From Pseudooceanicola nitratireducens (GTDB lineage Bacteria; Pseudomonadota; Alphaproteobacteria; Rhodobacterales; Rhodobacteraceae): a stretch of 64,000 nucleotides of DNA. Location of the stretch: assembly GCF_900109195.1 (NCBI RefSeq), contig NZ_FNZG01000002.1:70355-134354 (forward strand), in the 5' to 3' direction. Both the position numbers and the translations under genes were made by a program. The notes below the pieces were generated by a model, which saw nothing but the letters and a program-made list of their open reading frames with translations, did not search any database and was not told where the DNA came from. Shown piece after piece: positions 1-64,000 of the stretch (within the stretch, counting starts at the first letter, position 1; each line of letters starts with the position of its first letter).

Positions 1-391
1 CGGCAATGTATTGCGCTGCGTCTTCGGGTGCGATCCAGGGCGCAAAGATATGGTCGAAGAAGAGAACGGCCAGAAACGCCATGGAAAAAGGTTTGATCAG
101 CCAATTGACGACCAGCGTAATCAGCAAGCCCTTGGGCTGGCGGGCAACCCCGACGACGGCCCCGAAATCGACGCTGACCATCATCGGATAGACCATGGCC
201 CAGATCAGTACGGCGACGACAAGGTTGATCGATGCCACCTCGGCCGCGGCTATGGCATCGACCAGCCCCGGTGCCACAGTGCCGATTGCGATGCCCGCGA
301 CCATGGAGGCCGCCACCCAAAAGGTCAGAAGGCGTTCGAAGCGACCCATCGGGGTGGCAGTGTCGGACATGGGCGGGCTCCGGTCTGTCAT
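1..391 (-). CDS. acr3: ACR3-family arsenite efflux transporter, N-terminal part (cut by window edge)
   Basis: The reverse strand reads about 130 residues before running off the left edge. Visible are hydrophobic segments near residues 23-42, 52-72 and 90-112 and the ACR3-like stretches YPMMVSVDFG and NWLIKPFSMA. ACR3 proteins are inner-membrane arsenite/H+ antiporters of about 350 residues, so roughly 60% of the gene is missing. Two in-frame ATGs exist, at 391 and 370; I list the longer form and the choice is open. The gene is divergent from an arsR regulator, with paired operators between them, which supports arsenite-controlled expression. The family call is firm; substrate specificity is inferred from the family and the neighbour. 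Confidence 0.85.
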   Translation of the reverse strand, partial: MTDRSPPMSDTATPMGRFERLLTFWVAASMVAGIAIGTVAPGLVDAIAAAEVASINLVVAVLIWAMVYPMMVSVDFGAVVGVARQPKGLLITLVVNWLIKPFSMAFLAVLFFDHIFAPWIAPEDAAQYIA

Positions 392-400
392 GTGTTCGTC

Positions 401-420
401 ATTTCGTAAATACGCGAATT
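401..420. promoter_or_regulatory. ArsR operator, left copy
   Basis: ATTTCGTAAATACGCGAATT is an imperfect palindrome that recurs in inverted orientation at 464-484. It lies just upstream of the acr3 start, where a bound repressor would block that promoter. Seen directly; assignment to ArsR is inferred from position. Confidence 0.65.
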
Positions 421-449
421 GAGGGATGCCTAGGATGGATCCGGCTATC

Positions 450-484
450 TTGTCAACTATCCTAATTTCGCGTAATTACGAAAT
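450..484 (+). promoter_or_regulatory. arsR promoter with overlapping ArsR operator, right copy
   Basis: A -35 box TTGTCA (450-455) lies 17 bp from a -10 box TAATTA (473-478). The operator copy AATTTCGCGTAATTACGAAAT covers 464-484, so it overlaps the -10 box and ends one base before the arsR ATG at 485. The predicted transcript would begin at or next to the start codon. Sequence match is seen; function is inferred. Confidence 0.65.
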
Positions 485-811
485 ATGAAGCAAACTTTGG
501 CCATAGATGCCTTCAGTGCCCTTGCCCACGATACGCGGCTGGACATCTTTCGTCTGCTGGTGAAACGCGGCCCCATGGGAACGCCGGCGATGGAGATCGG
601 CCGACTGCTGGATATCAAGCCCTCGACCCTGTCAGGCCATCTGGCCACATTGAAACGGGCCGGGCTGGTCAGCAGCGAACGCCAGCACCGCAAAATTCAA
701 TACGCCCCGCGACTTGAGGCGGTGAATGGGTTGGTGCGGTTCCTGCTAGAGGATTGCTGCGGCGGCGATGAAAGCGCCTGTGCGGGTATCGATCTGCCGG
801 CCCAAACGTAG
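485..811 (+). CDS. arsR: ArsR-family arsenite-responsive repressor
   Basis: A 108-residue winged-helix regulator. The recognition-helix region is near residues 42-62 (IKPSTLSGHLATLKRAG). The C-terminus carries a cysteine pair at 91-92 and a third cysteine at 99, close to the CC-x5-C arsenite site known from the Acidithiobacillus ferrooxidans type of ArsR, rather than the helix-4 CVC site of the E. coli type. It is divergent from acr3 and preceded by an operator that abuts its ATG, leaving no room for a Shine-Dalgarno sequence, so the message is probably leaderless. It should repress itself and acr3 until arsenite binds. Confidence 0.9.
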   Translation: MKQTLAIDAFSALAHDTRLDIFRLLVKRGPMGTPAMEIGRLLDIKPSTLSGHLATLKRAGLVSSERQHRKIQYAPRLEAVNGLVRFLLEDCCGGDESACAGIDLPAQT

Positions 812-816
812 TTGCC

Positions 817-837
817 GGGGGTGCCTTGCGCACCCCC
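817..837. terminator. Hairpin between convergent arsR and gyrB
   Basis: GGGGGTGC at 817-824 pairs perfectly with GCACCCCC at 830-837 around a 5-base loop, just after the arsR stop. There is no T-run on either side, so intrinsic termination is only plausible. Confidence 0.45.
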
Positions 838-880
838 AACCTGTTCAATCGCGATAGGCGACGGGCCCTATTGGAACCCT

Positions 881-3356
<2,476 letters not shown>

Positions 3357-3414
3357 GCAAATGGCACAAGATTTTGTGGGCAGGCGGCGGGCCTCTCCAT
3401 AGGTCCGGTTGCGG

Positions 3415-4035
3415 TCAGAGGATCGCGATGGCCAGGCCCACGCAGATCATCAGACCGCCCGCCACAAGGTTCGTCCGGCGCATTGCCCGCCCCGAGGCCA
3501 GGACCCGCCGCACCCGGTCCACCATCAGCGCAAACAGCAGGTTCCCGATGAAGGGCACCAGCATCGACACGCCCATGATCGCGGCGATGTCCCAGGCGGT
3601 GATCTGCGTCAGATCGAAGAAGCCGGGCAGCACGCCCATGTAGAACAGGATCGCCTTGGGGTTGCCCAGAATCACCACCAGCCCGGCGACGAACCCGGCC
3701 CACATGCCGGGGCGTGTCAGGCGGCTGTCGCTGGCGATGGTCTTGTCGGCGTTGCGGATCAGCAGGATCCCCATGGTCAGGAACATCGCCGCGCCCACAT
3801 AGCGCAGGATGATCATAAAGCCCGCGATCTGGTCGACCAGCCAGCTGACCCCCAGCACCGCCAGCAGCGGCCAAAGCGCATCGCCGATCACCACGCCCAG
3901 GGCCAGCGGCCAGGCGGCGTGGAAGCCGCCCGAAAGCGCGCGGGCGGTCAGGGCCAGCCAGACCGGCCCCGGTGTCAGGAACAGGATGAAAAGCGCTGCG
4001 GCGTAAAAGCCCAGCTCCGTCAGGGTCAGGCTCAT
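3415..4035 (-). CDS. LysE/RhtB-family amino-acid or metabolite exporter
   Basis: A 206-residue hydrophobic protein with about six predicted membrane segments. Near the N-terminus it carries the LysE-family motif FLTPGPVWLALTARAL, and later GNPKAILFYMGVLPGF, the second conserved family stretch. Members export amino acids such as lysine, homoserine or threonine; the substrate here cannot be told. Its ATG overlaps the stop of the upstream VOC gene by 4 bases (ATGA), indicating translational coupling, and that gene follows recF by only 3 bases. The gene therefore probably rides on the recF transcript. Confidence 0.88.
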   Translation of the reverse strand: MSLTLTELGFYAAALFILFLTPGPVWLALTARALSGGFHAAWPLALGVVIGDALWPLLAVLGVSWLVDQIAGFMIILRYVGAAMFLTMGILLIRNADKTIASDSRLTRPGMWAGFVAGLVVILGNPKAILFYMGVLPGFFDLTQITAWDIAAIMGVSMLVPFIGNLLFALMVDRVRRVLASGRAMRRTNLVAGGLMICVGLAIAIL

Positions 4036-4517
4036 TCGGGGGCGGGCCCCTTGGTGTCCTCGGCTTCCGCATCCGCGCCCTGTTCAGGGATCGTCAGGCT
4101 GCCGTCGTCATTTACCGTCCAGAAGGGGTTATACGCCAGTTCCCAGACATGCCCGTCGGGATCGGCGTAATAGCCCGAATAGCCGCCCCAGAAGACCTCT
4201 TCCGGCTGCTTCAGCGCCGTGGCCCCGGCCGCCAGCGCCGCCGCAAAGGCCGCATCAACCCCGGCCTGGTCCTGGAAGTTCTGCGCCAAAGTCATCGCGC
4301 CCGTGCCAAGCGGCGCGCCCTCGCGCCCCTGGTCCTTGGCCAGGTCGGCCTTGCCGAACAGCCCAAGCGCCGCGCCCTGCATGCGGAAGAAGACCACGCC
4401 CGGGGCCTCGTCCGCCGCCACCCAGCCAAGCGCCTCGTAGAAGGCGCGGGACCGGGACAGATCCTCGACCCCCAGGGTGATCAGGTTCACCCGCTGCGGC
4501 GTCAATGTCTTGGTCAT
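4032..4517 (-). CDS. VOC (glyoxalase/bleomycin-resistance) superfamily protein
   Basis: A 161-residue single-copy VOC-fold protein. It opens with VNLITLGVEDLSRSRAFYEALGW, typical of the beta-alpha-beta VOC half, and has a second half ending PDGHVWELAYNPFW, where the acidic residue usually binds metal. It could be a dioxygenase-like, lyase-like or binding protein; no substrate can be assigned. It starts 3 bases after the recF stop and overlaps lysE by 4 bases, so recF-VOC-lysE look like one transcription unit inserted between recF and gyrB. Confidence 0.82.
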   Translation of the reverse strand: MTKTLTPQRVNLITLGVEDLSRSRAFYEALGWVAADEAPGVVFFRMQGAALGLFGKADLAKDQGREGAPLGTGAMTLAQNFQDQAGVDAAFAAALAAGATALKQPEEVFWGGYSGYYADPDGHVWELAYNPFWTVNDDGSLTIPEQGADAEAEDTKGPAPE

Positions 4518-4520
4518 GGC

Positions 4521-5624
4521 TCAGGCCTCCTGGATCGCGGATTCTCCGCCCGTTTCGGTAATTTTCAGATGCTGCGCCCGCGTGCCCAGCTCTTCGAACA
4601 GCTCGGCCCCGGTGCCCGTCATCCAGGCCTGCGCACCCAGAGCGCAGACCTCGTCATAAAGGGCAGCGCGCCTCTCGGCGTCAAGGTGAGCCGCGACCTC
4701 GTCCAGCAGAAGGATCGGCGGGGCGCCGAAATCCCCGGCCAGGGCGCGGGCATTGGCCAGGATCAGCGAAATCAACAACGCCTTCTGCTCGCCGGTCGAG
4801 GCATCGCGGGCAGCAATCCCCTTGGTGGCCCAATGCGCATCAAGATCAACGCGGTGCGGGCCGATCAGCGTGCGGCCCGCCGCCATGTCGCGCCGCCGCC
4901 CCCGGGCCAGCGCCTCTTTCAGGGCCAGCTCATCCTCGGGCAGGGCCTCATCGGGGTGCGACATGGACAGATCGGGGGCGGGAAAGGCGGTTTCCGCCGC
5001 GCCCGTGGCCCCGGCGATCAGCGCCAGCGCCTCTTCACGATGCGCTGTGATGCGCGCGCCCGCCTCGGCCATCTGGGATTCCAGCGCGACATACCAATGG
5101 TCATCGCGCACCATGTCCTTCAACAGCCGGTTGCGTTCGCGCATGGCCTTCTCATAGGCCAGCGCGGCCTCGGCATGGGCGGGATTGAAGCTTAGCGTCA
5201 TGCGATCCAGAAAGCGGCGGCGCCCCTCGGCCCCCTCGATCCACAGCCGGTCCATGGAGGGCACCAGCCACAGCACCCGCGCCACCCGGCCAAGGGCGGC
5301 CTGGGCGCCCGCCTTGCCGTCGATGCGCACGCTGCGCGCCGTGCCCGGTTCGGCCATGGTTTCAAGCTCGTGCATCTGGTGCAGGGACCGCAAGACCCCG
5401 GTCAGCTTCCAGCCAAGCGCCTCGGGGCGGCGGATCAGATCCTCGGCCCCCGCCCGGCGCAGCCCGCGCCCCGGCGAAAACATCGACACCGCCTCAAGCA
5501 GCGATGTCTTGCCGGCCCCGTTCGGGCCGTGAATGGCCACGGGCCGGCCATCGGCCTCGACAATGCCGCGCCGATAGGACCGGAAATGCGACAGGGTCAG
5601 CCGGGTCAGGCAAAGCACCCCCAT
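4521..5624 (-). CDS. recF: DNA replication and repair protein RecF
   Basis: A 367-residue SMC-like ATPase that loads RecA on gapped DNA through RecFOR. The Walker A motif GPNGAGKTS is at residues 33-41, a signature-like segment TGEQKALLISLILANARAL lies near residue 280, and a Walker B motif ILLLDEVAAHLD follows. I start it at the ATG at 5624 because it gives the family opening LTRLTLSHFRSYR and the usual length; a longer reading frame upstream has no support. The 5' leader is a copy of the dispersed element at 5633-5668, whose end (GAGGATGATGGGGG) could supply the ribosome-binding site. Confidence 0.95.
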   Translation of the reverse strand: MGVLCLTRLTLSHFRSYRRGIVEADGRPVAIHGPNGAGKTSLLEAVSMFSPGRGLRRAGAEDLIRRPEALGWKLTGVLRSLHQMHELETMAEPGTARSVRIDGKAGAQAALGRVARVLWLVPSMDRLWIEGAEGRRRFLDRMTLSFNPAHAEAALAYEKAMRERNRLLKDMVRDDHWYVALESQMAEAGARITAHREEALALIAGATGAAETAFPAPDLSMSHPDEALPEDELALKEALARGRRRDMAAGRTLIGPHRVDLDAHWATKGIAARDASTGEQKALLISLILANARALAGDFGAPPILLLDEVAAHLDAERRAALYDEVCALGAQAWMTGTGAELFEELGTRAQHLKITETGGESAIQEA

Positions 5625-5632
5625 GCGACCCC

Positions 5633-5668
5633 CATCATCCTCTTGCCAGAAATATCCCCGCCGGAGGC
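5633..5668 (-). repeat. Dispersed intergenic element, copy A
   Basis: Read on the minus strand it begins GCCTCCGGCGGGGATATTT and continues CTGGCAAGAGGATGATG. GCC and GGC around TCC form a short stem ahead of GGGATATTT. It lies between dnaN and recF and ends a few bases before the recF start. Related copies are at 25909-25962, 40713-40762 and 51308-51342. Confidence 0.75.
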
Positions 5669-5700
5669 AAACCCGCCCTGCGGCCCTTCCCTGCGCCGGG

Positions 5701-6819
5701 TCAGACGCGCATCGGCATGACCACGTAGACCGCGCTGGTGTCGCCACCTTCGCGCATCAGGGTCGGATCACCGGCGGAATTGAACAGGAATACCGCGTTC
5801 TCGCGATCCACCTGGGATGCGATTTCCAGCAGGTATTTCGCGTTGAACCCGATCTCCAGCCGTTCGTCGCCATAGGCCACGGCCAGCTCTTCCTCGGCGG
5901 CCCCGCTGTCGGGCGCGTTGACGGACAGGATCAGGCGATCCTCGTCCAGCGCCAGCTTCACCGCGCGCGACCGTTCCGAGGACACGGTGGCCACACGGTC
6001 GACCGCCTTGGCAAAATCAGCGGCGTCCACTTCCATCTTGCGGGTGTTGCCCTGCGGAATCACGCGGGTGTAGTCTGGGAAGGTGCCGTCGATGACCTTC
6101 GACGTCAGGGTGATCGCGGGGGTGGCAAAGCGCACCTTGGTCTCAGAGACCGACACGGCGATCTTCATCTCGTCGTCGTCCAGCAGCTTGCGCAGTTCCC
6201 CCACGGTCTTGCGGGGCACGATCACGCCGGGCATGTCGGCCGCGCCCTCGGGCAGTTCGGCGTCGATGCGGGCCAGGCGGTGGCCGTCGGTGGCGACACA
6301 GCGCAGCACGCGGCCGTCTTCGGATTCGGCGATGTGCATGTAGACGCCGTTCAGATAGTACCGGGTCTCTTCGGTCGAGATGGCGAATTTCGACTTGTCG
6401 AACAGGCGGCGCAGCACCGGCGCGGGGGCCGAGAAGTTCGACTGGTATTCCGAGGACGCCATGACCGGGAAGTCTTCCTTGGGCAGCGTCGCCAGGTTGA
6501 AGTTAGACCGGCCCGCGGCCACGGTCAGGCGGCCGGCGGCGCTGTCTTCGGACAGGGTCACCATGGCACCGTCGGGCAGCTTGCGGACGATTTCATGCAG
6601 GGTCACGGCGCTGACGGTGGTGGCCCCGGCGCGTTCGACCATGGCGGGGGCCTTGTCGACCACCTCGATATCCAGGTCGGTGGCGCGGAACTGCACCTCG
6701 TTGCCTTCGGCTTCGATCAGGACATTGGCCAGGATCGGGATCGTGTTGCGGCGTTCCACAACCGACTGCGCCTGGGCGACGGCCTTGAGCAACGCGGCGC
6801 GTTCGATGCTGAGTTTCAT
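5701..6819 (-). CDS. dnaN: DNA polymerase III sliding clamp, beta subunit
   Basis: A 372-residue protein with three repeated clamp domains, opening MKLSIERAALLKAVAQAQSV and ending YVVMPMRV, the conserved C-terminal strand that forms part of the clamp-loader and polymerase binding groove. Two molecules encircle DNA and tether Pol III. It lies in the conserved dnaA-dnaN-recF order. The 244-base gap after dnaA holds a likely dnaA terminator and a candidate dnaN promoter, so it may be transcribed independently of dnaA. The start is preceded by AGGAGTGAAGGGAC, a good ribosome-binding site. Confidence 0.98.
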   Translation of the reverse strand: MKLSIERAALLKAVAQAQSVVERRNTIPILANVLIEAEGNEVQFRATDLDIEVVDKAPAMVERAGATTVSAVTLHEIVRKLPDGAMVTLSEDSAAGRLTVAAGRSNFNLATLPKEDFPVMASSEYQSNFSAPAPVLRRLFDKSKFAISTEETRYYLNGVYMHIAESEDGRVLRCVATDGHRLARIDAELPEGAADMPGVIVPRKTVGELRKLLDDDEMKIAVSVSETKVRFATPAITLTSKVIDGTFPDYTRVIPQGNTRKMEVDAADFAKAVDRVATVSSERSRAVKLALDEDRLILSVNAPDSGAAEEELAVAYGDERLEIGFNAKYLLEIASQVDRENAVFLFNSAGDPTLMREGGDTSAVYVVMPMRV

Positions 6820-6891
6820 GTCCCTTCACTCCTGTCCAAGTCAGGTCATCGCGAAATCCTACGCGATCAACCTGCCGATGCCGGGATCGGA

Positions 6892-6919
6892 AAGCTACCC
6901 GTTTCAGGGGTCAGCACAA
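6892..6919 (-). promoter_or_regulatory. Candidate dnaN promoter
   Basis: On the minus strand TTGTGC (6919-6914), 16 bp, TAGCTT (6897-6892). It is a moderate match about 70 bases upstream of the dnaN ATG and just downstream of the dnaA terminator hairpin. Confidence 0.4.
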
Positions 6920-6965
6920 GTGTTTTGTTGGATTTTTCCCCGGTTTCGGACGGCAGAAAGGCAAA

Positions 6966-6986
6966 GACCGGGCACGGGGCCCGGTC
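6966..6986 (-). terminator. Probable dnaA terminator
   Basis: GACCGGGC and GCCCGGTC form a perfect 8-bp stem with a 5-base loop. On the minus strand TTTGCCTTTC follows. It lies about 80 bases after the dnaA stop. Confidence 0.6.
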
Positions 6987-7063
6987 CTGTCGCATCTGTT
7001 CGGCTGACGGGCCGGTTTGACGGCCCTTTGGCTATGTCTTTCAGACGGGTTCTTCGGCGCGCC

Positions 7064-8455
7064 TTAGGCTTCCAGCGCGCGGCGCAGCAGTTCGATATCC
7101 TCGGCGATCTGGCCGTCCTGCTGCTTCAGCTCCTCGACCCGGCGCACGCCGTGAATCACCGTGGTATGGTCACGCCCGCCAAAGCGGCGTCCGATTTCCG
7201 GCAGCGACCGCGAGGTCAGCTGCTTTGCAAGATACATCGCCACCTGACGGGGGCGGGCATAGGTGCGCACCCGCTTGGGTCCGATCAGGTCGGACATGCG
7301 GATGTTGTAATGCTCGGCCACCTTGCGCTGGATTTCCTCGACCGTGATCTTGCGTTCCGAGGCGCGCAGGATGTCGGCCAGGCATTCCTGGGTCAAGTCC
7401 AGCGTGATTTCGCGACCCACGAGGGACGAGAAGGCGAACAGCCGGGTCAGCGCGCCTTCCAGCACGCGGACGTTGGTTGAGATGCGGTGCGCCAGGAATT
7501 CCAGCACGCCGTCGGCCATCTTCAGATCCGGGTACTGCGACCGCTGAGCGTCCACCTTGCTTTGCAGGATGCCCAGGCGCAGTTCGTAGTCGGTCGGGTG
7601 CAGATCGACGATCAAGCCGCACTGCATGCGAGAGCGGATCCGCTCCTCCATATCGGTCATCTCACCGGGGGCGCGGTCGCCCGAGATGATGATCTGTTTG
7701 TTCTGATCCACAAGCGCGTTGAACGTGTGGAAGAATTCTTCCTGCGTGCTGTCCTTTCCGGCAATGAACTGGACGTCATCGACCATCAGCACGTCGACAG
7801 TGCGGAACAGCGATTTGAAGTCCATCGTGCGGCGTTCACGGATCGCTTGAACAAAGCGATACATGAATTGTTCTGCCGAAAGGTAAACGACGGTCAGCTC
7901 GGGGCGGTTTTTCTGCAGCTCATTCGCGATGGCGTGCATCAGGTGCGTCTTGCCCAGACCAACGCCGCCGTACAGGAACAGCGGGTTGAAGGTCACCGGG
8001 CCGCCTTCGGCGACGCGACGTGCAGCAGCATGGGCCAGTTCGTTCGGCTTGCCGACGACAAAGCTGTCGAAGGTGAAACGCGGGTCCAGCGGGGCGGGCT
8101 GAAGCATGGCGTCCAGGGCCGAGGGCTTGGCCGGTTTGGCAGCTTCCGGCGCAGGCGCGGGTTCGACCTCGACCTGGGCAGGGCGGGCAGGTTCGGCCGC
8201 ATTCACGTTGGCCGCCTGGCTGACGATGAACTCAAGCCGGCGAATCTGCTGGTTGACCGACGAGACCTCGCCCAGAATCAGATCCCCGAAATTGCGCGAC
8301 ACATAGGTGCCGGCATAGGAATTCGGCGCACCGATTACGGCGACACCGTCTTCGGTCCGGTCCAGAACCAGCGGTTCGATCCAACTTTTGTAATTATGCT
8401 GCCCGACATTCGCGAGAAGGTTCTGTTTGACTGCGCCCCACTGATCTTTTGTCAT
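7064..8455 (-). CDS. dnaA: Chromosomal replication initiator DnaA
   Basis: A 463-residue AAA+ initiator. Domain I (about 1-75) opens WGAVKQNLLANVGQHNYKSW. A short Ala/Pro-rich linker spans about 85-115. Domain III has Walker A GGVGLGKT at 163-170 and Walker B LMVDDVQF at 213-220. Domain IV ends with the DNA-binding signature RDHTTVIHGVRRVEEL. It melts the origin and regulates transcription. It is 495 bases downstream of rpsT on the same strand; that gap contains no perfect TTATCCACA box. Confidence 0.98.
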   Translation of the reverse strand: MTKDQWGAVKQNLLANVGQHNYKSWIEPLVLDRTEDGVAVIGAPNSYAGTYVSRNFGDLILGEVSSVNQQIRRLEFIVSQAANVNAAEPARPAQVEVEPAPAPEAAKPAKPSALDAMLQPAPLDPRFTFDSFVVGKPNELAHAAARRVAEGGPVTFNPLFLYGGVGLGKTHLMHAIANELQKNRPELTVVYLSAEQFMYRFVQAIRERRTMDFKSLFRTVDVLMVDDVQFIAGKDSTQEEFFHTFNALVDQNKQIIISGDRAPGEMTDMEERIRSRMQCGLIVDLHPTDYELRLGILQSKVDAQRSQYPDLKMADGVLEFLAHRISTNVRVLEGALTRLFAFSSLVGREITLDLTQECLADILRASERKITVEEIQRKVAEHYNIRMSDLIGPKRVRTYARPRQVAMYLAKQLTSRSLPEIGRRFGGRDHTTVIHGVRRVEELKQQDGQIAEDIELLRRALEA

Positions 8456-8895
8456 TCTTTCCTTGCCCCCAGGATTTCTTAATTCTCAATACACCTCATA
8501 CCCGGAAGGCTTTGCCGACCGGTCACGACACCGTTGCCCCAAACCACAGCACACTCACCCCGTTCCCGCAGAAGGAACGGCCGCAAACGTGCCGCAATCT
8601 GTGTCTGGAACTGCAACTGGTTCAGTGGAGAATGTCCCCGACCACTCAACCCAAAGTTGCACATTCCGCCTGCTCAGCCTTTCTGGCCGATCCCGAGGTC
8701 GTGGCGTCGGAAGCTTGTATAGTAGCCTCTGTGAACACCGCGACCTTCGACCAGTAGGAGTCGAGCCCCCCAAGACGACGTGAATCGCATGAGTGAACCT
8801 AGCAACTGTGACGAGAGGCGCGCAACGGCAAGAAGCTCTTGACTCAGAATTGGTCGAAATCGAATCTCGAGGCGGTGGCAGAGGCGCCACATAGC
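8456..8895. other. dnaA upstream region without a recognisable gene
   Basis: About 440 bases between dnaA and the rpsT terminator. No reading frame on either strand looks like a protein. Only degenerate DnaA-box-like words appear on the minus strand (for example TTCTCCACT, GTGTTCACA and CTCGTCACA), so I do not call oriC. A TATACA / TATAGT word near 8718-8724 is the only strong -10-like string, without a matching -35. The region probably holds the dnaA promoter. Confidence 0.5.
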
Positions 8896-8925
8896 AAAGG
8901 GGCACCGCCGTAGCGATGCCCCTTT
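8896..8925 (-). terminator. rpsT terminator
   Basis: AAAGGGGCA (8896-8904) pairs with TGCCCCTTT (8917-8925), a perfect 9-bp stem with a 12-base loop, starting 26 bases after the rpsT stop. The U-run is short. Confidence 0.7.
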
Positions 8926-8950
8926 AACGTTCAGTCACTTGCGCGCTGGT

Positions 8951-9214
8951 TCAGGCGATTGCCTTCACGCGGGCTGCAAGACGCGACATTTTCCGGGATG
9001 CGGTATTCTTGTGCAGGATACCCTTGGTCACACCGCGCATCAGCTCGGGCTGAGCTGCTTGCAGGGCGTTGGAAGCCGCAGTTTTGTCACCCGATGCAAT
9101 CGCCTCTTCCACCTTGCGAAGGAAGGTACGGATGCGCGAGCGACGCGCCTTGTTAACCGTAGTACGGCTAACCGTCTGACGGGCGCGCTTCTTGGATTGA
9201 GGCGTATTGGCCAT
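8951..9214 (-). CDS. rpsT: 30S ribosomal protein S20
   Basis: An 87-residue, strongly basic helical protein opening [13 protein letters not shown] and continuing [19 protein letters not shown], the usual S20 pattern. It binds 16S rRNA early in small-subunit assembly. Length matches the family. It has its own strong promoter at 9259-9287 and a terminator at 8896-8925, so it is a single-gene transcription unit next to dnaA. Confidence 0.98.
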
Positions 9215-9258
9215 GTTCTATCGTCCCATGGTTTGGGTTCGTACGTTCTGAAGCCGCG

Positions 9259-9287
9259 CTGATAGGACCGACTCGCCGCAAAGTCAA
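9259..9287 (-). promoter_or_regulatory. rpsT promoter
   Basis: On the minus strand TTGACT (9287-9282), 17 bp, TATCAG (9264-9259). This is a good sigma-70 match about 45 bases upstream of the rpsT ATG. Confidence 0.7.
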
Positions 9288-9318
9288 CAGCCTCGGCCCG
9301 GAACATGACAAGTTTGCG

Positions 9319-9942
9319 TCAGGGCGTGCCGTCCGGGCTGTCGAATTGGGTACAGAGCACGAGAATCCGCGCCTCGTCCTGCCCGTCGGCCGCATAAAGG
9401 TGTCCGCGTCCGCTGTCGAAATACATGGAATCACCCTGGTTCAGCGTGACCGGATCGCGGCCCTCCAACTGAACGATCACACGACCCGAGAGGATATAAA
9501 GGAATTCTTCACCGGGATGACTTACCATCCGATCAAAATTCATCCGCTGAAGCGGCTTCAGCGTGCCGCGCATGGGCACCATGGATTTGCCGCGCACATC
9601 CGGGAACATCATCTCGTAGGTGTAGTTCTCGGTTTCCAGATAGGCGAAGTCATGGGCCCGGGCGATTTCCACGGTGCCGGCGGCGAAACTGTCGGTGCCG
9701 TCGGAAAACAATTCGGCGACGTCCACGCCCAGCCCCTTCGCCAGGCCCGAGAATCGATCATAGGTCGGGGCCATCAGCCCGCGTTCGATCTTTGAGATGG
9801 TCGAAATCGCCAGCCCGCTGCGGTCGGACAGGGCCTGAAGCGTCAGGCTGCGCGCCTCTCTCAGAGCTTTGATCCGGGTGCCAAGCAGCGTGCGGCTGCT
9901 TTCGGCATCGGGTGTTTTCGTCGTGTTTCCAGTCTCTTCCAT
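9319..9942 (-). CDS. XRE-family regulator with C-terminal cupin domain
   Basis: A 207-residue two-domain repressor. An N-terminal helix-turn-helix (about residues 23-78) reads LQALSDRSGLAISTISKIERG. A C-terminal cupin (about 130-200) reads HPGEEFLYILSGRVIVQLEG and would sense a small ligand. I use the ATG at 9942, which gives MEETGN, rather than an upstream extension. This architecture often controls amino-acid or polyamine catabolic genes next to it. The divergent neighbour is a DauA-like dehydrogenase, and a palindrome TTTTCC-TATC-GGAAAA sits between them, so it probably controls that gene and itself. Confidence 0.88.
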   Translation of the reverse strand: MEETGNTTKTPDAESSRTLLGTRIKALREARSLTLQALSDRSGLAISTISKIERGLMAPTYDRFSGLAKGLGVDVAELFSDGTDSFAAGTVEIARAHDFAYLETENYTYEMMFPDVRGKSMVPMRGTLKPLQRMNFDRMVSHPGEEFLYILSGRVIVQLEGRDPVTLNQGDSMYFDSGRGHLYAADGQDEARILVLCTQFDSPDGTP

Positions 9943-10000
9943 GACATCAGGACCTTTGCGGCCAGCCTTAACTTTTATCGGAAGGGTGATGGAACACATC

Positions 10001-10046
10001 TTTTCCTATCGGAAAATTGTGTTATGTCTCCCCCTCTACGTGTATA
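10001..10046 (+). promoter_or_regulatory. Operator and promoter between the XRE-cupin gene and the dauA-like gene
   Basis: TTTTCC (10001-10006) and GGAAAA (10011-10016) form a perfect inverted repeat with spacer TATC. A related string TTTTATCGGAAGG begins near 9973. Directly after the palindrome come TTGTGT (10017-10022), 18 bp, and TGTATA (10041-10046), a candidate promoter for the dehydrogenase. Confidence 0.55.
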
Positions 10047-10081
10047 TTTAGGTGATTTTTCGCCGATGAACAGGTGTACCC

Positions 10082-11209
10082 TTGATTAATGAGTCGCAGC
10101 CCACCGTCGTCCTGATCGGTGCCGGAATAGCAGGCATCTCGGCCGCGGCGGCGCTGGCCGACCATGCGCAAGTCACTTTGATCGAACGCGAAACCCAGCC
10201 CGCCTACCATGCGACGGGCCGGTCGGCGGCGATCCAGTCGCAGGCGTACGGCAGCCCGGCGGTGCGGGCGCTGACCCGCGCCTCTGACCCGTTTCTAAGT
10301 GCCCCGCCCGACGGGTTTTCCGAACATCCGCTGCTGACCCCGCGCGGGCTGATCAGCGTGGCGCGGGCCGATCAGCTGGACCACCTGCGGGCGGAATACG
10401 AGGAAAACAGCGATTCCGCGCTGACCTGGCTGGACGCGGACGAAGTCGAATCCCGCCTGCCGCTGCTGCGCAGGGGCTATGCGGTGGCCGGCTTCCTGAA
10501 CGCGGACGCACAGGACATCGACGTGCATGCCCTGGTGCAGGGGTATCTGCGGCAATTCCGTGCGGCCGGGGGCAGGCTGATCCGCGGTGCCGAGGTGACC
10601 GAGATCCGGAAGACCGGCGATCACTGGCAACTGCGCGCCGGGGACGACATTCTGCAAGCCGATATCGTGGTGAACGCGGCCGGTGCCTGGGCAGATGGGC
10701 TCGCCCGGATCGCCGGCGTGAATCCGATCGGGCTGGAGCCGCTGCGCCGGTCTGCCCTGACGTTCCGCCCGCCCGAAGGGGTGGACACCGCAGCGATGCC
10801 GATGATCCTGGACGCCGAGGAGCGGTTCTACGTCAAGCCGGACGCCGGGATGCTTCTGGCCTCACCCGCGAACGAATCCCCTTCGGATCCGGTAGATTCC
10901 CAGCCGGAAGACATCGAGATCGCCGAAGCCATGGACCGGGTGCTGCAGGCGCTGGACCTGGACGTGCGGCGGATCGAATCGAAATGGGCCGGGCTGCGGA
11001 CCTTCCCGCCGGACCGGACGCCGATCTGCGGCTTTGACCCCGATCACGCCGGGTTCTTCTGGCTGGCCGGACAGGGCGGATACGGCATCCAGACCGCGCC
11101 CGCGATGGCGGCACTTGCAGCGCACCTGATCGGCGGCGCACCCCTGCCCGCGCCGGTCCGGGATCTTGGGCCCGATCCGGCGCTGCTGTCGCCTGCGCGC
11201 TTCCGCTAG
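10082..11209 (+). CDS. FAD-dependent D-amino-acid dehydrogenase, DauA-like
   Basis: A 375-residue DAO-family flavoprotein. The Rossmann motif GAGIAGISAAAALADHA lies at about residues 13-29, followed by YHATGRSAA, which in this family packs on the flavin. The later strings NAAGAW, FYVKPDAGMLL and GQGGYGIQTAPAM closely resemble Pseudomonas D-arginine dehydrogenase DauA, which oxidises D-arginine and other D-amino acids to 2-oxo acids. The start is TTG at 10082 with an upstream ACAGG; no better start is visible. It is regulated by the divergent XRE-cupin gene. The family is firm; D-arginine as substrate is inferred. Confidence 0.85.
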   Translation: MINESQPTVVLIGAGIAGISAAAALADHAQVTLIERETQPAYHATGRSAAIQSQAYGSPAVRALTRASDPFLSAPPDGFSEHPLLTPRGLISVARADQLDHLRAEYEENSDSALTWLDADEVESRLPLLRRGYAVAGFLNADAQDIDVHALVQGYLRQFRAAGGRLIRGAEVTEIRKTGDHWQLRAGDDILQADIVVNAAGAWADGLARIAGVNPIGLEPLRRSALTFRPPEGVDTAAMPMILDAEERFYVKPDAGMLLASPANESPSDPVDSQPEDIEIAEAMDRVLQALDLDVRRIESKWAGLRTFPPDRTPICGFDPDHAGFFWLAGQGGYGIQTAPAMAALAAHLIGGAPLPAPVRDLGPDPALLSPARFR

Positions 11210-11214
11210 AGCGC

Positions 11215-12003
11215 TCAGGTCTCGCGGTACTGGCGCTGGAACTTGGCCATGCCACCGATCCAGCGGTTGTATTGCGCGGCCTTGGCTTCGATGTAGCCCT
11301 GCACCTGGGGATGCGGAAGGATCAGGAATTCTTCGTTCCGGATGCCGTCCAGGGCGGATTGCGCCACGGCTTCGGCGGTCAACACGCCATCGCCGGACTG
11401 CGGACCCTGGTTGTCGATCGAATCCAGCATCGGCGTCGCCACCCCCTGAGGACAGAGGATTGAGACGCGAATCCCTTCGTCCCGGTGCGAAATGGCCAGG
11501 TTTTCGGCAAAACCGACGGCGGCGTGCTTGGTCGTGGAATAGGTCGCGCTGCCGATCTGGCTAAGAAGCCCCGCCGCGCTGACCGTATGCAGGAAGTACC
11601 CGCCGCCGCGCGCGATCATGCGCGGCACCAGAACCTTGGCCGCATGGACGTGGGACATCACGTTGACCTCCCAGGCCAGCTGCCAGTCTTCGGCGCTGGC
11701 CCCGGCGGCGTTTTTCACCGACAGATCAAAGGCATTGGCGATACCCGCGTTTGAACACATCAGATCGACGGGGCCGTGGTCGGCCTCGATCTGGTCGATC
11801 ATCGCAGTGATCTGATCGGCGTCGCGCACGTCGACCTGAAGGCCGGTGCCGCCGATTTCCCCGGCCACGGCGCGCGCGTTGTCGCCGTTCAGATCCGCGA
11901 CGCAGACGTGTTTCGCCCCGGCCGCGTGCAGCGCGCGGGCCAGTGCCGCGCCGATGCCCTGACCACCGCCCGTGACGATGGCGATTTTTCCCGTGATATC
12001 CAT
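11215..12003 (-). CDS. Short-chain dehydrogenase/reductase
   Basis: A 262-residue classical SDR with TGGGQGIG at 11-18 (cofactor loop), NAG at 85-87 and the catalytic Ser142, Tyr155 and Lys159. Asp37 in VADLNG suggests NAD(H) preference. The substrate is unknown. It is convergent with the DauA-like gene, 5 bases away, and upstream of the enoyl-CoA hydratase gene on the same strand, with that gene's terminator lying between. The C-terminal half ([19 protein letters not shown]) resembles SDRs acting on larger hydroxyacyl or steroid-like substrates, but this is weak. Confidence 0.88.
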
Positions 12004-12042
12004 GTGTTTCCTCCCGTTTGCGGCATCAAACCGGGTTGGGCG

Positions 12043-12075
12043 GAAAAAGAAAAGCCGCCGGAGGTCCGGCGGCTT
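12043..12075 (-). terminator. Terminator after the enoyl-CoA hydratase gene
   Basis: AAGCCGCCGG (12052-12061) pairs with CCGGCGGCTT (12066-12075) around a 4-base loop. On the minus strand TTTTCTTTTT follows. It lies 25 bases past the 12100 stop. Confidence 0.85.
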
Positions 12076-12099
12076 CGTGACGTAGCGATCCGGGGTGGA

Positions 12100-12876
12100 T
12101 CAGCGGTCGCGGAACTGCGGCTGACGCTTTTCCAAGAAGGCGTTCATGCCTTCGGTCTGGTCGTCGGTCGCGAACATCGAATGGAACAGGCGACGTTCAT
12201 ACAGCAGCCCCTCGGCCAGCGGCGTTTCATAGGCGCGGTTGACAGATTCCTTCACCGCCATGGCGGAAATCATGGATTTCTCGGCGATCTTGGCCGCGGC
12301 GCCCATGGCCTCTTCCATCAGCTTCTTGCAGGGGACCACACGGCTGACAAGGCCGGCACGCTCGGCCTCTTCGGCGTCCATGAAGCGGCCGGTCAGGTTC
12401 ATGTCCATGGCCTTGGACTTGCCGATCAGACGGGTCAGACGCTGCGTGCCGCCGATGCCGGCGATGACGCCCAGGTTGATCTCGGGCTGGCCGAACTTGG
12501 CGTTGTCGGCCGCGATGATGAAATCGCACATCATCGCCAGTTCACAGCCGCCACCCAGGGCATAGCCCGCCACAGCCGCGATCATCGGCTTGCGGTTGCG
12601 CTGAATCGCGGTGCCGCCTTCCCCGAAGAGATCCGAGGTGAAGACGTCAACAAAGCTCATCTCCGACATCATCTTGATGTCGGCACCCGCGGCAAAGAAC
12701 TTATCAGTCCCGGTCAGGACGATGCAGCGGACCTTGTCATTGGTCTGGGCCGACGACAGGAAATCGCCAAGTTCCTCGAACACCTGCAGATTCAGAGCGT
12801 TCATCGCATCGGGACGGTTCAGTTTCACCAATGCGACGTGGTCTTCGATTTCGACGATGATCGTCTCGTATGCCAT
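12100..12876 (-). CDS. Enoyl-CoA hydratase (crotonase family)
   Basis: A 258-residue crotonase. The first oxyanion-hole loop is AAGADIKMM and the second [13 protein letters not shown]. The two catalytic glutamates are expected in the latter and in [16 protein letters not shown]. It hydrates 2-enoyl-CoA in fatty-acid beta-oxidation and, in principle, in phenylacetate lower-pathway steps. I prefer the ATG at 12876 ([10 protein letters not shown]), which matches the family start, over a TTG 12 bases upstream. It lies downstream of mutM on the same strand, with 65 bases between them. Confidence 0.93.
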
Positions 12877-12941
12877 GAGGTCGGCCAATCTGTTGTGAGC
12901 GTTAGCCGCGATTCACTAACAAATTGCCCCCCTCGATCAAG

Positions 12942-13793
12942 TTATCTTTGGCATTGCGGACAATAGAATGACGATCTGCCCGATTGCACGACGCGACGAA
13001 TCGCCGTGCCGCATCCGGGCGTCCGGCAGGGGTCGCCTTCGCGGCCATAGACGTCGAAGGAATGCTGGAAATAGCCCAGCTCCCCGTCTGCCTGACGGTA
13101 ATCTTTCAACGACGATCCCCCTGCCGCGATCGCCTCGGACAGGACGTCGCGGATGATCGGCACCAGCGCGGCCAGCCGCTGCGGGGCGATGCGGTCGGCG
13201 CGGCGGGTCGGGGCAATGCCGGCGCGAAACAGCGCCTCGCAAACGTAGATATTGCCCAGGCCCGCAACCAGTTTCTGATCCAGAAGCACCGATTTGATGG
13301 GGCTGCGGCGGGGCCGGACAGCAGCGACGAAATAGTCCTCGTTGAAAGCGTTGCCCAGGGGTTCCGGCCCGATATTGGCCAGCAGGGGATGCAACTCGGC
13401 CGTGGCCGTCGGCAGCAGGTCCATCGCCCCGAAACGGCGCGGATCGTTGAAGGTGACCCGCGCGCCGTTGGCCATGTCAAAGACCACGTGGTCGTGTTTT
13501 TCCGCCGCCGGATGGTCGTGCACGAACTGCCCCAGGGGATCACCGGAAACGGTCATCCGCCCGGACATGCCCAGGTGGATCAACAGGCTTTCGCCGCGAT
13601 CCAGATCCGCCAGGATGTATTTGGACCGCCGCCGCAGCCGTTCGATCCGGGCACCGGTCAGCCGTTCGGCCATGCGGTCGGGGAAGGGCCAGCGCAGATC
13701 GGGGCGGTTGACGGTCGCGAGGGCAATCACCTGTCCCTCCATCGCGGGGGCCAGGCCGGTGCGGACGGTTTCAACCTCGGGCAATTCGGGCAT
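12942..13793 (-). CDS. mutM: Formamidopyrimidine-DNA glycosylase
   Basis: A 283-residue Fpg/MutM that removes 8-oxoguanine and formamidopyrimidines. The catalytic N-terminal proline and glutamate are in [14 protein letters not shown], the conserved beta-turn lysine is in [11 protein letters not shown], and the helix-two-turn-helix is in [17 protein letters not shown]-terminal zinc finger has cysteine pairs in CRTPGCG and FYCPQCQR. It starts 7 bases after the stop of the membrane-protein gene, so the two are likely co-transcribed. In Rhodobacteraceae mutM commonly lies divergent to ubiE, as here. Confidence 0.97.
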
Positions 13794-13800
13794 GGGCGGC

Positions 13801-14310
13801 CTAGTAGTAGGGCTGCGCCTCGTCCAACGCGTGACGCAGGGTGTCGTGACCGTTCACATATCTCAGAAGCCAGGCCGAAGTTCCATCCTGGAAGCGCAGC
13901 CGGTAGGTGCCAGGGATGTCTTCGTCCAGGGCGATCAGCCGGGTCAGATCGTGGGTGTCCAGCCGGAACCAGGGGGTCATGACGCTAAGGTCCGAGCCCT
14001 CAAGCACCGCGCGAAACTGCCAGCAATAGGCGTTGAGATAGGCCAGCACCGGCACCAGCATGCCGCCCCAGATCAACGCGGTCTGCGACTGCTGCGCCAG
14101 TTCCGACATCTTCAGCAGGATCACCAGCGTGACCAGCGCGGTGGCCAGCCGCACGGGGATCGTGACGCCATGTTCGCTGTGGCGTGGCGGCGCGCGGTCG
14201 GCGGCCAGATCCGGCAGGTCGAACTGCGGCAGACGTGCGTGCATGCGAATAAGCACGACGAACAAAGCGATCGCCAAGGCGAGTAAAAGGATGGGTAGTA
14301 CCTGCTCCAT
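13801..14310 (-). CDS. Membrane protein of unknown function
   Basis: A 169-residue protein with three predicted membrane segments: residues about 4-22 ([18 protein letters not shown]), about 53-70 ([14 protein letters not shown]) and about 80-100 ([20 protein letters not shown]). A C-terminal soluble part (about 105-169) has a PH-like pattern of short strands. I choose the ATG at 14310; the frame continues upstream but that stretch is unlike protein and overlaps the ubiE leader. Seven bases separate it from mutM. No function is recognised. Confidence 0.7.
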
Positions 14311-14410
14311 ACCGCTTCGGTCCTTATATGCGCCGATTTGACGGTTTGTGTCTCGACCCCATCTATGGCAGGGAAATCGGGCTAATATTGGGCAGGGTAA
14401 ACGCATCTCC

Positions 14411-15157
14411 ATGAGTGACCAGAAAACCACGCATTTCGGGTTTGAAACCATTCCCGAAGAGGACAAGGCCGGCAAGGTCCGGGGTGTCTTTTCGTCCGTC
14501 GCGTCGCGCTATGACGTGATGAACGATGTGATGAGCCTGGGCATCCACCGTGTCTGGAAGGACGCGATGATGGACTGGCTGGCACCGCGCGCCGGGCAGA
14601 AGCTGCTGGATGTGGCGGGCGGCACCGGGGATATTTCCTTCCGGTTCCTGCGCCGCGCCGGGTCGGGCCATGCCACGGTCTGCGACCTGACCGAATCCAT
14701 GCTGGTCGAGGGGCGCAAACGCGCCGAGGCCGAACAGATGGGCGCAAGCCTGGACTGGGTCGTCGGCGACGCCATGGCCCTGCCCTTCCCCGACAGCAGC
14801 TTTGACGTCTACACGATCAGCTTCGGCATCCGGAACGTGACCCGCCCGCAAGAGGCCCTGAACGAGGCCTACCGCGTGCTGAAGCCCGGCGGCCGCCTGA
14901 TGGTGCTGGAGTTTTCTCAGATCCCGACGCCGGCGCTGCAATGGGCCTATGACCGCTATTCCTTCAACATGATCCCCGCCATGGGTCAGATGATCGCCAA
15001 CGACCGCGACAGCTATCAGTATCTGGTGGAATCGATCCGCAAGTTCCCCGATCAGGATACCTTCCTGGGGATGGTGCGCGCGGCCGGGTTCGAACAGGCC
15101 AAGTATCGCAACCTGACGCTTGGGATCGCGGCGCTGCACTCTGGCTGGAAGATCTGA
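14411..15157 (+). CDS. ubiE: Demethylmenaquinone/2-methoxy-6-polyprenyl-1,4-benzoquinol methylase
   Basis: A 248-residue SAM-dependent C-methyltransferase of ubiquinone biosynthesis. Motif I is [16 protein letters not shown], and UbiE signatures [18 protein letters not shown] and [20 protein letters not shown] are present. The start is ATG 14411 ([16 protein letters not shown]), matching the alphaproteobacterial family; an upstream GTG-started extension is not conserved-looking. The ubiB gene follows after 3 bases, so the two form an operon acting at the membrane. Confidence 0.97.
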
Positions 15158-15160
15158 CCG

Positions 15161-16693
15161 ATGCGCGGACCTCACAATCTTTGGCGGTTGATCCGCACCG
15201 GGGCCACGCTGGAACGCACCGGCGCGATGAAGGTCGTGCTGGACGCCTATGACGCGCCGCCGCTTTTGCGGATGGCCGCGCGGGTGGCCGGCTGGCCGTT
15301 CCAGTGGCTGGGGTTGAAGGGCGATCCGTCGATGCCCCCCGCCACGCGGGCGCTGACCGCGCTTGGGCCGGCCTATATCAAGTTCGGCCAGATCCTGTCG
15401 ACGCGGCCCGACCTTGTGGGCGATGACCTGGCGCTGCAGTTGCGGGTTCTGCAGGACCGTCTGCCCCCGTTTTCCGTCGAACAGGCCAAGGCCACGGTCG
15501 AGGCTGAACTGGACCTTCCTGTCAGTTCTGTCTTTTCTGAATTCTCCGAACCCGTTGCCGCCGCGTCAATTGCGCAGGTGCACCGCGCCCGCCTGAACGA
15601 AACCGGCGAAGAGGTCGCCGTGAAAGTCCTGCGCCCGGGGATCGACCGGGCCTTCCGCAAGGATATCGACGCCTTCTACCTGGCGGCCTCGATCATCGAA
15701 TTCCTGTCGCCCGCATCGCGCCGCTTGCGCCCCTCGGACGTGGTGGCGCATTTCGATGGCGTCGTGCAGGGAGAGCTGGACCTGCGGCTCGAGGCCGCCT
15801 CGGCCTCGACCTTCCAGTCCAACACGGAAGGCGACGACGGCTTTGGCCTGCCTTCGGTGAAGTGGCCGCAAAGCGGTCGCCGCATCATGACGATGAGCTG
15901 GGTCGAGGGCACGCCCCTGGGCGACAATGCCGCGCTGGATGCCGCCGGGCATGACCGTTCGGATCTGGGTGCGCGGGTGCTGACGCTGTTCCTGAACCAC
16001 GCGCTGCGCGACGGCTATTTCCACGCCGACATGCATCAGGGCAACCTGAAGGTCGCGCCCGACGGTCGAATTATTGCCTATGATTTCGGGATCATGGGGC
16101 ATATCGACGAATACACCCGCCGGGTCTATGCCGAGATCCTATATGGGTTCATCAAGCGCGATTACATGCGCGTCGCCATGGTCCATTTCGAGGCCGGATA
16201 TGTCCCCGCCGATCAGGACGTTGACGAATTCGCCCGCGCCCTTCGGGCCGTGGGCGAACCGATCTTCGGCATGGATGCGACTAAGATCTCCATGGGGCGG
16301 CTGCTGTCTTATCTCTTCGATGTGACCGAACGTTTCGGCATGGAAACCCGGACCGAGCTGATCCTGCTGCAGCGCACCATGGTCGTGGTCGAAGGCGTCG
16401 CCCGGTCGCTGTCGCCGCAGCTGAACATCTGGGAAGTCGCCCGCCCCGTGGTCGAGGCCTACATCCGCCGCAACCTTGGCCCCCGCGCCTTTGCCCGCGA
16501 TCTGGGCAAAACGGCCGAGGTTCTGGCCCGCTTCGGCCCCCGCCTTCCGCACCTGGTGCAGAACGCGCTGGTACAGCAGATGACTAGCATGGAGACCAAC
16601 CGCCGCAAGGCTGAGCGTAGGCCCTATGTCTGGCTGATCTCCGGCGCGATCCTTGGTGCGGCTGTGGCTGGGGTGGCCTCGGCGCTGCTATAA
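15161..16693 (+). CDS. ubiB: UbiB, ABC1/ADCK-family ubiquinone biosynthesis protein
   Basis: A 510-residue atypical kinase-like protein needed for ubiquinone synthesis. It carries the family KxGQ motif in AYIKFGQILSTRPD, the AxxAS-type loop in PVAAASIAQVHRA, and DMHQGN / YDFG as catalytic and metal-binding loops. The C-terminus has a hydrophobic hairpin (WLISGAILGAAVAGVASALL) that anchors it. It follows ubiE by 3 bases. Its stop codon overlaps the convergent phosphotransferase gene by 6 bases, so no terminator separates the two. Confidence 0.96.
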   Translation: MRGPHNLWRLIRTGATLERTGAMKVVLDAYDAPPLLRMAARVAGWPFQWLGLKGDPSMPPATRALTALGPAYIKFGQILSTRPDLVGDDLALQLRVLQDRLPPFSVEQAKATVEAELDLPVSSVFSEFSEPVAAASIAQVHRARLNETGEEVAVKVLRPGIDRAFRKDIDAFYLAASIIEFLSPASRRLRPSDVVAHFDGVVQGELDLRLEAASASTFQSNTEGDDGFGLPSVKWPQSGRRIMTMSWVEGTPLGDNAALDAAGHDRSDLGARVLTLFLNHALRDGYFHADMHQGNLKVAPDGRIIAYDFGIMGHIDEYTRRVYAEILYGFIKRDYMRVAMVHFEAGYVPADQDVDEFARALRAVGEPIFGMDATKISMGRLLSYLFDVTERFGMETRTELILLQRTMVVVEGVARSLSPQLNIWEVARPVVEAYIRRNLGPRAFARDLGKTAEVLARFGPRLPHLVQNALVQQMTSMETNRRKAERRPYVWLISGAILGAAVAGVASALL

Positions 16694-17569
16694 TTCCGTT
16701 ATTTCTGAAATTTCCGAAAAACGCAGTTCATCTGGGACTGCGCTTTTTCCTGCGCCTCGCCCGGCCTCGGTACACCATTGTGCATAGGCCGCCATACGGG
16801 CTGCGAAGAACGGTGCCAACGTCCGATACCGCGCGACCGTTTCCGCGCAGGCATATGATTTCAGAAATTCCTGAATTTCCTGCGCAACCAAGCGCCGACC
16901 CAGGTAGGTGACCTGCATGAAGGGCGACAGAACAATCGCGATATCCTCGCACGGGTCACCCATGGCCGGGCACTGCCAATCGATCAGAACCACACCGGAT
17001 GACGACCGAACCACGTTGGTCCAGACCGGATCGCGGTGGATCAGGGCTGGCGTTTCAACCCCGTCGATCGGTGGAACGTGGCGCAGGGCCTCTATGCGTG
17101 CGGCAACGCCGTGCGGATCGTCCTGACACCGGGACAGGATTTCCGAGGCCTGTCGCAAAAGCGCCCCTGACCCGGAGGGCATCAGGCCAGGCGGGTTATC
17201 CGGCCGAAGCTGATGCACCCGACGCAGGACCTTGGCCAGATCGGTCAGCGTGACGTCCCCGGCCTGCCCGTCGACAAAGCGATAGATCAGCGCGCTGCCG
17301 AAATCGCCGTGGATATGGGCCAGAGCCTCGGGGGCCAGACCAAGCGGGCCGAGGCCCTGCAGGATCTGGTATTCGGCCGCCGGGTCGTTCGGGAACAGGG
17401 GCGTCGCCCCGCTTGGCAGGTATAGCTTGACCACAAGGTCCGCACCCCCTGTCCGCCCGCGCCAAAGCGCGTTGCTGCGCCCACCCAGCAGCTTCTCCCA
17501 TTGGGAAGGCAGCTGGCCGACGGCACGCTCGACGGCGGCGATCAAAGACTGCGGAGGCAAGGACGTCAT
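16688..17569 (-). CDS. Phosphotransferase of the APH/choline-kinase fold, substrate unknown
   Basis: A 293-residue small-molecule kinase-like protein. The nucleotide lysine is probably in ADLVVKLYLP, the catalytic loop reads HRDPVWTNVV (H-x-D-x4-N), and the metal-binding aspartate is in LIDWQCPAMGDPCEDIA. Catalytic residues are intact. The family includes aminoglycoside, choline, thiamine and homoserine kinases; nothing here decides among them. It is convergent with ubiB (6-base overlap) and lies downstream of flgD on the same strand with 63 bases between. Antibiotic resistance should not be assumed. Confidence 0.8.
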   Translation of the reverse strand: MTSLPPQSLIAAVERAVGQLPSQWEKLLGGRSNALWRGRTGGADLVVKLYLPSGATPLFPNDPAAEYQILQGLGPLGLAPEALAHIHGDFGSALIYRFVDGQAGDVTLTDLAKVLRRVHQLRPDNPPGLMPSGSGALLRQASEILSRCQDDPHGVAARIEALRHVPPIDGVETPALIHRDPVWTNVVRSSSGVVLIDWQCPAMGDPCEDIAIVLSPFMQVTYLGRRLVAQEIQEFLKSYACAETVARYRTLAPFFAARMAAYAQWCTEAGRGAGKSAVPDELRFSEISEITEL

Positions 17570-17632
17570 CGGCGGACCAGGAATAGTGGTCCGACCGGAT
17601 TAGGTCACCGCATGCGGCAAGGCAAGCTGCGG

Positions 17633-18286
17633 CTACTGCGCCTGTCGCAGCCCCGTCACCCCCTGGGCGTTCACGATCAGCCCGCCCTTGAGAACCAGAA
17701 GCGTGTCGTCACCATCGCGCCGCGCTTCAATCACCTGGGAATAGGACGGGACGGGTTCGGTTTTCAGAACTTCGCCCTCGGCCGAGGATTCCAGCAGGAA
17801 ACTGTATGTCCCCTGTCCTGCGGTGCCGCCGGTTGCGGTCCGCCCGTCCCACTCAAATGGGCCTTCGGTCAGGGGAAGATCCTGCCTCAGGACGACCGCC
17901 CCGGATGCGTCCTTGACCACCAGGACAGCCCGGTCCGCCGCCGCAGGAGGGTCGGGCAATAGCGTGATTGGGTCACCGTCGAAATAGGCCGCCGACAGGC
18001 TCTGCGCCTCCATCCCGACCCAGCCGGCAAGGTCGCTCATCCCGGATAGGGCGATGCGATTGGCCAAGGCTTCCAGGTGGTTGTTGGTCAGCACCTGTTG
18101 TTCGACCGAGGAAAATGTCGCCAACTGCACCGCGTAATCCGCCGAATCCACCGGGTTCAGCGGGTCCTGGTTCTGCAATTGCGTCGACAACATCTTGAGA
18201 AAGGTTTCGAAATCCGAGCTGATGACCGCCTTGGGCGCGGCCGTGCTGGCCTGAGTGCTGGTTGATGTATTGCTGGTGACTTCCAT
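17633..18286 (-). CDS. flgD: Flagellar hook capping protein FlgD
   Basis: A 217-residue hook-cap scaffold that directs FlgE polymerisation. The N-terminal FlgD signature is FLKMLSTQLQNQDPLNPVDSADY followed by VQLATFSSVEQQVLTN (about residues 28-67). The C-terminal half has the Tudor/FnIII-like pattern with FEWDGRTATGGTAGQGTYSF. Shared with fliK upstream on the same strand (12-base gap), it looks like a fliK-flgD operon. It seems intact, although the other hook and basal-body genes are absent here. Confidence 0.93.
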   Translation of the reverse strand: MEVTSNTSTSTQASTAAPKAVISSDFETFLKMLSTQLQNQDPLNPVDSADYAVQLATFSSVEQQVLTNNHLEALANRIALSGMSDLAGWVGMEAQSLSAAYFDGDPITLLPDPPAAADRAVLVVKDASGAVVLRQDLPLTEGPFEWDGRTATGGTAGQGTYSFLLESSAEGEVLKTEPVPSYSQVIEARRDGDDTLLVLKGGLIVNAQGVTGLRQAQ

Positions 18287-18298
18287 TGGGGATGCTCC

Positions 18299-20899
18299 TT
18301 ACAAGCGGATGTCGATGCCGTCGCTGGCAATCTGTTCAGGAGGCGGGGATTCGGGCATGTTCGCCAAGGATTCGGGCTGAGCCCAGGCTTGGGTCTGACC
18401 GTATTTTTGCCCTTCGGATCCACGCTGATCCCCGCCTGCGGCAAAGGAAAAGCTGATGCGGTCGTAGCCCATCTGCCGATAGTCCTGCGCCAACTGATCA
18501 ATATGCCGCCGCAAGAGATCCATGGTTTCCGGGCGATCGGCGACAATCGACAGATTGACACCATTGTCAGCCGCGATGACCTGAATGCGGACGCGGCCAA
18601 GCTCTTCCGGTTTCAACGTAATTTCGATCGGCCCTCCAGGATTCTGCTGCACGGCATCCCGAACCTGATCTAAAATCGGGTCTTTCGTCAGCGGCACCGC
18701 CTGGGTGATCGTAGGTGGAAATATTGGGGCCAACGGGCCTGAATGCAGTCCGATTTCTTTGGCTTTGACCTCGGCCAGGGCACCTTGCGAGCCCATGGAC
18801 TGTTCGGTTCCTACGGCCTCGGGGCCGGACTGAACGAACGCTGCCGCCGGCGTGTCCACCTTCGACGCCTGATCCGCATGCTTCGGTGTGACCCTTGAGA
18901 CCTGCTTGTATGCTTTGTCCAGTCGGGCAAGCGTCGGCAGCTCAGGTGTCGTTGAGTCAGCACGCGTGTGGGTGGTTGTAGTTTCCGACCTTGCTAGGGT
19001 TCTGACCGCCTTCGGCACCATAGGACGTGAACCAACTTCATTTTCGGAAAGAGCAGCTTGAGGCACAAAGTGGTCCTTGGCCGGCAACCGCTTGTCTTGT
19101 GTTTCCGATGATCGGTTCGGAACTTCTGCCTGGCCTATTGTCGTAGAAGTCTTACCTGCAATAGCCTCCGTTTGATGAGCGACGGGGCGATCATCCTGAT
19201 GTGCTCTTGTGGCCTCTGCCGGCGGTTTCGAGCGCGCTTCAAGGTCCCGCGTGCTGGAAACAGCTACCGTAACACGCCGAAGAGGCGCGCTCTTTTCCAG
19301 CACTTTACCTTCAATTCCAAGCCCCGGAAGGTCTGTCGGTTTTGTGCCGTCAATAGTTGGCGGACTGGCCTCCGGACGGTTTTCAAGATCTTCAGAAACG
19401 GGTCCTGATACCAGCATTGAGCGGATCGGCATACCGGGATTTATGACCTTGGTGTCGACCGCAGGGGCCGGCCCAACTTTTGGCAACGTTTCCTTTTCAG
19501 AATTCGAAGTGCCACTGCGGACAAATTCCATCTGCGAACCGATCTGGTTCTTCTTGGCCGTCACCGAAGCTTCGTCGGTTGGCAGCTGAACCGCGGCAAA
19601 ACCGGTCTTTTGCCTAGCGACGGGAATGGCCGCCCCATCGCGGCGGCCAGTGTCGACCGAAGCCCTCTGTTCGATTACTAGCCTATTAACAGACGAGCGA
19701 GACCCTAGTGTTTTTGGTACGATAGAACCTTCCGTTTGGAGCTTCCGTATTTCCGGTTCATCTGTGCCTCTTGTCGAATAATCAGACTGATTTGATTGCG
19801 AAAATTTGCTTCTTGAAGATGCAGTTGGAGCAGCTTTGAAAGCGACGCTCAGATGGATCTTGGCTGCTTTGCTTTCATTTACTTGTCCTGCATTGCGCCC
19901 CATTAGTTCTGGATGAACCGGTCTCGGTTCAGGTGAGCCCTGATTCCTAGCGCCATGTTGTTGGGGTTGTTGGATTTTCCCGTGCCAAGAAGCAGGTGCA
20001 TCTTGCGTTGCAAGGCCACCGACTCGAGGTTCAATTTGCACATCGCCAACCTTATCCGTCGCGGGCGTGGCATTTGCTTTTCCGATTTCAGGAATGGCTT
20101 CGGATGCGGGGGCTTTTCGCTGCTCATGACCTTTCGGAACTGCTCCATTGGCCGCTGGTTTTGGCGATGTTTGGTTGATCCAGTGCGCCGCTTGGGGCTT
20201 CTCGGTTGATTCTCCCAGCGCCTTCGAGCCTTTGGCCGGGCGATCGGTTTCATCTACCGGGAATATATTTGACTTAGAATCCGCGACGCGGCCTGCAATC
20301 GGTGTCGCCAGCATTTCTGTTGTTGGAGTCTGCACCGGCCCAAACGATGAGTTTTGCTTGCCATGATGCGCCGAAAAGTCGGAAATTCTACTTGCGCCTG
20401 CCGAATTTCGCGCCTCGCTTCGCGTGTTGGGCGTAGGCGCGTTGATTGAAAAGCCAACAGCAGGCGGGCGCTCCTTAACTGCGTTTTCCTGTTCCGTGAA
20501 CCCGGGCGGCACGGACGGCCGCGTAGGGTCTCGCATGTGTTCCTTGTGATCCTCCACCAAGTGAAAACTCCGCGTGTCGGACTGCGAGGTTGCAACACTT
20601 GGGAATGGGTATTTGAAGACTTCGGCTTCCAACCCTTCCGACACTTCTGTGGCACTGGCATCCGGCGACCAAGCTGCCAACTCAGTTGGAAAACCCTCGT
20701 CCAAGGACAACTCTGGATTTTGATCAGACGTCGGATCAGCCAAGACGAGAAGGTCGTCGGGAGCGTCAGCCACGACAGCCATTTCTGATGTCATGTCCCG
20801 GTCGAAAACCTCTGCAAACGCAACGTGTTCGCCCCCTTTTGACAAAGGGACTTCTGGCGCTCTTGCAATCCGCATCAGGGACAGAAGATCAATTTTCAT
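18299..20899 (-). CDS. fliK: Flagellar hook-length control protein FliK
   Basis: An 866-residue, long low-complexity protein (Ser/Thr/Pro/Lys-rich, roughly residues 1-720, probably disordered) with a conserved C-terminal domain containing IEITLKPEELGRVRIQVIA and LLRRHIDQLAQDYRQMGYD. FliK measures hook length and switches the export gate. I start it at ATG 20899, which has GAGG 6 bases upstream; a GTG-started extension adds 11 residues. Its base composition is visibly less GC-rich than its neighbours, which is usual for FliK linkers. It is divergent from the FlgJ-like gene. Confidence 0.9.
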   Translation of the reverse strand: MKIDLLSLMRIARAPEVPLSKGGEHVAFAEVFDRDMTSEMAVVADAPDDLLVLADPTSDQNPELSLDEGFPTELAAWSPDASATEVSEGLEAEVFKYPFPSVATSQSDTRSFHLVEDHKEHMRDPTRPSVPPGFTEQENAVKERPPAVGFSINAPTPNTRSEARNSAGASRISDFSAHHGKQNSSFGPVQTPTTEMLATPIAGRVADSKSNIFPVDETDRPAKGSKALGESTEKPQAAHWINQTSPKPAANGAVPKGHEQRKAPASEAIPEIGKANATPATDKVGDVQIEPRVGGLATQDAPASWHGKIQQPQQHGARNQGSPEPRPVHPELMGRNAGQVNESKAAKIHLSVAFKAAPTASSRSKFSQSNQSDYSTRGTDEPEIRKLQTEGSIVPKTLGSRSSVNRLVIEQRASVDTGRRDGAAIPVARQKTGFAAVQLPTDEASVTAKKNQIGSQMEFVRSGTSNSEKETLPKVGPAPAVDTKVINPGMPIRSMLVSGPVSEDLENRPEASPPTIDGTKPTDLPGLGIEGKVLEKSAPLRRVTVAVSSTRDLEARSKPPAEATRAHQDDRPVAHQTEAIAGKTSTTIGQAEVPNRSSETQDKRLPAKDHFVPQAALSENEVGSRPMVPKAVRTLARSETTTTHTRADSTTPELPTLARLDKAYKQVSRVTPKHADQASKVDTPAAAFVQSGPEAVGTEQSMGSQGALAEVKAKEIGLHSGPLAPIFPPTITQAVPLTKDPILDQVRDAVQQNPGGPIEITLKPEELGRVRIQVIAADNGVNLSIVADRPETMDLLRRHIDQLAQDYRQMGYDRISFSFAAGGDQRGSEGQKYGQTQAWAQPESLANMPESPPPEQIASDGIDIRL

Positions 20900-21009
20900 A
20901 TTGGCCTCGGGAATTCTTCCGCTCACGGCCACTGTCTCAGATCCCGGTTACTGATCCTTTACCGCTCTCAGGCAAAATCGAGCAATCTGATGACAATTGG
21001 AGGTATCTG

Positions 21010-21285
21010 ATGTTTGTCGATTCGAACCGGCCTACCGCTGTGCCACAGGGTCCCAAGGACGCGCAGTTGCGTGACGCCGCCGTGGCGTTGGAGGCGTCCT
21101 TCTTATCTGAAATGTTGAAACATTCCGGCTTGGATGGGTTGTCCGGATCGTTCGGGGGAAGCACGGGAGAAACCCAATTCGCATCCCTCTTGCGAGACGA
21201 ACAGGCGCACCAGATGGCCAAAGCCGGGGGAATCGGCCTGGCGGAAAAACTATTTCAAGCGTTGAAGGAGCAACAGGATGGCTGA
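21010..21285 (+). CDS. Rod-binding (FlgJ N-terminal domain-like) protein
   Basis: A 91-residue protein with the FlgJ rod-scaffold pattern: LRDAAVALEASFLSEMLKHS, then FGGSTGETQFASLLRDEQA and IGLAEKLFQAL. Alphaproteobacteria often encode only this domain, without the muramidase half of FlgJ. The ATG at 21010 has GGAGG about 7 bases upstream. It overlaps the next gene by 8 bases, indicating coupling. It caps the growing rod in the periplasm. Confidence 0.85.
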   Translation: MFVDSNRPTAVPQGPKDAQLRDAAVALEASFLSEMLKHSGLDGLSGSFGGSTGETQFASLLRDEQAHQMAKAGGIGLAEKLFQALKEQQDG

Positions 21286-21640
21286 GCCTATGTCCGAAAC
21301 CGAGGCCGTCGCGCGTCTTGATGACCTGCTGGATCGGGAACGCCTTGCGCTGATCCAAGGCGACCTGAGCGTGATCGCAACCATCCTGGAAGAGAAGGAA
21401 GCGTTGTTGGAGCGCCTTCCAGAACTTGACGGTCCTGCGCGTGGCAATCTGGCCAGCCTGCAGGGCAAAGCGCTGCGAAACCAGGCGCTCCTGGACAGCG
21501 CCCTGCGGGGCATCCGATCCGTCGCCAACCGTTTCGCGACCCTGCGGAGAATTCGCAAATCGTTGGAAACATATGATGAGTTTGGCCAAAAAACCGCTTT
21601 TCCAGCCAGCGAAAATAATCAGGTTGAAAAGCGCGCCTAG
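21278..21640 (+). CDS. FlgN-like flagellar protein
   Basis: A 120-residue, mostly helical protein with a pattern of heptads (ARLDDLLDRERLALIQGDLS, then ATILEEKEALLERL) resembling FlgN, the export chaperone for hook-filament junction proteins. Similarity is structural rather than by strong motif. It overlaps the FlgJ-like gene by 8 bases. FlgK and FlgL, the normal clients, are not in the window. The downstream side runs into the motB remnant. Confidence 0.68.
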   Translation: MAEPMSETEAVARLDDLLDRERLALIQGDLSVIATILEEKEALLERLPELDGPARGNLASLQGKALRNQALLDSALRGIRSVANRFATLRRIRKSLETYDEFGQKTAFPASENNQVEKRA

Positions 21641-21834
21641 ACCGAATGATTCAAATCGGAGGGAAATGGAGGGGGCGTCTTAGGTTTCCGTTAGGGTCTG
21701 TTCGTCACAGTGCCCGGGCATCCCCATCGGATGGCGCGGCACCGGGAAAGACCCGGTTCCAGCACAAGTCAGAACGACGATAGATCCGCCCCGACGGGGG
21801 GCGGGATGTGCAACGGGTGCAAAAGCATCCAAGA
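21641..21834. other. Junction segment between flgN-like gene and motB stub
   Basis: About 194 bases with no recognisable gene. Hairpins occur at 21741-21757 (ACCGGG/CCCGGT) and about 21786-21804 (CCGCCCC/GGGGCGG), neither with a U-run. This segment is where the rest of a flagellar operon would be expected if the motB stub marks a deletion. Confidence 0.5.
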
Positions 21835-21945
21835 TCAAAGGAACCTATGCATGGCCACCTTCCAGGCTCCGCCGTGGTGACCATCACCGCCGACGACCTT
21901 CTTCCGTTTGATGATGACCGGCGCCGCGTTTGCCTGCGCGCTCAT
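21835..21945 (-). pseudogene. motB: motB remnant: first 31 codons of a flagellar motor stator gene
   Basis: From ATG 21945 the minus strand reads MSAQANAAPVIIKRKK then VVGGDGHHGGAWKVA, the conserved cytoplasmic N-terminus of alphaproteobacterial MotB. In intact MotB this continues YADFVTAMMAFFLLMW, the proton-channel membrane helix. Here it changes to MHRFL and stops at 21835. The similarity ends after GTGGCC at 21853. The membrane helix, its essential aspartate and the peptidoglycan-binding domain are all absent, so no working stator can be made. A CtrA-like site lies upstream at 21989-22003. I infer the head of a former motB operon cut by a deletion. Confidence 0.82.
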
Positions 21946-21988
21946 CCACTCACCCTTTCTCACCCGCTACCGGGATAGGCGGGGAGTG

Positions 21989-22003
21989 TTAGCAGGGGGT
22001 TAA
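21989..22003 (-). promoter_or_regulatory. CtrA-like binding site upstream of motB stub
   Basis: TTAG-CAGGGGG-TTAA (plus strand) reads TTAA-N7-CTAA on the minus strand, one mismatch from the CtrA consensus TTAA-N7-TTAA. CtrA controls flagellar genes in many alphaproteobacteria. The position 44 bases upstream of the motB ATG fits. Confidence 0.45.
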
Positions 22004-22044
22004 ATTGCGCGCAGGCGAGGCCCGGGAAACGGGGCGGGATTGTC

Positions 22045-23067
22045 TTAAAGTCGATAGACCCGCGCCGCCGTGTCGTGGAACAGGCTGGCCTTTTCCGCAT
22101 CGCTCGCCCCTGCGGCGATCCGTTTGAAGGCGTTCCAGACCACGGGGTAGGACACCGCGCCTTTGTCCACCGGGAAGTTGCTTTCGAACATGCAGCGGTC
22201 TGCGCCGAACAGTTCGATCGCGGTTTCGATATAGGGCCGCCACAGCCGCGCGCATTCGCCAGAGGATGGCGGCAGTGGCTCAAGATGCAGGTCAAAGCCG
22301 TTCACATCCATGGCCAGCCCGCCCAGCTTGATGATGACATTGGGACAGCCCGCCAGGTCCTGCATGTAGCCCTTCCATTCGGCAAAGACTTCGTCGCCCT
22401 TGCCGCGATAGGGGCCGATGCCCAGGGGGCCACCCAGGTGATCCAGGATCATCGTGGTGTCCGGGAAGGCACGCGCCAGGTCGGTGAAATCCGGGATCTG
22501 CGGATGGTACAGCCAGGCATCATAGGTCAGCCCGTTGGCCGCCAGATGGCCAAAGCCCTTGCGGAAGGCGTCGTCGTACATCAGCCGCAGCGGAGAATTC
22601 GGAACCGCGCCGGAAAACCGGTCCCCGCCCGAGGCGGTGTAATGCCGGATCCCGCGCAGCCGCCCCTTCGCGGCCTCTTTGTGGGCGTCCAGCACGGGCT
22701 GCACCGCGTCGCCCAGCAGCAGGTTGGCATGGGCGACGATGCCGTCGCAGGCCCCGATGTCGGATCGTTTGCGGGCGCATTCCTCGGCGATGCCCACGAC
22801 GAACTCCGTCTCTCCCACGGGTTTCAGATCGGTCGGCCCCTCTTCGCGATAGCCATAGCGGCACTGGATGAAGACCGTCTTGCGGATGTTGTGGCCCGAG
22901 GTCAGATCGGCCAGCAGCTCATCCGCGAAATAGGGGCCAAGCCGGTCCCAAAGGTGATGATGCGGGTCGATGATGGGCAGCTCGGGTTCCAGGATCTCCT
23001 CGCTCGCCTTTGCCAGCCAGTCGTCTCGCGTCAGGATATGGGTCGTCGCTTCGTAATCTTGCGTCAT
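22045..23067 (-). CDS. Amidohydrolase-2 family metal-dependent hydrolase
   Basis: A 340-residue TIM-barrel hydrolase. The metal site motif is IIDPHHHLWDRLG near residue 32, with a later ILDHLGGP and a C-terminal MFESNFPVDKGAVSYPVVW, whose aspartate is typically catalytic. The family includes sugar lactonases (fucono- and rhamnonolactonase) and 2-pyrone-4,6-dicarboxylate hydrolase; the pattern DPHHHLWD is common to both. The ATG at 23067 has GGAGG 6 bases upstream. It is a lone gene on this strand; an inverted repeat at 23118-23136 may be its operator. Confidence 0.87.
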   Translation of the reverse strand: MTQDYEATTHILTRDDWLAKASEEILEPELPIIDPHHHLWDRLGPYFADELLADLTSGHNIRKTVFIQCRYGYREEGPTDLKPVGETEFVVGIAEECARKRSDIGACDGIVAHANLLLGDAVQPVLDAHKEAAKGRLRGIRHYTASGGDRFSGAVPNSPLRLMYDDAFRKGFGHLAANGLTYDAWLYHPQIPDFTDLARAFPDTTMILDHLGGPLGIGPYRGKGDEVFAEWKGYMQDLAGCPNVIIKLGGLAMDVNGFDLHLEPLPPSSGECARLWRPYIETAIELFGADRCMFESNFPVDKGAVSYPVVWNAFKRIAAGASDAEKASLFHDTAARVYRL

Positions 23068-23117
23068 GTTGGTCCTCCCTTCCGGGAAGATACGACAAAG
23101 CGTCATCAGTGGAAGAA

Positions 23118-23136
23118 AATTCCTGCATGCGGAATT
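23118..23136. promoter_or_regulatory. Inverted repeat upstream of the amidohydrolase gene
   Basis: AATTCC-TGCATGC-GGAATT is a perfect palindrome of 6-bp arms with a central GCATGC, 50 bases upstream of the ATG. No cognate regulator lies next to it. Confidence 0.4.
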
Positions 23137-23244
23137 GAATGCGCCGGGTTTGTGTAAAATTCCGAGTATCTCGGGCCGGGAAACCCGGGCCAGCGTGCGG
23201 TGCGATTACCGATCCTTAAGCAGCGCGGCCCTAGGGTCGCGCGC

Positions 23245-23955
23245 ATGGCTTATGACATGATCCCCTTTGCCGTTGTTCTGCCCCGCCTGTCCTGGGTCCG
23301 CCTCTCCTGGGCCCGAAACGCTTGGGCGTCTCTTGCCGGCCTGCGGGGTCGTCCGGACGGAAAGCGGCTGTTGGACGTGACGCTGGTGCTGCTGGCGCTG
23401 CCGGTCTGGGGGCCGCTTCTGCTGGCCCTTGTCGGGCTGCTGCGGCTGCGCCAGGGGCCGGGCGTCTTCTTTCTGCATCCCAGGATCGGGCGCGACGGGC
23501 GCGAATTCCGCATGATCAAGCTGCGGACCATGGTGCCGGATGCCCCCGACCGGCTGGCCCCGCTTCTGGCCGACCCGAGGATAGGTGCGCATTGGGCCCG
23601 CCATGCCAAGCTGCCGGAAGATCCGCGCCGCACGCCCCTGGGCCGCTGGCTGCGCGACACCAGCCTGGATGAGCTGCCCCAGATGATCAACGTGCTGCTC
23701 GGACAAATGAGCCTTGTTGGCCCCCGCCCCGTGCCCCAGTCCGAATTCGCCGCGCAATATTCCGGGGCCTCTGCCCGGGCCTATTTGTCGCTGCGGCCGG
23801 GGGTATCGGGGCTGTGGCAGGTGACAGCGCGCGGCGGCTCCTATGACCGCCGCCTGGCGCTGGACTGCTACTATGCGGACAGCCGCAGCCTGATGCTGGA
23901 CCTGCGGATCCTGCTGCGAACATTCGGTACCGTATGGAATGGAACCGGGGCGTGA
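23245..23955 (+). CDS. Bacterial sugar transferase (undecaprenyl-phosphate glycosyl-1-phosphate transferase family)
   Basis: A 236-residue protein of the ExoY/WbaP catalytic type. A membrane segment lies at about residues 37-59 (LLDVTLVLLALPVWGPLLLALVGLL). The catalytic part has FRMIKLRTMVPDA, then RTPLGRWLRDTSLDELPQMINVLLGQMSLVGPRP and LRPGVSGLWQVTARG, all hallmark strings. It adds the first sugar to the lipid carrier in surface-polysaccharide synthesis. No other polysaccharide genes are nearby, so it is an orphan here. The start is ATG 23245; the frame is open upstream but unsupported. Confidence 0.92.
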   Translation: MAYDMIPFAVVLPRLSWVRLSWARNAWASLAGLRGRPDGKRLLDVTLVLLALPVWGPLLLALVGLLRLRQGPGVFFLHPRIGRDGREFRMIKLRTMVPDAPDRLAPLLADPRIGAHWARHAKLPEDPRRTPLGRWLRDTSLDELPQMINVLLGQMSLVGPRPVPQSEFAAQYSGASARAYLSLRPGVSGLWQVTARGGSYDRRLALDCYYADSRSLMLDLRILLRTFGTVWNGTGA

Positions 23956-23997
23956 TGCGCGCGCAGCATTCACCTGCAAGTCGCGTCGCATAAACGA

Positions 23998-24025
23998 AAA
24001 AGCCCCGGCGCATTCCGGGGCTTTT
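23998..24025. terminator. Bidirectional terminator between sugar transferase and dat
   Basis: AAAAGCCCCGG (23998-24008) and CCGGGGCTTTT (24015-24025) form a perfect 11-bp stem with a 6-base loop and T-runs both ways, between convergent genes. Confidence 0.92.
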
Positions 24026-24054
24026 CATGTTCCAGATTGGCCAATCCGGCCCGA

Positions 24055-24915
24055 TCAGATCGCCTTCTTGCGGCTCTCGTCGATGTAGATCTCGCGCAGG
24101 CGCAGGGCCACCGGACCGGCTTCGCCCTTGCCGATCGTTGCTCCGTCGATCGACACGACGGGCTGCACGAATGTCGTGGCCGAGGTGATGAAGGCCTCAT
24201 CCGCCTGCTGCGCTTCCTCGATGGTAAAGCCGCGCTCTTCGACTTCCATCTGCGCTTCCTTGGCCAGCCGCAGAACGGCGGCGCGGGTGATGCCGTGCAG
24301 GATGTCGTTCGACAGCTGGCGGGTGATGATCTTGCCGCCCTTCACGATATACGCGTTGTTCGAGGTGCCTTCGGTCACCTGCCCGTCTTCGACCATCCAG
24401 GCGTCGTCGGCCCCGGCGGCCTTGGCCATCATCTTGCCCATCGACGGGTACAGCAGCTGCACCGTCTTGATGTCGCGCCGCGCCCAGCGCTGATCCTCGA
24501 TCGAAATGACGCTGATGCCCTTCTGCACGGCCGGGGAATTCGCCAGGTTCTTCGCCTGGGTGAACAGCACGATGGTCGCCTTGGTCTCCGCCGGGTCGGG
24601 GAAGACGAAGTCGCGGTCGGCCGGTGCGCCACGGGTGATCTGCAGATAGACGCCGCCCTCTTCCAGGTCGTTGCGCGCCACCAGTTCGCGGTGAATGGTC
24701 AGAAGCTCGTCCATGGTGACGGGGGCCACCAGGTCCAGTTCTTTCAGCGACCGCTCAAGCCGTTTGGCGTGGCCGTCGAAATCGACCAGCTTGCCGTCCA
24801 GCACGCTCGTCACCTCATAGACGCCATCCGCCATCAGGAAGCCACGGTCAAAGATCGAGACTTTCGCCTCTTCCTCGGGCAGGTAGTCGCCGTTCACATA
24901 AACGATGCGAGACAT
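24055..24915 (-). CDS. dat: D-amino-acid transaminase (class IV, PLP)
   Basis: A 286-residue fold-type IV aminotransferase opening VYVNGDYLPEEEAKVSIFDRGFLMADGVYEV. The PLP lysine is expected in IKTVQLLYPSMGKMMAK (K of the IKT-type motif), and EGTSNNAYIVKGGKIITRQLSNDILHGITR matches D-alanine transaminases more than branched-chain ones. It exchanges amino groups between D-amino acids and 2-oxoglutarate or pyruvate, producing D-glutamate or D-alanine. It follows dgcA by 19 bases, so it is the last gene of dgcN-dgcA-dat. D- rather than L-specificity is inferred from sequence type and context. Confidence 0.88.
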   Translation of the reverse strand: MSRIVYVNGDYLPEEEAKVSIFDRGFLMADGVYEVTSVLDGKLVDFDGHAKRLERSLKELDLVAPVTMDELLTIHRELVARNDLEEGGVYLQITRGAPADRDFVFPDPAETKATIVLFTQAKNLANSPAVQKGISVISIEDQRWARRDIKTVQLLYPSMGKMMAKAAGADDAWMVEDGQVTEGTSNNAYIVKGGKIITRQLSNDILHGITRAAVLRLAKEAQMEVEERGFTIEEAQQADEAFITSATTFVQPVVSIDGATIGKGEAGPVALRLREIYIDESRKKAI

Positions 24916-24934
24916 GTTTTCTCCTTCTCGGCGG

Positions 24935-25900
24935 TCAGCCCCACAGGGCGGGGTCGGACGGGTGAACGCCCTTTTCGTCGAAGCGCAGGGCATGGTCGCG
25001 GTCTTGGGCCAGCAGAAGCGGCCCGTCAAGATCCGTCACCATCGCACCCTGGGCGACCAGAAGCGCCGGTGCCATCGCAAGCGAGGACCCGACCATGCAG
25101 CCGACCATGATGTCATAGCCTTCAGCCCGGCCGGCATCGCGCAGGGCCAGCGCCTCGGTCAGGCCGCCGGTCTTGTCGAGCTTGATGTTGATGACATCGT
25201 ATTTGCCCTTCAGCTTGGGCAGGCTGTCGCGGTCATGGCAGCTTTCGTCGGCGCAGACCGGCACCGGACGGTCCATCCCGATCAGGGCGTCGTCTTCCCC
25301 GGCGGGCAGCGGCTGTTCGACCAGCGCAACGCCAAGACGCACCAGGTGCGGGGCCAGATCGGCATAAACGGCGGCGGACCAGCCTTCGTTGGCGTCGACG
25401 ATGATCCTGGCCTCGGGCGCGCCGCGGCGCACGGCCTCAAGCCGGGGCATGTCGTCAGGCGTGCCCAGCTTGATCTTCAGCAGCGGACGATGCGCATGCT
25501 TCCGGGCCGAGGCCTCCATCTGCGCCGGTTCGGCCAGCGACAGGGTATAGGCGGTGATCTCGGGGCCTGGCACGGGCAGGCCGGCCAGCTCCCAGACGCG
25601 CTTGCCCGCGCGCTTGGCCTCAAGATCCCAAAGCGCACAATCCACGGCATTCCGCGCGGCCCCCGCCGGCAGCGCCTGCGCCAGCGCGGCGCGGTCGGCC
25701 ACGCCCTCGGCGCTGCGGATCTGGTCCATCACGCTGTCCAGGGTTTCGCCATAGCGCGCGTAGGGTACGCATTCGCCACGCCCCTCGTGCGTGCCGTCGG
25801 AAATCCGGACGGACACGACATGCGCCTCGGTCCGGCTGCCGCGGCTGATCGTGAAGACCTCCGCCAGCGGAAATGTATCTGCGGAAACCTCGATCTTCAC
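24935..25900 (-). CDS. dgcA: N-acetyl-D-glutamate racemase DgcA (enolase superfamily)
   Basis: A 321-residue dipeptide-epimerase-like enzyme of the enolase superfamily. The catalytic acid/base lysines are expected in LLKIKLG and NIKLDKTGG, with metal ligands in IIVDANEGW, LVEQPLP and VCADESCHD. DgcA is known to convert N-acetyl-D-glutamate to N-acetyl-L-glutamate after DgcN acetylates D-glutamate. I start it at GTG 25900, which has a perfect GGAGG five bases upstream; ATGs at 25912 and 25915 overlap that site and the dispersed element, so they are less likely. dgcN lies 94 bases upstream. Confidence 0.88.
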   Translation of the reverse strand: MKIEVSADTFPLAEVFTISRGSRTEAHVVSVRISDGTHEGRGECVPYARYGETLDSVMDQIRSAEGVADRAALAQALPAGAARNAVDCALWDLEAKRAGKRVWELAGLPVPGPEITAYTLSLAEPAQMEASARKHAHRPLLKIKLGTPDDMPRLEAVRRGAPEARIIVDANEGWSAAVYADLAPHLVRLGVALVEQPLPAGEDDALIGMDRPVPVCADESCHDRDSLPKLKGKYDVINIKLDKTGGLTEALALRDAGRAEGYDIMVGCMVGSSLAMAPALLVAQGAMVTDLDGPLLLAQDRDHALRFDEKGVHPSDPALWG

Positions 25901-25908
25901 GGGATCCT

Positions 25909-25962
25909 CCATCATCTTGCCAGAAATACTCGCGCCGCCGGCATCCGCCCCGAGGGGCGGAT
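25909..25962 (-). repeat. Dispersed intergenic element, copy B, with strong hairpin
   Basis: On the minus strand a palindrome (ATCCGCCCC/GGGGCGGAT, 25943-25962) precedes GCCGGCGGCGCGAGTATTT and then CTGGCAAGATGATGG. It fills most of the dgcN-dgcA gap and its end overlaps the dgcA ribosome-binding region. Confidence 0.78.
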
Positions 25963-25994
25963 TTTCTGTCCGACGCGAAGGCTCAACCCAAAGG

Positions 25995-26999
25995 TTACCC
26001 CAGGGCGACCAGGGCATCCACCAGGCGTTCCGCGCCGTGGCGGTAGGGATCGACCGTGGGCAGGCCCATCTCGTCCTCGACACCCTTCATGTAGGACCGG
26101 GCGTCCTCTTCGCTCATGTGCTGGGTGTTGACCGAAATGCCGACGACCTCGCAGGCGGGGTTGGCGACCTTGGCCAGCTCAAGCGCCATGTCGCGCAGGG
26201 CGGTCAGGCTGGGCAGCTTGTACCCCGGCAGGCCGCGCATGTGTTCGCGGGTCGGCTCGTGGCACAGGATCAGCGCGTCGGGCTGGCCGCCGTGGATCAG
26301 CGCCATGGTCACGCCGGAATAGGACACGTGGAACAGGCTGCCCTGCCCTTCGATCATGTCCCAGTGGTCGGCGTCATTGTCGGGCGTCAGCCATTCGATC
26401 GACCCGGCCATGAAGTCCGCGATCACGGCGTCCAGCGGCACGCCTTCACCGGTGATCAGGATGCCGGTCTGGCCGGTGGCGCGGAAGCTGGACTTCAGCC
26501 CGCGCTTCTGCATTTCGCGATCCATGCATAGCGCGGTGTACATCTTGCCGACCGAACAATCGGTGCCGACGGCCAGGCAGCGCTTGCCGGTGCGTTTCTC
26601 GCCATTGGCGATCGGGTATTTCACCGACGGGATGCGCACGTCATGAAGCTGGCGGCCGGTGGCTTCGGCGACGGCCTTCAGGTCTGCTTCGTCGCGCAGC
26701 AGGTTGTGCAGGCCCGAGGCCAGGTCGAACCCTTCCTCAAGCGCCTGGATCAGCACCTTTTTCCATGCGGCAGAAATCACGCCGCCGCGGTTGGCGACAC
26801 CGATCACCAGGGTCTTGGCCCCGGCGGCCTTGGCTTCGGCCAGGGTCATGTCGGTCAGCTTCATGTCGGCCTTGCAGCCTTCCATGCGGAACTGGCCGAC
26901 GGCGTTATCGGGGCGCCAGTCCTTGATGCCCTGCGCGACCTTTGCGGCCAGCATGTCGGGGGCGTCACCGAGGAAAAGCAGATAGGGGGTCTCGATCAT
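25995..26999 (-). CDS. dgcN: D-glutamate N-acetyltransferase DgcN (DUF1611 family)
   Basis: A 334-residue DUF1611 protein. The N-terminal Rossmann-like part starts ETPYLLFLGDAPDMLAAKVAQG. A P-loop-like segment GTDCSVGKMYTALCMDREM lies around residue 145, and TGQTGILITGEGVPLDAVIADF follows. DUF1611 members next to DgcA are known as DgcN, the acetyltransferase that commits D-glutamate to catabolism. The ATG at 26999 gives the family start; the frame is open further upstream without support. It is divergent from mcl1 across 267 bases. Confidence 0.88.
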   Translation of the reverse strand: MIETPYLLFLGDAPDMLAAKVAQGIKDWRPDNAVGQFRMEGCKADMKLTDMTLAEAKAAGAKTLVIGVANRGGVISAAWKKVLIQALEEGFDLASGLHNLLRDEADLKAVAEATGRQLHDVRIPSVKYPIANGEKRTGKRCLAVGTDCSVGKMYTALCMDREMQKRGLKSSFRATGQTGILITGEGVPLDAVIADFMAGSIEWLTPDNDADHWDMIEGQGSLFHVSYSGVTMALIHGGQPDALILCHEPTREHMRGLPGYKLPSLTALRDMALELAKVANPACEVVGISVNTQHMSEEDARSYMKGVEDEMGLPTVDPYRHGAERLVDALVALG

Positions 27000-27266
27000 G
27001 GGAAAACTCCGATTTGTTGCCGCCAGCTTCGCCGATCTGCTTTGAAATGACTTTGCAATTCCGCGGTTGCGAGAGGAAAGTTTCGAAGCTTCTTCGCCTA
27101 TGTGCTGAAAATTCGCACAAATCTTGCGGGGATTCCCCGGCTGACGCCCGATATCGGTGGTTGGGCCGGGGTTTTGCTGCGCCGCAATATCGCCTTGCCT
27201 CACGCGTTGTAATTTAATAACCCTCACCATGACCGAAACGAAATTTCCTTACCTATAGGTGACGTG

Positions 27267-28229
27267 ATGTCCTTCCGTATCCAGCCGACCCCGCCGTCCC
27301 GTCCGAACCGCTGCCAGCTGTTCGGGCCCGCGTCGAACACCAAGCTGCCGCCGAAGATGGCGACCTCGGCCGCGGATGTGATCAACCTCGACCTCGAGGA
27401 TTCGGTGTCCCCCGACGACAAGCCGCAGGCGCGGAAACTGGCGATCGAGGCGATCGGCGACATCGACTGGGGCAACAAGACCCTGTCGGTGCGGATCAAC
27501 GGGCTGGACACGCCCTATTGGTATCGCGACGTGGTGGATATCGTCGAACAGGCTGGTGAGCGGATCGACATGATCATGATCCCCAAGGTCGGCTGCGCCG
27601 AGGATATCTATGCAGTTGACGCGCTGATCTCGTCGATCGAAATGGCGAAGGGCCGCAAGAAGAAGATCGCGCTTGAGGTGATCATCGAATCCGCCGCCGG
27701 TATCGCCCACGTGGAAGAGATCGCCGCCGCCTCGCCCCGCCTTCAGGCGATGAGCCTGGGCGCCGCGGATTACGCCGCCTCCATGGGCATGCAGACCACC
27801 GGGATCGGAGGCACGCAGGAAGATTACTACATGCTGCGCGAGGGTCAGAAATACTGGTCGGACCCGTGGCACTGGGCACAGACCGCCATCGTCGCGGCCT
27901 GCCGGACCCATGGCCTGCTGCCGGTTGATGGCCCGTTTGGCGATTTTTCCGACCCCGAGGGCTATCGCGCCCAGGCGCTGCGGTCTGCCACGCTTGGCAT
28001 GGTCGGGAAATGGGCGATCCACCCCAACCAGATCGCCGTCGCAAACGAGGTCTTCACCCCGCCTGAACACAAGGTGACCGAGGCCAAGGAGATCCTGGCC
28101 GCCATGGAAGAGGCGACCCGCTCCGGCGCCGGTGCCGTGGTCTACAAGGGCCGCCTGGTCGACATCGCCTCGATCAAGCAGGCCGAGGTGATCGTGAAGC
28201 AGGCCGAACTGATCGCCGCCAACGCCTGA
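27267..28229 (+). CDS. mcl1: L-malyl-CoA/beta-methylmalyl-CoA lyase
   Basis: A 320-residue HpcH/HpaI-family lyase, strikingly like Rhodobacter sphaeroides Mcl1: PNRCQLFGPAS, SAADVINLDLEDSVSPDDK, TLSVRINGLDTPYWYRDVVD, EVIIESAAGIAHVEEIAA and MVGKWAIHPNQIA. It cleaves beta-methylmalyl-CoA to glyoxylate and propionyl-CoA and condenses or cleaves malyl-CoA, serving acetate assimilation through the ethylmalonyl-CoA pathway. AGGTGA sits upstream of ATG 27267. A strong terminator follows at 28271-28298, so it is monocistronic. The 267-base upstream gap has no gene; a TTTGCAATTCC string near 27052 could be regulatory. Confidence 0.96.
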   Translation: MSFRIQPTPPSRPNRCQLFGPASNTKLPPKMATSAADVINLDLEDSVSPDDKPQARKLAIEAIGDIDWGNKTLSVRINGLDTPYWYRDVVDIVEQAGERIDMIMIPKVGCAEDIYAVDALISSIEMAKGRKKKIALEVIIESAAGIAHVEEIAAASPRLQAMSLGAADYAASMGMQTTGIGGTQEDYYMLREGQKYWSDPWHWAQTAIVAACRTHGLLPVDGPFGDFSDPEGYRAQALRSATLGMVGKWAIHPNQIAVANEVFTPPEHKVTEAKEILAAMEEATRSGAGAVVYKGRLVDIASIKQAEVIVKQAELIAANA

Positions 28230-28270
28230 TCCCGGGCCCAGGGCTTCCATAGCCTAAATGCAGATACCGA

Positions 28271-28298
28271 CCCCGCCAGACCTTCTGGCGGGGTTTTT
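28271..28298 (+). terminator. mcl1 terminator
   Basis: CCCCGCCAGA and TCTGGCGGGG form a perfect 10-bp stem with a 3-base loop, followed by TTTTT. Confidence 0.95.
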
Positions 28299-28426
28299 CA
28301 TGCCTGGATCACGAGGTTCTGACCAGCAACGAGCCCCTCGGACCCCTGCCGCCACGGCATCGCCCCTTGGCAAAGGGGGCGGTCGCGATACAACAGGGCA
28401 AAGCCAATTGGCCAAAGAGGACCCCC

Positions 28427-28924
28427 ATGCGCGCATTGCTCCCCGCCGCCCTGCTGATCGCAACCGCCCTGCCCGCCCTTGCGGATGTCGTGGAAAACGA
28501 CGTCATCAAGGTCTTCGACGGGAAATGGGTGCAATCCAAGGATCCGTCGCAGAACGGCATCCTGATGTATCTGACGCAGGAACGGTCCTCGGTCGGGGAA
28601 TATTTCTCGGTCCGCTGTGACGGGGCCGAACCTTCGGTCCGCGTGGCCTATCCGAAACGCCATTCGGCCAAGGACATCGGCCTGACCGTGGACGGCGTCG
28701 AACAGCGCGTGCCGGCCGAATTCACCGGCAAGACCAAGGATCCGCATTTCCTGAAGGGCAATGTCTTTGGCTATGCGCTGAAGTTCGAAGACGCAGCCGC
28801 CCGCGATGCCTTCCTGCAGGGTCTGGCCCAGGGCCGGATGCTGACCGTCGAAGGCCAGAGCCTGCCGGTCGAACTGGCCGGATCCGCGCAGGCTTTGCGC
28901 GAACAGGCGGGCTACTGCAAGTAA
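28427..28924 (+). CDS. Exported protein of unknown function
   Basis: A 165-residue protein with a clear signal peptide (MRALLPAALLIATALPALA, cut before DVVEND). The mature part has two cysteines (in VRCDGAE and near the C-terminus in AGYCK) that could form a disulphide. No family motif is recognised. AAGAGG lies 8 bases upstream of ATG 28427. It is convergent with the Lrp gene, 7 bases away. Probably periplasmic; function unknown. Confidence 0.75.
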   Translation: MRALLPAALLIATALPALADVVENDVIKVFDGKWVQSKDPSQNGILMYLTQERSSVGEYFSVRCDGAEPSVRVAYPKRHSAKDIGLTVDGVEQRVPAEFTGKTKDPHFLKGNVFGYALKFEDAAARDAFLQGLAQGRMLTVEGQSLPVELAGSAQALREQAGYCK

Positions 28925-28931
28925 CCCGCGT

Positions 28932-29423
28932 CTAGGCCCGTTCGTCCTTGGGCGAGGCCATAACCACGTAGGAGGTGATGGCGCTGACCTGCGGGACGGT
29001 GCCCAGCACCTCGGTGTGGAAGGCCTTGTAGGCGGCCAGATCCGCCGCCTCGATCCGCAGCAGGTATTCCCAGGCCCCGGTGATGTTGTGACACTCCCGC
29101 ACCTCGGGCGCGGCGGCGATGGCCTGTTCAAAGGCCTCCTGCGCGGACTTGGTGTGGGTATTCAGCCCGACCGTCACATAGGCGGTAAAGCCGACGCCGT
29201 TCTTGGCCGGGTCCAGCACGGCGCGATAGCCGGCGATTACCCCGCTGCGCTCAAGCTCTTGCACGCGGCGCAGGCAGGCCGAGGGCGACAGGCCCACCTG
29301 CCCCGAAAGCTCGAGATTCGAAATGCGCCCGTCCCGCGTCAGGACGCGCAATATCTTGCGGTCGATTTCGTCTATATTCGCACCCGATTGCTTAACAGGC
29401 CTTGCAGCCGCCACATTATGCAA
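28932..29423 (-). CDS. Lrp/AsnC-family transcriptional regulator
   Basis: About 163 residues. The helix-turn-helix reads LELSGQVGLSPSACLRRVQELERSGVI and the C-terminal RAM ligand domain includes VTVGLNTHTK and ITGAWEYLLRIEAADLAAYKAF. The true start is uncertain: TTG 29423 or an in-frame GTG nine bases later. It is divergent from a LysE-type exporter across 53 bases, the classic arrangement in which an Lrp-type regulator senses an amino acid and switches on its exporter. Confidence 0.9.
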   Translation of the reverse strand: MHNVAAARPVKQSGANIDEIDRKILRVLTRDGRISNLELSGQVGLSPSACLRRVQELERSGVIAGYRAVLDPAKNGVGFTAYVTVGLNTHTKSAQEAFEQAIAAAPEVRECHNITGAWEYLLRIEAADLAAYKAFHTEVLGTVPQVSAITSYVVMASPKDERA

Positions 29424-29476
29424 CCCAATGCCGCCTGGGAAGCCCTAGGATGTCCCGACCAAGACCGGAGCCCCCC

Positions 29477-30073
29477 ATGACCCCCGACCTGATCCTGGCC
29501 CTTGCGGCCTTCTGCCTTGTCTCCTCGATCACGCCGGGGCCGAACAACCTGATGCTGATGGCCTCGGGGGCGAACTTTGGGTTCCGCCGGTCCATGCCTC
29601 ATATGCTGGGCATTGCCGTGGGCTTCACGGTCATGGTAGTGCTGGTCGGGGCCGGGCTGATCCAGATCTTCGACGCCTTCCCGATCAGCCACACGATCCT
29701 GACCGTGTTCAGCGTCGCCTATCTGCTGTGGCTGGCCTGGAAGATCGCCAATGCCGCCGCGCCCGAAGGTGCGCCGGATGCCGATGCGCGGCCCTTTACC
29801 TTTCTTCAGGCGGCGCTGTTCCAATGGGTGAACCCCAAGGCCTGGACCATGGCGCTGACCGCGATCACCGTCTATGCGGCCGATCGCAGTCTTCTGGGCA
29901 TCCTTCTGGTCGCCGCCGTCTTTGGCGCGGTGAACCTGCCCTGCATTTCCGTCTGGACCGTCATGGGCCAACAGGTGCGGCGGGTGCTGACCAACCCCGC
30001 CCGGCTGCGCGCCTTCAACTGGACCATGGCGGGATTGCTGGTGGCATCGCTTGCGCCGCTGCTGTTCCCCTAG
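29477..30073 (+). CDS. LysE/RhtB-family amino-acid exporter
   Basis: A 198-residue membrane protein with the family motif SSITPGPNNLMLMASGANFG near residue 15, VNPKAWTMALTAITVYA mid-protein and about six membrane segments. The start ATG 29477 has GGAG close upstream. It is probably controlled by the divergent Lrp-type regulator. It differs from the other LysE-family gene at 3415-4035, so the window carries two members. Confidence 0.92.
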   Translation: MTPDLILALAAFCLVSSITPGPNNLMLMASGANFGFRRSMPHMLGIAVGFTVMVVLVGAGLIQIFDAFPISHTILTVFSVAYLLWLAWKIANAAAPEGAPDADARPFTFLQAALFQWVNPKAWTMALTAITVYAADRSLLGILLVAAVFGAVNLPCISVWTVMGQQVRRVLTNPARLRAFNWTMAGLLVASLAPLLFP

Positions 30074-30182
30074 GTGCGGCGCGCGATCGGCGGCGGCGGG
30101 CTTGTAAATCCGGGCCAAACCCAAGCAGAGTTGCAAAGCCGCCACCGCGTGGGCATATACCCCGCAAACCAGAGGTATCCCA

Positions 30183-31181
30183 ATGTCCGACCAGAACACC
30201 GACCGGCCCGTGCGCGAACCCAGCAGCTATCTGGATTTCGAAAAGCCCCTGGCCGAGATTGAAGGCAAGGCCCGAGAACTGCGCGCCATGGCGCGGCAGA
30301 CCGAAGGCATGGACATCGAGTCCGAGGCCAAGGGTCTGGACGCCAAGGCCGAAACCATGCTGCGGGATCTCTACAAGTCCCTGACGCCGTGGCGGAAATG
30401 CCAGGTGGCGCGGCACCCCGACCGGCCCCATTGCCAGGATTACATCGAGGCGCTGTTCACCGAATACACGCCGCTGGCGGGCGACCGGAACTTTGCCGAC
30501 GATCACGCCGTCATGGGCGGCCTGGCCCGGTTCAACGACACGCCCGTCATGGTCATCGGCCATGAAAAGGGCAACGACACCAAAAGCCGGATCGAACGCA
30601 ATTTCGGCATGGCGCGCCCCGAAGGCTACCGCAAGGCCGTGCGCCTGATGCAGATGGCCGACAAGTTCAACCTGCCCGTGGTGACGCTGGTCGACACCCC
30701 CGGGGCCTATCCCGGCAAGGGCGCGGAAGAACGCGGCCAGTCCGAGGCGATCGCCCGCTCGACCGAGGCCTGCCTGCAGATCGGCGTGCCGCTGGTTTCC
30801 GTGATCATCGGCGAAGGCGGGTCCGGCGGGGCGGTGGCCTTTGCCACGGCCAATAGCGTCGCGATGCTGGAACATTCGGTCTATTCGGTGATTACCCCCG
30901 AGGGCTGTGCCTCGATCCTGTGGAAGGATTCCGAGAAGATGCGCGAAGCGGCCGAGGCCATGCGCCTGACCGCGCAGGACCTGAAGGAACTGGGCGTGAT
31001 CGACAGCATCGTGCCCGAACCCCTTGGCGGCGCGCATCGCAACCGCAAGATGGCCATCGACGGCGTGCGCAAGTCGATCCAGTCCATGCTGAACGGGCTC
31101 GAGGGCCAGAGCCGCGAAAAGCTGATCAAGGCGCGCCGCGACAAGTTCCTGAACATGGGCTCCAAGGGGCTGGCGGCCTGA
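30183..31181 (+). CDS. accA: Acetyl-CoA carboxylase carboxyltransferase subunit alpha
   Basis: A 332-residue AccA. It opens with the conserved [19 protein letters not shown] helix and has [55 protein letters not shown] and [13 protein letters not shown], the crotonase-fold oxyanion loop. With AccD it transfers the carboxyl group from biotin to acetyl-CoA, the first committed step of fatty-acid synthesis. accD is not in the window. AGAGG precedes ATG 30183, and a terminator follows at 31226-31260. Confidence 0.98.
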
Positions 31182-31225
31182 TCGGGCTTGGTTGGACCGC
31201 CGCCCACTGGGCATCCCGGACATGA

Positions 31226-31260
31226 AAAACGGGCCTGCAATCTGCGGGCCCGTTTCTGTT
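31226..31260. terminator. Bidirectional terminator between accA and gntR-type gene
   Basis: AAACGGGCC (31227-31235) pairs with GGCCCGTTT (31247-31255) around an 11-base loop; TCTGTTTTC follows on the plus strand and AAAA precedes. Genes on either side are convergent. Confidence 0.85.
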
Positions 31261-31280
31261 TTCGCTTTCGCAGCAAGGGT

Positions 31281-31940
31281 TTAGTTGGCCAGCATCCGCA
31301 AGCCCTGGGTCACGTCCGACCGCACTGCCAGCCGCAGCCCCGGTTCGTCCCCGGCCTTCAGCGCGGCGATGATCAGCCGGTGGAAATGCGGCCCTTCTTT
31401 CCGGTTCAGACGGCCGTAAAGCTTGCGCATGGTCGGCCCCAGCTGAAGCCAGACGGTTTCCGCCATGGCCAGCATCGCCGGGGCCTGGGCGCGCAGGTAC
31501 AGCGTGCGGTGGAATTCCAGGTTGGTGCGGATGTAGCCGACGGCATCGTGCCGCTCGACCACCTCGGAAATCGTGGCGTTGATCGTCTGCAGCCGGTCGA
31601 TCAGCGCGATATGGGCCCGCGGCAGCGCGCGCGAGGCCAGCTCGACCTCGAGCAGGGCGCGCAGGGCGGCCAGTTCTTCGATCCGGTCGTTGCTGATCTC
31701 GGGCGTGGACACCCGGCCCGAGGCGGACAGCGTCAGCGCCCCTTCGGCCACCAGCCGCCGCACCGATTCGCGGGCAGGCGTCATCGAGACGCCGTATTGC
31801 TTGCCGATGCCGCGCAGGGTCAGCGCCTCTCCCGGGGGGATTTCACCGTACATGATGCGCGTGCGCAGCCCGCGATAGACGCGTTCATGCGCGGCGGGGC
31901 TGGGATCTGGGCGGGCGTCGGGACGAGATTGCATCAACAT
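31281..31940 (-). CDS. GntR-family regulator, FadR/FCD subfamily
   Basis: A 219-residue repressor. The winged helix reads GEALTLRGIGKQYGVSMTPARESVRRLVAEGAL and the all-helical FCD ligand domain follows, with probable metal-binding histidines in LEFHRTLYLRA and GPHFHRLIIAAL. I use ATG 31940, which leaves a short polar N-terminus. Its target is unknown: the neighbours are accA and a metallopeptidase, neither an obvious regulatory partner. Confidence 0.9.
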   Translation of the reverse strand: MLMQSRPDARPDPSPAAHERVYRGLRTRIMYGEIPPGEALTLRGIGKQYGVSMTPARESVRRLVAEGALTLSASGRVSTPEISNDRIEELAALRALLEVELASRALPRAHIALIDRLQTINATISEVVERHDAVGYIRTNLEFHRTLYLRAQAPAMLAMAETVWLQLGPTMRKLYGRLNRKEGPHFHRLIIAALKAGDEPGLRLAVRSDVTQGLRMLAN

Positions 31941-32006
31941 GGCGCGGACTGTGATCACAAATCCGGGCGGGGTCAATGGGTCTATTGGGGGCGACCCTCA
32001 GCCCGA

Positions 32007-32705
32007 TCAGCCCTCGGCGTCGAAACGATAGCGGTGCAGCGCGGCCCCGTCGCTGCGCAGCCAGCCGCGCTGGACCTCGTAGGGGCCGTGGATGCGGGTC
32101 ACGGTGTCCCAGAAGGCGCTGGAATGGTTCATTTCTTTCAGATGCGCGACCTCATGCGCGGCGACATAGTCCAGCACCTCGGACGGGGCCAGGATCAGCC
32201 GCCAGGAATAGGACAGCGCGCCGCTTGCGGAACAGGATCCCCATCTGGACCGCGTGTCGCGCAGGGTCAGCCGGCTGTAATTCCGCCCCAGCCGCGCCGC
32301 GTAATGGTCCGAAGCCCGCGCCAGCCGGTCCCGCGCCAGAGTCTTCAGCCAGGCGGCCAGCCGTGTCGGCACCTGATCGGGTGCGCCGGGCACCAGGATG
32401 CGCCCCTCGGTCACCTTCACCGACCGGCCCGTGCCCTGCGAGATTTCATGCCGCACGCCAGCAAGGGGGATCGTTGCGCCCAGGGCCACGGGAAACAGCC
32501 CGCCGTGGCGCGCCAGATGGGTACGGATCCAATCGGCCTTGTCCCCGGCAAACCGCAGCCCTTCACGGTCGCTGACCCCGCGCGGCAGGGTCAGGGTCAC
32601 CCGCCCATCCAGCGACGACACCCGCAGCGAAATCCGCCGTGCCCTGGGGGAACGTTTCAGATTGATTTCCACCGGGGGGTTGCCCGGCAGGACATGCTGG
32701 CCCAT
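32007..32705 (-). CDS. M48/YgjP-type (DUF45) metallopeptidase
   Basis: A 232-residue protein with the zinc motif AAHEVAHLKEMNHSSAFW (HExxH, then a third His) near residue 185 and the family strings RSPRARRISLRVS and DTRSRWGSCSASGALSYSWRL. YgjP-type proteins are cytoplasmic and of unknown substrate. It is divergent from the FYDLN-acid gene across 111 bases, and that gap includes TTGACA at 32745-32750. Confidence 0.88.
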   Translation of the reverse strand: MGQHVLPGNPPVEINLKRSPRARRISLRVSSLDGRVTLTLPRGVSDREGLRFAGDKADWIRTHLARHGGLFPVALGATIPLAGVRHEISQGTGRSVKVTEGRILVPGAPDQVPTRLAAWLKTLARDRLARASDHYAARLGRNYSRLTLRDTRSRWGSCSASGALSYSWRLILAPSEVLDYVAAHEVAHLKEMNHSSAFWDTVTRIHGPYEVQRGWLRSDGAALHRYRFDAEG

Positions 32706-32816
32706 ATGACCCCCGTTCTAAGCCCCGATCTCGCGGAAAAGCCTTTGACACCCTTAGCCCGGTATGGCAGGGGACGCGGATTGTCGGCAAGTGATGTCAT
32801 CTGAGAGGGAATGTCC

Positions 32817-33134
32817 ATGCCCAAGGAAGAATGGGGTACGAAGCGTGTCTGCCCCACGACCGGAAAGCGGTTTTACGATCTGAACAAATCTCCGATCGTC
32901 AGCCCCTACACGGGTGAGATCGTCGAGTTTGACGAATCCAAGAACCGCATGATCGCTGCGGATGCCGAGGATGCCTCGGCCAAGAAAGGCAACGACGACG
33001 TCGAAGACGATGTTGTGCTGGACGATGACGACGTCGATGTGGATCTGGACGATGATCTGCTGGACGACGACGAGGATGACGACAACGTCTCTCTCGACGA
33101 AATCGCCGACGTTTCGAACGACGACGACGATTGA
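32817..33134 (+). CDS. FYDLN-acid (TIGR02300) family protein
   Basis: A 105-residue protein found across alphaproteobacteria. The N-terminus is conserved: PKEEWGTKRVCPTTGKRFYDLNKSPIVSPYTG, with the FYDLN box. The C-terminal half (about residues 53-105) is almost pure Asp/Glu with scattered valines. I choose ATG 32817 because GAGAGG sits at the right distance; an ATG six bases earlier is too close. Only one cysteine remains in the N-terminal part where a zinc ribbon might have been. Function is unknown in the family. It lies just upstream of tRNA-Ala. Confidence 0.9.
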   Translation: MPKEEWGTKRVCPTTGKRFYDLNKSPIVSPYTGEIVEFDESKNRMIAADAEDASAKKGNDDVEDDVVLDDDDVDVDLDDDLLDDDEDDDNVSLDEIADVSNDDDD

Positions 33135-33179
33135 TCTGACGGGAAGTTGGACGGGGTTTTCAGGGCGCGATTTTTTCGC

Positions 33180-33208
33180 TTGATCCCCCCCGCAGCTTCC
33201 CATACACA
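33180..33208 (+). promoter_or_regulatory. tRNA-Ala promoter
   Basis: TTGATC (33180-33185), 17 bp, TACACA (33203-33208); the predicted start is about 26 bases before the tRNA. Confidence 0.65.
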
Positions 33209-33240
33209 GCGCCGCACGGGCGATGCAGCCCGTGCCAAAT

Positions 33241-33315
<75 letters not shown>

Positions 33316-33316
<1 letters not shown>

Positions 33317-33340
33317 AACACCCTGTCTCAGGGCGTTTCC
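33316..33340 (+). terminator. Terminator after tRNA-Ala
   Basis: AAAC-A-CCCTG / CAGGG-C-GTTT with loop TCT and one A/C mismatch, followed by TTTCCTTCC; it begins right at the tRNA 3' end. Confidence 0.6.
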
Positions 33341-33441
33341 TTCCCCCCGAATTTGAACCGATCGCCCCGCCACCCGGGATCCCTGCGTTTGCAGCCGCGA
33401 AACCCGTGGGCCTTTGGCGCAAAGGGCGCTAAGGCTGTGGC

Positions 33442-34551
33442 ATGAGCGTTGAACCTTTCGAAATCTTCCTGGTCTGTGCGCCGGGGCTGGAACCCATGCT
33501 GGCCGAAGAGGCCCGCAGCCTTGGCTTTCCCGTATCCGGCATCCTGCCCGGCGGCGTGACCTTCAATGGGCTCTGGCCGGATGTCTGGCGGGCGAATCTG
33601 GCGCTGCGCGGGGCGACCCGTGTGCTGGCCCGGATCGGTGATTTCCGCGCCTTCCATCTGGCGCAGCTGGACAAGCGGGCGCGCAAGTTCGATTGGGGCG
33701 CGGTCCTGCGCCCGGATGTGCCCGTCTCGGTCGAGGCGACCTGCATCAAGTCCAAGATCTACCACGACCGCGCCGCCGCGCAGCGGATCGAAACCGCCCT
33801 GCGCGAAGAGGCCGGGATCACCATTGCCAAGGACGCGCCGCTGAAGGTCATGGCCCGGATCGAGGACAACCTTGTCACGATTTCGGTCGATACCAGCGGT
33901 GATCTGCTGCACAAGCGCGGGCACAAGGCCGCCGTGGGCAAGGCCCCGATGCGCGAAACCCTGGCGGCGCTGTTCCTGCGGCGCTGTGGCTATACCGGCG
34001 GTGAAACGGTGGTCGACCCGATGTGCGGGTCCGGCACCTTCGTCATCGAGGCGGCGGAAATGGCGCTTGGCCTGTTACCGGGGCGGTCGCGCCGCTTTGC
34101 CTTTGAACAGCTGTCGACTTTTGACCCCGACGCCGTCGCCGCGCTGCGCGAACAGGCCCCGACCCAGACGTCCCTGCGGTTCTACGGGTCCGACCGCGAC
34201 GCGGGCGCGGTGAAGAACGCCACCGCCAATGCGGACCGTGCTGGCGTATCGGACGTGCTGCAGATCACCCAGGCCCCGATCAGCGATCTGGCCCGCCCCG
34301 AGGGCGCGCCCGGTCTGGTCATCATCAACCCGCCCTATGGCGGACGGATCGGCAACCGGAAGATGCTGTTCTCGCTTTACGGCACCGTGGGCGAGGTGCT
34401 GACCGAACGCTTCCGCGGCTGGCGCGTCGGCATCATCACAGATGACGGCGGGCTGGCCAAGGCGACCGGCCTGCCCTTCCTGCCGATGGAGCGGGCGATC
34501 GACCACGGCGGGCTGAAGGTCAAGCTCTACCGCACCGATCCCCTGCCCTAA
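33442..34551 (+). CDS. THUMP-domain class I SAM-dependent RNA methyltransferase (RlmL-like)
   Basis: A 369-residue protein. An N-terminal ferredoxin-like/THUMP part (about 1-155) starts FEIFLVCAPGLEPMLAEEARSLG. A Rossmann methyltransferase has ETVVDPMCGSGTFVIEAAEMA (SAM motif I), FYGSDRDAGAVKNATANA, and the catalytic IINPPYGGRIG. This matches the N-terminal half of E. coli RlmL, which makes m2G2445 in 23S rRNA. The second RlmK half is missing, as is usual outside gammaproteobacteria. It follows tRNA-Ala after 125 bases. Confidence 0.9.
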   Translation: MSVEPFEIFLVCAPGLEPMLAEEARSLGFPVSGILPGGVTFNGLWPDVWRANLALRGATRVLARIGDFRAFHLAQLDKRARKFDWGAVLRPDVPVSVEATCIKSKIYHDRAAAQRIETALREEAGITIAKDAPLKVMARIEDNLVTISVDTSGDLLHKRGHKAAVGKAPMRETLAALFLRRCGYTGGETVVDPMCGSGTFVIEAAEMALGLLPGRSRRFAFEQLSTFDPDAVAALREQAPTQTSLRFYGSDRDAGAVKNATANADRAGVSDVLQITQAPISDLARPEGAPGLVIINPPYGGRIGNRKMLFSLYGTVGEVLTERFRGWRVGIITDDGGLAKATGLPFLPMERAIDHGGLKVKLYRTDPLP

Positions 34552-34575
34552 GGCGCGGGGGCCTTCGGACGGCGC

Positions 34576-36129
34576 TTACAGGTCCTCGACCCGGACCGCA
34601 TCGGCCCAGGGCGACATGACCTCGGTGCAGCCCGTGTTCTGCCCGTCAACGCGCCGCACGACCGAGGGACAGGCCCAGTGGAAGGGATAGGCGGCATTGG
34701 GGCGCGGCGCGACCTGGTGACGTTCTGACAGCTTTTCGATCACATCCCCGGCAAATGTCGCATCCGCGATCAGCAGATCGCCCGAAATGTCGAACCGCGG
34801 GCTGTGGAAGGCTTCCTCCAGGGTTTGTGCGCCGTCGGTCATCATCGTGACCAGCTGCGCCACCGCGCCGACGATCTTGCGCCCGCCCGAGGCACCGATG
34901 GCAAAGCCCCCCGCAGGGTCGCAGACAATCGCCGGGCAGATGTTCATCAGGCAGGGTTTGCCAGCGGCAAGCGAGTTCGGTTTGCCCGGTTCAGGGTCGA
35001 ACCACATGATGCCGTTGTTCATCGGCAGGCCGGTCGATTGCGATAGAACACGGCTGCCGAAGATCGACAGAAGGGTCTGGGTCACGGCGACCATGTTGCC
35101 TTCGGCATCGACGACCGAGAAATGGCTGGTGCAGCCGGGGCTGGCGTGGGTTTCACCGTCGTGCCCCATGGTCTTCAGCCGGTGTGCATAGGCCCCGGCC
35201 AGGGCGTCGGCCATGGCGGGAATATCGGCTTTTCCCCCGGATTCGAGCCTGTTCAGGTAATCCGCAAGCGTCGGCCCGGCGGTCAGGCCCGGCATCAGGT
35301 GAACCTGCGCCGCGCCATGGGGAACGGTCAGCGGTTCCTGAACCCGGGCGCGATAGCTGCGCAGGTCTTCCAGCGACAGGCACCCGCCCTTGCCCTGGAT
35401 GTCGCGCACAAGGTCCTGCGCGATCTGCCCTTCGTAGAAATCACGCGCCCCGGCCTGGGCCAGACGCGACAGCGTGGCGGCCATGCCGGACATGTCCAGC
35501 CGGTCCTGCCCGCTGGCCGTCCAGGCCCCGACACGCGGCCAGGTGCCGTCGTGCAGGAAGAGCGCCGCCAGATCCGGATCCCGCGCGATCAGCTGCGCCG
35601 ATGACGCGGTCAGCAAGGCGGAATACCAGTCGATCAGCGGCCCCTGCCGGGCCAGGTCGATCGCCGGGGCCAGAAGGTCGGCCCAGCCCCTGGTGGCAAA
35701 GCGCTGATGCGCCGTATCCATCCCCGCGACCATGCCGGGAATGGCGATGGCCGTGGCCCCGGTGACATTGCGGTCGTCCAGCACCGAGGGCCAGGGAAAC
35801 AGGTCCGAGACGCGCCCCTGCCCGGTCAGCGGATAGTCCGCCGGATCCAGCCCGGCGGGTGATTCCATGCCGAAGTTCACCGCATAGGCGCGCTGTTCCT
35901 TTTCCCGCCAGATGACCATGGCCCCGCCGCCGCCCGGGCCGCTCATCCAGGGTTCGACCACGCCCAGGGCAAAGCCCGTGGCGATGGCCGCGTCCACCGC
36001 GTCGCCGCCGTCCTTCAGCACCTGCGCGCCGACCCGCGACGCCACGGAATGCTGGGACGCCACCACCCCGCCACGGGTTGGGACAACCCGTTTGCGGACC
36101 TCCTGCGTGGTTGAGAAGTTGCTGTGCAT
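34576..36129 (-). CDS. Gamma-glutamyltransferase family protein
   Basis: A 517-residue Ntn-hydrolase of the Ggt family. The self-processing threonine is T334 in PGCTSHFSVVDAEGNMVAVT. The later SQSTGLPMNNGIMWFDPEPG and GASGGRKIVGAVAQLVTMM are family strings. The lysine/glycine-rich opening segment lacks an evident signal peptide, so the enzyme may be cytoplasmic, unlike E. coli Ggt. Some members are acylases or lack transferase activity. It lies 48 bases downstream of the FAD-linked dehydrogenase gene on the same strand, probably in one operon. Confidence 0.9.
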   Translation of the reverse strand: MHSNFSTTQEVRKRVVPTRGGVVASQHSVASRVGAQVLKDGGDAVDAAIATGFALGVVEPWMSGPGGGGAMVIWREKEQRAYAVNFGMESPAGLDPADYPLTGQGRVSDLFPWPSVLDDRNVTGATAIAIPGMVAGMDTAHQRFATRGWADLLAPAIDLARQGPLIDWYSALLTASSAQLIARDPDLAALFLHDGTWPRVGAWTASGQDRLDMSGMAATLSRLAQAGARDFYEGQIAQDLVRDIQGKGGCLSLEDLRSYRARVQEPLTVPHGAAQVHLMPGLTAGPTLADYLNRLESGGKADIPAMADALAGAYAHRLKTMGHDGETHASPGCTSHFSVVDAEGNMVAVTQTLLSIFGSRVLSQSTGLPMNNGIMWFDPEPGKPNSLAAGKPCLMNICPAIVCDPAGGFAIGASGGRKIVGAVAQLVTMMTDGAQTLEEAFHSPRFDISGDLLIADATFAGDVIEKLSERHQVAPRPNAAYPFHWACPSVVRRVDGQNTGCTEVMSPWADAVRVEDL

Positions 36130-36177
36130 GGGGCGTCCTTTCGCGGGGAAATCAGGCTCTGATCGGCGGAATAGGGT

Positions 36178-37581
36178 CTATTCCGGGGGCAGCACCTTGC
36201 CGGGGTTCATCAGGTTCAGTGGATCCAGCGCCACCTTGATCGCCCGCATCGCCATCAGCGCGGCCGGGTCCTTGCGCCGGGCCATCGACGACAGCTTGGC
36301 CGTCCCGATGCCATGTTCGGCGCTGAAGGATCCGCGCAGGTCCAGCACGATGTCCTCGACCCGTTCCATGATCCGGTCCTTCAGCGCGTCATCGGCGCGG
36401 GTCGGGAAGACGGTGTAATGCACGTTGCCGTCGCCCAGGTGCGACACGACCGAGGTCGTCGCGCCCGGGTCGACCTCTTGCAGGGTGGCGTCGGCGCGGG
36501 TCAGGAAGGTTTCGATCTTGTCCAGGGGCACGGCCACGTCATTGGTCAGCCGGACACCGCGGGCGGTCGCAATCTCGGCGGCGGCCTCGCGCCGGGACCA
36601 CATGTCCTTGCGCTGCGCTTCGTTGCGGGCGACCACGGCGTCGTCGATCATCTCGTTTTCAAGGTAGCGCGCCAGGATCTCTTCCAGATGGCCGACGATC
36701 GGGATCTCTCCGGTGTCGTCCGGGGTGCAATCGCGCGGGGCCAGAGCCCCGACCTCGATCAGGATATTCACCGGATAGGGCTGATCGAACGGCGGCTTAT
36801 GCGCGGCATTCAGCGCGACATGATCGTCAATGTAGCTTTGCGGCATGTATTCGAAGGCCTCGACCTGGCCGCCAGTCTCGCGCTGAACCTCGTTCAGCAG
36901 GGGCAGCGCATCGGTCAGGCGCTGCATGCCGATCATCGCGGTGGCATAGGCCCCCGGCTTGGGGTGCAGCTTCAGCACCGCCGCCGTGATGATCCCAAGC
37001 GTACCTTCCGACCCGATCAGCAGGTGGCGCAGATCATAGCCCGAGTTGTTCTTGTGCAGCCCGCTCATCAGATCGACGATCTCGCCGGTCGGCAGCACGG
37101 CCTCGATCCCCAGGACCAGGTCGCGGGTATTGCCATAGCGCAGCACGTTGGACCCGCCCGCGTTGGTCGCAAGGAATCCCCCGACCCGGGCCGAGCCCTT
37201 GGCGCCGAATGTCAGCGGAAAGACCAGGTTCTGCGCCTCGGCCGCGTCGTGGATGTCCGACAGGATCACCCCGGCTTCGACCACGGCGGTGCGGGCATCG
37301 GCGCTGATATCGCGGATCGCCGTCATGCGTTCCAGGCTGATCAGGATCGCCTCTCCTACGGCACCGCCACACAGGCCGCTGCGCCCGCCGACGGGAATCA
37401 CCGGCAGCTTCAGGTCATTGGCCAGGCGCACGACCGCCGCGACCTCTTCGGTGGTGCCTGGGCGCACGACGGCCAGCGGCTGCGCAGTGCGATATCCCGA
37501 GATGTCGGTGGCGAACGGGTCCGTATCCGTCCCGGTCAGGACGTGTTTTGCGCCACAGATGGCGACAAGCTGCTCTTTCAT
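36178..37581 (-). CDS. FAD-linked D-2-hydroxyacid dehydrogenase (GlcD / D2HGDH type)
   Basis: A 467-residue PCMH-type FAD protein. The flavin-binding stretch includes LPVIPVGGRSGLCGGAVG, GFLATNAGGSNVLRYGNTRD, LHKNNSGYDLRHLLIGSEGTLGI, and the C-terminal cap ends FSAEHGIGTAKLSSMARRKD. Metal-ligand histidines are seen in SHLGDGNVHY. Relatives oxidise D-lactate, glycolate or D-2-hydroxyglutarate; these cannot be separated by eye. ATG 37581 has GGAG upstream. It precedes the gamma-glutamyltransferase gene by 48 bases, so glutamate-derived D-2-hydroxyglutarate is an attractive but unproven substrate. Confidence 0.88.
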   Translation of the reverse strand: MKEQLVAICGAKHVLTGTDTDPFATDISGYRTAQPLAVVRPGTTEEVAAVVRLANDLKLPVIPVGGRSGLCGGAVGEAILISLERMTAIRDISADARTAVVEAGVILSDIHDAAEAQNLVFPLTFGAKGSARVGGFLATNAGGSNVLRYGNTRDLVLGIEAVLPTGEIVDLMSGLHKNNSGYDLRHLLIGSEGTLGIITAAVLKLHPKPGAYATAMIGMQRLTDALPLLNEVQRETGGQVEAFEYMPQSYIDDHVALNAAHKPPFDQPYPVNILIEVGALAPRDCTPDDTGEIPIVGHLEEILARYLENEMIDDAVVARNEAQRKDMWSRREAAAEIATARGVRLTNDVAVPLDKIETFLTRADATLQEVDPGATTSVVSHLGDGNVHYTVFPTRADDALKDRIMERVEDIVLDLRGSFSAEHGIGTAKLSSMARRKDPAALMAMRAIKVALDPLNLMNPGKVLPPE

Positions 37582-37669
37582 GAAGGCTCCTCCCAAGCGG
37601 GGCGATGATGCGGCGGGCCAGCGGCAAGGGCAAGAGGCGGGCAGGCAGCAAAAAGCCGGGTTTTCGTGC

Positions 37670-37698
37670 TTGACGTGATCCCAAAGCTGGCCTAAACG
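37670..37698 (+). promoter_or_regulatory. tRNA-Met promoter
   Basis: TTGACG (37670-37675), 17 bp, TAAACG (37693-37698), ending 10 bases before the tRNA. Confidence 0.65.
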
Positions 37699-37708
37699 GC
37701 CCCGGTCT

Positions 37709-37785
37709 GGCGGAGTAGCTCAGTTGGTTAGAGCAGCGGAATCATAATCCGCGTGTCGGGGGTTCAAGTCCCTCCTCCGCTACCA
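37709..37785 (+). tRNA. tRNA-Met (anticodon CAT, elongator type)
   Basis: 77 bases with CCA encoded. Acceptor GGCGGAG pairs with CTCCGCT. The anticodon stem GCGGA/TCCGC holds loop ATCATAA, anticodon CAT. The body GGCGGAGTAGCTCAG resembles alphaproteobacterial elongator tRNA-Met. It lacks the initiator features (mismatched first pair C1-A72 and the GGG/CCC anticodon stem), and it is unlike tRNA-Ile2. Confidence 0.94.
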
Positions 37786-37854
37786 GACTTCCCCATCATC
37801 AAATGCGTCTCAACGGCCCCTGTGCAGGGCCTGGCTGTCGCTGCGCCGTAGCGG

Positions 37855-37912
37855 TTGACATGATGGGCGGGCTTTCGTTCAGTCGCGCCCAAGGGGCCCG
37901 TGATCGGGCCCC
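37855..37912 (+). promoter_or_regulatory. Candidate chrA promoter and downstream palindrome
   Basis: TTGACA (37855-37860), 17 bp, TTCAGT (37878-37883). Just downstream lies GGGGCCC (37893-37899) and GGGCCCC (37906-37912) with a 6-base loop. It could be a leader hairpin or an operator. Confidence 0.4.
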
Positions 37913-37967
37913 GTTCCGCGCAGGGCGCGGTTCGCTGTGATCCGTCTGATGCAAAGGACCGCACCCC

Positions 37968-39362
37968 GTGACATCGCCCGCGACGCCCCCCGCAAAAGGC
38001 GCCCCCCAAGACCCCCGCGCCACCTGGCCAACCCTGGGCGAGGCGACCCGCGTCTGGGCCCGCGTCGCGGCGCTGTCCTTTGGCGGGCCCGCCGGGCAGA
38101 TGGCCGTCATGCACCGCATCGTGGTCGAGGAGAAACGCTGGATCGGCGATGCCCGGTTCCTGCATGCGCTGAACTTCTGCATGCTGCTGCCGGGACCCGA
38201 GGCGCAGCAGCTGGCGACCTATATCGGCTGGCTGATGCATGGCACCCGTGGCGCGGTGATCGCGGGCGGGCTGTTCATCCTGCCGGGCGTCCTGGCGATC
38301 CTGGGCCTCAGCTGGATCTATGTCCTCTGGGGCGATGTCCCCCTGGTCGAAGGGGTCTTCTTCGGCCTCAAGGCGGCCGTTCTTGCCATTGTCGTGCAGG
38401 CGCTGCTGCGGATCTCGTCCCGGGCGCTGAAGACGCGGGCGATGCGGGGGATCGCGGTGCTGTCCTTCGTGGGGATCTTTGCGCTTCAGATGCCTTTTCC
38501 CCTGATCGTCGCGCTGGCGGCTCTGGCGGGCTACCTGGGCGCGCGGGCTGGCCTGACGGGCTTTGCCCCCGGCGGCGGGCAAGGGGCGCAGGGCGGCCCC
38601 CATCTGGCCGATGCCGACAGCCTGCTGGGCGATGAGGCCGCCACACAGGACGCAGCCGGGCGGCGCGGGGCGCTGGTGGCCGGGCTTGCGGCACTGGTGC
38701 TGTGGCTGGCGCCTGTCGCGGCGCTGGTGCTGCTGGCGGGGCCGGGCAATGTCTTCGCCGATATCGCGCTGTTCTTCTCGAAGATGGCGGTGGTGACCTT
38801 TGGCGGCGCCTATGCGGTTCTGGCCTATGTCGGACAAGAGGCCGTGGGCACCTATGGCTGGCTCAGCGCCGGGCAGATGCTGGACGGGCTGGGCATGGCA
38901 GAGACCACGCCGGGGCCGCTGATCATGGTGCTGCAGTTCGTCGGCTTCCTCGGAGCCTGGAGCGCAAGCGGAGATATCTGGATCGCCACGCTTGGCGCGC
39001 TTCTGACCACCTGGGTGACCTTCGCGCCCTGTTTCGCCTGGATCTTCCTTGGCGCCCCCTGGATGGAGCGTCTGCGCGCCAACCACGGCCTTTCGGCGGC
39101 CCTGACGGCGGTGACGGCGGCGGTCGTGGGGGTGATCCTGAACCTGGCCCTGTGGTTCGCGATCCACGTGATCTTCACCCAGGTCACGACCTGGGCGGCA
39201 GGCCCAGTCGCGCTGGAGCTTCCGCGCCCGGCCTCGGTCGACTGGGCGGCGCTGGCGCTGACCCTGCTGGCGCTGGTGGCGGTGCTGCGGCTGAAACTGG
39301 GGATGGCCGCGGTGCTGGGCGGCGCGGCGCTGGCCGGCGTGGTCCTGACACTGCTAGTGTAA
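37968..39362 (+). CDS. chrA: Chromate transporter ChrA, two-domain form
   Basis: A 464-residue membrane protein with the duplicated CHR architecture. The first domain has VAALSFGGPAGQMAVMHR and LNFCMLLPGPEAQQLATYIGW; the second has FSKMAVVTFGGAYAVLAYVGQEAV and LGMAETTPGPLIMVLQFVGF. About ten or more membrane segments are expected. ChrA exports chromate. The start is GTG 37968, no ATG fits; AAAGGA is upstream. No chrB regulator is next to it. It is convergent with fahA. Specificity for chromate is by family. Confidence 0.94.
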   Translation: MTSPATPPAKGAPQDPRATWPTLGEATRVWARVAALSFGGPAGQMAVMHRIVVEEKRWIGDARFLHALNFCMLLPGPEAQQLATYIGWLMHGTRGAVIAGGLFILPGVLAILGLSWIYVLWGDVPLVEGVFFGLKAAVLAIVVQALLRISSRALKTRAMRGIAVLSFVGIFALQMPFPLIVALAALAGYLGARAGLTGFAPGGGQGAQGGPHLADADSLLGDEAATQDAAGRRGALVAGLAALVLWLAPVAALVLLAGPGNVFADIALFFSKMAVVTFGGAYAVLAYVGQEAVGTYGWLSAGQMLDGLGMAETTPGPLIMVLQFVGFLGAWSASGDIWIATLGALLTTWVTFAPCFAWIFLGAPWMERLRANHGLSAALTAVTAAVVGVILNLALWFAIHVIFTQVTTWAAGPVALELPRPASVDWAALALTLLALVAVLRLKLGMAAVLGGAALAGVVLTLLV

Positions 39363-39418
39363 GGGCTAAGGCCACCGGCAGGCCACAGCCCGCCGGTGAC
39401 GTATCCTCAGGCCCCTTG

Positions 39419-40675
39419 TCAGGCACCCGGGATCTGTGTCGCGTCCAGCGCGGGCAGAACCTTGCCCGAACAGGCGCCGAAGCCCACGCGATAGCCATCG
39501 CCCCGGGCGGCCCCATAAAGGGTCAGCGTATCGCCATCTTCCAGGAAGCTGCGGCTGCCACCCCCGGTCAGGCTGACCGGCTCTTGCCCGCCCCTGGTCA
39601 TCTCAAGCAGCGCGCCAAGGCTGTCGGGCGTGGGCCCCGAAATCGTGCCCGACCCCAGCAGATCGCCCACCCGCATCGGACAGCCTGAGATCGTGTGATG
39701 GCACAGCTGCTGCGCCGCCGAATAATACATCGTGGCGTAGTTGGTGCGCGAAATCACCGTCTCCTCGCCCCCTTCGGGGGTCAGCCCGATGGTCAGGTCG
39801 ATGTCATAAAGCATCGGGCCGGGTTCCTGCAGATAGGGCAGCAGGGGGCGCTCCCTCTCGGGCGTCGCAGTGCGGAAGGGCTCCAACGCGGCGCGGGTGA
39901 CGATCCAGGGGCTGATCGAGGTCGCGGTGGCCTTGGCCTGAAACGGGCCAAGCGGCTGGTATTCCCAGGCCTGGATATCCCGCGCAGACCAGTCGTTCAG
40001 CAGCACGTAGCCAAAGATCATCCGGTCGGCCTCGGCCACCGATACCATCCCGTCCGAGGGCTGACCGACAATTGCGCCCAGCTCCAACTCCAGGTCAAAC
40101 CGCTGGCAGGGGGCGAAACGGGGAAGCGCCTCATCCGGGGCCTTCAGCTGCCCCCAGGGGCGGCGCACATCCGTTCCCGAGACCACAACCGAAGACGCCC
40201 GACCGTTGTAGCCGATCGGGATCGACAGCCAGTTCGGCGGCAGCGCGTTCTCGGCCCCGCGAAACAGCACGCCGACGTTGAAGGCGTGGTTCTTCGAGGC
40301 GTAGAAATCCGTGTATTCCGCGACCTGGATGGGCATCCGCATCGCCACATCGGCCTGAGGCACCAGGTATTCGGGCCGCGGCGTGGCATCGGCCCCAAGC
40401 AGCGCCAGAAGCTGGCTGCGCAGGCTGTCCCAGGCCTCGGGCCCAAGGTCCATGAGGTCGTTCCAATAGGGCACATCAAAGACCGGCGCACCGCCCAGGT
40501 CGATCAGCCCGTCGCCCTCGGCCTTGCACAGATCCAGGATCTGGTCGCCAATGGCCACGCCACAGCGCGGCATGGTGCCATTGCCCGCATCAAACACCCC
40601 ATAGGGCAGGTTGTTCAGCGGAAAATCGGTGTCGGCGGAATTCGCGCTTTCCACCCAGCTTGTCATCAATGTCAT
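39419..40675 (-). CDS. fahA: Fumarylacetoacetase
   Basis: A 418-residue enzyme of the last step of tyrosine and homogentisate degradation, yielding fumarate and acetoacetate. Conserved strings include YTDFYASKNHAFNVGVLFRG (catalytic His), SIPIGYNGRASSVVVSGTDV, FDLELELGAIVG, LLNDWSARDIQAWEYQPLGPF and LLGSGTISGPTPDSLGALLE. ATG 40675 has AAAGGA upstream. It follows hmgA by 104 bases, most of which is the dispersed element. Maleylacetoacetate isomerase (maiA), often the third gene of this set, is not adjacent. Confidence 0.97.
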   Translation of the reverse strand: MTLMTSWVESANSADTDFPLNNLPYGVFDAGNGTMPRCGVAIGDQILDLCKAEGDGLIDLGGAPVFDVPYWNDLMDLGPEAWDSLRSQLLALLGADATPRPEYLVPQADVAMRMPIQVAEYTDFYASKNHAFNVGVLFRGAENALPPNWLSIPIGYNGRASSVVVSGTDVRRPWGQLKAPDEALPRFAPCQRFDLELELGAIVGQPSDGMVSVAEADRMIFGYVLLNDWSARDIQAWEYQPLGPFQAKATATSISPWIVTRAALEPFRTATPERERPLLPYLQEPGPMLYDIDLTIGLTPEGGEETVISRTNYATMYYSAAQQLCHHTISGCPMRVGDLLGSGTISGPTPDSLGALLEMTRGGQEPVSLTGGGSRSFLEDGDTLTLYGAARGDGYRVGFGACSGKVLPALDATQIPGA

Positions 40676-40712
40676 TCACTGTCCTTTCGGGGGTGCAATC
40701 GCGCGCCCCCCT

Positions 40713-40762
40713 GATCATCTTGCCGGAAATACTCCGGGGGGTGAGGGGGCAGCGCCCCCTCG
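40713..40762 (-). repeat. Dispersed intergenic element, copy C, with strong hairpin
   Basis: On the minus strand GAGGGGGC-GCT-GCCCCCTC (8-bp stem, 3-base loop, 40743-40761) precedes CCCCCCGGAGTATTT and CCGGCAAGATGATC. It lies between hmgA and fahA and could attenuate transcription into fahA. Confidence 0.78.
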
Positions 40763-40779
40763 CGTCAGCCCGGATGGCG

Positions 40780-42147
40780 CTAGTCCCAGTTCCCCTCGGG
40801 CGTGCCGTCAAAACGCTTCTTCAGGCTGTCCCAGCAGTCGATGTAATCGTCCTGCAGGGGGGCTTCTTTCGCGGCAAAGGCCGTCAGGTGCTGCGGGAAA
40901 CGGGTTTCGAACATGAACGACATCGTATTGTCGAGCTTGCCGGGCTGAAGATCCGCGAATGTCGCCTTTTCAAAGGCTTCATTGTCGGGACCATGGGGCA
41001 TCATCATGTTGTGCAGGCTCATCCCGCCGGGGGCAAAGCCGTTCGGTTTGGCGTCGTATTCGCCATAGATATTGCCCATCAGCTCGGACATGACGTTCTT
41101 GTGGTACCAGGGCGGACGGAAGGTGTTTTCCGCCACCATCCAGCGTTCGCGGAACAGCACGAAGTCGATATTCGCGGTGCCCTCGACCCCCGAAGGCGCG
41201 GTCAGCACGGTAAAGATCGACGGATCGGGATGGTCGAACAGGATCGCGCCGACGGGGCAGTAGGTGCGCATGTCGTATTTGACGGGGCAGTAATTGCCGT
41301 GCCAGGCGACCACATCCAGCGGCGAATGGCCGATGTGCGTCTCATGGAACTGGCCCTGCCACTTGATGGTGATCTTCGAGGGCGCGTCGCGATCCTCGAA
41401 GGCGGCGACGGGCGTCTTGAAGTCGCGCCGGTTGGCCATGCAGTTCGCGCCGATCGGACCCCGGCCCGGCAGGTCGAATTTCTGGCCGTAGTTTTCGCAG
41501 ACAAAGCCCCGGGCGGGGCCGTCCAACAGCTCGACCCGGTAGACCAGGCCGCGGGGCAGGATGGCGATTTCCTTGGGCTCGATGTCGATGATGCCCAGTT
41601 CGGTGCAGAACCGCAGCCGGCCTTCCTGCGGCACGACCAGCAATTCGCTGTCGGCCGAATAGAAATATTCATCCACCATGGACTCGGTCACCAGGTAGAT
41701 ATGGCTGGCCATGCCGACCTGGGTATAGACGTCGCCCGCCGTGGTCATGGTGCGCATGCCAGTCAGCCAGGTCAGCGGCTTGTCGGAATGCGGCACCGGA
41801 TCCCAGCGGTACTGCCCCAGGGATGTCACGTCCGGGTCCACATTCGGGGCCGACTGCCAATAGGGCAGGCTGATCTTCTGATACCGCCCGGAATGTTTCA
41901 CCGAGGGCCGGATACGATAGCACCAGGTGCGTTCGTTCTGATGGCTGGGCGCGGTGAAGGCTGTGCCGGACAGCTGTTCACCATACAGGCCATAGGCGCA
42001 TTTCTGCGGGCTGTTCATGCCTTCGGGCAGGGCGCCGGGCAGGGCCTCGGTTTCGAAATCATTGCCGAAACCGGGCATATATCCATCGTGCAGGGCGCTG
42101 ATCCCGGCGGCGCGGGTCAGTCCCGAGATCTTGGTCTGGTCGTTCAT
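40780..42147 (-). CDS. hmgA: Homogentisate 1,2-dioxygenase
   Basis: A 455-residue, full-length iron(II) dioxygenase that opens the ring of homogentisate to maleylacetoacetate. Typical strings are [57 protein letters not shown] and the metal-ligand region [16 protein letters not shown] followed by GEYDAK. I use ATG 42147 ([10 protein letters not shown]). Its promoter faces the MarR gene across a perfect palindrome at 42245-42262. It forms an operon with fahA. Confidence 0.97.
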
Positions 42148-42244
42148 GGGCCTTGTCCTTTCTGGCGCGTCCCGGGGTGTTCGGCCATGCGGCGGCCCCA
42201 CCCGGGAACTTGGCGTCATTGCGGCTTGTCTGGTCCGTGGATGA

Positions 42245-42262
42245 TAGTTACTTTTGTAACTA
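42245..42262. promoter_or_regulatory. MarR-type operator between hmgA and marR
   Basis: TAGTTAC-TTTT-GTAACTA is a perfect inverted repeat with 7-bp arms, between divergent genes. A plus-strand promoter candidate TTGTCT, 16 bp, TTACTT overlaps it. Confidence 0.7.
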
Positions 42263-42297
42263 ACAAGGAAAATCTTCGGAAAGAGGCGGAAAAAACA

Positions 42298-42741
42298 ATG
42301 GACCCGCAGGATCCCGCCAAGGCGTTCGAGCTTTCGGCCTTTACCCCCTATCTTCTGAACCTCGCCGCCGAGACGCAGGGCGAAGCCTTTTCCCGCATTT
42401 ATCGCGAACGCTACGGGATGCTGCGCACGGAATGGCGGGTGCTGTTCCACCTGGGCCGGTATGGCGCGCTGAGTGCGCGGGACATCTCCTCCAGGGCGCG
42501 GATCCACAAGACCAAGGTGTCGCGCGCGGTCGAGGCGCTGTCGCGCAAGCGGTTCCTGACCCGTGAGGTCAGCGAAGAAGACCGCCGGGTCGAGATCCTG
42601 TCGCTGACCCCGGCGGGCTATCGCGCCTTCACCGATCTGTCCGGTGCCGCCAGGGAATTCGAGGCCGGTCTGGCCGCGCGCCTTGGGGCCGAAGACCTGG
42701 CCCTGCTGCGGCGGATCCTGGACCGGCTGGCAAGCGCCTAG
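42298..42741 (+). CDS. MarR-family regulator, probably of homogentisate genes
   Basis: A 147-residue winged-helix dimer. The recognition part reads [30 protein letters not shown] with the wing [18 protein letters not shown] choose ATG 42298, with AGAGG upstream; another ATG at 42241 would place the operator inside the coding region. Divergence from hmgA-fahA and the palindrome between them suggest it represses those genes and itself, with homogentisate or a relative as ligand. Confidence 0.9.
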
Positions 42742-42860
42742 GCCCTTCCGTCCCGTCATCCCGCCCTTGCCCCCGGTGCTGCGCTGCCTGCCCTAGACCT
42801 TTGCGCCGGGGCGGCGATAGGGTGCGGAAAACAAGACGACCAAACCAGAGAGGACGCGCC

Positions 42861-44372
42861 ATGACGCTTGCCGAAACCACCCGATCCACGATGCAGGCCT
42901 GCGGGGTCAGCGCCGATCTTGCCGTTTCGGGCGGGATGGATGTCGTCTCTCCGGTCAGCGGAGAGGTCGTGGCGACCCTGGCCGTGCATGACGTCGCCGC
43001 AACCCATGCCGCGATCGACCAGGCCCGCGCCGCCTTCAAGGCCTGGCGCATGGTCCCCGCCCCCCGCCGGGGCGAGCTGGTGCGCCTGTTTGCGGAAGAG
43101 CTGCGCAAATCCAAGGAAGACCTGGGCCGCATGGTCAGCATCGAGGCGGGGAAATCCCCGTCCGAGGGGCTGGGCGAGGTGCAGGAGATGATCGACATCT
43201 GCGACTTTGCCGTGGGCCTGTCGCGGCAGCTGTATGGTCTGACCATCGCCACCGAACGCCCCGGTCATCGCATGATGGAAACCTGGCACCCCCTGGGGGT
43301 CGTCGGCATCATCACCGCCTTCAACTTTCCCTGCGCGCCCTGGTGCTGGAATTCCGCGCTGGCGCTGGTCTGCGGCGATCCAGTGATCTGGAAGCCCTCG
43401 GAAAAGACTCCGCTGACCGCGCTGGCCTGCCAGGCGGTTCTGGACCGGGCCATCGCACGCTTCGGCACCGACGCGCCCGAGGGGCTGAGCCAGGTCCTGG
43501 TCGGCGGGCCCGAGGTTGGTGAGGCGCTGGTGGACAGCGAAAATGTGGCTCTGATCAGCGCAACAGGGTCGACACGGATGGGTCGGATCGTCGGCCCCAA
43601 GGTGGCGGCGCGCTTTGGCAAATCCATCCTGGAACTGGGCGGGAACAATGCCGGGATCGTCTGCCCCTCGGCCGATATGGATATGGCGTTGCGGGCGATT
43701 GCCTTCGGGGCCATGGGCACCGCCGGGCAGCGCTGCACCACGATGCGGCGGCTTTTCGTGCATGACAGCGTCTATGACCAGATCGTGCCAGCGCTGATCC
43801 GGGCCTATGGCTCGGTGAGTATTGGCAACCCGCTGACATCCGACGCGCTGGTCGGTCCGCTGATCGACAAGGCGGCCTTTGACGGCATGGGCGCGGCTCT
43901 GGCCGAAGCGCAGGCCCTGGGCGGCACGGTGCACGGCGGCGAACGCCACGACGTCGAAGGCGCGGCGTCCTACTATGTCCGGCCCGCGCTGGTGGAAATG
44001 CCGGTGCATGACGGCCCGGTGCTGCGCGAAACCTTTGCGCCGATCCTTTACGTCATGAAATACAGCGATTTCGACAGCGTTCTGGAGGATCACAACGCGG
44101 TTGGCGGCGGGCTGTCGTCGTCGATCTTCACCACCGACCTGCGCGAGATGGAGACCTTCCTGTCCGCACGCGGATCGGACTGTGGCATCGCGAACGTCAA
44201 TATCGGCACGTCCGGCGCGGAAATCGGCGGGGCCTTCGGCGGTGAAAAGGAAACCGGCGGCGGCCGCGAAAGCGGGTCCGACGCCTGGCGCGCCTATATG
44301 CGCCGCGCCACCAATACGATCAACTATTCCCGCGACCTGCCTCTTGCGCAGGGCGTGACCTTTGACATCTGA
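42861..44372 (+). CDS. Aldehyde dehydrogenase, ALDH7 (aminoadipate-semialdehyde) type
   Basis: A 503-residue NAD-dependent aldehyde dehydrogenase. Catalytic Cys292 is in GTAGQRCTTMRRLF and Glu258 in LELGGNN. The C-terminal CGIANVNIGTSGAEIGGAFG and KETGGGRESGSDAWRAYMR are signatures of ALDH7 (antiquitin, AmaB/Pcd), which oxidises 2-aminoadipate-6-semialdehyde / piperideine-6-carboxylate in lysine and pipecolate breakdown. AGAGAGG precedes ATG 42861. It is followed after 9 bases by pepT. Substrate is inferred by family. Confidence 0.92.
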   Translation: MTLAETTRSTMQACGVSADLAVSGGMDVVSPVSGEVVATLAVHDVAATHAAIDQARAAFKAWRMVPAPRRGELVRLFAEELRKSKEDLGRMVSIEAGKSPSEGLGEVQEMIDICDFAVGLSRQLYGLTIATERPGHRMMETWHPLGVVGIITAFNFPCAPWCWNSALALVCGDPVIWKPSEKTPLTALACQAVLDRAIARFGTDAPEGLSQVLVGGPEVGEALVDSENVALISATGSTRMGRIVGPKVAARFGKSILELGGNNAGIVCPSADMDMALRAIAFGAMGTAGQRCTTMRRLFVHDSVYDQIVPALIRAYGSVSIGNPLTSDALVGPLIDKAAFDGMGAALAEAQALGGTVHGGERHDVEGAASYYVRPALVEMPVHDGPVLRETFAPILYVMKYSDFDSVLEDHNAVGGGLSSSIFTTDLREMETFLSARGSDCGIANVNIGTSGAEIGGAFGGEKETGGGRESGSDAWRAYMRRATNTINYSRDLPLAQGVTFDI

Positions 44373-44381
44373 GGCAGCGAC

Positions 44382-45614
44382 ATGAGCTTTGACCGAAATC
44401 TCGAGGACCGGCTGGTCCGCTATTGCGCCGTGGACACCCAGTCGGACGCCGACAGCGCCACCGCCCCGTCCACCGAGATCCAGTATGACCTGCTGCGGAT
44501 GCTGCAGGCCGAGCTGACGGAGATGGGCGCGCAGGACGTCACCCTGACCGATTACGGCGTTGTCCTGGCCACGATCCCCGCCACGGCCGAAGGGCCCACC
44601 ATCGGGTTTCTTGCCCATGTGGACACTGCACCGCAGTACAATGCGACGGGCGTGAAACCCCGGGTGATCCGGGGCTACAACGGCGGGGACATCACTTATC
44701 CCGACAACGCAGACCTGGTGCTGTCGCCGTCGAATTCGCCTTATTTAGGGACGAAACAGGGGCATGACATCGTCACCGCATCCGGCCTGACGCTTCTGGG
44801 TGCCGACGACAAGGCGGGCGTGGCCATCATCATGAGCGCCGCACAGCACCTGCTGGACAACCCCGAGATCCCGCATGGCAAGATCCGCATCGCCTTTACC
44901 CCAGACGAGGAAATCGGACGGGGTGTCGGGCCGCAGTTGCCCAAGGATCTGGCCTGTGATTTCGCCTATACCTTCGACGGAGGAGAGCTGGGCGAAATCG
45001 AATACGAAAGCTTCTCCGCCGACGGGGCCGAGGTGCGGATCAAGGGGGTCTCGATCCATCCGGGCTATGCCAAGGGCAAGATGGTCAATGCCATCCACCT
45101 GGCCGCCAAGATCATCGACATGCTGCCGCAGCAGAGCATGGTGCCCGAACTGACAGACGGTCGCGACGGCTTCATCCATGCCACCGACATGGAGGGCGGG
45201 TCCTCGGACATGCGGATCAAGCTGATCCTGCGCGACTTCGAACTGGAGGGGCTGGAGCAGAAGCGCGACATCCTGCGCAAGGTCTGTGACGCGGTTCAGG
45301 CCGCAGAGCCCCGGGCCGAGATCACCTGCAACATCACCCCGCAGTACCGCAACATGCGCTATTGGCTGGAGAAGGACATGACGCCGGTCGACCTGGCGCG
45401 GGGGGCTGCGGAATCGCTTGGGATAGAGCCGATTTCCGTGCCGATCCGCGGCGGCACCGACGGATCGCGCCTGACGGAAATGGGCGTGCCGACGCCCAAC
45501 CTGTTCACCGGGATGCAGATGATCCACGGCCCGCTGGAATGGGTGTCGGTCCAAGATATGGCCCGCGCAACGGACCTGTTCCTGGCCCTGGTCCAGCGCG
45601 CCGCGAAGGCGTGA
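44382..45614 (+). CDS. pepT: Peptidase T (tripeptide aminopeptidase)
   Basis: A 410-residue M20B zinc peptidase. Metal ligands and catalytic residues appear in LAHVDTAP (His, Asp), LGADDKAGVAIIM (bridging Asp), FTPDEEIGRGVG (catalytic Glu and metal Glu) and ending IRGGTDGSRLTEMGVPTPNLFTG. It releases the N-terminal residue from tripeptides in the cytoplasm. It follows the ALDH7 gene by 9 bases, so both may serve amino-acid use. It is convergent with paaZ, 18 bases away. Confidence 0.96.
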   Translation: MSFDRNLEDRLVRYCAVDTQSDADSATAPSTEIQYDLLRMLQAELTEMGAQDVTLTDYGVVLATIPATAEGPTIGFLAHVDTAPQYNATGVKPRVIRGYNGGDITYPDNADLVLSPSNSPYLGTKQGHDIVTASGLTLLGADDKAGVAIIMSAAQHLLDNPEIPHGKIRIAFTPDEEIGRGVGPQLPKDLACDFAYTFDGGELGEIEYESFSADGAEVRIKGVSIHPGYAKGKMVNAIHLAAKIIDMLPQQSMVPELTDGRDGFIHATDMEGGSSDMRIKLILRDFELEGLEQKRDILRKVCDAVQAAEPRAEITCNITPQYRNMRYWLEKDMTPVDLARGAAESLGIEPISVPIRGGTDGSRLTEMGVPTPNLFTGMQMIHGPLEWVSVQDMARATDLFLALVQRAAKA

Positions 45615-45632
45615 CGAAAAGGGGGACCGCGA

Positions 45633-47618
<1,986 letters not shown>

Positions 47619-47648
47619 GTGTCCTCCCTTATCGGCTTTCGGCCTGCC

Positions 47649-48716
47649 TTAGTGGCTTTCGTATTCCACGGTGATCTTGTCGGTCAGGGGAATGGCCTGA
47701 CAGGACAGGACCAGCCCGCGCTCGACCTCGTAATCCTCAAGCGCGAAGTTCTGCATCATCTCGACCTCGCCGTCCTTGAGGCGGCACATGCAGGTCGAAC
47801 AGACGCCCGCCTTGCAGGAATAGGGGGCCTCCAGCCCGTGTTCCCGCGCGGCTTCCAGAACCGACTGGCCCCGGCGGGGCATGTCAAAGCGATGCGCATG
47901 GCCTTCGATCAAAACGGTGACCGCAACCATGTCGCCCGCGGCCTTGGCGGCCTCGGCCTCGGCCTTGCGGGCGGCGCGGCCGGGCTGGTCCGACAGGAAC
48001 AGTTCAAAATGGATCTGATCCTTGGCAAGGCCGGCGTCTGCAAGCGCGGCGGCGACCCCGTCCATCATCGGCTTGGGTCCGCACAGGTAGGCGGCGGTGA
48101 CATCGCCAACCGGCACCCAGCCGGCAAACAGGTCCTTCGCCTTGCTTTCGGTGATCTGGCCCGAGAACAGCGGGATTTCCTGATCTTCGCCGTCAAAGAT
48201 ATGCACGATGGACAGGCGCGTCAGATAGCGGTCCTTGAGCTCGGCAATTTCGGATTTGAACATGATGCTGGCGGTGTCACGGTTGCCGTAGATCAGCGTG
48301 ACCCGCGCGTCGGAGCGTTCAAGCAGCGTCTTGGCGATCGACAGGACCGGCGTGATCCCCGACCCGCCCGCGATCAGCAGGTAATGCCCGGCGGGGGCCT
48401 CGGGCGCGGTAAAGCGGCCCTGCGGCGGCATCACGTCGACCACGTCGCCGACCGCCAGATCCTCCTTGGCGAAGGAGGAAAACGCCCCGCCCGCGACCCG
48501 CTTGATCCCGACGCGCAGCCCCTGATCGGGGGTGGCGCAGATCGAGTACGACCGGCGCAGCTCCTCGCCATCGAAATCGCGGCGGAAGGTCAGGTACTGA
48601 CCGGGTTTGAAGGCGAAACGCGCCGCATCCTGCGCGCGCGGGGCGAGGGATACAACCACCGCGTCGCGGGTGTCATGGCGGATGTCGGTGACGGTGAGGG
48701 GGAAGAAACGGTCCAT
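47649..48716 (-). CDS. paaE: Phenylacetyl-CoA epoxidase reductase subunit PaaE
   Basis: A 355-residue reductase: an FAD domain (RRSYSIC), an NAD domain (LIAGGSGITPVLSIAKTLL) and a C-terminal plant-type 2Fe-2S ferredoxin with cysteines in YSCKAGVCSTCMCRLKDG and LSCQA. It passes electrons from NADPH to the PaaABC oxygenase. Start ATG 48716 overlaps the paaD stop by one base (TGATG). Confidence 0.97.
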   Translation of the reverse strand: MDRFFPLTVTDIRHDTRDAVVVSLAPRAQDAARFAFKPGQYLTFRRDFDGEELRRSYSICATPDQGLRVGIKRVAGGAFSSFAKEDLAVGDVVDVMPPQGRFTAPEAPAGHYLLIAGGSGITPVLSIAKTLLERSDARVTLIYGNRDTASIMFKSEIAELKDRYLTRLSIVHIFDGEDQEIPLFSGQITESKAKDLFAGWVPVGDVTAAYLCGPKPMMDGVAAALADAGLAKDQIHFELFLSDQPGRAARKAEAEAAKAAGDMVAVTVLIEGHAHRFDMPRRGQSVLEAAREHGLEAPYSCKAGVCSTCMCRLKDGEVEMMQNFALEDYEVERGLVLSCQAIPLTDKITVEYESH

Positions 48717-49198
48717 CAGATCGCCTTGAAATAGTCGAAGGGTTCGAGACAGGAGTTGCAGCGGAACTGCGCCTTGCAGGGCGTCGATCCGCGCCCCGCG
48801 ATCAGCGCCGTATCGGCCGATCCGCACAGCGGGCAGTCCGGCGACTGGGCCGAGAGCATGCCGGCACAATTCGCCGCCGCGACCGTGGGCGGCGCGATGC
48901 CATAGGCGCGCAGCTTTTCACGCCCCTGGTCCGTGATCCAGTCTGTGGTCCAGGCGGGCGACATGCGGGTGTCGATGCGCACCTTGTCCGCGCCCTGCCG
49001 CAGCAGTTCGGTTTCGATGTCCAGCGCGATGACAGCCGTGGCCGGGCAACCGGTGTAGGTGGGGGTGACGGTGACAACGACCGTCTCGCCCTCTAGCGCC
49101 ACGTCGCGCACGATGCCCAGATCGACCAGAGAGACCGCCGGGATCTCGGGGTCCGGGACCTGGGCCACCACCGCCCGCATCTGATCGAGCGTCGGCAT
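48716..49198 (-). CDS. paaD: Phenylacetate degradation protein PaaD
   Basis: A 160-residue MIP18/DUF59-type protein with PDPEIPAVSLVDLGIVRDV and VTPTYTGCPAT, plus a C-terminal cysteine cluster CPLCGSADTALIAGRGSTPC and RCNSC that probably binds a metal. PaaD is needed for epoxidase activity, probably for Fe-S maturation. It overlaps paaE and paaC by one base on each side (TGATG and TAATG). Confidence 0.95.
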   Translation of the reverse strand: MPTLDQMRAVVAQVPDPEIPAVSLVDLGIVRDVALEGETVVVTVTPTYTGCPATAVIALDIETELLRQGADKVRIDTRMSPAWTTDWITDQGREKLRAYGIAPPTVAAANCAGMLSAQSPDCPLCGSADTALIAGRGSTPCKAQFRCNSCLEPFDYFKAI

Positions 49199-49938
49199 TA
49201 CCAGTGCGCACCGGGATGGGCGCGCGGCACGGATTGCATCACCGCCAGCAGGTATCCCATGTGTTCGGAATGGTTGCCGGTGCGGCCCCCGGTGCGGCGC
49301 GGGCCGTCGGGCGCTGTCAGCGTGGCGCGGGCGAAGGTTTCAGCGGTTTCCCAGTCGAAGGCCTGTTGCACGGGCGCGGCTGCGGGGATCATGCCCTCGG
49401 CCACCAGCGTGTCGTCGGCCGCGTCGCGGGCCAGCAGATCGGCGGTAAATGGCCAGAGCCAGTCCAGAGCCGCCTGCATCCGGTCATGGCTTTCCGGCGA
49501 TCCATCGCCCAGGCGCACGATCAGATCGCGCGAGCGGTCGATGTGATAGCGCACTTCCTTCACCGATTTCTCGGCCAGCGCGGCGACATCGGCGTTGGTC
49601 GACCCGGTCAACCCGTCCAGCATCGGCAGATGCCAGGCGTCGAAGAGATACTGCCGCATCAGCGCATGGGCGAAATCGGTGTTGGGCTGTTCGACCAGCA
49701 GGGTGTTCAGAAACTCCCGCTCGCCCCGAAAAAATGCCAGATCGTCGGGGGATTTGCCCAGCTCGTCCGAGACCATGCCATACCACAGCTGGGTCTGGCC
49801 GATCAGGTCCAGCCCCATGTTGGCAAAGGCGATGTCTTCTTCCAGCACGGGCGCATGTCCGCACCATTCGCCGGTCCGCTGGCCCAGGATCAGGGCGTTG
49901 TCACCCATCCGCAGGCAGAAGGTCGCGAAGGGGCTCAT
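49198..49938 (-). CDS. paaC: Phenylacetyl-CoA epoxidase subunit PaaC
   Basis: A 246-residue, ferritin-like structural subunit that pairs with PaaA. It opens with FATFCLRMGDNALILGQRTGEW and has LLVEQPNTDFAHALMRQYLFDAW. It stabilises PaaA but lacks a full diiron site. Its ATG overlaps the paaB stop (TAATG). Confidence 0.95.
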   Translation of the reverse strand: MSPFATFCLRMGDNALILGQRTGEWCGHAPVLEEDIAFANMGLDLIGQTQLWYGMVSDELGKSPDDLAFFRGEREFLNTLLVEQPNTDFAHALMRQYLFDAWHLPMLDGLTGSTNADVAALAEKSVKEVRYHIDRSRDLIVRLGDGSPESHDRMQAALDWLWPFTADLLARDAADDTLVAEGMIPAAAPVQQAFDWETAETFARATLTAPDGPRRTGGRTGNHSEHMGYLLAVMQSVPRAHPGAHW

Positions 49939-50222
49939 TACATGGCCCCCACGTCTTCGGGAATGTCAAAGAAGGTCGGGTGGCGGTAGATCTTGGATTC
50001 CGACGGGGCGAAGTTCTGTTCCGCCTCGGACGGGTCGAGCGCGGCAATGGCCGACGACGGCACGACCCAGATCGACACGCCTTCGTTGCGGCGGGTGTAG
50101 ACGTCGCGGGCGGATTTCAGCGCCAGTTCGGCATCCGGCGCATGCAGCGATCCGACATGACGATGGGCAAGGCCGTGCTGGCCCCGGATGAAGACCTCCC
50201 AGAGGGGAAATTCGGTGCTCAT
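49938..50222 (-). CDS. paaB: Phenylacetyl-CoA epoxidase subunit PaaB
   Basis: A 94-residue small subunit: PLWEVFIRGQHGLAHRHVGS and NFAPSESKIYRHPTFFDIP are hallmark strings. It bridges PaaAC dimers. The start is ATG 50222, 4 bases after the paaA stop; a longer frame is unsupported. Confidence 0.96.
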   Translation of the reverse strand: MSTEFPLWEVFIRGQHGLAHRHVGSLHAPDAELALKSARDVYTRRNEGVSIWVVPSSAIAALDPSEAEQNFAPSESKIYRHPTFFDIPEDVGAM

Positions 50223-50226
50223 GGGA

Positions 50227-51201
<975 letters not shown>

Positions 51202-51226
51202 GATGTGATCCTCCTCGCGCAGAGGA

Positions 51227-51255
51227 AATACATCACATATTTTAGCTTGGGTCAA
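51227..51255 (-). promoter_or_regulatory. paaA promoter, possible PaaX target
   Basis: On the minus strand TTGACC (51255-51250), 17 bp, TGTATT (51232-51227). ATCAC and GTGAT words flank it (near 51261-51265 and 51232-51236 on opposite orientation), a possible repressor inverted repeat. Confidence 0.5.
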
Positions 51256-51307
51256 TAATTGCGTGATGCTTTTGGAAAAGACCCGGCCGGGGCGGCGGCG
51301 GAGAGAT

Positions 51308-51342
51308 GCGCCTCCGGCGGGGATATTTCGGGCAAGAGGATG
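51308..51342 (+). repeat. Dispersed intergenic element, copy D, opposite orientation
   Basis: On the plus strand GCGCCTCCGGCGGGGATATTT then CGGGCAAGAGGATG. It lies between paaA and paaX but points against their transcription, unlike the other three copies. Confidence 0.75.
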
Positions 51343-51369
51343 TCAGGGGCGCGGGAAGGGCCGGAGATG

Positions 51370-52242
51370 TCAGGCCTCGGCCAGGTCGGCGATGCGGCGG
51401 GCCATGCGCGCCTGATCGGGCAGAAGCGGGCCGTTGCGGTCGACGAATCCACTGGTGACGGCCTGATCCGCGGCGGGCGACAGCGCCAGGTAGAGCCGGG
51501 CAAAGAGGCTGCGGGCCTGCGGCGCGGGCCAGCCTTCGGGCAGCATGCCAAGCGGCAGGGCCGGGTCGCGCAGGGCGATGCGGCGGAAGGCATGGACCAG
51601 CAGCAGCCGCAGGCCCAGGGCCGCCGCGCTGTCGGCGCGCACGGCCGAGAAGCCCGAAACGAATCGCGCCATGTCGTCCTGAAGGCCGGGCAGATCCCAG
51701 GCCTGGGCAGCCAGCGCGGTCAGGTCGTCTTCGGTCGTGGCGCGGAAATGCGGGGTGCCAAGGGGGGGCAGCGGTTCGCCCCGGTCGGGACGGATGGCCA
51801 GATGCGGACGCGCCAGCCCGAAACGCAGAGCAGTGAGCCGGGAGAGCAGCGCATCCCGGTCCTCGCCCACGGGCAGGACGACCATGTGCCAGCCGCGCAG
51901 TGGGTCGGCGCGCGGCGGCGCATAGATCAGCCGGGCGGCGCGCTGGAATTCGCGCTCGGCCTCGGGCGAAAGGCGGTAATAGCTGCGCCGGCCCTCCTTG
52001 AACCCGACCAGCTGGCCGCCGCTGACAAGGCGGCTGACCGCCGTGCGTACGCGGCTTTCACCGATGCCGACGGCGGCGCAGGCCTCGATGATATTGCCCA
52101 TCCAGAGTTCGCCGCCGCGCGGCGCGACCACGTCGCCGTAGAGCGTGACGATGAAGGCCCCGGCCGAGACCGGGAAATCCCGCAGGATGGCGGCAATGGC
52201 GGGATCGCCGCTGCTATCGGGCTGGGCGGTTGTCGAAGACAC
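51370..52242 (-). CDS. paaX: PaaX-family transcriptional repressor
   Basis: A 290-residue regulator with a winged helix (FIVTLYGDVVAPRGGELWMG, then GESRVRTAVSRLVSGGQLVGFKEGRRSYYRL) and the PaaX central domain (RGWHMVVLPV). In E. coli PaaX represses paa promoters and is released by phenylacetyl-CoA. The start is GTG 52242, 29 bases inside the end of paaK, and it lies within the operon between paaK and paaA, 168 bases before paaA. Confidence 0.92.
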   Translation of the reverse strand: MSSTTAQPDSSGDPAIAAILRDFPVSAGAFIVTLYGDVVAPRGGELWMGNIIEACAAVGIGESRVRTAVSRLVSGGQLVGFKEGRRSYYRLSPEAEREFQRAARLIYAPPRADPLRGWHMVVLPVGEDRDALLSRLTALRFGLARPHLAIRPDRGEPLPPLGTPHFRATTEDDLTALAAQAWDLPGLQDDMARFVSGFSAVRADSAAALGLRLLLVHAFRRIALRDPALPLGMLPEGWPAPQARSLFARLYLALSPAADQAVTSGFVDRNGPLLPDQARMARRIADLAEA

Positions 52243-53509
52243 GTCTGGCTTTTCCTTCCGATCGCGACAGCGTGCCGGGGCGCGTCAGTTCGACCTTGGC
52301 GGAAATGCCGATCACAGATTTGATGTGATGCGCCAGTTCGCGATCCTGGGCCCCGTCCCCGGTCCCTACCGCTTCGCATTTCACCAGCATCGTGTCCATC
52401 CGGCCCTGACGATCCAGGTGGATTTCGTAATGCGGGGACAGGCCGCCGACCTTGAGGATCTGTTCCTCGATCTGGGTGGGGAAGACGTTGACGCCGCGCA
52501 GGATGATCATGTCGTCGGACCGGCCCGTGACCTTTTCCATCCGCCGCATGCTGCGGGCGGTGCCGGGCAGAAGGCGGGTCAGGTCGCGGGTGCGGTAGCG
52601 GATGATCGGGAAGGCTTCTTTCGTCAGCGAGGTGAAGACCAACTCGCCCATTTCGCCATCGGCGACGGGTTCGCCGGTCTCGGGGTTCACGACCTCGGGG
52701 TAGAAGTGGTCTTCCCAGATGTGCAGCCCGTCCTTGGTTTCCACGCATTCCTGGGCGACGCCGGGGCCGATGACCTCGGACAGGCCAAAGATATCAACGG
52801 CGTCGATGCCGAAGGCGTCCTCGATTTCGGTCCGCATGGAATTGGTCCAGGGCTCCGCGCCGAAGATACCGACGCGCAGGTTGGAGGCACGCGGGTCCTT
52901 GCCGGCGGCGCGGAAGGCATCAAGGATCGACAGCATGTAGGAGGGCGTGACCATGATGATCGAGGGGCCGAAATCCTCGATCAGGGTCACCTGGCGTTCG
53001 GTCATCCCGCCCGAGACAGGCACGACGGTGCAGCCCAGTTTCTCGGCCCCGTAATGCGCGCCAAGCCCGCCGGTAAAGAGCCCGTAACCATAGGCAATAT
53101 GGCAGACGTCACCGGGCGCACCGCCGGCGGCACGGATGGACCGCGCGACGACGCTGGCCCACATGTCGATGTCAGTCTTCGTATAGCCCACGACGGTCGG
53201 TTTGCCCGTGGTGCCCGAGGAGGCATGCACGCGCGCCAGCTGATCCTGCGGCACGGCGAACATCCCGTAGGGGTAGTTGTCGCGCAGGTCCTGTTTCACC
53301 GTGAAGGGGAATTTCGACAGATCTGACAGGGACTTGAGGTCATCGGGATGCACACCCGCCGCGTCGAACTTGGCCCGGTAGACCGGCGATCCGGCATAGG
53401 CGCGGGACAGGGTGTCCTTCAGGCGGGTCAGCTGCAGCGCGGTGATTTCGTCGCGGGATGCGGTTTCGATCGGATCGAGGGCGACGCCCCGGGGGTTGGT
53501 GGCGTTCAT
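52214..53509 (-). CDS. paaK: Phenylacetate-CoA ligase
   Basis: A 431-residue adenylate-forming enzyme. The P-loop is HASSGTTGKPTVVGYT, the A5 motif YGLSEV-like string is in VDIFGLSEVIGPG, and the C-terminal domain has LRGVNVFPTQIEEQIL. It activates phenylacetate to the CoA ester. ATG 53509 overlaps the paaI stop by 4 bases, and its own 3' end overlaps paaX by 29 bases. Confidence 0.97.
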   Translation of the reverse strand: MNATNPRGVALDPIETASRDEITALQLTRLKDTLSRAYAGSPVYRAKFDAAGVHPDDLKSLSDLSKFPFTVKQDLRDNYPYGMFAVPQDQLARVHASSGTTGKPTVVGYTKTDIDMWASVVARSIRAAGGAPGDVCHIAYGYGLFTGGLGAHYGAEKLGCTVVPVSGGMTERQVTLIEDFGPSIIMVTPSYMLSILDAFRAAGKDPRASNLRVGIFGAEPWTNSMRTEIEDAFGIDAVDIFGLSEVIGPGVAQECVETKDGLHIWEDHFYPEVVNPETGEPVADGEMGELVFTSLTKEAFPIIRYRTRDLTRLLPGTARSMRRMEKVTGRSDDMIILRGVNVFPTQIEEQILKVGGLSPHYEIHLDRQGRMDTMLVKCEAVGTGDGAQDRELAHHIKSVIGISAKVELTRPGTLSRSEGKARRVFDNRPAR

Positions 53510-53940
53510 GCGTCCTGCTCCTGATGGAAATGCTGGCCTTTGACGGCGCGGGAATGGCCGCGGAAGCTGGCGATCAGCGTGCCGTCCTGGTTGTGCACCA
53601 TGACGTCATACAGACCCGAGCGGCCCTGCAAAGTGACCTCTTCTGCGGTGGCGGTCAGCACATCGCCGAGGCGTCCGGGGGCGTGGAAGGTCACCGCGCA
53701 ATGCTGCGCCACGGTCATCTGGTTGTGGCTGTTGCAGGCGAAGGCAAAGGCGCTGTCGGCAAGGGTGAAGATATACCCGCCGTGGCAGGTCGCCAGCCCG
53801 TTCAGCATCCGCGCCTCGACCGGCATCCGCATGGTGCAGCGGCCGGGCGCGATCGCGGCGATCTCCATCCCCAGGCCCTGGCTGGCCTGGTCGTTGGCCC
53901 ACATGGCCGCGGCCGAGCGTTCGGCAGTCTCTTGCGACAC
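53506..53940 (-). CDS. paaI: Hydroxyphenylacetyl-CoA thioesterase PaaI
   Basis: A 144-residue hot-dog thioesterase with NGLATCHGGYIFTLADSAFAFACN (catalytic Asp in the helix) and VTFHAPGRLGDVL. It hydrolyses dead-end CoA esters. The start is GTG 53940, with a perfect GGAGG five bases upstream; this decides against longer ATG-started forms. It is the first gene of the operon and is followed by paaK. Confidence 0.94.
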   Translation of the reverse strand: MSQETAERSAAAMWANDQASQGLGMEIAAIAPGRCTMRMPVEARMLNGLATCHGGYIFTLADSAFAFACNSHNQMTVAQHCAVTFHAPGRLGDVLTATAEEVTLQGRSGLYDVMVHNQDGTLIASFRGHSRAVKGQHFHQEQDA

Positions 53941-54380
53941 GGTTTCCTCCTCCCTGTCGTCCTCCCCCCGGGATGCGAATATGGCACAATATTTCACAGC
54001 CCCTCGAAAAAGTGTGTCGCATAAACCGGGGGGAGCGGTCAATCCGCCCTGTTGACCTGCGCCCGTTGCAGACGAAAGGGGGCGACACGAGACATATGTC
54101 TCAGGGCCAGCGCCAGAAGGCCCGCGGGACGCGCCCTGCGAGACCGCGCAATCAGGAAGCCCGGAAGAAAACCGCCCGCTATCGTGGGATGGGACATGAT
54201 CAAGGACCAGATGAAATGCCCCGCCAGTCCAGGGCAATCATCCGATCTGAAAACCCCGCCCGTGCGGGCATCATCGGGGTGTTCCCGAAGTCGATCAGGT
54301 CGCGATGGGAAAAAGCGCAGGCACGCGCACCGGTATCCAGTCCGGGACCGGAGGGGTGTTTTCTGACCGTTAAAGGAAAG
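53941..54380. other. Region upstream of paaI without a supported gene
   Basis: 440 bases between paaI and tRNA-Thr. It should hold the promoter of the paa operon. One frame on the plus strand stays open but runs into the tRNA and has no good ribosome-binding site. A CCCCGCCCG/CGGGC...CGGGG structured segment lies near 54255-54284. I see no gene. Confidence 0.5.
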
Positions 54381-54456
54381 TGGTGCCGCTGAAGGGACTC
54401 GAACCCCCGACCCCATCATTACGAATGACGTGCTCTACCAGCTGAGCTACAGCGGC
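54381..54456 (-). tRNA. tRNA-Thr (anticodon CGT)
   Basis: 76 bases with CCA encoded on the minus strand. Acceptor GCCGCTG pairs with CAGCGGC. The anticodon stem CGTCA/TGATG holds loop TTCGTAA, anticodon CGT, which reads ACG. The T-loop GGTTCGAGTCC is normal. Confidence 0.96.
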
Positions 54457-54501
54457 CCCGTGAGGGCGGGCTATAGCACCCCGCCCCGGTCAGGGAAAGA
54501 C

Positions 54502-56031
54502 CTATTCTTTCACACCTTCCTTGGGCTTTTCTTCGGCCTCATCGGCGTCATCCTCGGCGCGTTCGGCAATGATTTCCGCCTCTTCCGCCTCGATCACCGG
54601 ATCCTCGACCACCGGGTCGTGGGGGGCGGGGGTGCTGGCCGGGGTCGCGTCCTCGATCTGGCCGACGATCAGCGGCAGCATGGCGGTCCCCATGGCGCTT
54701 TGGCTGTCGGCGGCCGGGGCCGGTTTCCAGGCCAGGGTGTCGAATGCCCCGCAGTTGTCGCAGACCGGGGTCCAGCTGGCGTGGATCTGGTGGCAGTTCT
54801 CACAGGTCCATTGCGGGCCGCGCGGCGCGGTGACGGCGCGGGCCAGCCAGCCCTTGACGATCGCGTCCGAAGCCCCCTCGCCGCGTTCGATTGCCGCCAT
54901 GATGGTCAGCACGCGCGCATCGGGATTTTCCGTGGCCAGGTTGCCCAGGGACCGGCGCGCTTCGGGGAAATCCTCGGCGGCGATGTTCAGCTCTGCCATC
55001 AGCAGGCGGGATTCGCGGTGCGTGGGTGCGGGGGCGACCAGTTTCTGGAACCGCTTGAGACGATCCTTAGGGCTCTCCTCGGGTTCGATCTCGGCGAAGG
55101 CACCGGCCAGGTCGGGGTGCGGCGAGGCCTCCCAGGCCTTTTTCAACACGCGGGCGGCGTGGCGCTTGTGGCCGTTTTCGATATAGGACCGCGCGGCCAT
55201 GACGGCGGCGGGGATCAGGTCGGGCGACAGTTTGTTCGCCTCGATCGCGGCTTCACGGGATTCGATGCTGGCCCCTTCGGCAAAGACGCCCTTGGCCTCG
55301 CTCAGCGCGAGTACGGCATCGCGGCGGCGGTGCACGTCGCGCGGCAGGTTGCCGTGACGCAGTTTGGCCTTCAGCGTGGCGCGGGCCCCTTTCCAGTCGC
55401 TGCGCTGCGCCTGCAGTTTCAGCAGGGTGTCCTGCACCTCTTCGTGGCCGGGCTTGATGGCAAAGGCCTTTTCCGCCAGCGCCAGCGCGGTGTCGGTGTC
55501 ACCCTCGGCCAGCTTCTGTTTCATGATCCCGCGCACGCCGACAAAGCGGGTGGAATCGTCAGACAGAAGCTTCTTGTAGGCCTGTTCGGCCTTGCGCTTG
55601 TCGCCGACCATCTCGGCGGCCTGGGCGGTCAGAAGCGTCGTCAGTTCCGGGCGGTGCAGGTATTTCTCGGCCTTGGCGGCCTTGGACATGGCGCGCCGCC
55701 CCTCGCCCGAGGCCAGCGCCATCATGCCCTCGCTCAGCGCGTCAAAGCCCTTGCGTTCGCGGTTGCGGTCGAAATAGCGCGACAGGGCGGTTTCATCGCC
55801 GTTGATGAACCGCAGCAGCGCGATGACCAGCGCGAACAGCTTGAGGAACAGCCAGACCGCAAAGATCAGCACGATGGCCGCGATCACCGCCTTCAGCGGG
55901 GTCAGGTTGACCTCGATCCCGCCCATGGCGATGCGCACGCCGCCCTGCATGTCCAGCAGGTAGCTTGCCCCGAGGGTTGCGGCCGCCACCAGCGCGACGA
56001 AAACGACTATCTTCACAAGAGACCAGAGCAT
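54502..56031 (-). CDS. hemY: HemY-family TPR membrane protein
   Basis: A 509-residue HemY-N protein of the inner membrane linked to haem biosynthesis. Two membrane helices lie at about residues 5-27 and 47-70, followed by HemY-N (ETALSRYFDRNRERKGFDALSEGM) and TPR-like helices. Near the end a zinc-ribbon-like cluster has cysteines 410, 413, 424 and 427 (CENC, CDNC), then an acidic tail. It is distinct from protoporphyrinogen oxidase, also called HemY in Bacillus. It follows the mitofilin gene by 12 bases. Confidence 0.93.
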   Translation of the reverse strand: MLWSLVKIVVFVALVAAATLGASYLLDMQGGVRIAMGGIEVNLTPLKAVIAAIVLIFAVWLFLKLFALVIALLRFINGDETALSRYFDRNRERKGFDALSEGMMALASGEGRRAMSKAAKAEKYLHRPELTTLLTAQAAEMVGDKRKAEQAYKKLLSDDSTRFVGVRGIMKQKLAEGDTDTALALAEKAFAIKPGHEEVQDTLLKLQAQRSDWKGARATLKAKLRHGNLPRDVHRRRDAVLALSEAKGVFAEGASIESREAAIEANKLSPDLIPAAVMAARSYIENGHKRHAARVLKKAWEASPHPDLAGAFAEIEPEESPKDRLKRFQKLVAPAPTHRESRLLMAELNIAAEDFPEARRSLGNLATENPDARVLTIMAAIERGEGASDAIVKGWLARAVTAPRGPQWTCENCHQIHASWTPVCDNCGAFDTLAWKPAPAADSQSAMGTAMLPLIVGQIEDATPASTPAPHDPVVEDPVIEAEEAEIIAERAEDDADEAEEKPKEGVKE

Positions 56032-56043
56032 CGGCGGCGTTCC

Positions 56044-57327
56044 TTAGTTCGAATTCAGTTCGGCCAGCAGACCGTTGGCGGCCTGGGTCGCGGCCAGGCG
56101 GGTTTCGGCCCGGGCGGTCCAATCGGCCAGCTCGGCGCGGGCGGGTTCGGGCAGCGCCTTGATTTCCGTCAGGGCCGTGGCCAGATCGCCCTGGGTCACC
56201 GCGGCCTCGGCCCGGCTAAGCACCGCGTCGGGATCATCGCCTTCGCGCGGGTTCAGCGACCGGACCCCCAGCTGGGTGCGGAAGAAGTCCCCGACCGAGG
56301 AATTGCCCGCCCCACGGGTCACGGCCAGCGCGTTGCGCGCGGCCTCGGGGAAGTCGGCGCGCAGGTCCGACAGGGTGGCGACCCCTTCGGCATTGGCCGA
56401 CAGCGCATCGGGGATCTGGGTGCCGGTGGTCGAAAGATTATCCAGCGCCTCGGCAAAGCCGTCCCCGTTGTCCAGCGCGGACAGCACGCGGGTCACGGCG
56501 GCCCGCGCCTGGGTTTCCGAAGACCGCGCGGCCGCGTCGGCCTTCATCGCTTCGGCCTGGGCGACCATGCCTTCGACTTCTTCGCGCTGCTGGCGCATGG
56601 CGTCCTGCAGGCGGGTCAGCTCGGCCTCGTAGGCGGAGATCGCCTGATCCGAAACGCCGCCTTCTATCGGGGCCTTTTCGACCTCGGCCATGCGGTCGGT
56701 CAGTTCGACCAGCTGCAGGGCAATGCCTTCGACACGGTCAGAGAGTTCGGCAATGGCGGCCACGTTGGTTTCAGTCGAGGCGGTCACCGGGGCCAGATCG
56801 GCGGCGGGCGGGATGGCTGCGCGCAATTCCGCGATCACCTGTTCCTGTGCCTCGATCTTGGCCTGCAGGTCCGCGTTTCCGCCCAGGCCGGGGATCGCGC
56901 CGCCGGTGCCCAGGGCTGCGGCAAAGCCCAGCCCGGCGGCGACAACACCGCCCAGGGCCAGCGGCAGGAAGCCGCCGCGCTTTTCGACCACCACTTCGCG
57001 GGTGACCTCTTCGGGTTTTTCCAGGATCGGCGGGGTGTCTTCTGCGGGGGTGTCGGCACCGCCCGTATCTTCGCCATCGGTGTCGATACGGTCGTCTTCG
57101 CCGGCAACCGTGGTCGCCGTATCGGGCGCGTCGTCGCCAAAGGCTTCGTCGCGGTCGGGTTCGGGAAGATCGATGCTGTCGGTTGTCTCGGCGGGCGGCA
57201 CCGTGTCGCCCGCAGGCTCGACCGGATCGGCGGGCAGGGTTTCTTCGGCCTGGGTCTGGGCCGTTTCATCGTCGATCCCCTTGGGGTTTTCGACATTGGC
57301 CACCTGGGGAACTTTCTTATCCGCCAC
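56044..57327 (-). CDS. Mitofilin (Mic60)-like membrane protein
   Basis: A 427-residue protein. An acidic, Pro-rich N-terminal part (about 1-110) precedes a membrane segment at about 118-140 (GGFLPLALGGVVAAGLGFAAA). A coiled-coil region spans about 150-275, and a C-terminal mitofilin-like part contains FRTQLGVRSLNPREGDDPDAVLSRAEAAV. Its place between hemD and hemY is the position known for the alphaproteobacterial homologue of the cristae-shaping protein Mic60. It probably shapes or tethers the inner membrane. Confidence 0.85.
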   Translation of the reverse strand: MADKKVPQVANVENPKGIDDETAQTQAEETLPADPVEPAGDTVPPAETTDSIDLPEPDRDEAFGDDAPDTATTVAGEDDRIDTDGEDTGGADTPAEDTPPILEKPEEVTREVVVEKRGGFLPLALGGVVAAGLGFAAALGTGGAIPGLGGNADLQAKIEAQEQVIAELRAAIPPAADLAPVTASTETNVAAIAELSDRVEGIALQLVELTDRMAEVEKAPIEGGVSDQAISAYEAELTRLQDAMRQQREEVEGMVAQAEAMKADAAARSSETQARAAVTRVLSALDNGDGFAEALDNLSTTGTQIPDALSANAEGVATLSDLRADFPEAARNALAVTRGAGNSSVGDFFRTQLGVRSLNPREGDDPDAVLSRAEAAVTQGDLATALTEIKALPEPARAELADWTARAETRLAATQAANGLLAELNSN

Positions 57328-57375
57328 TAAAATCGTCCTTTCGAATCCCTGCTTTGCAATTGCAGCAACAGCACC

Positions 57376-58104
57376 TTAGTCCGCGCCCCCTATCCCCTCA
57401 ACCCGCCGAAGGGTCGCATCCACGGCATCTGCCATGGCCCGCGCATCAGGAGAGGTCGCGATGCTTCTAGATTTGGCATCGATCGCCGCTGCGGCAAGGT
57501 CTGCGTTGCGGCTGATTAAGATCAGGTGAACCTGCGCGCCCTTCGGACATAGCGCGGCAAAGCGGGCCGCCGTGCGCGGGGAATAGAGCGGAACGATGAC
57601 CGGGGCGGGGCCCGACAGCAGCTGCCGCGCCTCATCGCTCAGATCGCAAAGATCCTGGGCATAGATCACCGCCGCATCGGTCGGCAGGCCAGCGGCGGTC
57701 AGCCGGGGGGCGATGTCGCCCCGGGCGCTTTCCCCGCGCAGGTGCAGGATTGGCGCCTCGGGGGGATTGGCGCGCAGATCGGCCACCAGCGCCTCGGCAT
57801 CGCCGCCGCTGGCGCGGGCGGGATGGCCGGCGTCCCGGGCGGCGCGGGCGGTGGCCTCGCCCACACAGACGGCGGGCAGTTTCGGGCCGTTCAGCGCCGC
57901 ATAGGCCCGCACCCCGTTGCGCGAGGTGAAGATCAGGCTGCGATAGCGGGTCATGTCGGGCAGATCGCCTGCCGCACGGATCGCCAGCAAGGGCGAGACA
58001 ACGACCCCGCATCCGGTCCGCGCCGCAAGGTCACGGGCGGTGTCGGCCCCTTCGGGCGCGGGCCGCGTCATCAGGATCACCGGGCGCATGGTGGGGCGCA
58101 TCAT
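57376..58104 (-). CDS. hemD: Uroporphyrinogen-III synthase
   Basis: A 242-residue enzyme that closes hydroxymethylbilane to uroporphyrinogen III. Sequence is weakly conserved in this family; visible strings are [61 protein letters not shown] and [14 protein letters not shown] choose ATG 58104, 8 bases after GGAGG; ATGs at 58101 and 58089 are alternatives. It is 48 bases ahead of the mitofilin gene. hemC is not adjacent; instead tsaD is divergent. Confidence 0.9.
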
Positions 58105-58201
58105 CCTGTCGTCCTCCCTTGGGTCGACGGTGTCGGGCCATTGTTTCAGGGTCCCTGCGGTGTTACCTGCGGGACAGGTTTCATGCAATCGGCGGACGAA
58201 G

Positions 58202-59290
58202 ATGTCGCAACTGACGATCCTCGGGCTGGAAAGCTCTTGCGACGATACGGGCGCGGCGGTGGTGCGCGGCACGCCCGGCGACGCGACTGTATTGTCTTCG
58301 GTGGTCGAGGGGCAGAATTCCCTGCACGAGGCCTTCGGCGGCGTCGTGCCCGAAATCGCCGCCCGCGCCCATGCGGAACGGATCGACGTGGTGGTGCGCC
58401 ATGCGCTGGAACGCGCCGGCATTTCCCTTTCGGATCTGGATGGCGTGGCCGTGACCGCGGGTCCGGGGCTGATCGGCGGGGTCATGTCGGGCGTGATGTG
58501 CGCCAAGGGCATTGCGATCGGGGCGGGCCTTCCGCTGATCGGGGTGAACCACCTGGCAGGCCATGCGCTGACGCCGCGGCTGACCGATGGCGTGGCCTTC
58601 CCCTATCTGATGCTGCTGGTGTCGGGCGGGCATTGCCAGTTCCTGCTGGTGCGCGGCCCCGAGGATTACAGCCGCCTCGGCGGCACCATCGACGACGCCC
58701 CGGGCGAGGCCTTTGACAAGACCGCGCGGCTTCTGGCCCTGCCCCAGCCTGGCGGCCCCTCGGTCGAGGCGGCGGCGCTTGATGGCGATCCCAAACGCTT
58801 TCGCTTTCCCCGGCCCCTGCTGGACCGGCCGGGATGTGACATGTCATTCTCGGGGCTGAAGACCGCGCTGCTGAGGACGCGGGACGAGGTGATGGACGAC
58901 AACCGGCTGAAGGCCTCGGACCGGGTGGATCTGTGCGCCGGGTTCCAGGCCGCCGTGGTCGATGTGCTGGTCGAAAAGACCCGCCGCGCCCTGGCAATCT
59001 ATTTGCAGGATGCGCCCGCCGTGCCGGTGCTGGCCGTTGCCGGGGGTGTCGCCGCAAACAAGGCCATTCGCGCTGGATTAGAGACTGTTTGTGACCAGAT
59101 GTCCGTTCAGTTCACCGCCCCGCCGCTGGCGCTATGTACCGACAATGGCGCGATGATCGCCTATGCGGGGCTTGAGCGTTTCGCAGGCGGTGCGCAGGAT
59201 GACATGACCCTGGCCGCCCGGCCCCGCTGGCCCTTGGATCAGGCGGCGGCGGGCATGCTGGGCGGCGGCAAGAAAGGACCCAAGGCATGA
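58202..59290 (+). CDS. tsaD: tRNA threonylcarbamoyladenosine transferase TsaD
   Basis: A 362-residue ASKHA-fold protein. It opens [16 protein letters not shown] and has metal-ligand histidines in [12 protein letters not shown] and VNHLAGHAL, plus [27 protein letters not shown] and [12 protein letters not shown]. With TsaB and TsaE it transfers the threonylcarbamoyl group to A37 of ANN-decoding tRNAs. Its stop overlaps gpsA by 4 bases. Confidence 0.97.
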
Positions 59291-60240
59291 CAAGCGTGAT
59301 CGGTGCGGGTGCATTTGGCACGGCCTTGGCGATTTCCCTGGGCCGGGCCGGGACGGTGACGCTTTGGGCACGGGATGCGGATCAGGTGGCGGCGATGGTG
59401 CAGGCGCGGGAAAACGCCGCCCGCCTGCCCGGCATTGCCTTCCCCGACGCGCTGGCGCTGTCAGACGATGCCACCGCCCTGCCCGAAGGCCCCGTGCTGC
59501 TTGCCGTGCCGATGCAGAAACTGCGCGACGCCCTGCGCGACCTGCCGGATTTCGGCACCCGCCCCCTGGTCGCCTGCTGCAAGGGGATCGAGCTGACGAC
59601 CGGCCAAAGCCCCACCCAGGTCATCGCCGAAATGCGCCCCGACGCCCCCGCCGCGATCCTGACGGGTCCGTCCTTTGCCCAGGACATCGCGCGCGGTCTG
59701 CCGACCGCCCTGACCCTGGCCTGCGCCGATGAAACCACCGGAAAAGCCCTGCAACAGAGCCTGACCACCCCGAATATCCGGGTCTATCGCACCACCGATG
59801 TGCCGGGGGCGGAAATCGGCGGCGCGGTGAAGAACGTCATGGCCATCGCCTGTGGCGCGGCCATCGGAGCGGGGCTGGGCGACAGCGCCCGCGCGGCGCT
59901 GATGACGCGGGGCTATGCGGAAATGCAGCGCATGGCGCTGGCGCTTGGAGCGCAGGCGGATACGCTGGCCGGGCTTTCGGGCTTCGGGGATCTGGCGCTG
60001 ACCTGTACGTCGGACCTGTCGCGGAACTTCCGCTTTGGCCTGTCGATCGGGCGGGGCGAAGCGTTCGACCCCTCGGTCACGGTCGAGGGCGCGGCAACCG
60101 CGCGCGCCCTGCAGGCGCGGGCGCGGAAAATGCAGATTGATATGCCGATCACCGACGCTGTTGTCGGTCTGATCGACGGAAACCTGGACGTGGGCCGCGC
60201 GATGGCGCTGCTTCTGTCGCGTCCCTTGAAGGAGGAATGA
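59287..60240 (+). CDS. gpsA: NAD(P)H-dependent glycerol-3-phosphate dehydrogenase
   Basis: A 317-residue dehydrogenase making sn-glycerol-3-phosphate for phospholipids. The dinucleotide motif [10 protein letters not shown] opens the protein; [57 protein letters not shown] (catalytic Lys) and [13 protein letters not shown] follow. ATG overlaps the tsaD stop, and AAGGAGGA near its end serves the next gene. Confidence 0.97.
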
Positions 60241-60242
60241 CA

Positions 60243-60515
60243 ATGCTGGTTGCCCTGATGGCCCATGACAAACCCGGTGCGCTGGACGTGCGCAAAGCCA
60301 ACCGTGACGCGCATCTTGCCTATATCAAGGACACCGGCGTCGTCGCGCAGGCGGGCCCCTTTCTGGATGCCGATGGCCAGATGTGCGGATCGCTGGTGAT
60401 CCTGGACGTCGAGGACATGGCCGCGGCCGAGGCCTGGGCAGCGGGCGATCCCTATGCCAAGGCGGGCCTCTTCGACAGCGTCACCCTGAAGACCTGGAAC
60501 CGGGTGATCGGCTGA
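60243..60515 (+). CDS. YciI family protein
   Basis: A 90-residue small protein with the YciI pattern: ALMAHDKPGALDVRKANRDAHL, AGPFLDADGQMCGSLVILDV and AAAEAWAAGDPYAKAGLF (conserved His-Asp dyad region). I choose ATG 60243, which has AAGGAGGA at a 7-base distance; the ATG at 60237 is too close. Function is undefined. It overlaps the EVE gene by one base. Confidence 0.88.
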   Translation: MLVALMAHDKPGALDVRKANRDAHLAYIKDTGVVAQAGPFLDADGQMCGSLVILDVEDMAAAEAWAAGDPYAKAGLFDSVTLKTWNRVIG

Positions 60516-60928
60516 TGCGCTATTGGCTGTTCAAATCCGAACCCGACACCTGGGGCTGGGATGACCAGGTCGCCAAGGGTGAGGCGGGCGAAGAATGGGA
60601 CGGGGTGCGCAACTACCAGGCCCGCAACTTCATGCGCGAAATGAAGCTGGGCGATCTTGGCTTCTTCTATCACAGCCAGAAAACCCGCGAGATCGTCGGC
60701 ATCGTCGAGATCTGCGCCGAGGTACATCCCGACAGTTCCACCGATGATCCCCGCTGGGAATGCGTGGACATCAAGGCGGTCAAGCCGGTGCCGCGCCCCG
60801 TCACCCTGGACCAGATCAAGGCGACGCCCGAACTGGCCGAAATGGTGCTGGTCAAAAGCTCTCGGCTGTCGGTTCAGCCGGTCACGCCCGAGGAATGGGA
60901 CCTGATCTGCAAGATGGGCGGTCTTTAA
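60515..60928 (+). CDS. EVE domain protein
   Basis: A 137-residue stand-alone EVE (PUA-like) protein: YWLFKSEPDTWGWDDQ, WDGVRNYQARNFMREM, GDLGFFYHSQ and MVLVKSSRLSVQPV. EVE domains bind modified bases in DNA or RNA, for example 5-methylcytosine-type marks. Start ATG 60515 overlaps the YciI stop (TGATG). Its place in a tsaD-gpsA operon hints at a housekeeping RNA-modification role. Confidence 0.9.
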   Translation: MRYWLFKSEPDTWGWDDQVAKGEAGEEWDGVRNYQARNFMREMKLGDLGFFYHSQKTREIVGIVEICAEVHPDSSTDDPRWECVDIKAVKPVPRPVTLDQIKATPELAEMVLVKSSRLSVQPVTPEEWDLICKMGGL

Positions 60929-60992
60929 CACTCGCCAGATCCTGGTGCGCGGGCCTATGGTTGATCCAGGTAAACGCGATCAGGAGGGTGAG

Positions 60993-61388
60993 ATGGGCGC
61001 GATTGCAGTATTGGTGGCCGCCGTGGCGGGATTTGCCTTTGGGGCGGTCTGGTACATGACTTTGTCGAAACCCTGGATGGAGGCCGCGGGTGTGCCCGTG
61101 GGTGCGGACGGACGTCCGGCCAACGGCGGGTCGAAGACGCCTTTCATCATTGCCGGGATCGCGATGATCCTGGTGGCCGGGATGATGCGGCACATGTTCG
61201 CCATGGCCGGGATCGACGGCGCGGTGAAGGGGCTGGTGGCAGGTCTGGGCGTCGGCCTGTTCTTCATCACCCCCTGGGTTGCGATGAATTATGCCTATGC
61301 CATGCGGCCCGCACGGCTGACCCTGATCGACGGCGGCTATTCCGTTCTGGGCGCGGGCGTCATCGGGCTGGTGCTGGGGCTGTTCTAA
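60993..61388 (+). CDS. DUF1761 membrane protein
   Basis: A 131-residue protein with four predicted membrane segments (about residues 3-22, 50-68, 76-96 and 110-130). It opens IAVLVAAVAGFAFGAVWYM, typical of DUF1761. GGAGGG lies upstream of ATG 60993. Function unknown. A 64-base gap separates it from the EVE gene. Confidence 0.85.
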   Translation: MGAIAVLVAAVAGFAFGAVWYMTLSKPWMEAAGVPVGADGRPANGGSKTPFIIAGIAMILVAGMMRHMFAMAGIDGAVKGLVAGLGVGLFFITPWVAMNYAYAMRPARLTLIDGGYSVLGAGVIGLVLGLF

Positions 61389-61403
61389 GGGAAACCCCCT
61401 TAG
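61385..61403. terminator. Hairpin between convergent DUF1761 and GNAT genes
   Basis: CTAAGGG (61385-61391) pairs with CCCTTAG (61397-61403); it includes the DUF1761 stop codon. No clear T-run. Confidence 0.4.
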
Positions 61404-61847
61404 TCAGAGCCGCTTTTCGAAATAGACACGGTCGAAACCGTCTTCGCTTTTCCGGGCGGTTTCGGCGTATCCCAGGCGCGGATAGAGGGTCAGGTTCCCC
61501 TCCATCTTCACGTTGGTGTACAGCTTGACGGTCTGCAGCCCTTCTTCGCGGGCGGCCTTTTCGCAGTGCTCGATCAGCTTGCGGCCCAGCCCCTGCCCCG
61601 CCGCCTCGGGCAGAAGGGCCACGATATCCAGATGCATCGCCCCTGCTTCGGCGTGATAGGCGATGAACCCCTGAAAGCTGCCATCCCCGGTCTCAATCAC
61701 ATGGACATCGCCGGCCTCGACCAGGGCGGCGTAGTCGGCGTGCATGGGTGCGGGATCCTGACCCATGTCCAGCCGATAGCCGGAAAAGGCCTGAACGGCG
61801 CAGTCACGCAGAAGGGGCAGGTCATCCAGGGTGGCAGGGCGGATCAT
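61404..61847 (-). CDS. GNAT-family N-acetyltransferase
   Basis: A 147-residue acetyltransferase. The acetyl-CoA site is DIVALLPEAAGQGLGRKLIEHCEK (Q-x-x-G-x-G/A) and the C-terminal strand YPRLGYAETARKSEDGFDRVYFEKRL. The substrate is unknown. ATG 61847 gives the usual MIRPATLDDLPLL opening. Confidence 0.9.
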   Translation of the reverse strand: MIRPATLDDLPLLRDCAVQAFSGYRLDMGQDPAPMHADYAALVEAGDVHVIETGDGSFQGFIAYHAEAGAMHLDIVALLPEAAGQGLGRKLIEHCEKAAREEGLQTVKLYTNVKMEGNLTLYPRLGYAETARKSEDGFDRVYFEKRL

Positions 61848-61881
61848 GGCGATATCCGTGAAACAGGGTCGAAAGAGGGGG

Positions 61882-61913
61882 GCAAAAAACAAGGGCCCGA
61901 CAAGGTCGGACCC
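61882..61913 (-). terminator. Terminator after the DUF2853 gene
   Basis: On the minus strand GGGTCCGAC and GTCGGGCCC form a stem with loop CTT and one T/G pair, followed by TTGTTTTTT. Confidence 0.85.
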
Positions 61914-61939
61914 CCGCGTGTCACTGGTCGGACAGGCAA

Positions 61940-62281
61940 TCAGCCGTAGACGGATTCCTTGCCGAAATGCTTGACCAGCATGTAATAGACCACCGCGCGG
62001 TACTTGTTGCGGTTGGATTTGCCGTAGGTCTCGATCACGCTGTCGATGGCTTCCATCAGCGCGGGGCTGTCGGCCAGGCCCAGCTTCTTGATCAGGAAGT
62101 TTTCCTTCACCGTCTCAAGTTCGCCTTCCTGGCTGGCCGCCACGGTCGAGGCGTCGGCGTTGTAGATCGACGGACCGCAGCCGATGGTCACCTTGGTCAG
62201 CAGATCCATGTCGGGGGTCATCCCGCACTTTTCCTTCAGGTCTTCCGCGTATTGCGCGATCAAATCGTCACGTTTGCCCAT
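61940..62281 (-). CDS. DUF2853 family protein
   Basis: A 113-residue, helical, soluble protein. Strings such as DLIAQYAEDLKEKCGMTPDMDLL, CGPSIYNADASTVA and FLIKKLGL are typical of DUF2853. GGAAGGGA precedes ATG 62281. Function unknown. It has its own terminator, so it is probably monocistronic. Confidence 0.88.
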   Translation of the reverse strand: MGKRDDLIAQYAEDLKEKCGMTPDMDLLTKVTIGCGPSIYNADASTVAASQEGELETVKENFLIKKLGLADSPALMEAIDSVIETYGKSNRNKYRAVVYYMLVKHFGKESVYG

Positions 62282-62440
62282 ATCTGTCCCTTCCAATGAT
62301 CGGCCGCCTTAATCCTTGATCACGGCCCTGCGCATATGACCCTATCGCGCCTCATGTCTGGGTAAAGAAAAAAAACCCGCGCCACCGCAGATCGGCCGGT
62401 TACGGGGCGTCAGGGCGGTCGCGTCGGTCTTGCGGGCACG

Positions 62441-62471
62441 AAAAAACCCCCGGACGGTCGCCCGGGGGTTT
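62441..62471 (-). terminator. ahcY terminator
   Basis: AAACCCCCGG (62444-62453) pairs with CCGGGGGTTT (62462-62471) around an 8-base loop; on the minus strand TTTTTT follows. It lies 37 bases after the ahcY stop. Confidence 0.93.
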
Positions 62472-62507
62472 CGATTCAGCCGATTGAGCCAGCCGCTTGG
62501 GGCAGGA

Positions 62508-63893
62508 TCAATAGCGGTAGTGTTCCGGCTTGAACGGGCCTTCGGGCGTGACGCCGATGTAATCTGCCTGCTCCTTGTTGAGCGAGGACAGCTTGACCCC
62601 GATGCGGTCCAGATGCAGGCGCGCGACCTTTTCATCCAGGTGCTTGGGCAGGATGTAGACCTTGTTCTCGTACTGGTCGCCCTTGGTGAACAGTTCGATC
62701 TGCGCCAGCACCTGGTTGGTAAAGGACGCCGACATCACAAAGGACGGGTGGCCGGTGGCGTTGCCCAGGTTCAGCAGGCGGCCTTCGGACAGCAGGATGA
62801 TGCGATTGCCGTTCGGCATCTCGATCATGTCCACCTGTTCCTTGATATTCGTCCACTTGTGGTTGCGCAGGTTGGCGACCTGGATTTCGTTGTCGAAGTG
62901 GCCGATGTTGCCGACGATCGCCATGTCCTTCATCGCGCGCATATGCTCGATCCGGATGACGTCCTTGTTGCCGGTGGTGGTCACAAAGATGTCGGCGATG
63001 CCGACGACCTCTTCCAGGGTGGTGACCTGGTAGCCGTCCATCGCGGCCTGAAGCGCGCAGATCGGGTCGATTTCCGTCACGATCACACGGGCACCCGCAC
63101 CGGACAGCGACGCGGCCGAACCTTTGCCCACATCGCCATAGCCGCAGACCACGGCGACCTTGCCGGCCATCATGGTGTCGGTGGCGCGGCGGATGCCGTC
63201 GACCAGAGATTCCTTGCAGCCGTACTTGTTGTCAAACTTCGACTTGGTGACGCTGTCGTTGACGTTGATCGCCGGGAAGGGCAGCTGACCGTCGCGCACC
63301 AGCTGGTACAGGCGGTTCACGCCGGTGGTGGTTTCTTCGGACACGCCCATGATCGCGTCGCGCGTCTTGGTGAACCAGCCCGGCGAGGCCGCCATGCGCT
63401 TGGCGATCTGCTTCTTGATCACCTCTTCCTCTTCGGACGAGGGCACGGGGATGATGTCTTCGCCCGCTTCGGCGCGTGCGCCCAGCAGGACGTAAAGCGT
63501 TGCGTCGCCGCCATCGTCCAGGATCATGTTCGGGCCGTCCGCGAACATGAAGGATTTGTCCAGGTAATCCCAATGCTCTTCCAGGGTCTGGCCCTTGATC
63601 GCGAAGACCGGCACGCCTGCTTCGGCGATTGCGGCGGCTGCGTGGTCCTGGGTCGAGAAGATGTTGCACGACGCCCAGCGGACATCGGCACCCAGGGCGA
63701 CCAGGGTTTCGATCAGCACGGCGGTCTGGATCGTCATGTGCAGCGATCCGACGATGCGCGCGCCCTTCAGCGGCTTCGCGTCACCGTATTCCGAACGCAG
63801 GGCCATCAGCCCGGGCATTTCCGTTTCCGCGATGTCGAGTTCCTTGCGGCCGAATCCGGCCAGAGAGATGTCTTTGACGATGTAGTCGGCCAT
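62508..63893 (-). CDS. ahcY: S-adenosylhomocysteine hydrolase
   Basis: A 461-residue NAD-containing enzyme that splits SAH to adenosine and homocysteine, recycling the methyl cycle. Seen are [39 protein letters not shown], the NAD loop [29 protein letters not shown] and the C-terminal KPEHYRY, whose lysine and tyrosine close the NAD site. CAGGAG precedes ATG 63893. An insert of about 40 residues ([18 protein letters not shown] and on) is usual in proteobacterial forms. Confidence 0.98.
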
Positions 63894-64000
63894 CGGATTG
63901 CTCCTGCAAAATGGGTCGGATGCGGCCTAGCACCCCCACCCCTGATGGGCAAGCAAAGCCACCCGTCACGCCCCCTTTTGGCGCAAAAGCATGAACAGTT
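63894..64000 (-). other. ahcY 5' region, cut by window edge
   Basis: 107 bases. I looked for an SAH-type riboswitch and did not find its conserved core. No promoter is clear. Confidence 0.4.

Follow-up and report, generated by a model that had tools for sequence, protein, structure and literature searches.

We found that the flagellar genes in the window (the whole stretch of 64,000 nucleotides that was analysed) are, judged by gene order and alignment, what a deletion has left of fla1, the archetypal flagellar cluster of the order, and that the same motB stub is present in 81 other Rhodobacterales records, from at least 28 named genera and two families (Roseobacteraceae and Paracoccaceae). 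Motility loss is usually regarded as many unrelated accidents. A scar that looks base-identical in dozens of related species is not expected of a random accident. We propose, with a probability of about 0.4, that one old deletion allele has been kept or exchanged through homologous recombination; the mechanism is not settled. The features of the locus are as follows.

17633 to 18286, minus strand: intact flgD of the fla1 type, 217 aa (Pfam FlgD, 2.1e-18)
18299 to 20899, minus strand: intact fliK (Pfam Flg_hook, the FliK C-terminal domain, 5.9e-15); the listed frame, 18299-20932, opens at GTG, and the ATG at 20899 is the likelier start
21010 to 21285, plus strand: flgJ-like gene for a rod-binding protein, 91 aa (Pfam Rod-binding, 1.2e-8)
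21278 to 21640, plus strand: flgN, 120 aa (Pfam FlgN, 3.1e-6; 65% identity to the FlgN of congener G013)
21641 to 21852, plus strand: fliC (flagellin) leader without fliC (alignment with G013 and comparison with seven fliC-keeping congeners)
21815 to 21830, plus strand: leader hairpin GGGTGC-AAAA-GCATCC (read from the sequence)
21837 to 21843, plus strand: ribosome-binding site of the former fliC, AAAGGAA (sequence, and comparison of congener and stub leaders)
21852 to 21853, no strand: deletion junction between the AT of the fliC start codon and motB codon 31 (alignments)
21835 to 21945, minus strand: motB head of 31 motB codons, 5 further codons and a stop (sequence and MotB comparison)
21989 to 22003, minus strand: CtrA-like box TTAA-N7-CTAA upstream of the motB stub, here TTAA-CCCCCTG-CTAA (sequence motif)
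22045 to 23106, minus strand: amidohydrolase gene past the stub (Pfam PF04909)

Pfam supported the intact flgD, fliK, FlgJ-like and FlgN-like genes named in an earlier, sequence-only reading of this DNA, with FlgN (28.1 bits) slightly below the gathering cut-off of 30.5. The window FlgD is 72% identical to that of G013, where flgN directly precedes a flagellin gene. The order of flgD, fliK, flgJ and flgN next to a fliC leader confirms a fla1-type remnant. This leader ends in the first two bases of the former fliC start codon, which are fused at 21852|21853 to motB codon 31. Comparison with related Rhodobacteraceae supplied the missing genes: in G013 the same two ends are 28.6 kb apart and the fla1 block lies between motB and flgN. 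As G013 holds the intact span between both ends, the direction of change is deletion. The deletion removed all sequence between the fliC start codon and motB codon 31 (28.6 kb in G013); flgD-fliK-flgJ-flgN, the fliC leader and the motB head with its CtrA-like box remain. The sequence-only reading was right in inferring that the head of a motB-led operon and its CtrA-like site came to lie on the flgN side through a large deletion, but the partner it described only as sequence beside flgN is specifically the fliC leader ending in the start codon.

The stub frame runs on the minus strand from the ATG at 21945, reads MSAQANAAPVIIKRKKVVGGDGHHGGAWKVA and then MHRFL, and stops at 21835. Translation agrees with the earlier description of 31 MotB residues followed by five unrelated ones: the MotB reading spans 31 codons, 21945 to 21853, and then diverges. 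The intact MotB heads of G013 and G005 match the stub at 86% over 36 residues; no Pfam model matched the stub alone at 1e-3. The first 31 residues align with the heads of full-length MotB (Pfam MotB_plug), but the stub ends ahead of the channel helix. In a MotB stator, a transmembrane helix and a plug follow the cytoplasmic head; the stub frame departs from MotB past codon 31 and does not encode a stator protein.

The window genome, that of a marine bacterium, has a second set of flagellar genes, as the sequence-only reading had allowed: its 146-kb contig C15 carries genes for FlhA, MotB, FlgD, a FlgN-like protein and one or more flagellin-like proteins. The genome's one FlhA and one full MotB are both on C15 and, by score or identity, are not of the fla1 type, so that fla1-type export gate and stator genes (flhA, full motB) are absent by this test. 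Relocation of the fla1 block within this genome was rejected because this sole FlhA and sole full MotB are of the other type. By analogy (a plasmid-size contig, the FlhA score group and a MotB identity distinct from fla1), the C15 cluster may be fla2-like, and motility of this organism, if any, would stem from it. FlhA was missing in 49 of the 63 other stub genomes tested, 50 genomes, MAGs among them, being without a stated completeness, and was found in 0 of 10 stub genomes that were at least 90% complete. Intact fla1-type motB was found in 0 of 50 stub genomes (second full MotB matches in 9 of them were only 55-67% identical) and the stub in 0 of 10 intact-motB genomes with two matches. The stub and intact fla1-type motB are mutually exclusive.

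The stub search pattern fixes codons 23-31 plus AT, and those positions are therefore conditioned in the 81 records. It gave 93 matches, 12 of which were dropped as MotB frames continuing MADF... in other bacteria. Most statistics use the 70 stubs among the first 80 records (L185-L264), leaving out the other 11; L196 lies at a contig edge, with only its last 12 stub codons visible. The junction is identical in all 16 stubs found unconditioned (the window, congeners G016 and G011, and 13 other genera). The sequence-only reading took the stub for the relic of one lineage losing motility, with assembly collapse as a caveat, and named a 36-codon stub conserved in many species as the finding that would speak against it; that conservation is what we found. 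Deletion polarity, clear from G013, would suit an ordinary one-off relic. Since the stub recurs in 81 other records, and 15 further stubs found unconditioned share its joint, it is neither private nor an assembly fault, and we regard a one-off relic or an assembly collapse as very improbable. A chance stub was rejected on the same evidence from the two congeners and 13 other genera. The pattern had no match in the viral_contigs collection, phages gave no stub match, and the plasmid matches were all to MotB, spanning 88% or more of a 64-residue head; spread of the stub by phage or plasmid was therefore rejected.

In all seven congeners that retain both fliC and motB, no repeat common to the two ends was seen (ungapped comparison, 40 nt each side, offsets -12 to 12). 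Identity was 0.343 at the junction register versus 0.357 and 0.364 at two other registers. As it is not higher at the junction, repeat-mediated deletion was rejected; the direct repeat or common core expected of a site-specific excision element was likewise not seen in these ungapped comparisons. Without a shared end repeat, independent identical breaks are unlikely. A short plus-strand ORF beginning at the former fliC start was also rejected, as the junction reads ATG in only 45 of 71 cases.

The stub does not follow one clade. In the following comparisons, 'intact' means a matched intact fla1-type motB head, known from sequence alone; G012 counts as intact in the rate, end-repeat and FlgD+FlgJ+FlgN tree analyses and was excluded from the UbiB tree. 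In a ubiE+ubiB tree, G000 groups with intact G013, G005 and G008 (100/100), and stub-bearing G016 and G011 cluster apart from them, together with intact G014 (94/91). This tree led us to reject, within the genus, one ancestral deletion in one clade. On a UbiB tree of the 73 rows with enough UbiB (24 stub, 5 other and 44 intact, 30 of the intact chosen for high motB similarity), the stub state needs 11 changes, and well-supported branches force 8 of these. On a FlgD+FlgJ+FlgN tree of 75 rows it needs 9, with 6 forced, and the window sits with G013, G005 and G008, away from other stubs. Both flanks tend to track the species and to be lineage-specific. The gene past the stub is common to intact kin in at least four lineages, with 46 of 124 neighbours unshared; the window's amidohydrolase adjoins intact motB in G005, G008, G013 and G014. 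One neighbour group comprises eight stubs from several genera and no intact locus, which a shared stub allele would explain as well. Among the 93-nt heads the nearest neighbour by identity has the same label in 88 of 124, so that stub and intact are not clearly separated; the head closest to that of the window is intact and comes from another genus (G103).

These distributions, together with the lineage-specific flanks, could also reflect recurrent site-specific excision at the same base, from the fliC start to motB codon 31, by some enzyme or DNA structure that leaves fairly young scars. Rubellimicrobium roseum has the stub junction although part of its fla1 lies on another contig, which argues that the two ends, not the span, determine the junction. 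Remnant genes are mostly intact (of 26 loci, the intactness rule passes FlgJ in 26, FlgD in 25, FlgN in 23 and FliK in 20), and FlgJ is not faster than in intact pairs. However, neither a direct repeat nor a shared core was seen at the ends, and fla1 has been lost in other ways within the genus: G012 keeps fliC and motB with most of fla1 gone, and in G006 and G020 no flg genes were seen between APH and the amidohydrolase. We consider recurrent excision possible, and less probable than an old allele.

What is kept at these loci bears on a further explanation. Stub codons 9-21 are under purifying selection (39.5 synonymous versus 14.5 nonsynonymous, p 4e-14, 11 disjoint stub pairs) and stub frames are open in the records read. 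Two of 71 heads have a stop within the fixed 31-codon frame, apparently those of L239 and L240, whose frames begin at an ATG further in. Open frames and purifying selection across species would fit a conserved small protein; that selection may predate the deletion. A CtrA-like box is present in 47 of 69 stubs versus 36 of 53 intact motB genes, and a hairpin stem of at least 5 bp in 61 of 70 stub leaders. Among the 71 loci made up of the window and the 70 stubs, 64 have the leader motif GTCAGAA no more than 110 nt from the joint and 46 have a strict ribosome-binding site. In the MAG L239 the stub is whole despite broken flgD and fliK. The frames, box, hairpin and frequent lack of FlhA would suit a module of the 31-residue MotB head, FlgJ, FlgN and leader that serves a non-flagellar task and was kept by selection after flagellum loss. 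On the other hand, G006 and G020 dropped the locus, the tails that follow codon 31 show free variation, with 25 of 70 ending in 7 codons or fewer, and FlgD and FlgN, unlike FlgJ, evolve somewhat faster in stub than in intact pairs (median rates relative to UbiB of 2.93 versus 2.44, 4.32 versus 3.02 and 1.97 versus 2.34 for FlgD, FlgN and FlgJ, the intact pairs being nearly all from one genus). Recent loss would give the same picture, and such a module alone gives no account of the identical junction. It seems improbable. A nucleotide-precise, repeat-free excision of fla1 used independently in at least eight Rhodobacterales lineages, plus a CtrA-controlled MotB head kept as a working small protein, is slightly easier to accept but still unlikely.

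We therefore return to one old deletion allele. It is favoured by the identical junction without an end repeat, the mutual exclusion of stub and intact motB, the neighbour gene common to intact kin, the position of the window in the FlgD+FlgJ+FlgN tree, selection on codons 9-21 and the CtrA box frequencies. The breakpoint would have arisen once, long ago, and the short allele may since have persisted together with the long one, or passed from one related population to another, via homologous recombination. The recombination arms would be flgJ-flgN-leader on one side and the motB head on the other, and crossovers in them would leave the flanks like those of kin with intact fla1. Recombination with fla1 kin, or some continuing role for the MotB head and FlgJ, may preserve the stub frame, CtrA box, hairpin and neighbours. 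Against this, no species with both alleles was found in collections of one genome per species, and a survey, in the part considered here, calls fla1 loss sporadic and independent (PMC12363192). Moreover, the window leader appears, judged by eye, local to about 40-60 nt from the joint, so intergenus transfer would need crossovers very near it.

If shared across an order, a base-exact scar would imply either a very long-lived long/short polymorphism kept by recombination or a novel excision route. The stub junction offers an exact molecular tag of fla1 loss in Rhodobacterales, and the locus points to flagellar leftovers possibly still held by selection. We found no description of the stub or the shared breakpoint in the open-licence PMC literature.

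Heterocyst nif elements and the sigK skin element are large blocks excised with a precise joint by means of direct repeats and an encoded recombinase. The fla1 deletion resembles them in that a large block leaves a precise joint, but no repeat was seen at the fla1 ends. Convergent loss by deletion is also reported from unrelated strains in which the same genes are lost repeatedly (PMC5951980); here, the junction itself falls on the same base in distant genera. Another close parallel is the fla1 cluster of Tomasch et al. 2025 (PMC12363192), whose relevant sections describe the same cluster and order, with motB at one end and fliC-flgN-fliK-flgD at the other, sporadic and scattered fla1 losses in Rhodobacterales, and fla2 often on plasmids. 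Those sections give no breakpoint, stub or retained flgD-fliK-flgJ-flgN block, whereas here the breakpoint is apparently base-identical in many genera.

The remnant block in the window has intact flg genes followed by a MotB frame broken after codon 31, as a sequence-only reading had described, and both the frames and the Pfam matches confirm this. The features are:

16688-17569: gene encoding a phosphotransferase domain (Pfam APH), flanked by ubiB and flgD
Remnant block: flgD, fliK, FlgJ-like and FlgN genes, FlgN falling just below the Pfam cut-off
21815-21830: hairpin with an A-rich loop in the fliC leader, found in the same region of stub loci
Ending at 21853, minus strand: MotB head of 31 codons (the stub), after which the frame departs

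The APH gene keeps its position in several relatives, not in all.

The deletion at this locus is real. When the window was aligned with the congener G013, 20879-21845 matched C2:110884-111840 and 21849-23139 matched C2:140470-141756; the 28.6 kb between the two aligned ends runs from a flagellin gene (MSSILTNN...) to motB and includes FlhA. G003 has the same layout, with approximately 32 kb between the ends. Comparison with the fliC starts of the seven congeners that retain both fliC and motB resolved the junction (21852/21853) as the fliC leader plus the AT of its start codon, joined to motB codon 31. The flagellin gene directly follows flgN in 7/7 congeners and in 7 of 14 stretches examined from other genera; an eighth stretch (G300) has a flagellin with FlgN unmatched, and the other six do not contain the block.

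The same joint occurs well beyond this genome. Within the genus (22 genomes compared), an identical stub and junction occur in G016 and G011. A search of 394 family genomes, with 17 weak matches re-searched, found the stub in 13 other genera, where it always ends ...GGAWKVA and continues with AT and a fliC-leader-like stretch. Across 84,980 collected species genomes, a stub-specific DNA pattern matched 93 times, comprising 81 Rhodobacterales stubs and 12 MotB frames from other bacteria. The first 80 matches included 70 stubs (Roseobacteraceae 47, Paracoccaceae 20, unplaced 3); these represent 28 named genera, 10 of the 70 lacking a genus name. The window deletion is one case of an order-wide scar, apparently identical to the base. 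The sequence-only reading was right about the deletion, which the G013 alignment supports, but its single relic of one lineage does not survive the 81 stubs.

Trees mix stub carriers with their intact kin, in which the head of motB from the archetypal flagellar cluster, fla1, is matched in full. In the ubiE+ubiB tree, the window genome (G000) groups with intact G013, G005 and G008 (100/100), and G016 and G011 fall in a separate group with intact G014 (94/91). The UbiB tree (73 rows) requires 11 changes of stub state, 8 of them forced by well-supported branches. In the FlgD+FlgJ+FlgN tree (75 rows; 59 stub, 16 intact), stubs are interspersed with intact kin, with 9 changes, 6 forced. In at least four lineages the neighbour gene past the stub is common to intact kin; 46 of 124 neighbours are unshared, and one neighbour group comprises 8 stubs and no intact locus. 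Thus, an identical joint lies within flanks that are mostly local.

We propose, with a probability of roughly 0.4, that the stub is a single old allele maintained through recombination; the breakpoint would be one old event, and the flanks would since have been homogenised. Alternatively, and somewhat doubtfully, a mechanism may repeatedly make the identical cut, giving recurrent precise excision. No repeat was seen when the two deletion ends were compared, and we know of no machinery for identical breaks without homology. Because such breaks would require it, we lean slightly towards one old event, with repeated identical cutting close behind.

The stub is constrained at the codon level. By simple site counts over codons 9-21, which lie outside the search pattern, 11 disjoint stub pairs showed 39.5 synonymous and 14.5 nonsynonymous differences (expected nonsynonymous share 0.751; p = 4e-14); seven intact pairs showed 18.5 and 10.5. 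Only if the two members of each pair share a single inherited deletion do these counts show purifying selection acting since that deletion; refreshment by recombination, or recent loss, would mimic it. A CtrA box (at most one mismatch) precedes 47/69 stubs and 36/53 intact motB genes, compared with about 2.5% of single-base shuffles. Leader stems of at least 5 bp occur in 61/70 stub leaders (35 different stems; 24% in shuffles), and the hairpin is possibly a regulator-binding site. The stems vary between species despite the missing fliC downstream. With rates normalised to UbiB, FlgJ in stub pairs does not exceed FlgJ in intact pairs, and FlgD and FlgN are somewhat faster in the stub pairs. 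That the remnant is a retained module seems unlikely to us. Evidence against an essential role comes from G006 and G020, in which APH lies beside the amidohydrolase gene with no flg genes matched between, and from broken flgD and fliK at locus L239 and short fliK at L233 and L236.

The stub and an intact fla1-type motB exclude each other: none of 50 stub genomes has the latter, and none of 10 intact genomes with two motB matches has a stub. FlhA is missing from 12/13 and, in a second, non-overlapping set, 37/50 stub genomes. In the set of 50, 12 of 13 FlhA matches score 786-825 bits, close to FlhA of the second, fla2-like cluster type in the genus (811-825; fla1 type, 709-729). Fla1-like scores occur in Rubellimicrobium roseum (713 bits) and G232 (712 bits; a MAG, 62% complete). 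In R. roseum, part of fla1, from a fliP-like and fliF-like gene through flhB (names, FlhA excepted, assigned by reading matches), lies on a contig other than the stub's, so the stub junction does not require the whole cluster to lie between the ends. In this species, whose stub record is L206, the retained part, FlhA included, is at G431:C55, about 19.7-32.7 kb.

The alternative of a second cluster, also raised from the sequence, holds for the window genome, in which the window occupies C18:70355-134354 and the single full MotB and single FlhA are both on a 146-kb contig, C15:

C15, 90001-146222: second flagellar cluster (the contig is of plasmid size)

C15 also has its own FlgD and a FlgN-like protein (30.4 bits; cut-off 30.5); inspection by eye adds one or more flagellin-like genes. 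We call the cluster fla2-like by analogy, from score and identity within our comparison rather than against a reference fla2 cluster. G016 likewise possesses a fla2-like system; in G011 neither FlhA nor a full MotB was found. Four of the 394 family genomes (G027, G158, G292 and G328), by their coordinates the same genomes as four named stub records and not additional to them, carry the stub alongside a fla2-like match.

Other fla1 states occur in the genus. G012 shows a different loss, with a flagellin start and a full motB about 2.3 kb apart (L156, C5:160001-180000) and its sole FlhA in the fla2-like score group; in its sister G003, fla1 FlhA and motB are both intact. G006 (L150) and G020 (L152), from two separate groups, have APH about 0.2-0.4 kb from the amidohydrolase gene and lack the block from flgD to the stub. 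In G005, G008 and G014, motB and its amidohydrolase neighbour are either a long way from flgD or placed on a different contig; fla1 FlhA is present and there is no stub.

The main-text parts of PMC12363192 consulted here make no mention of the stub or breakpoint; they describe fla1 as archetypal and vertically inherited, with motB at one end and fliC, flgN, fliK and flgD at the other, and report sporadic losses, 51 of 306 taxa having no flagellar cluster. Further Rhodobacterales flagellar clusters are described in portions of PMC3646047 and PMC4149021. Marinovum sedimenti, according to sections of PMC12843797, has strain-specific motility through a fla2 chromid, with Roseivivax marinus named there as a prior case.
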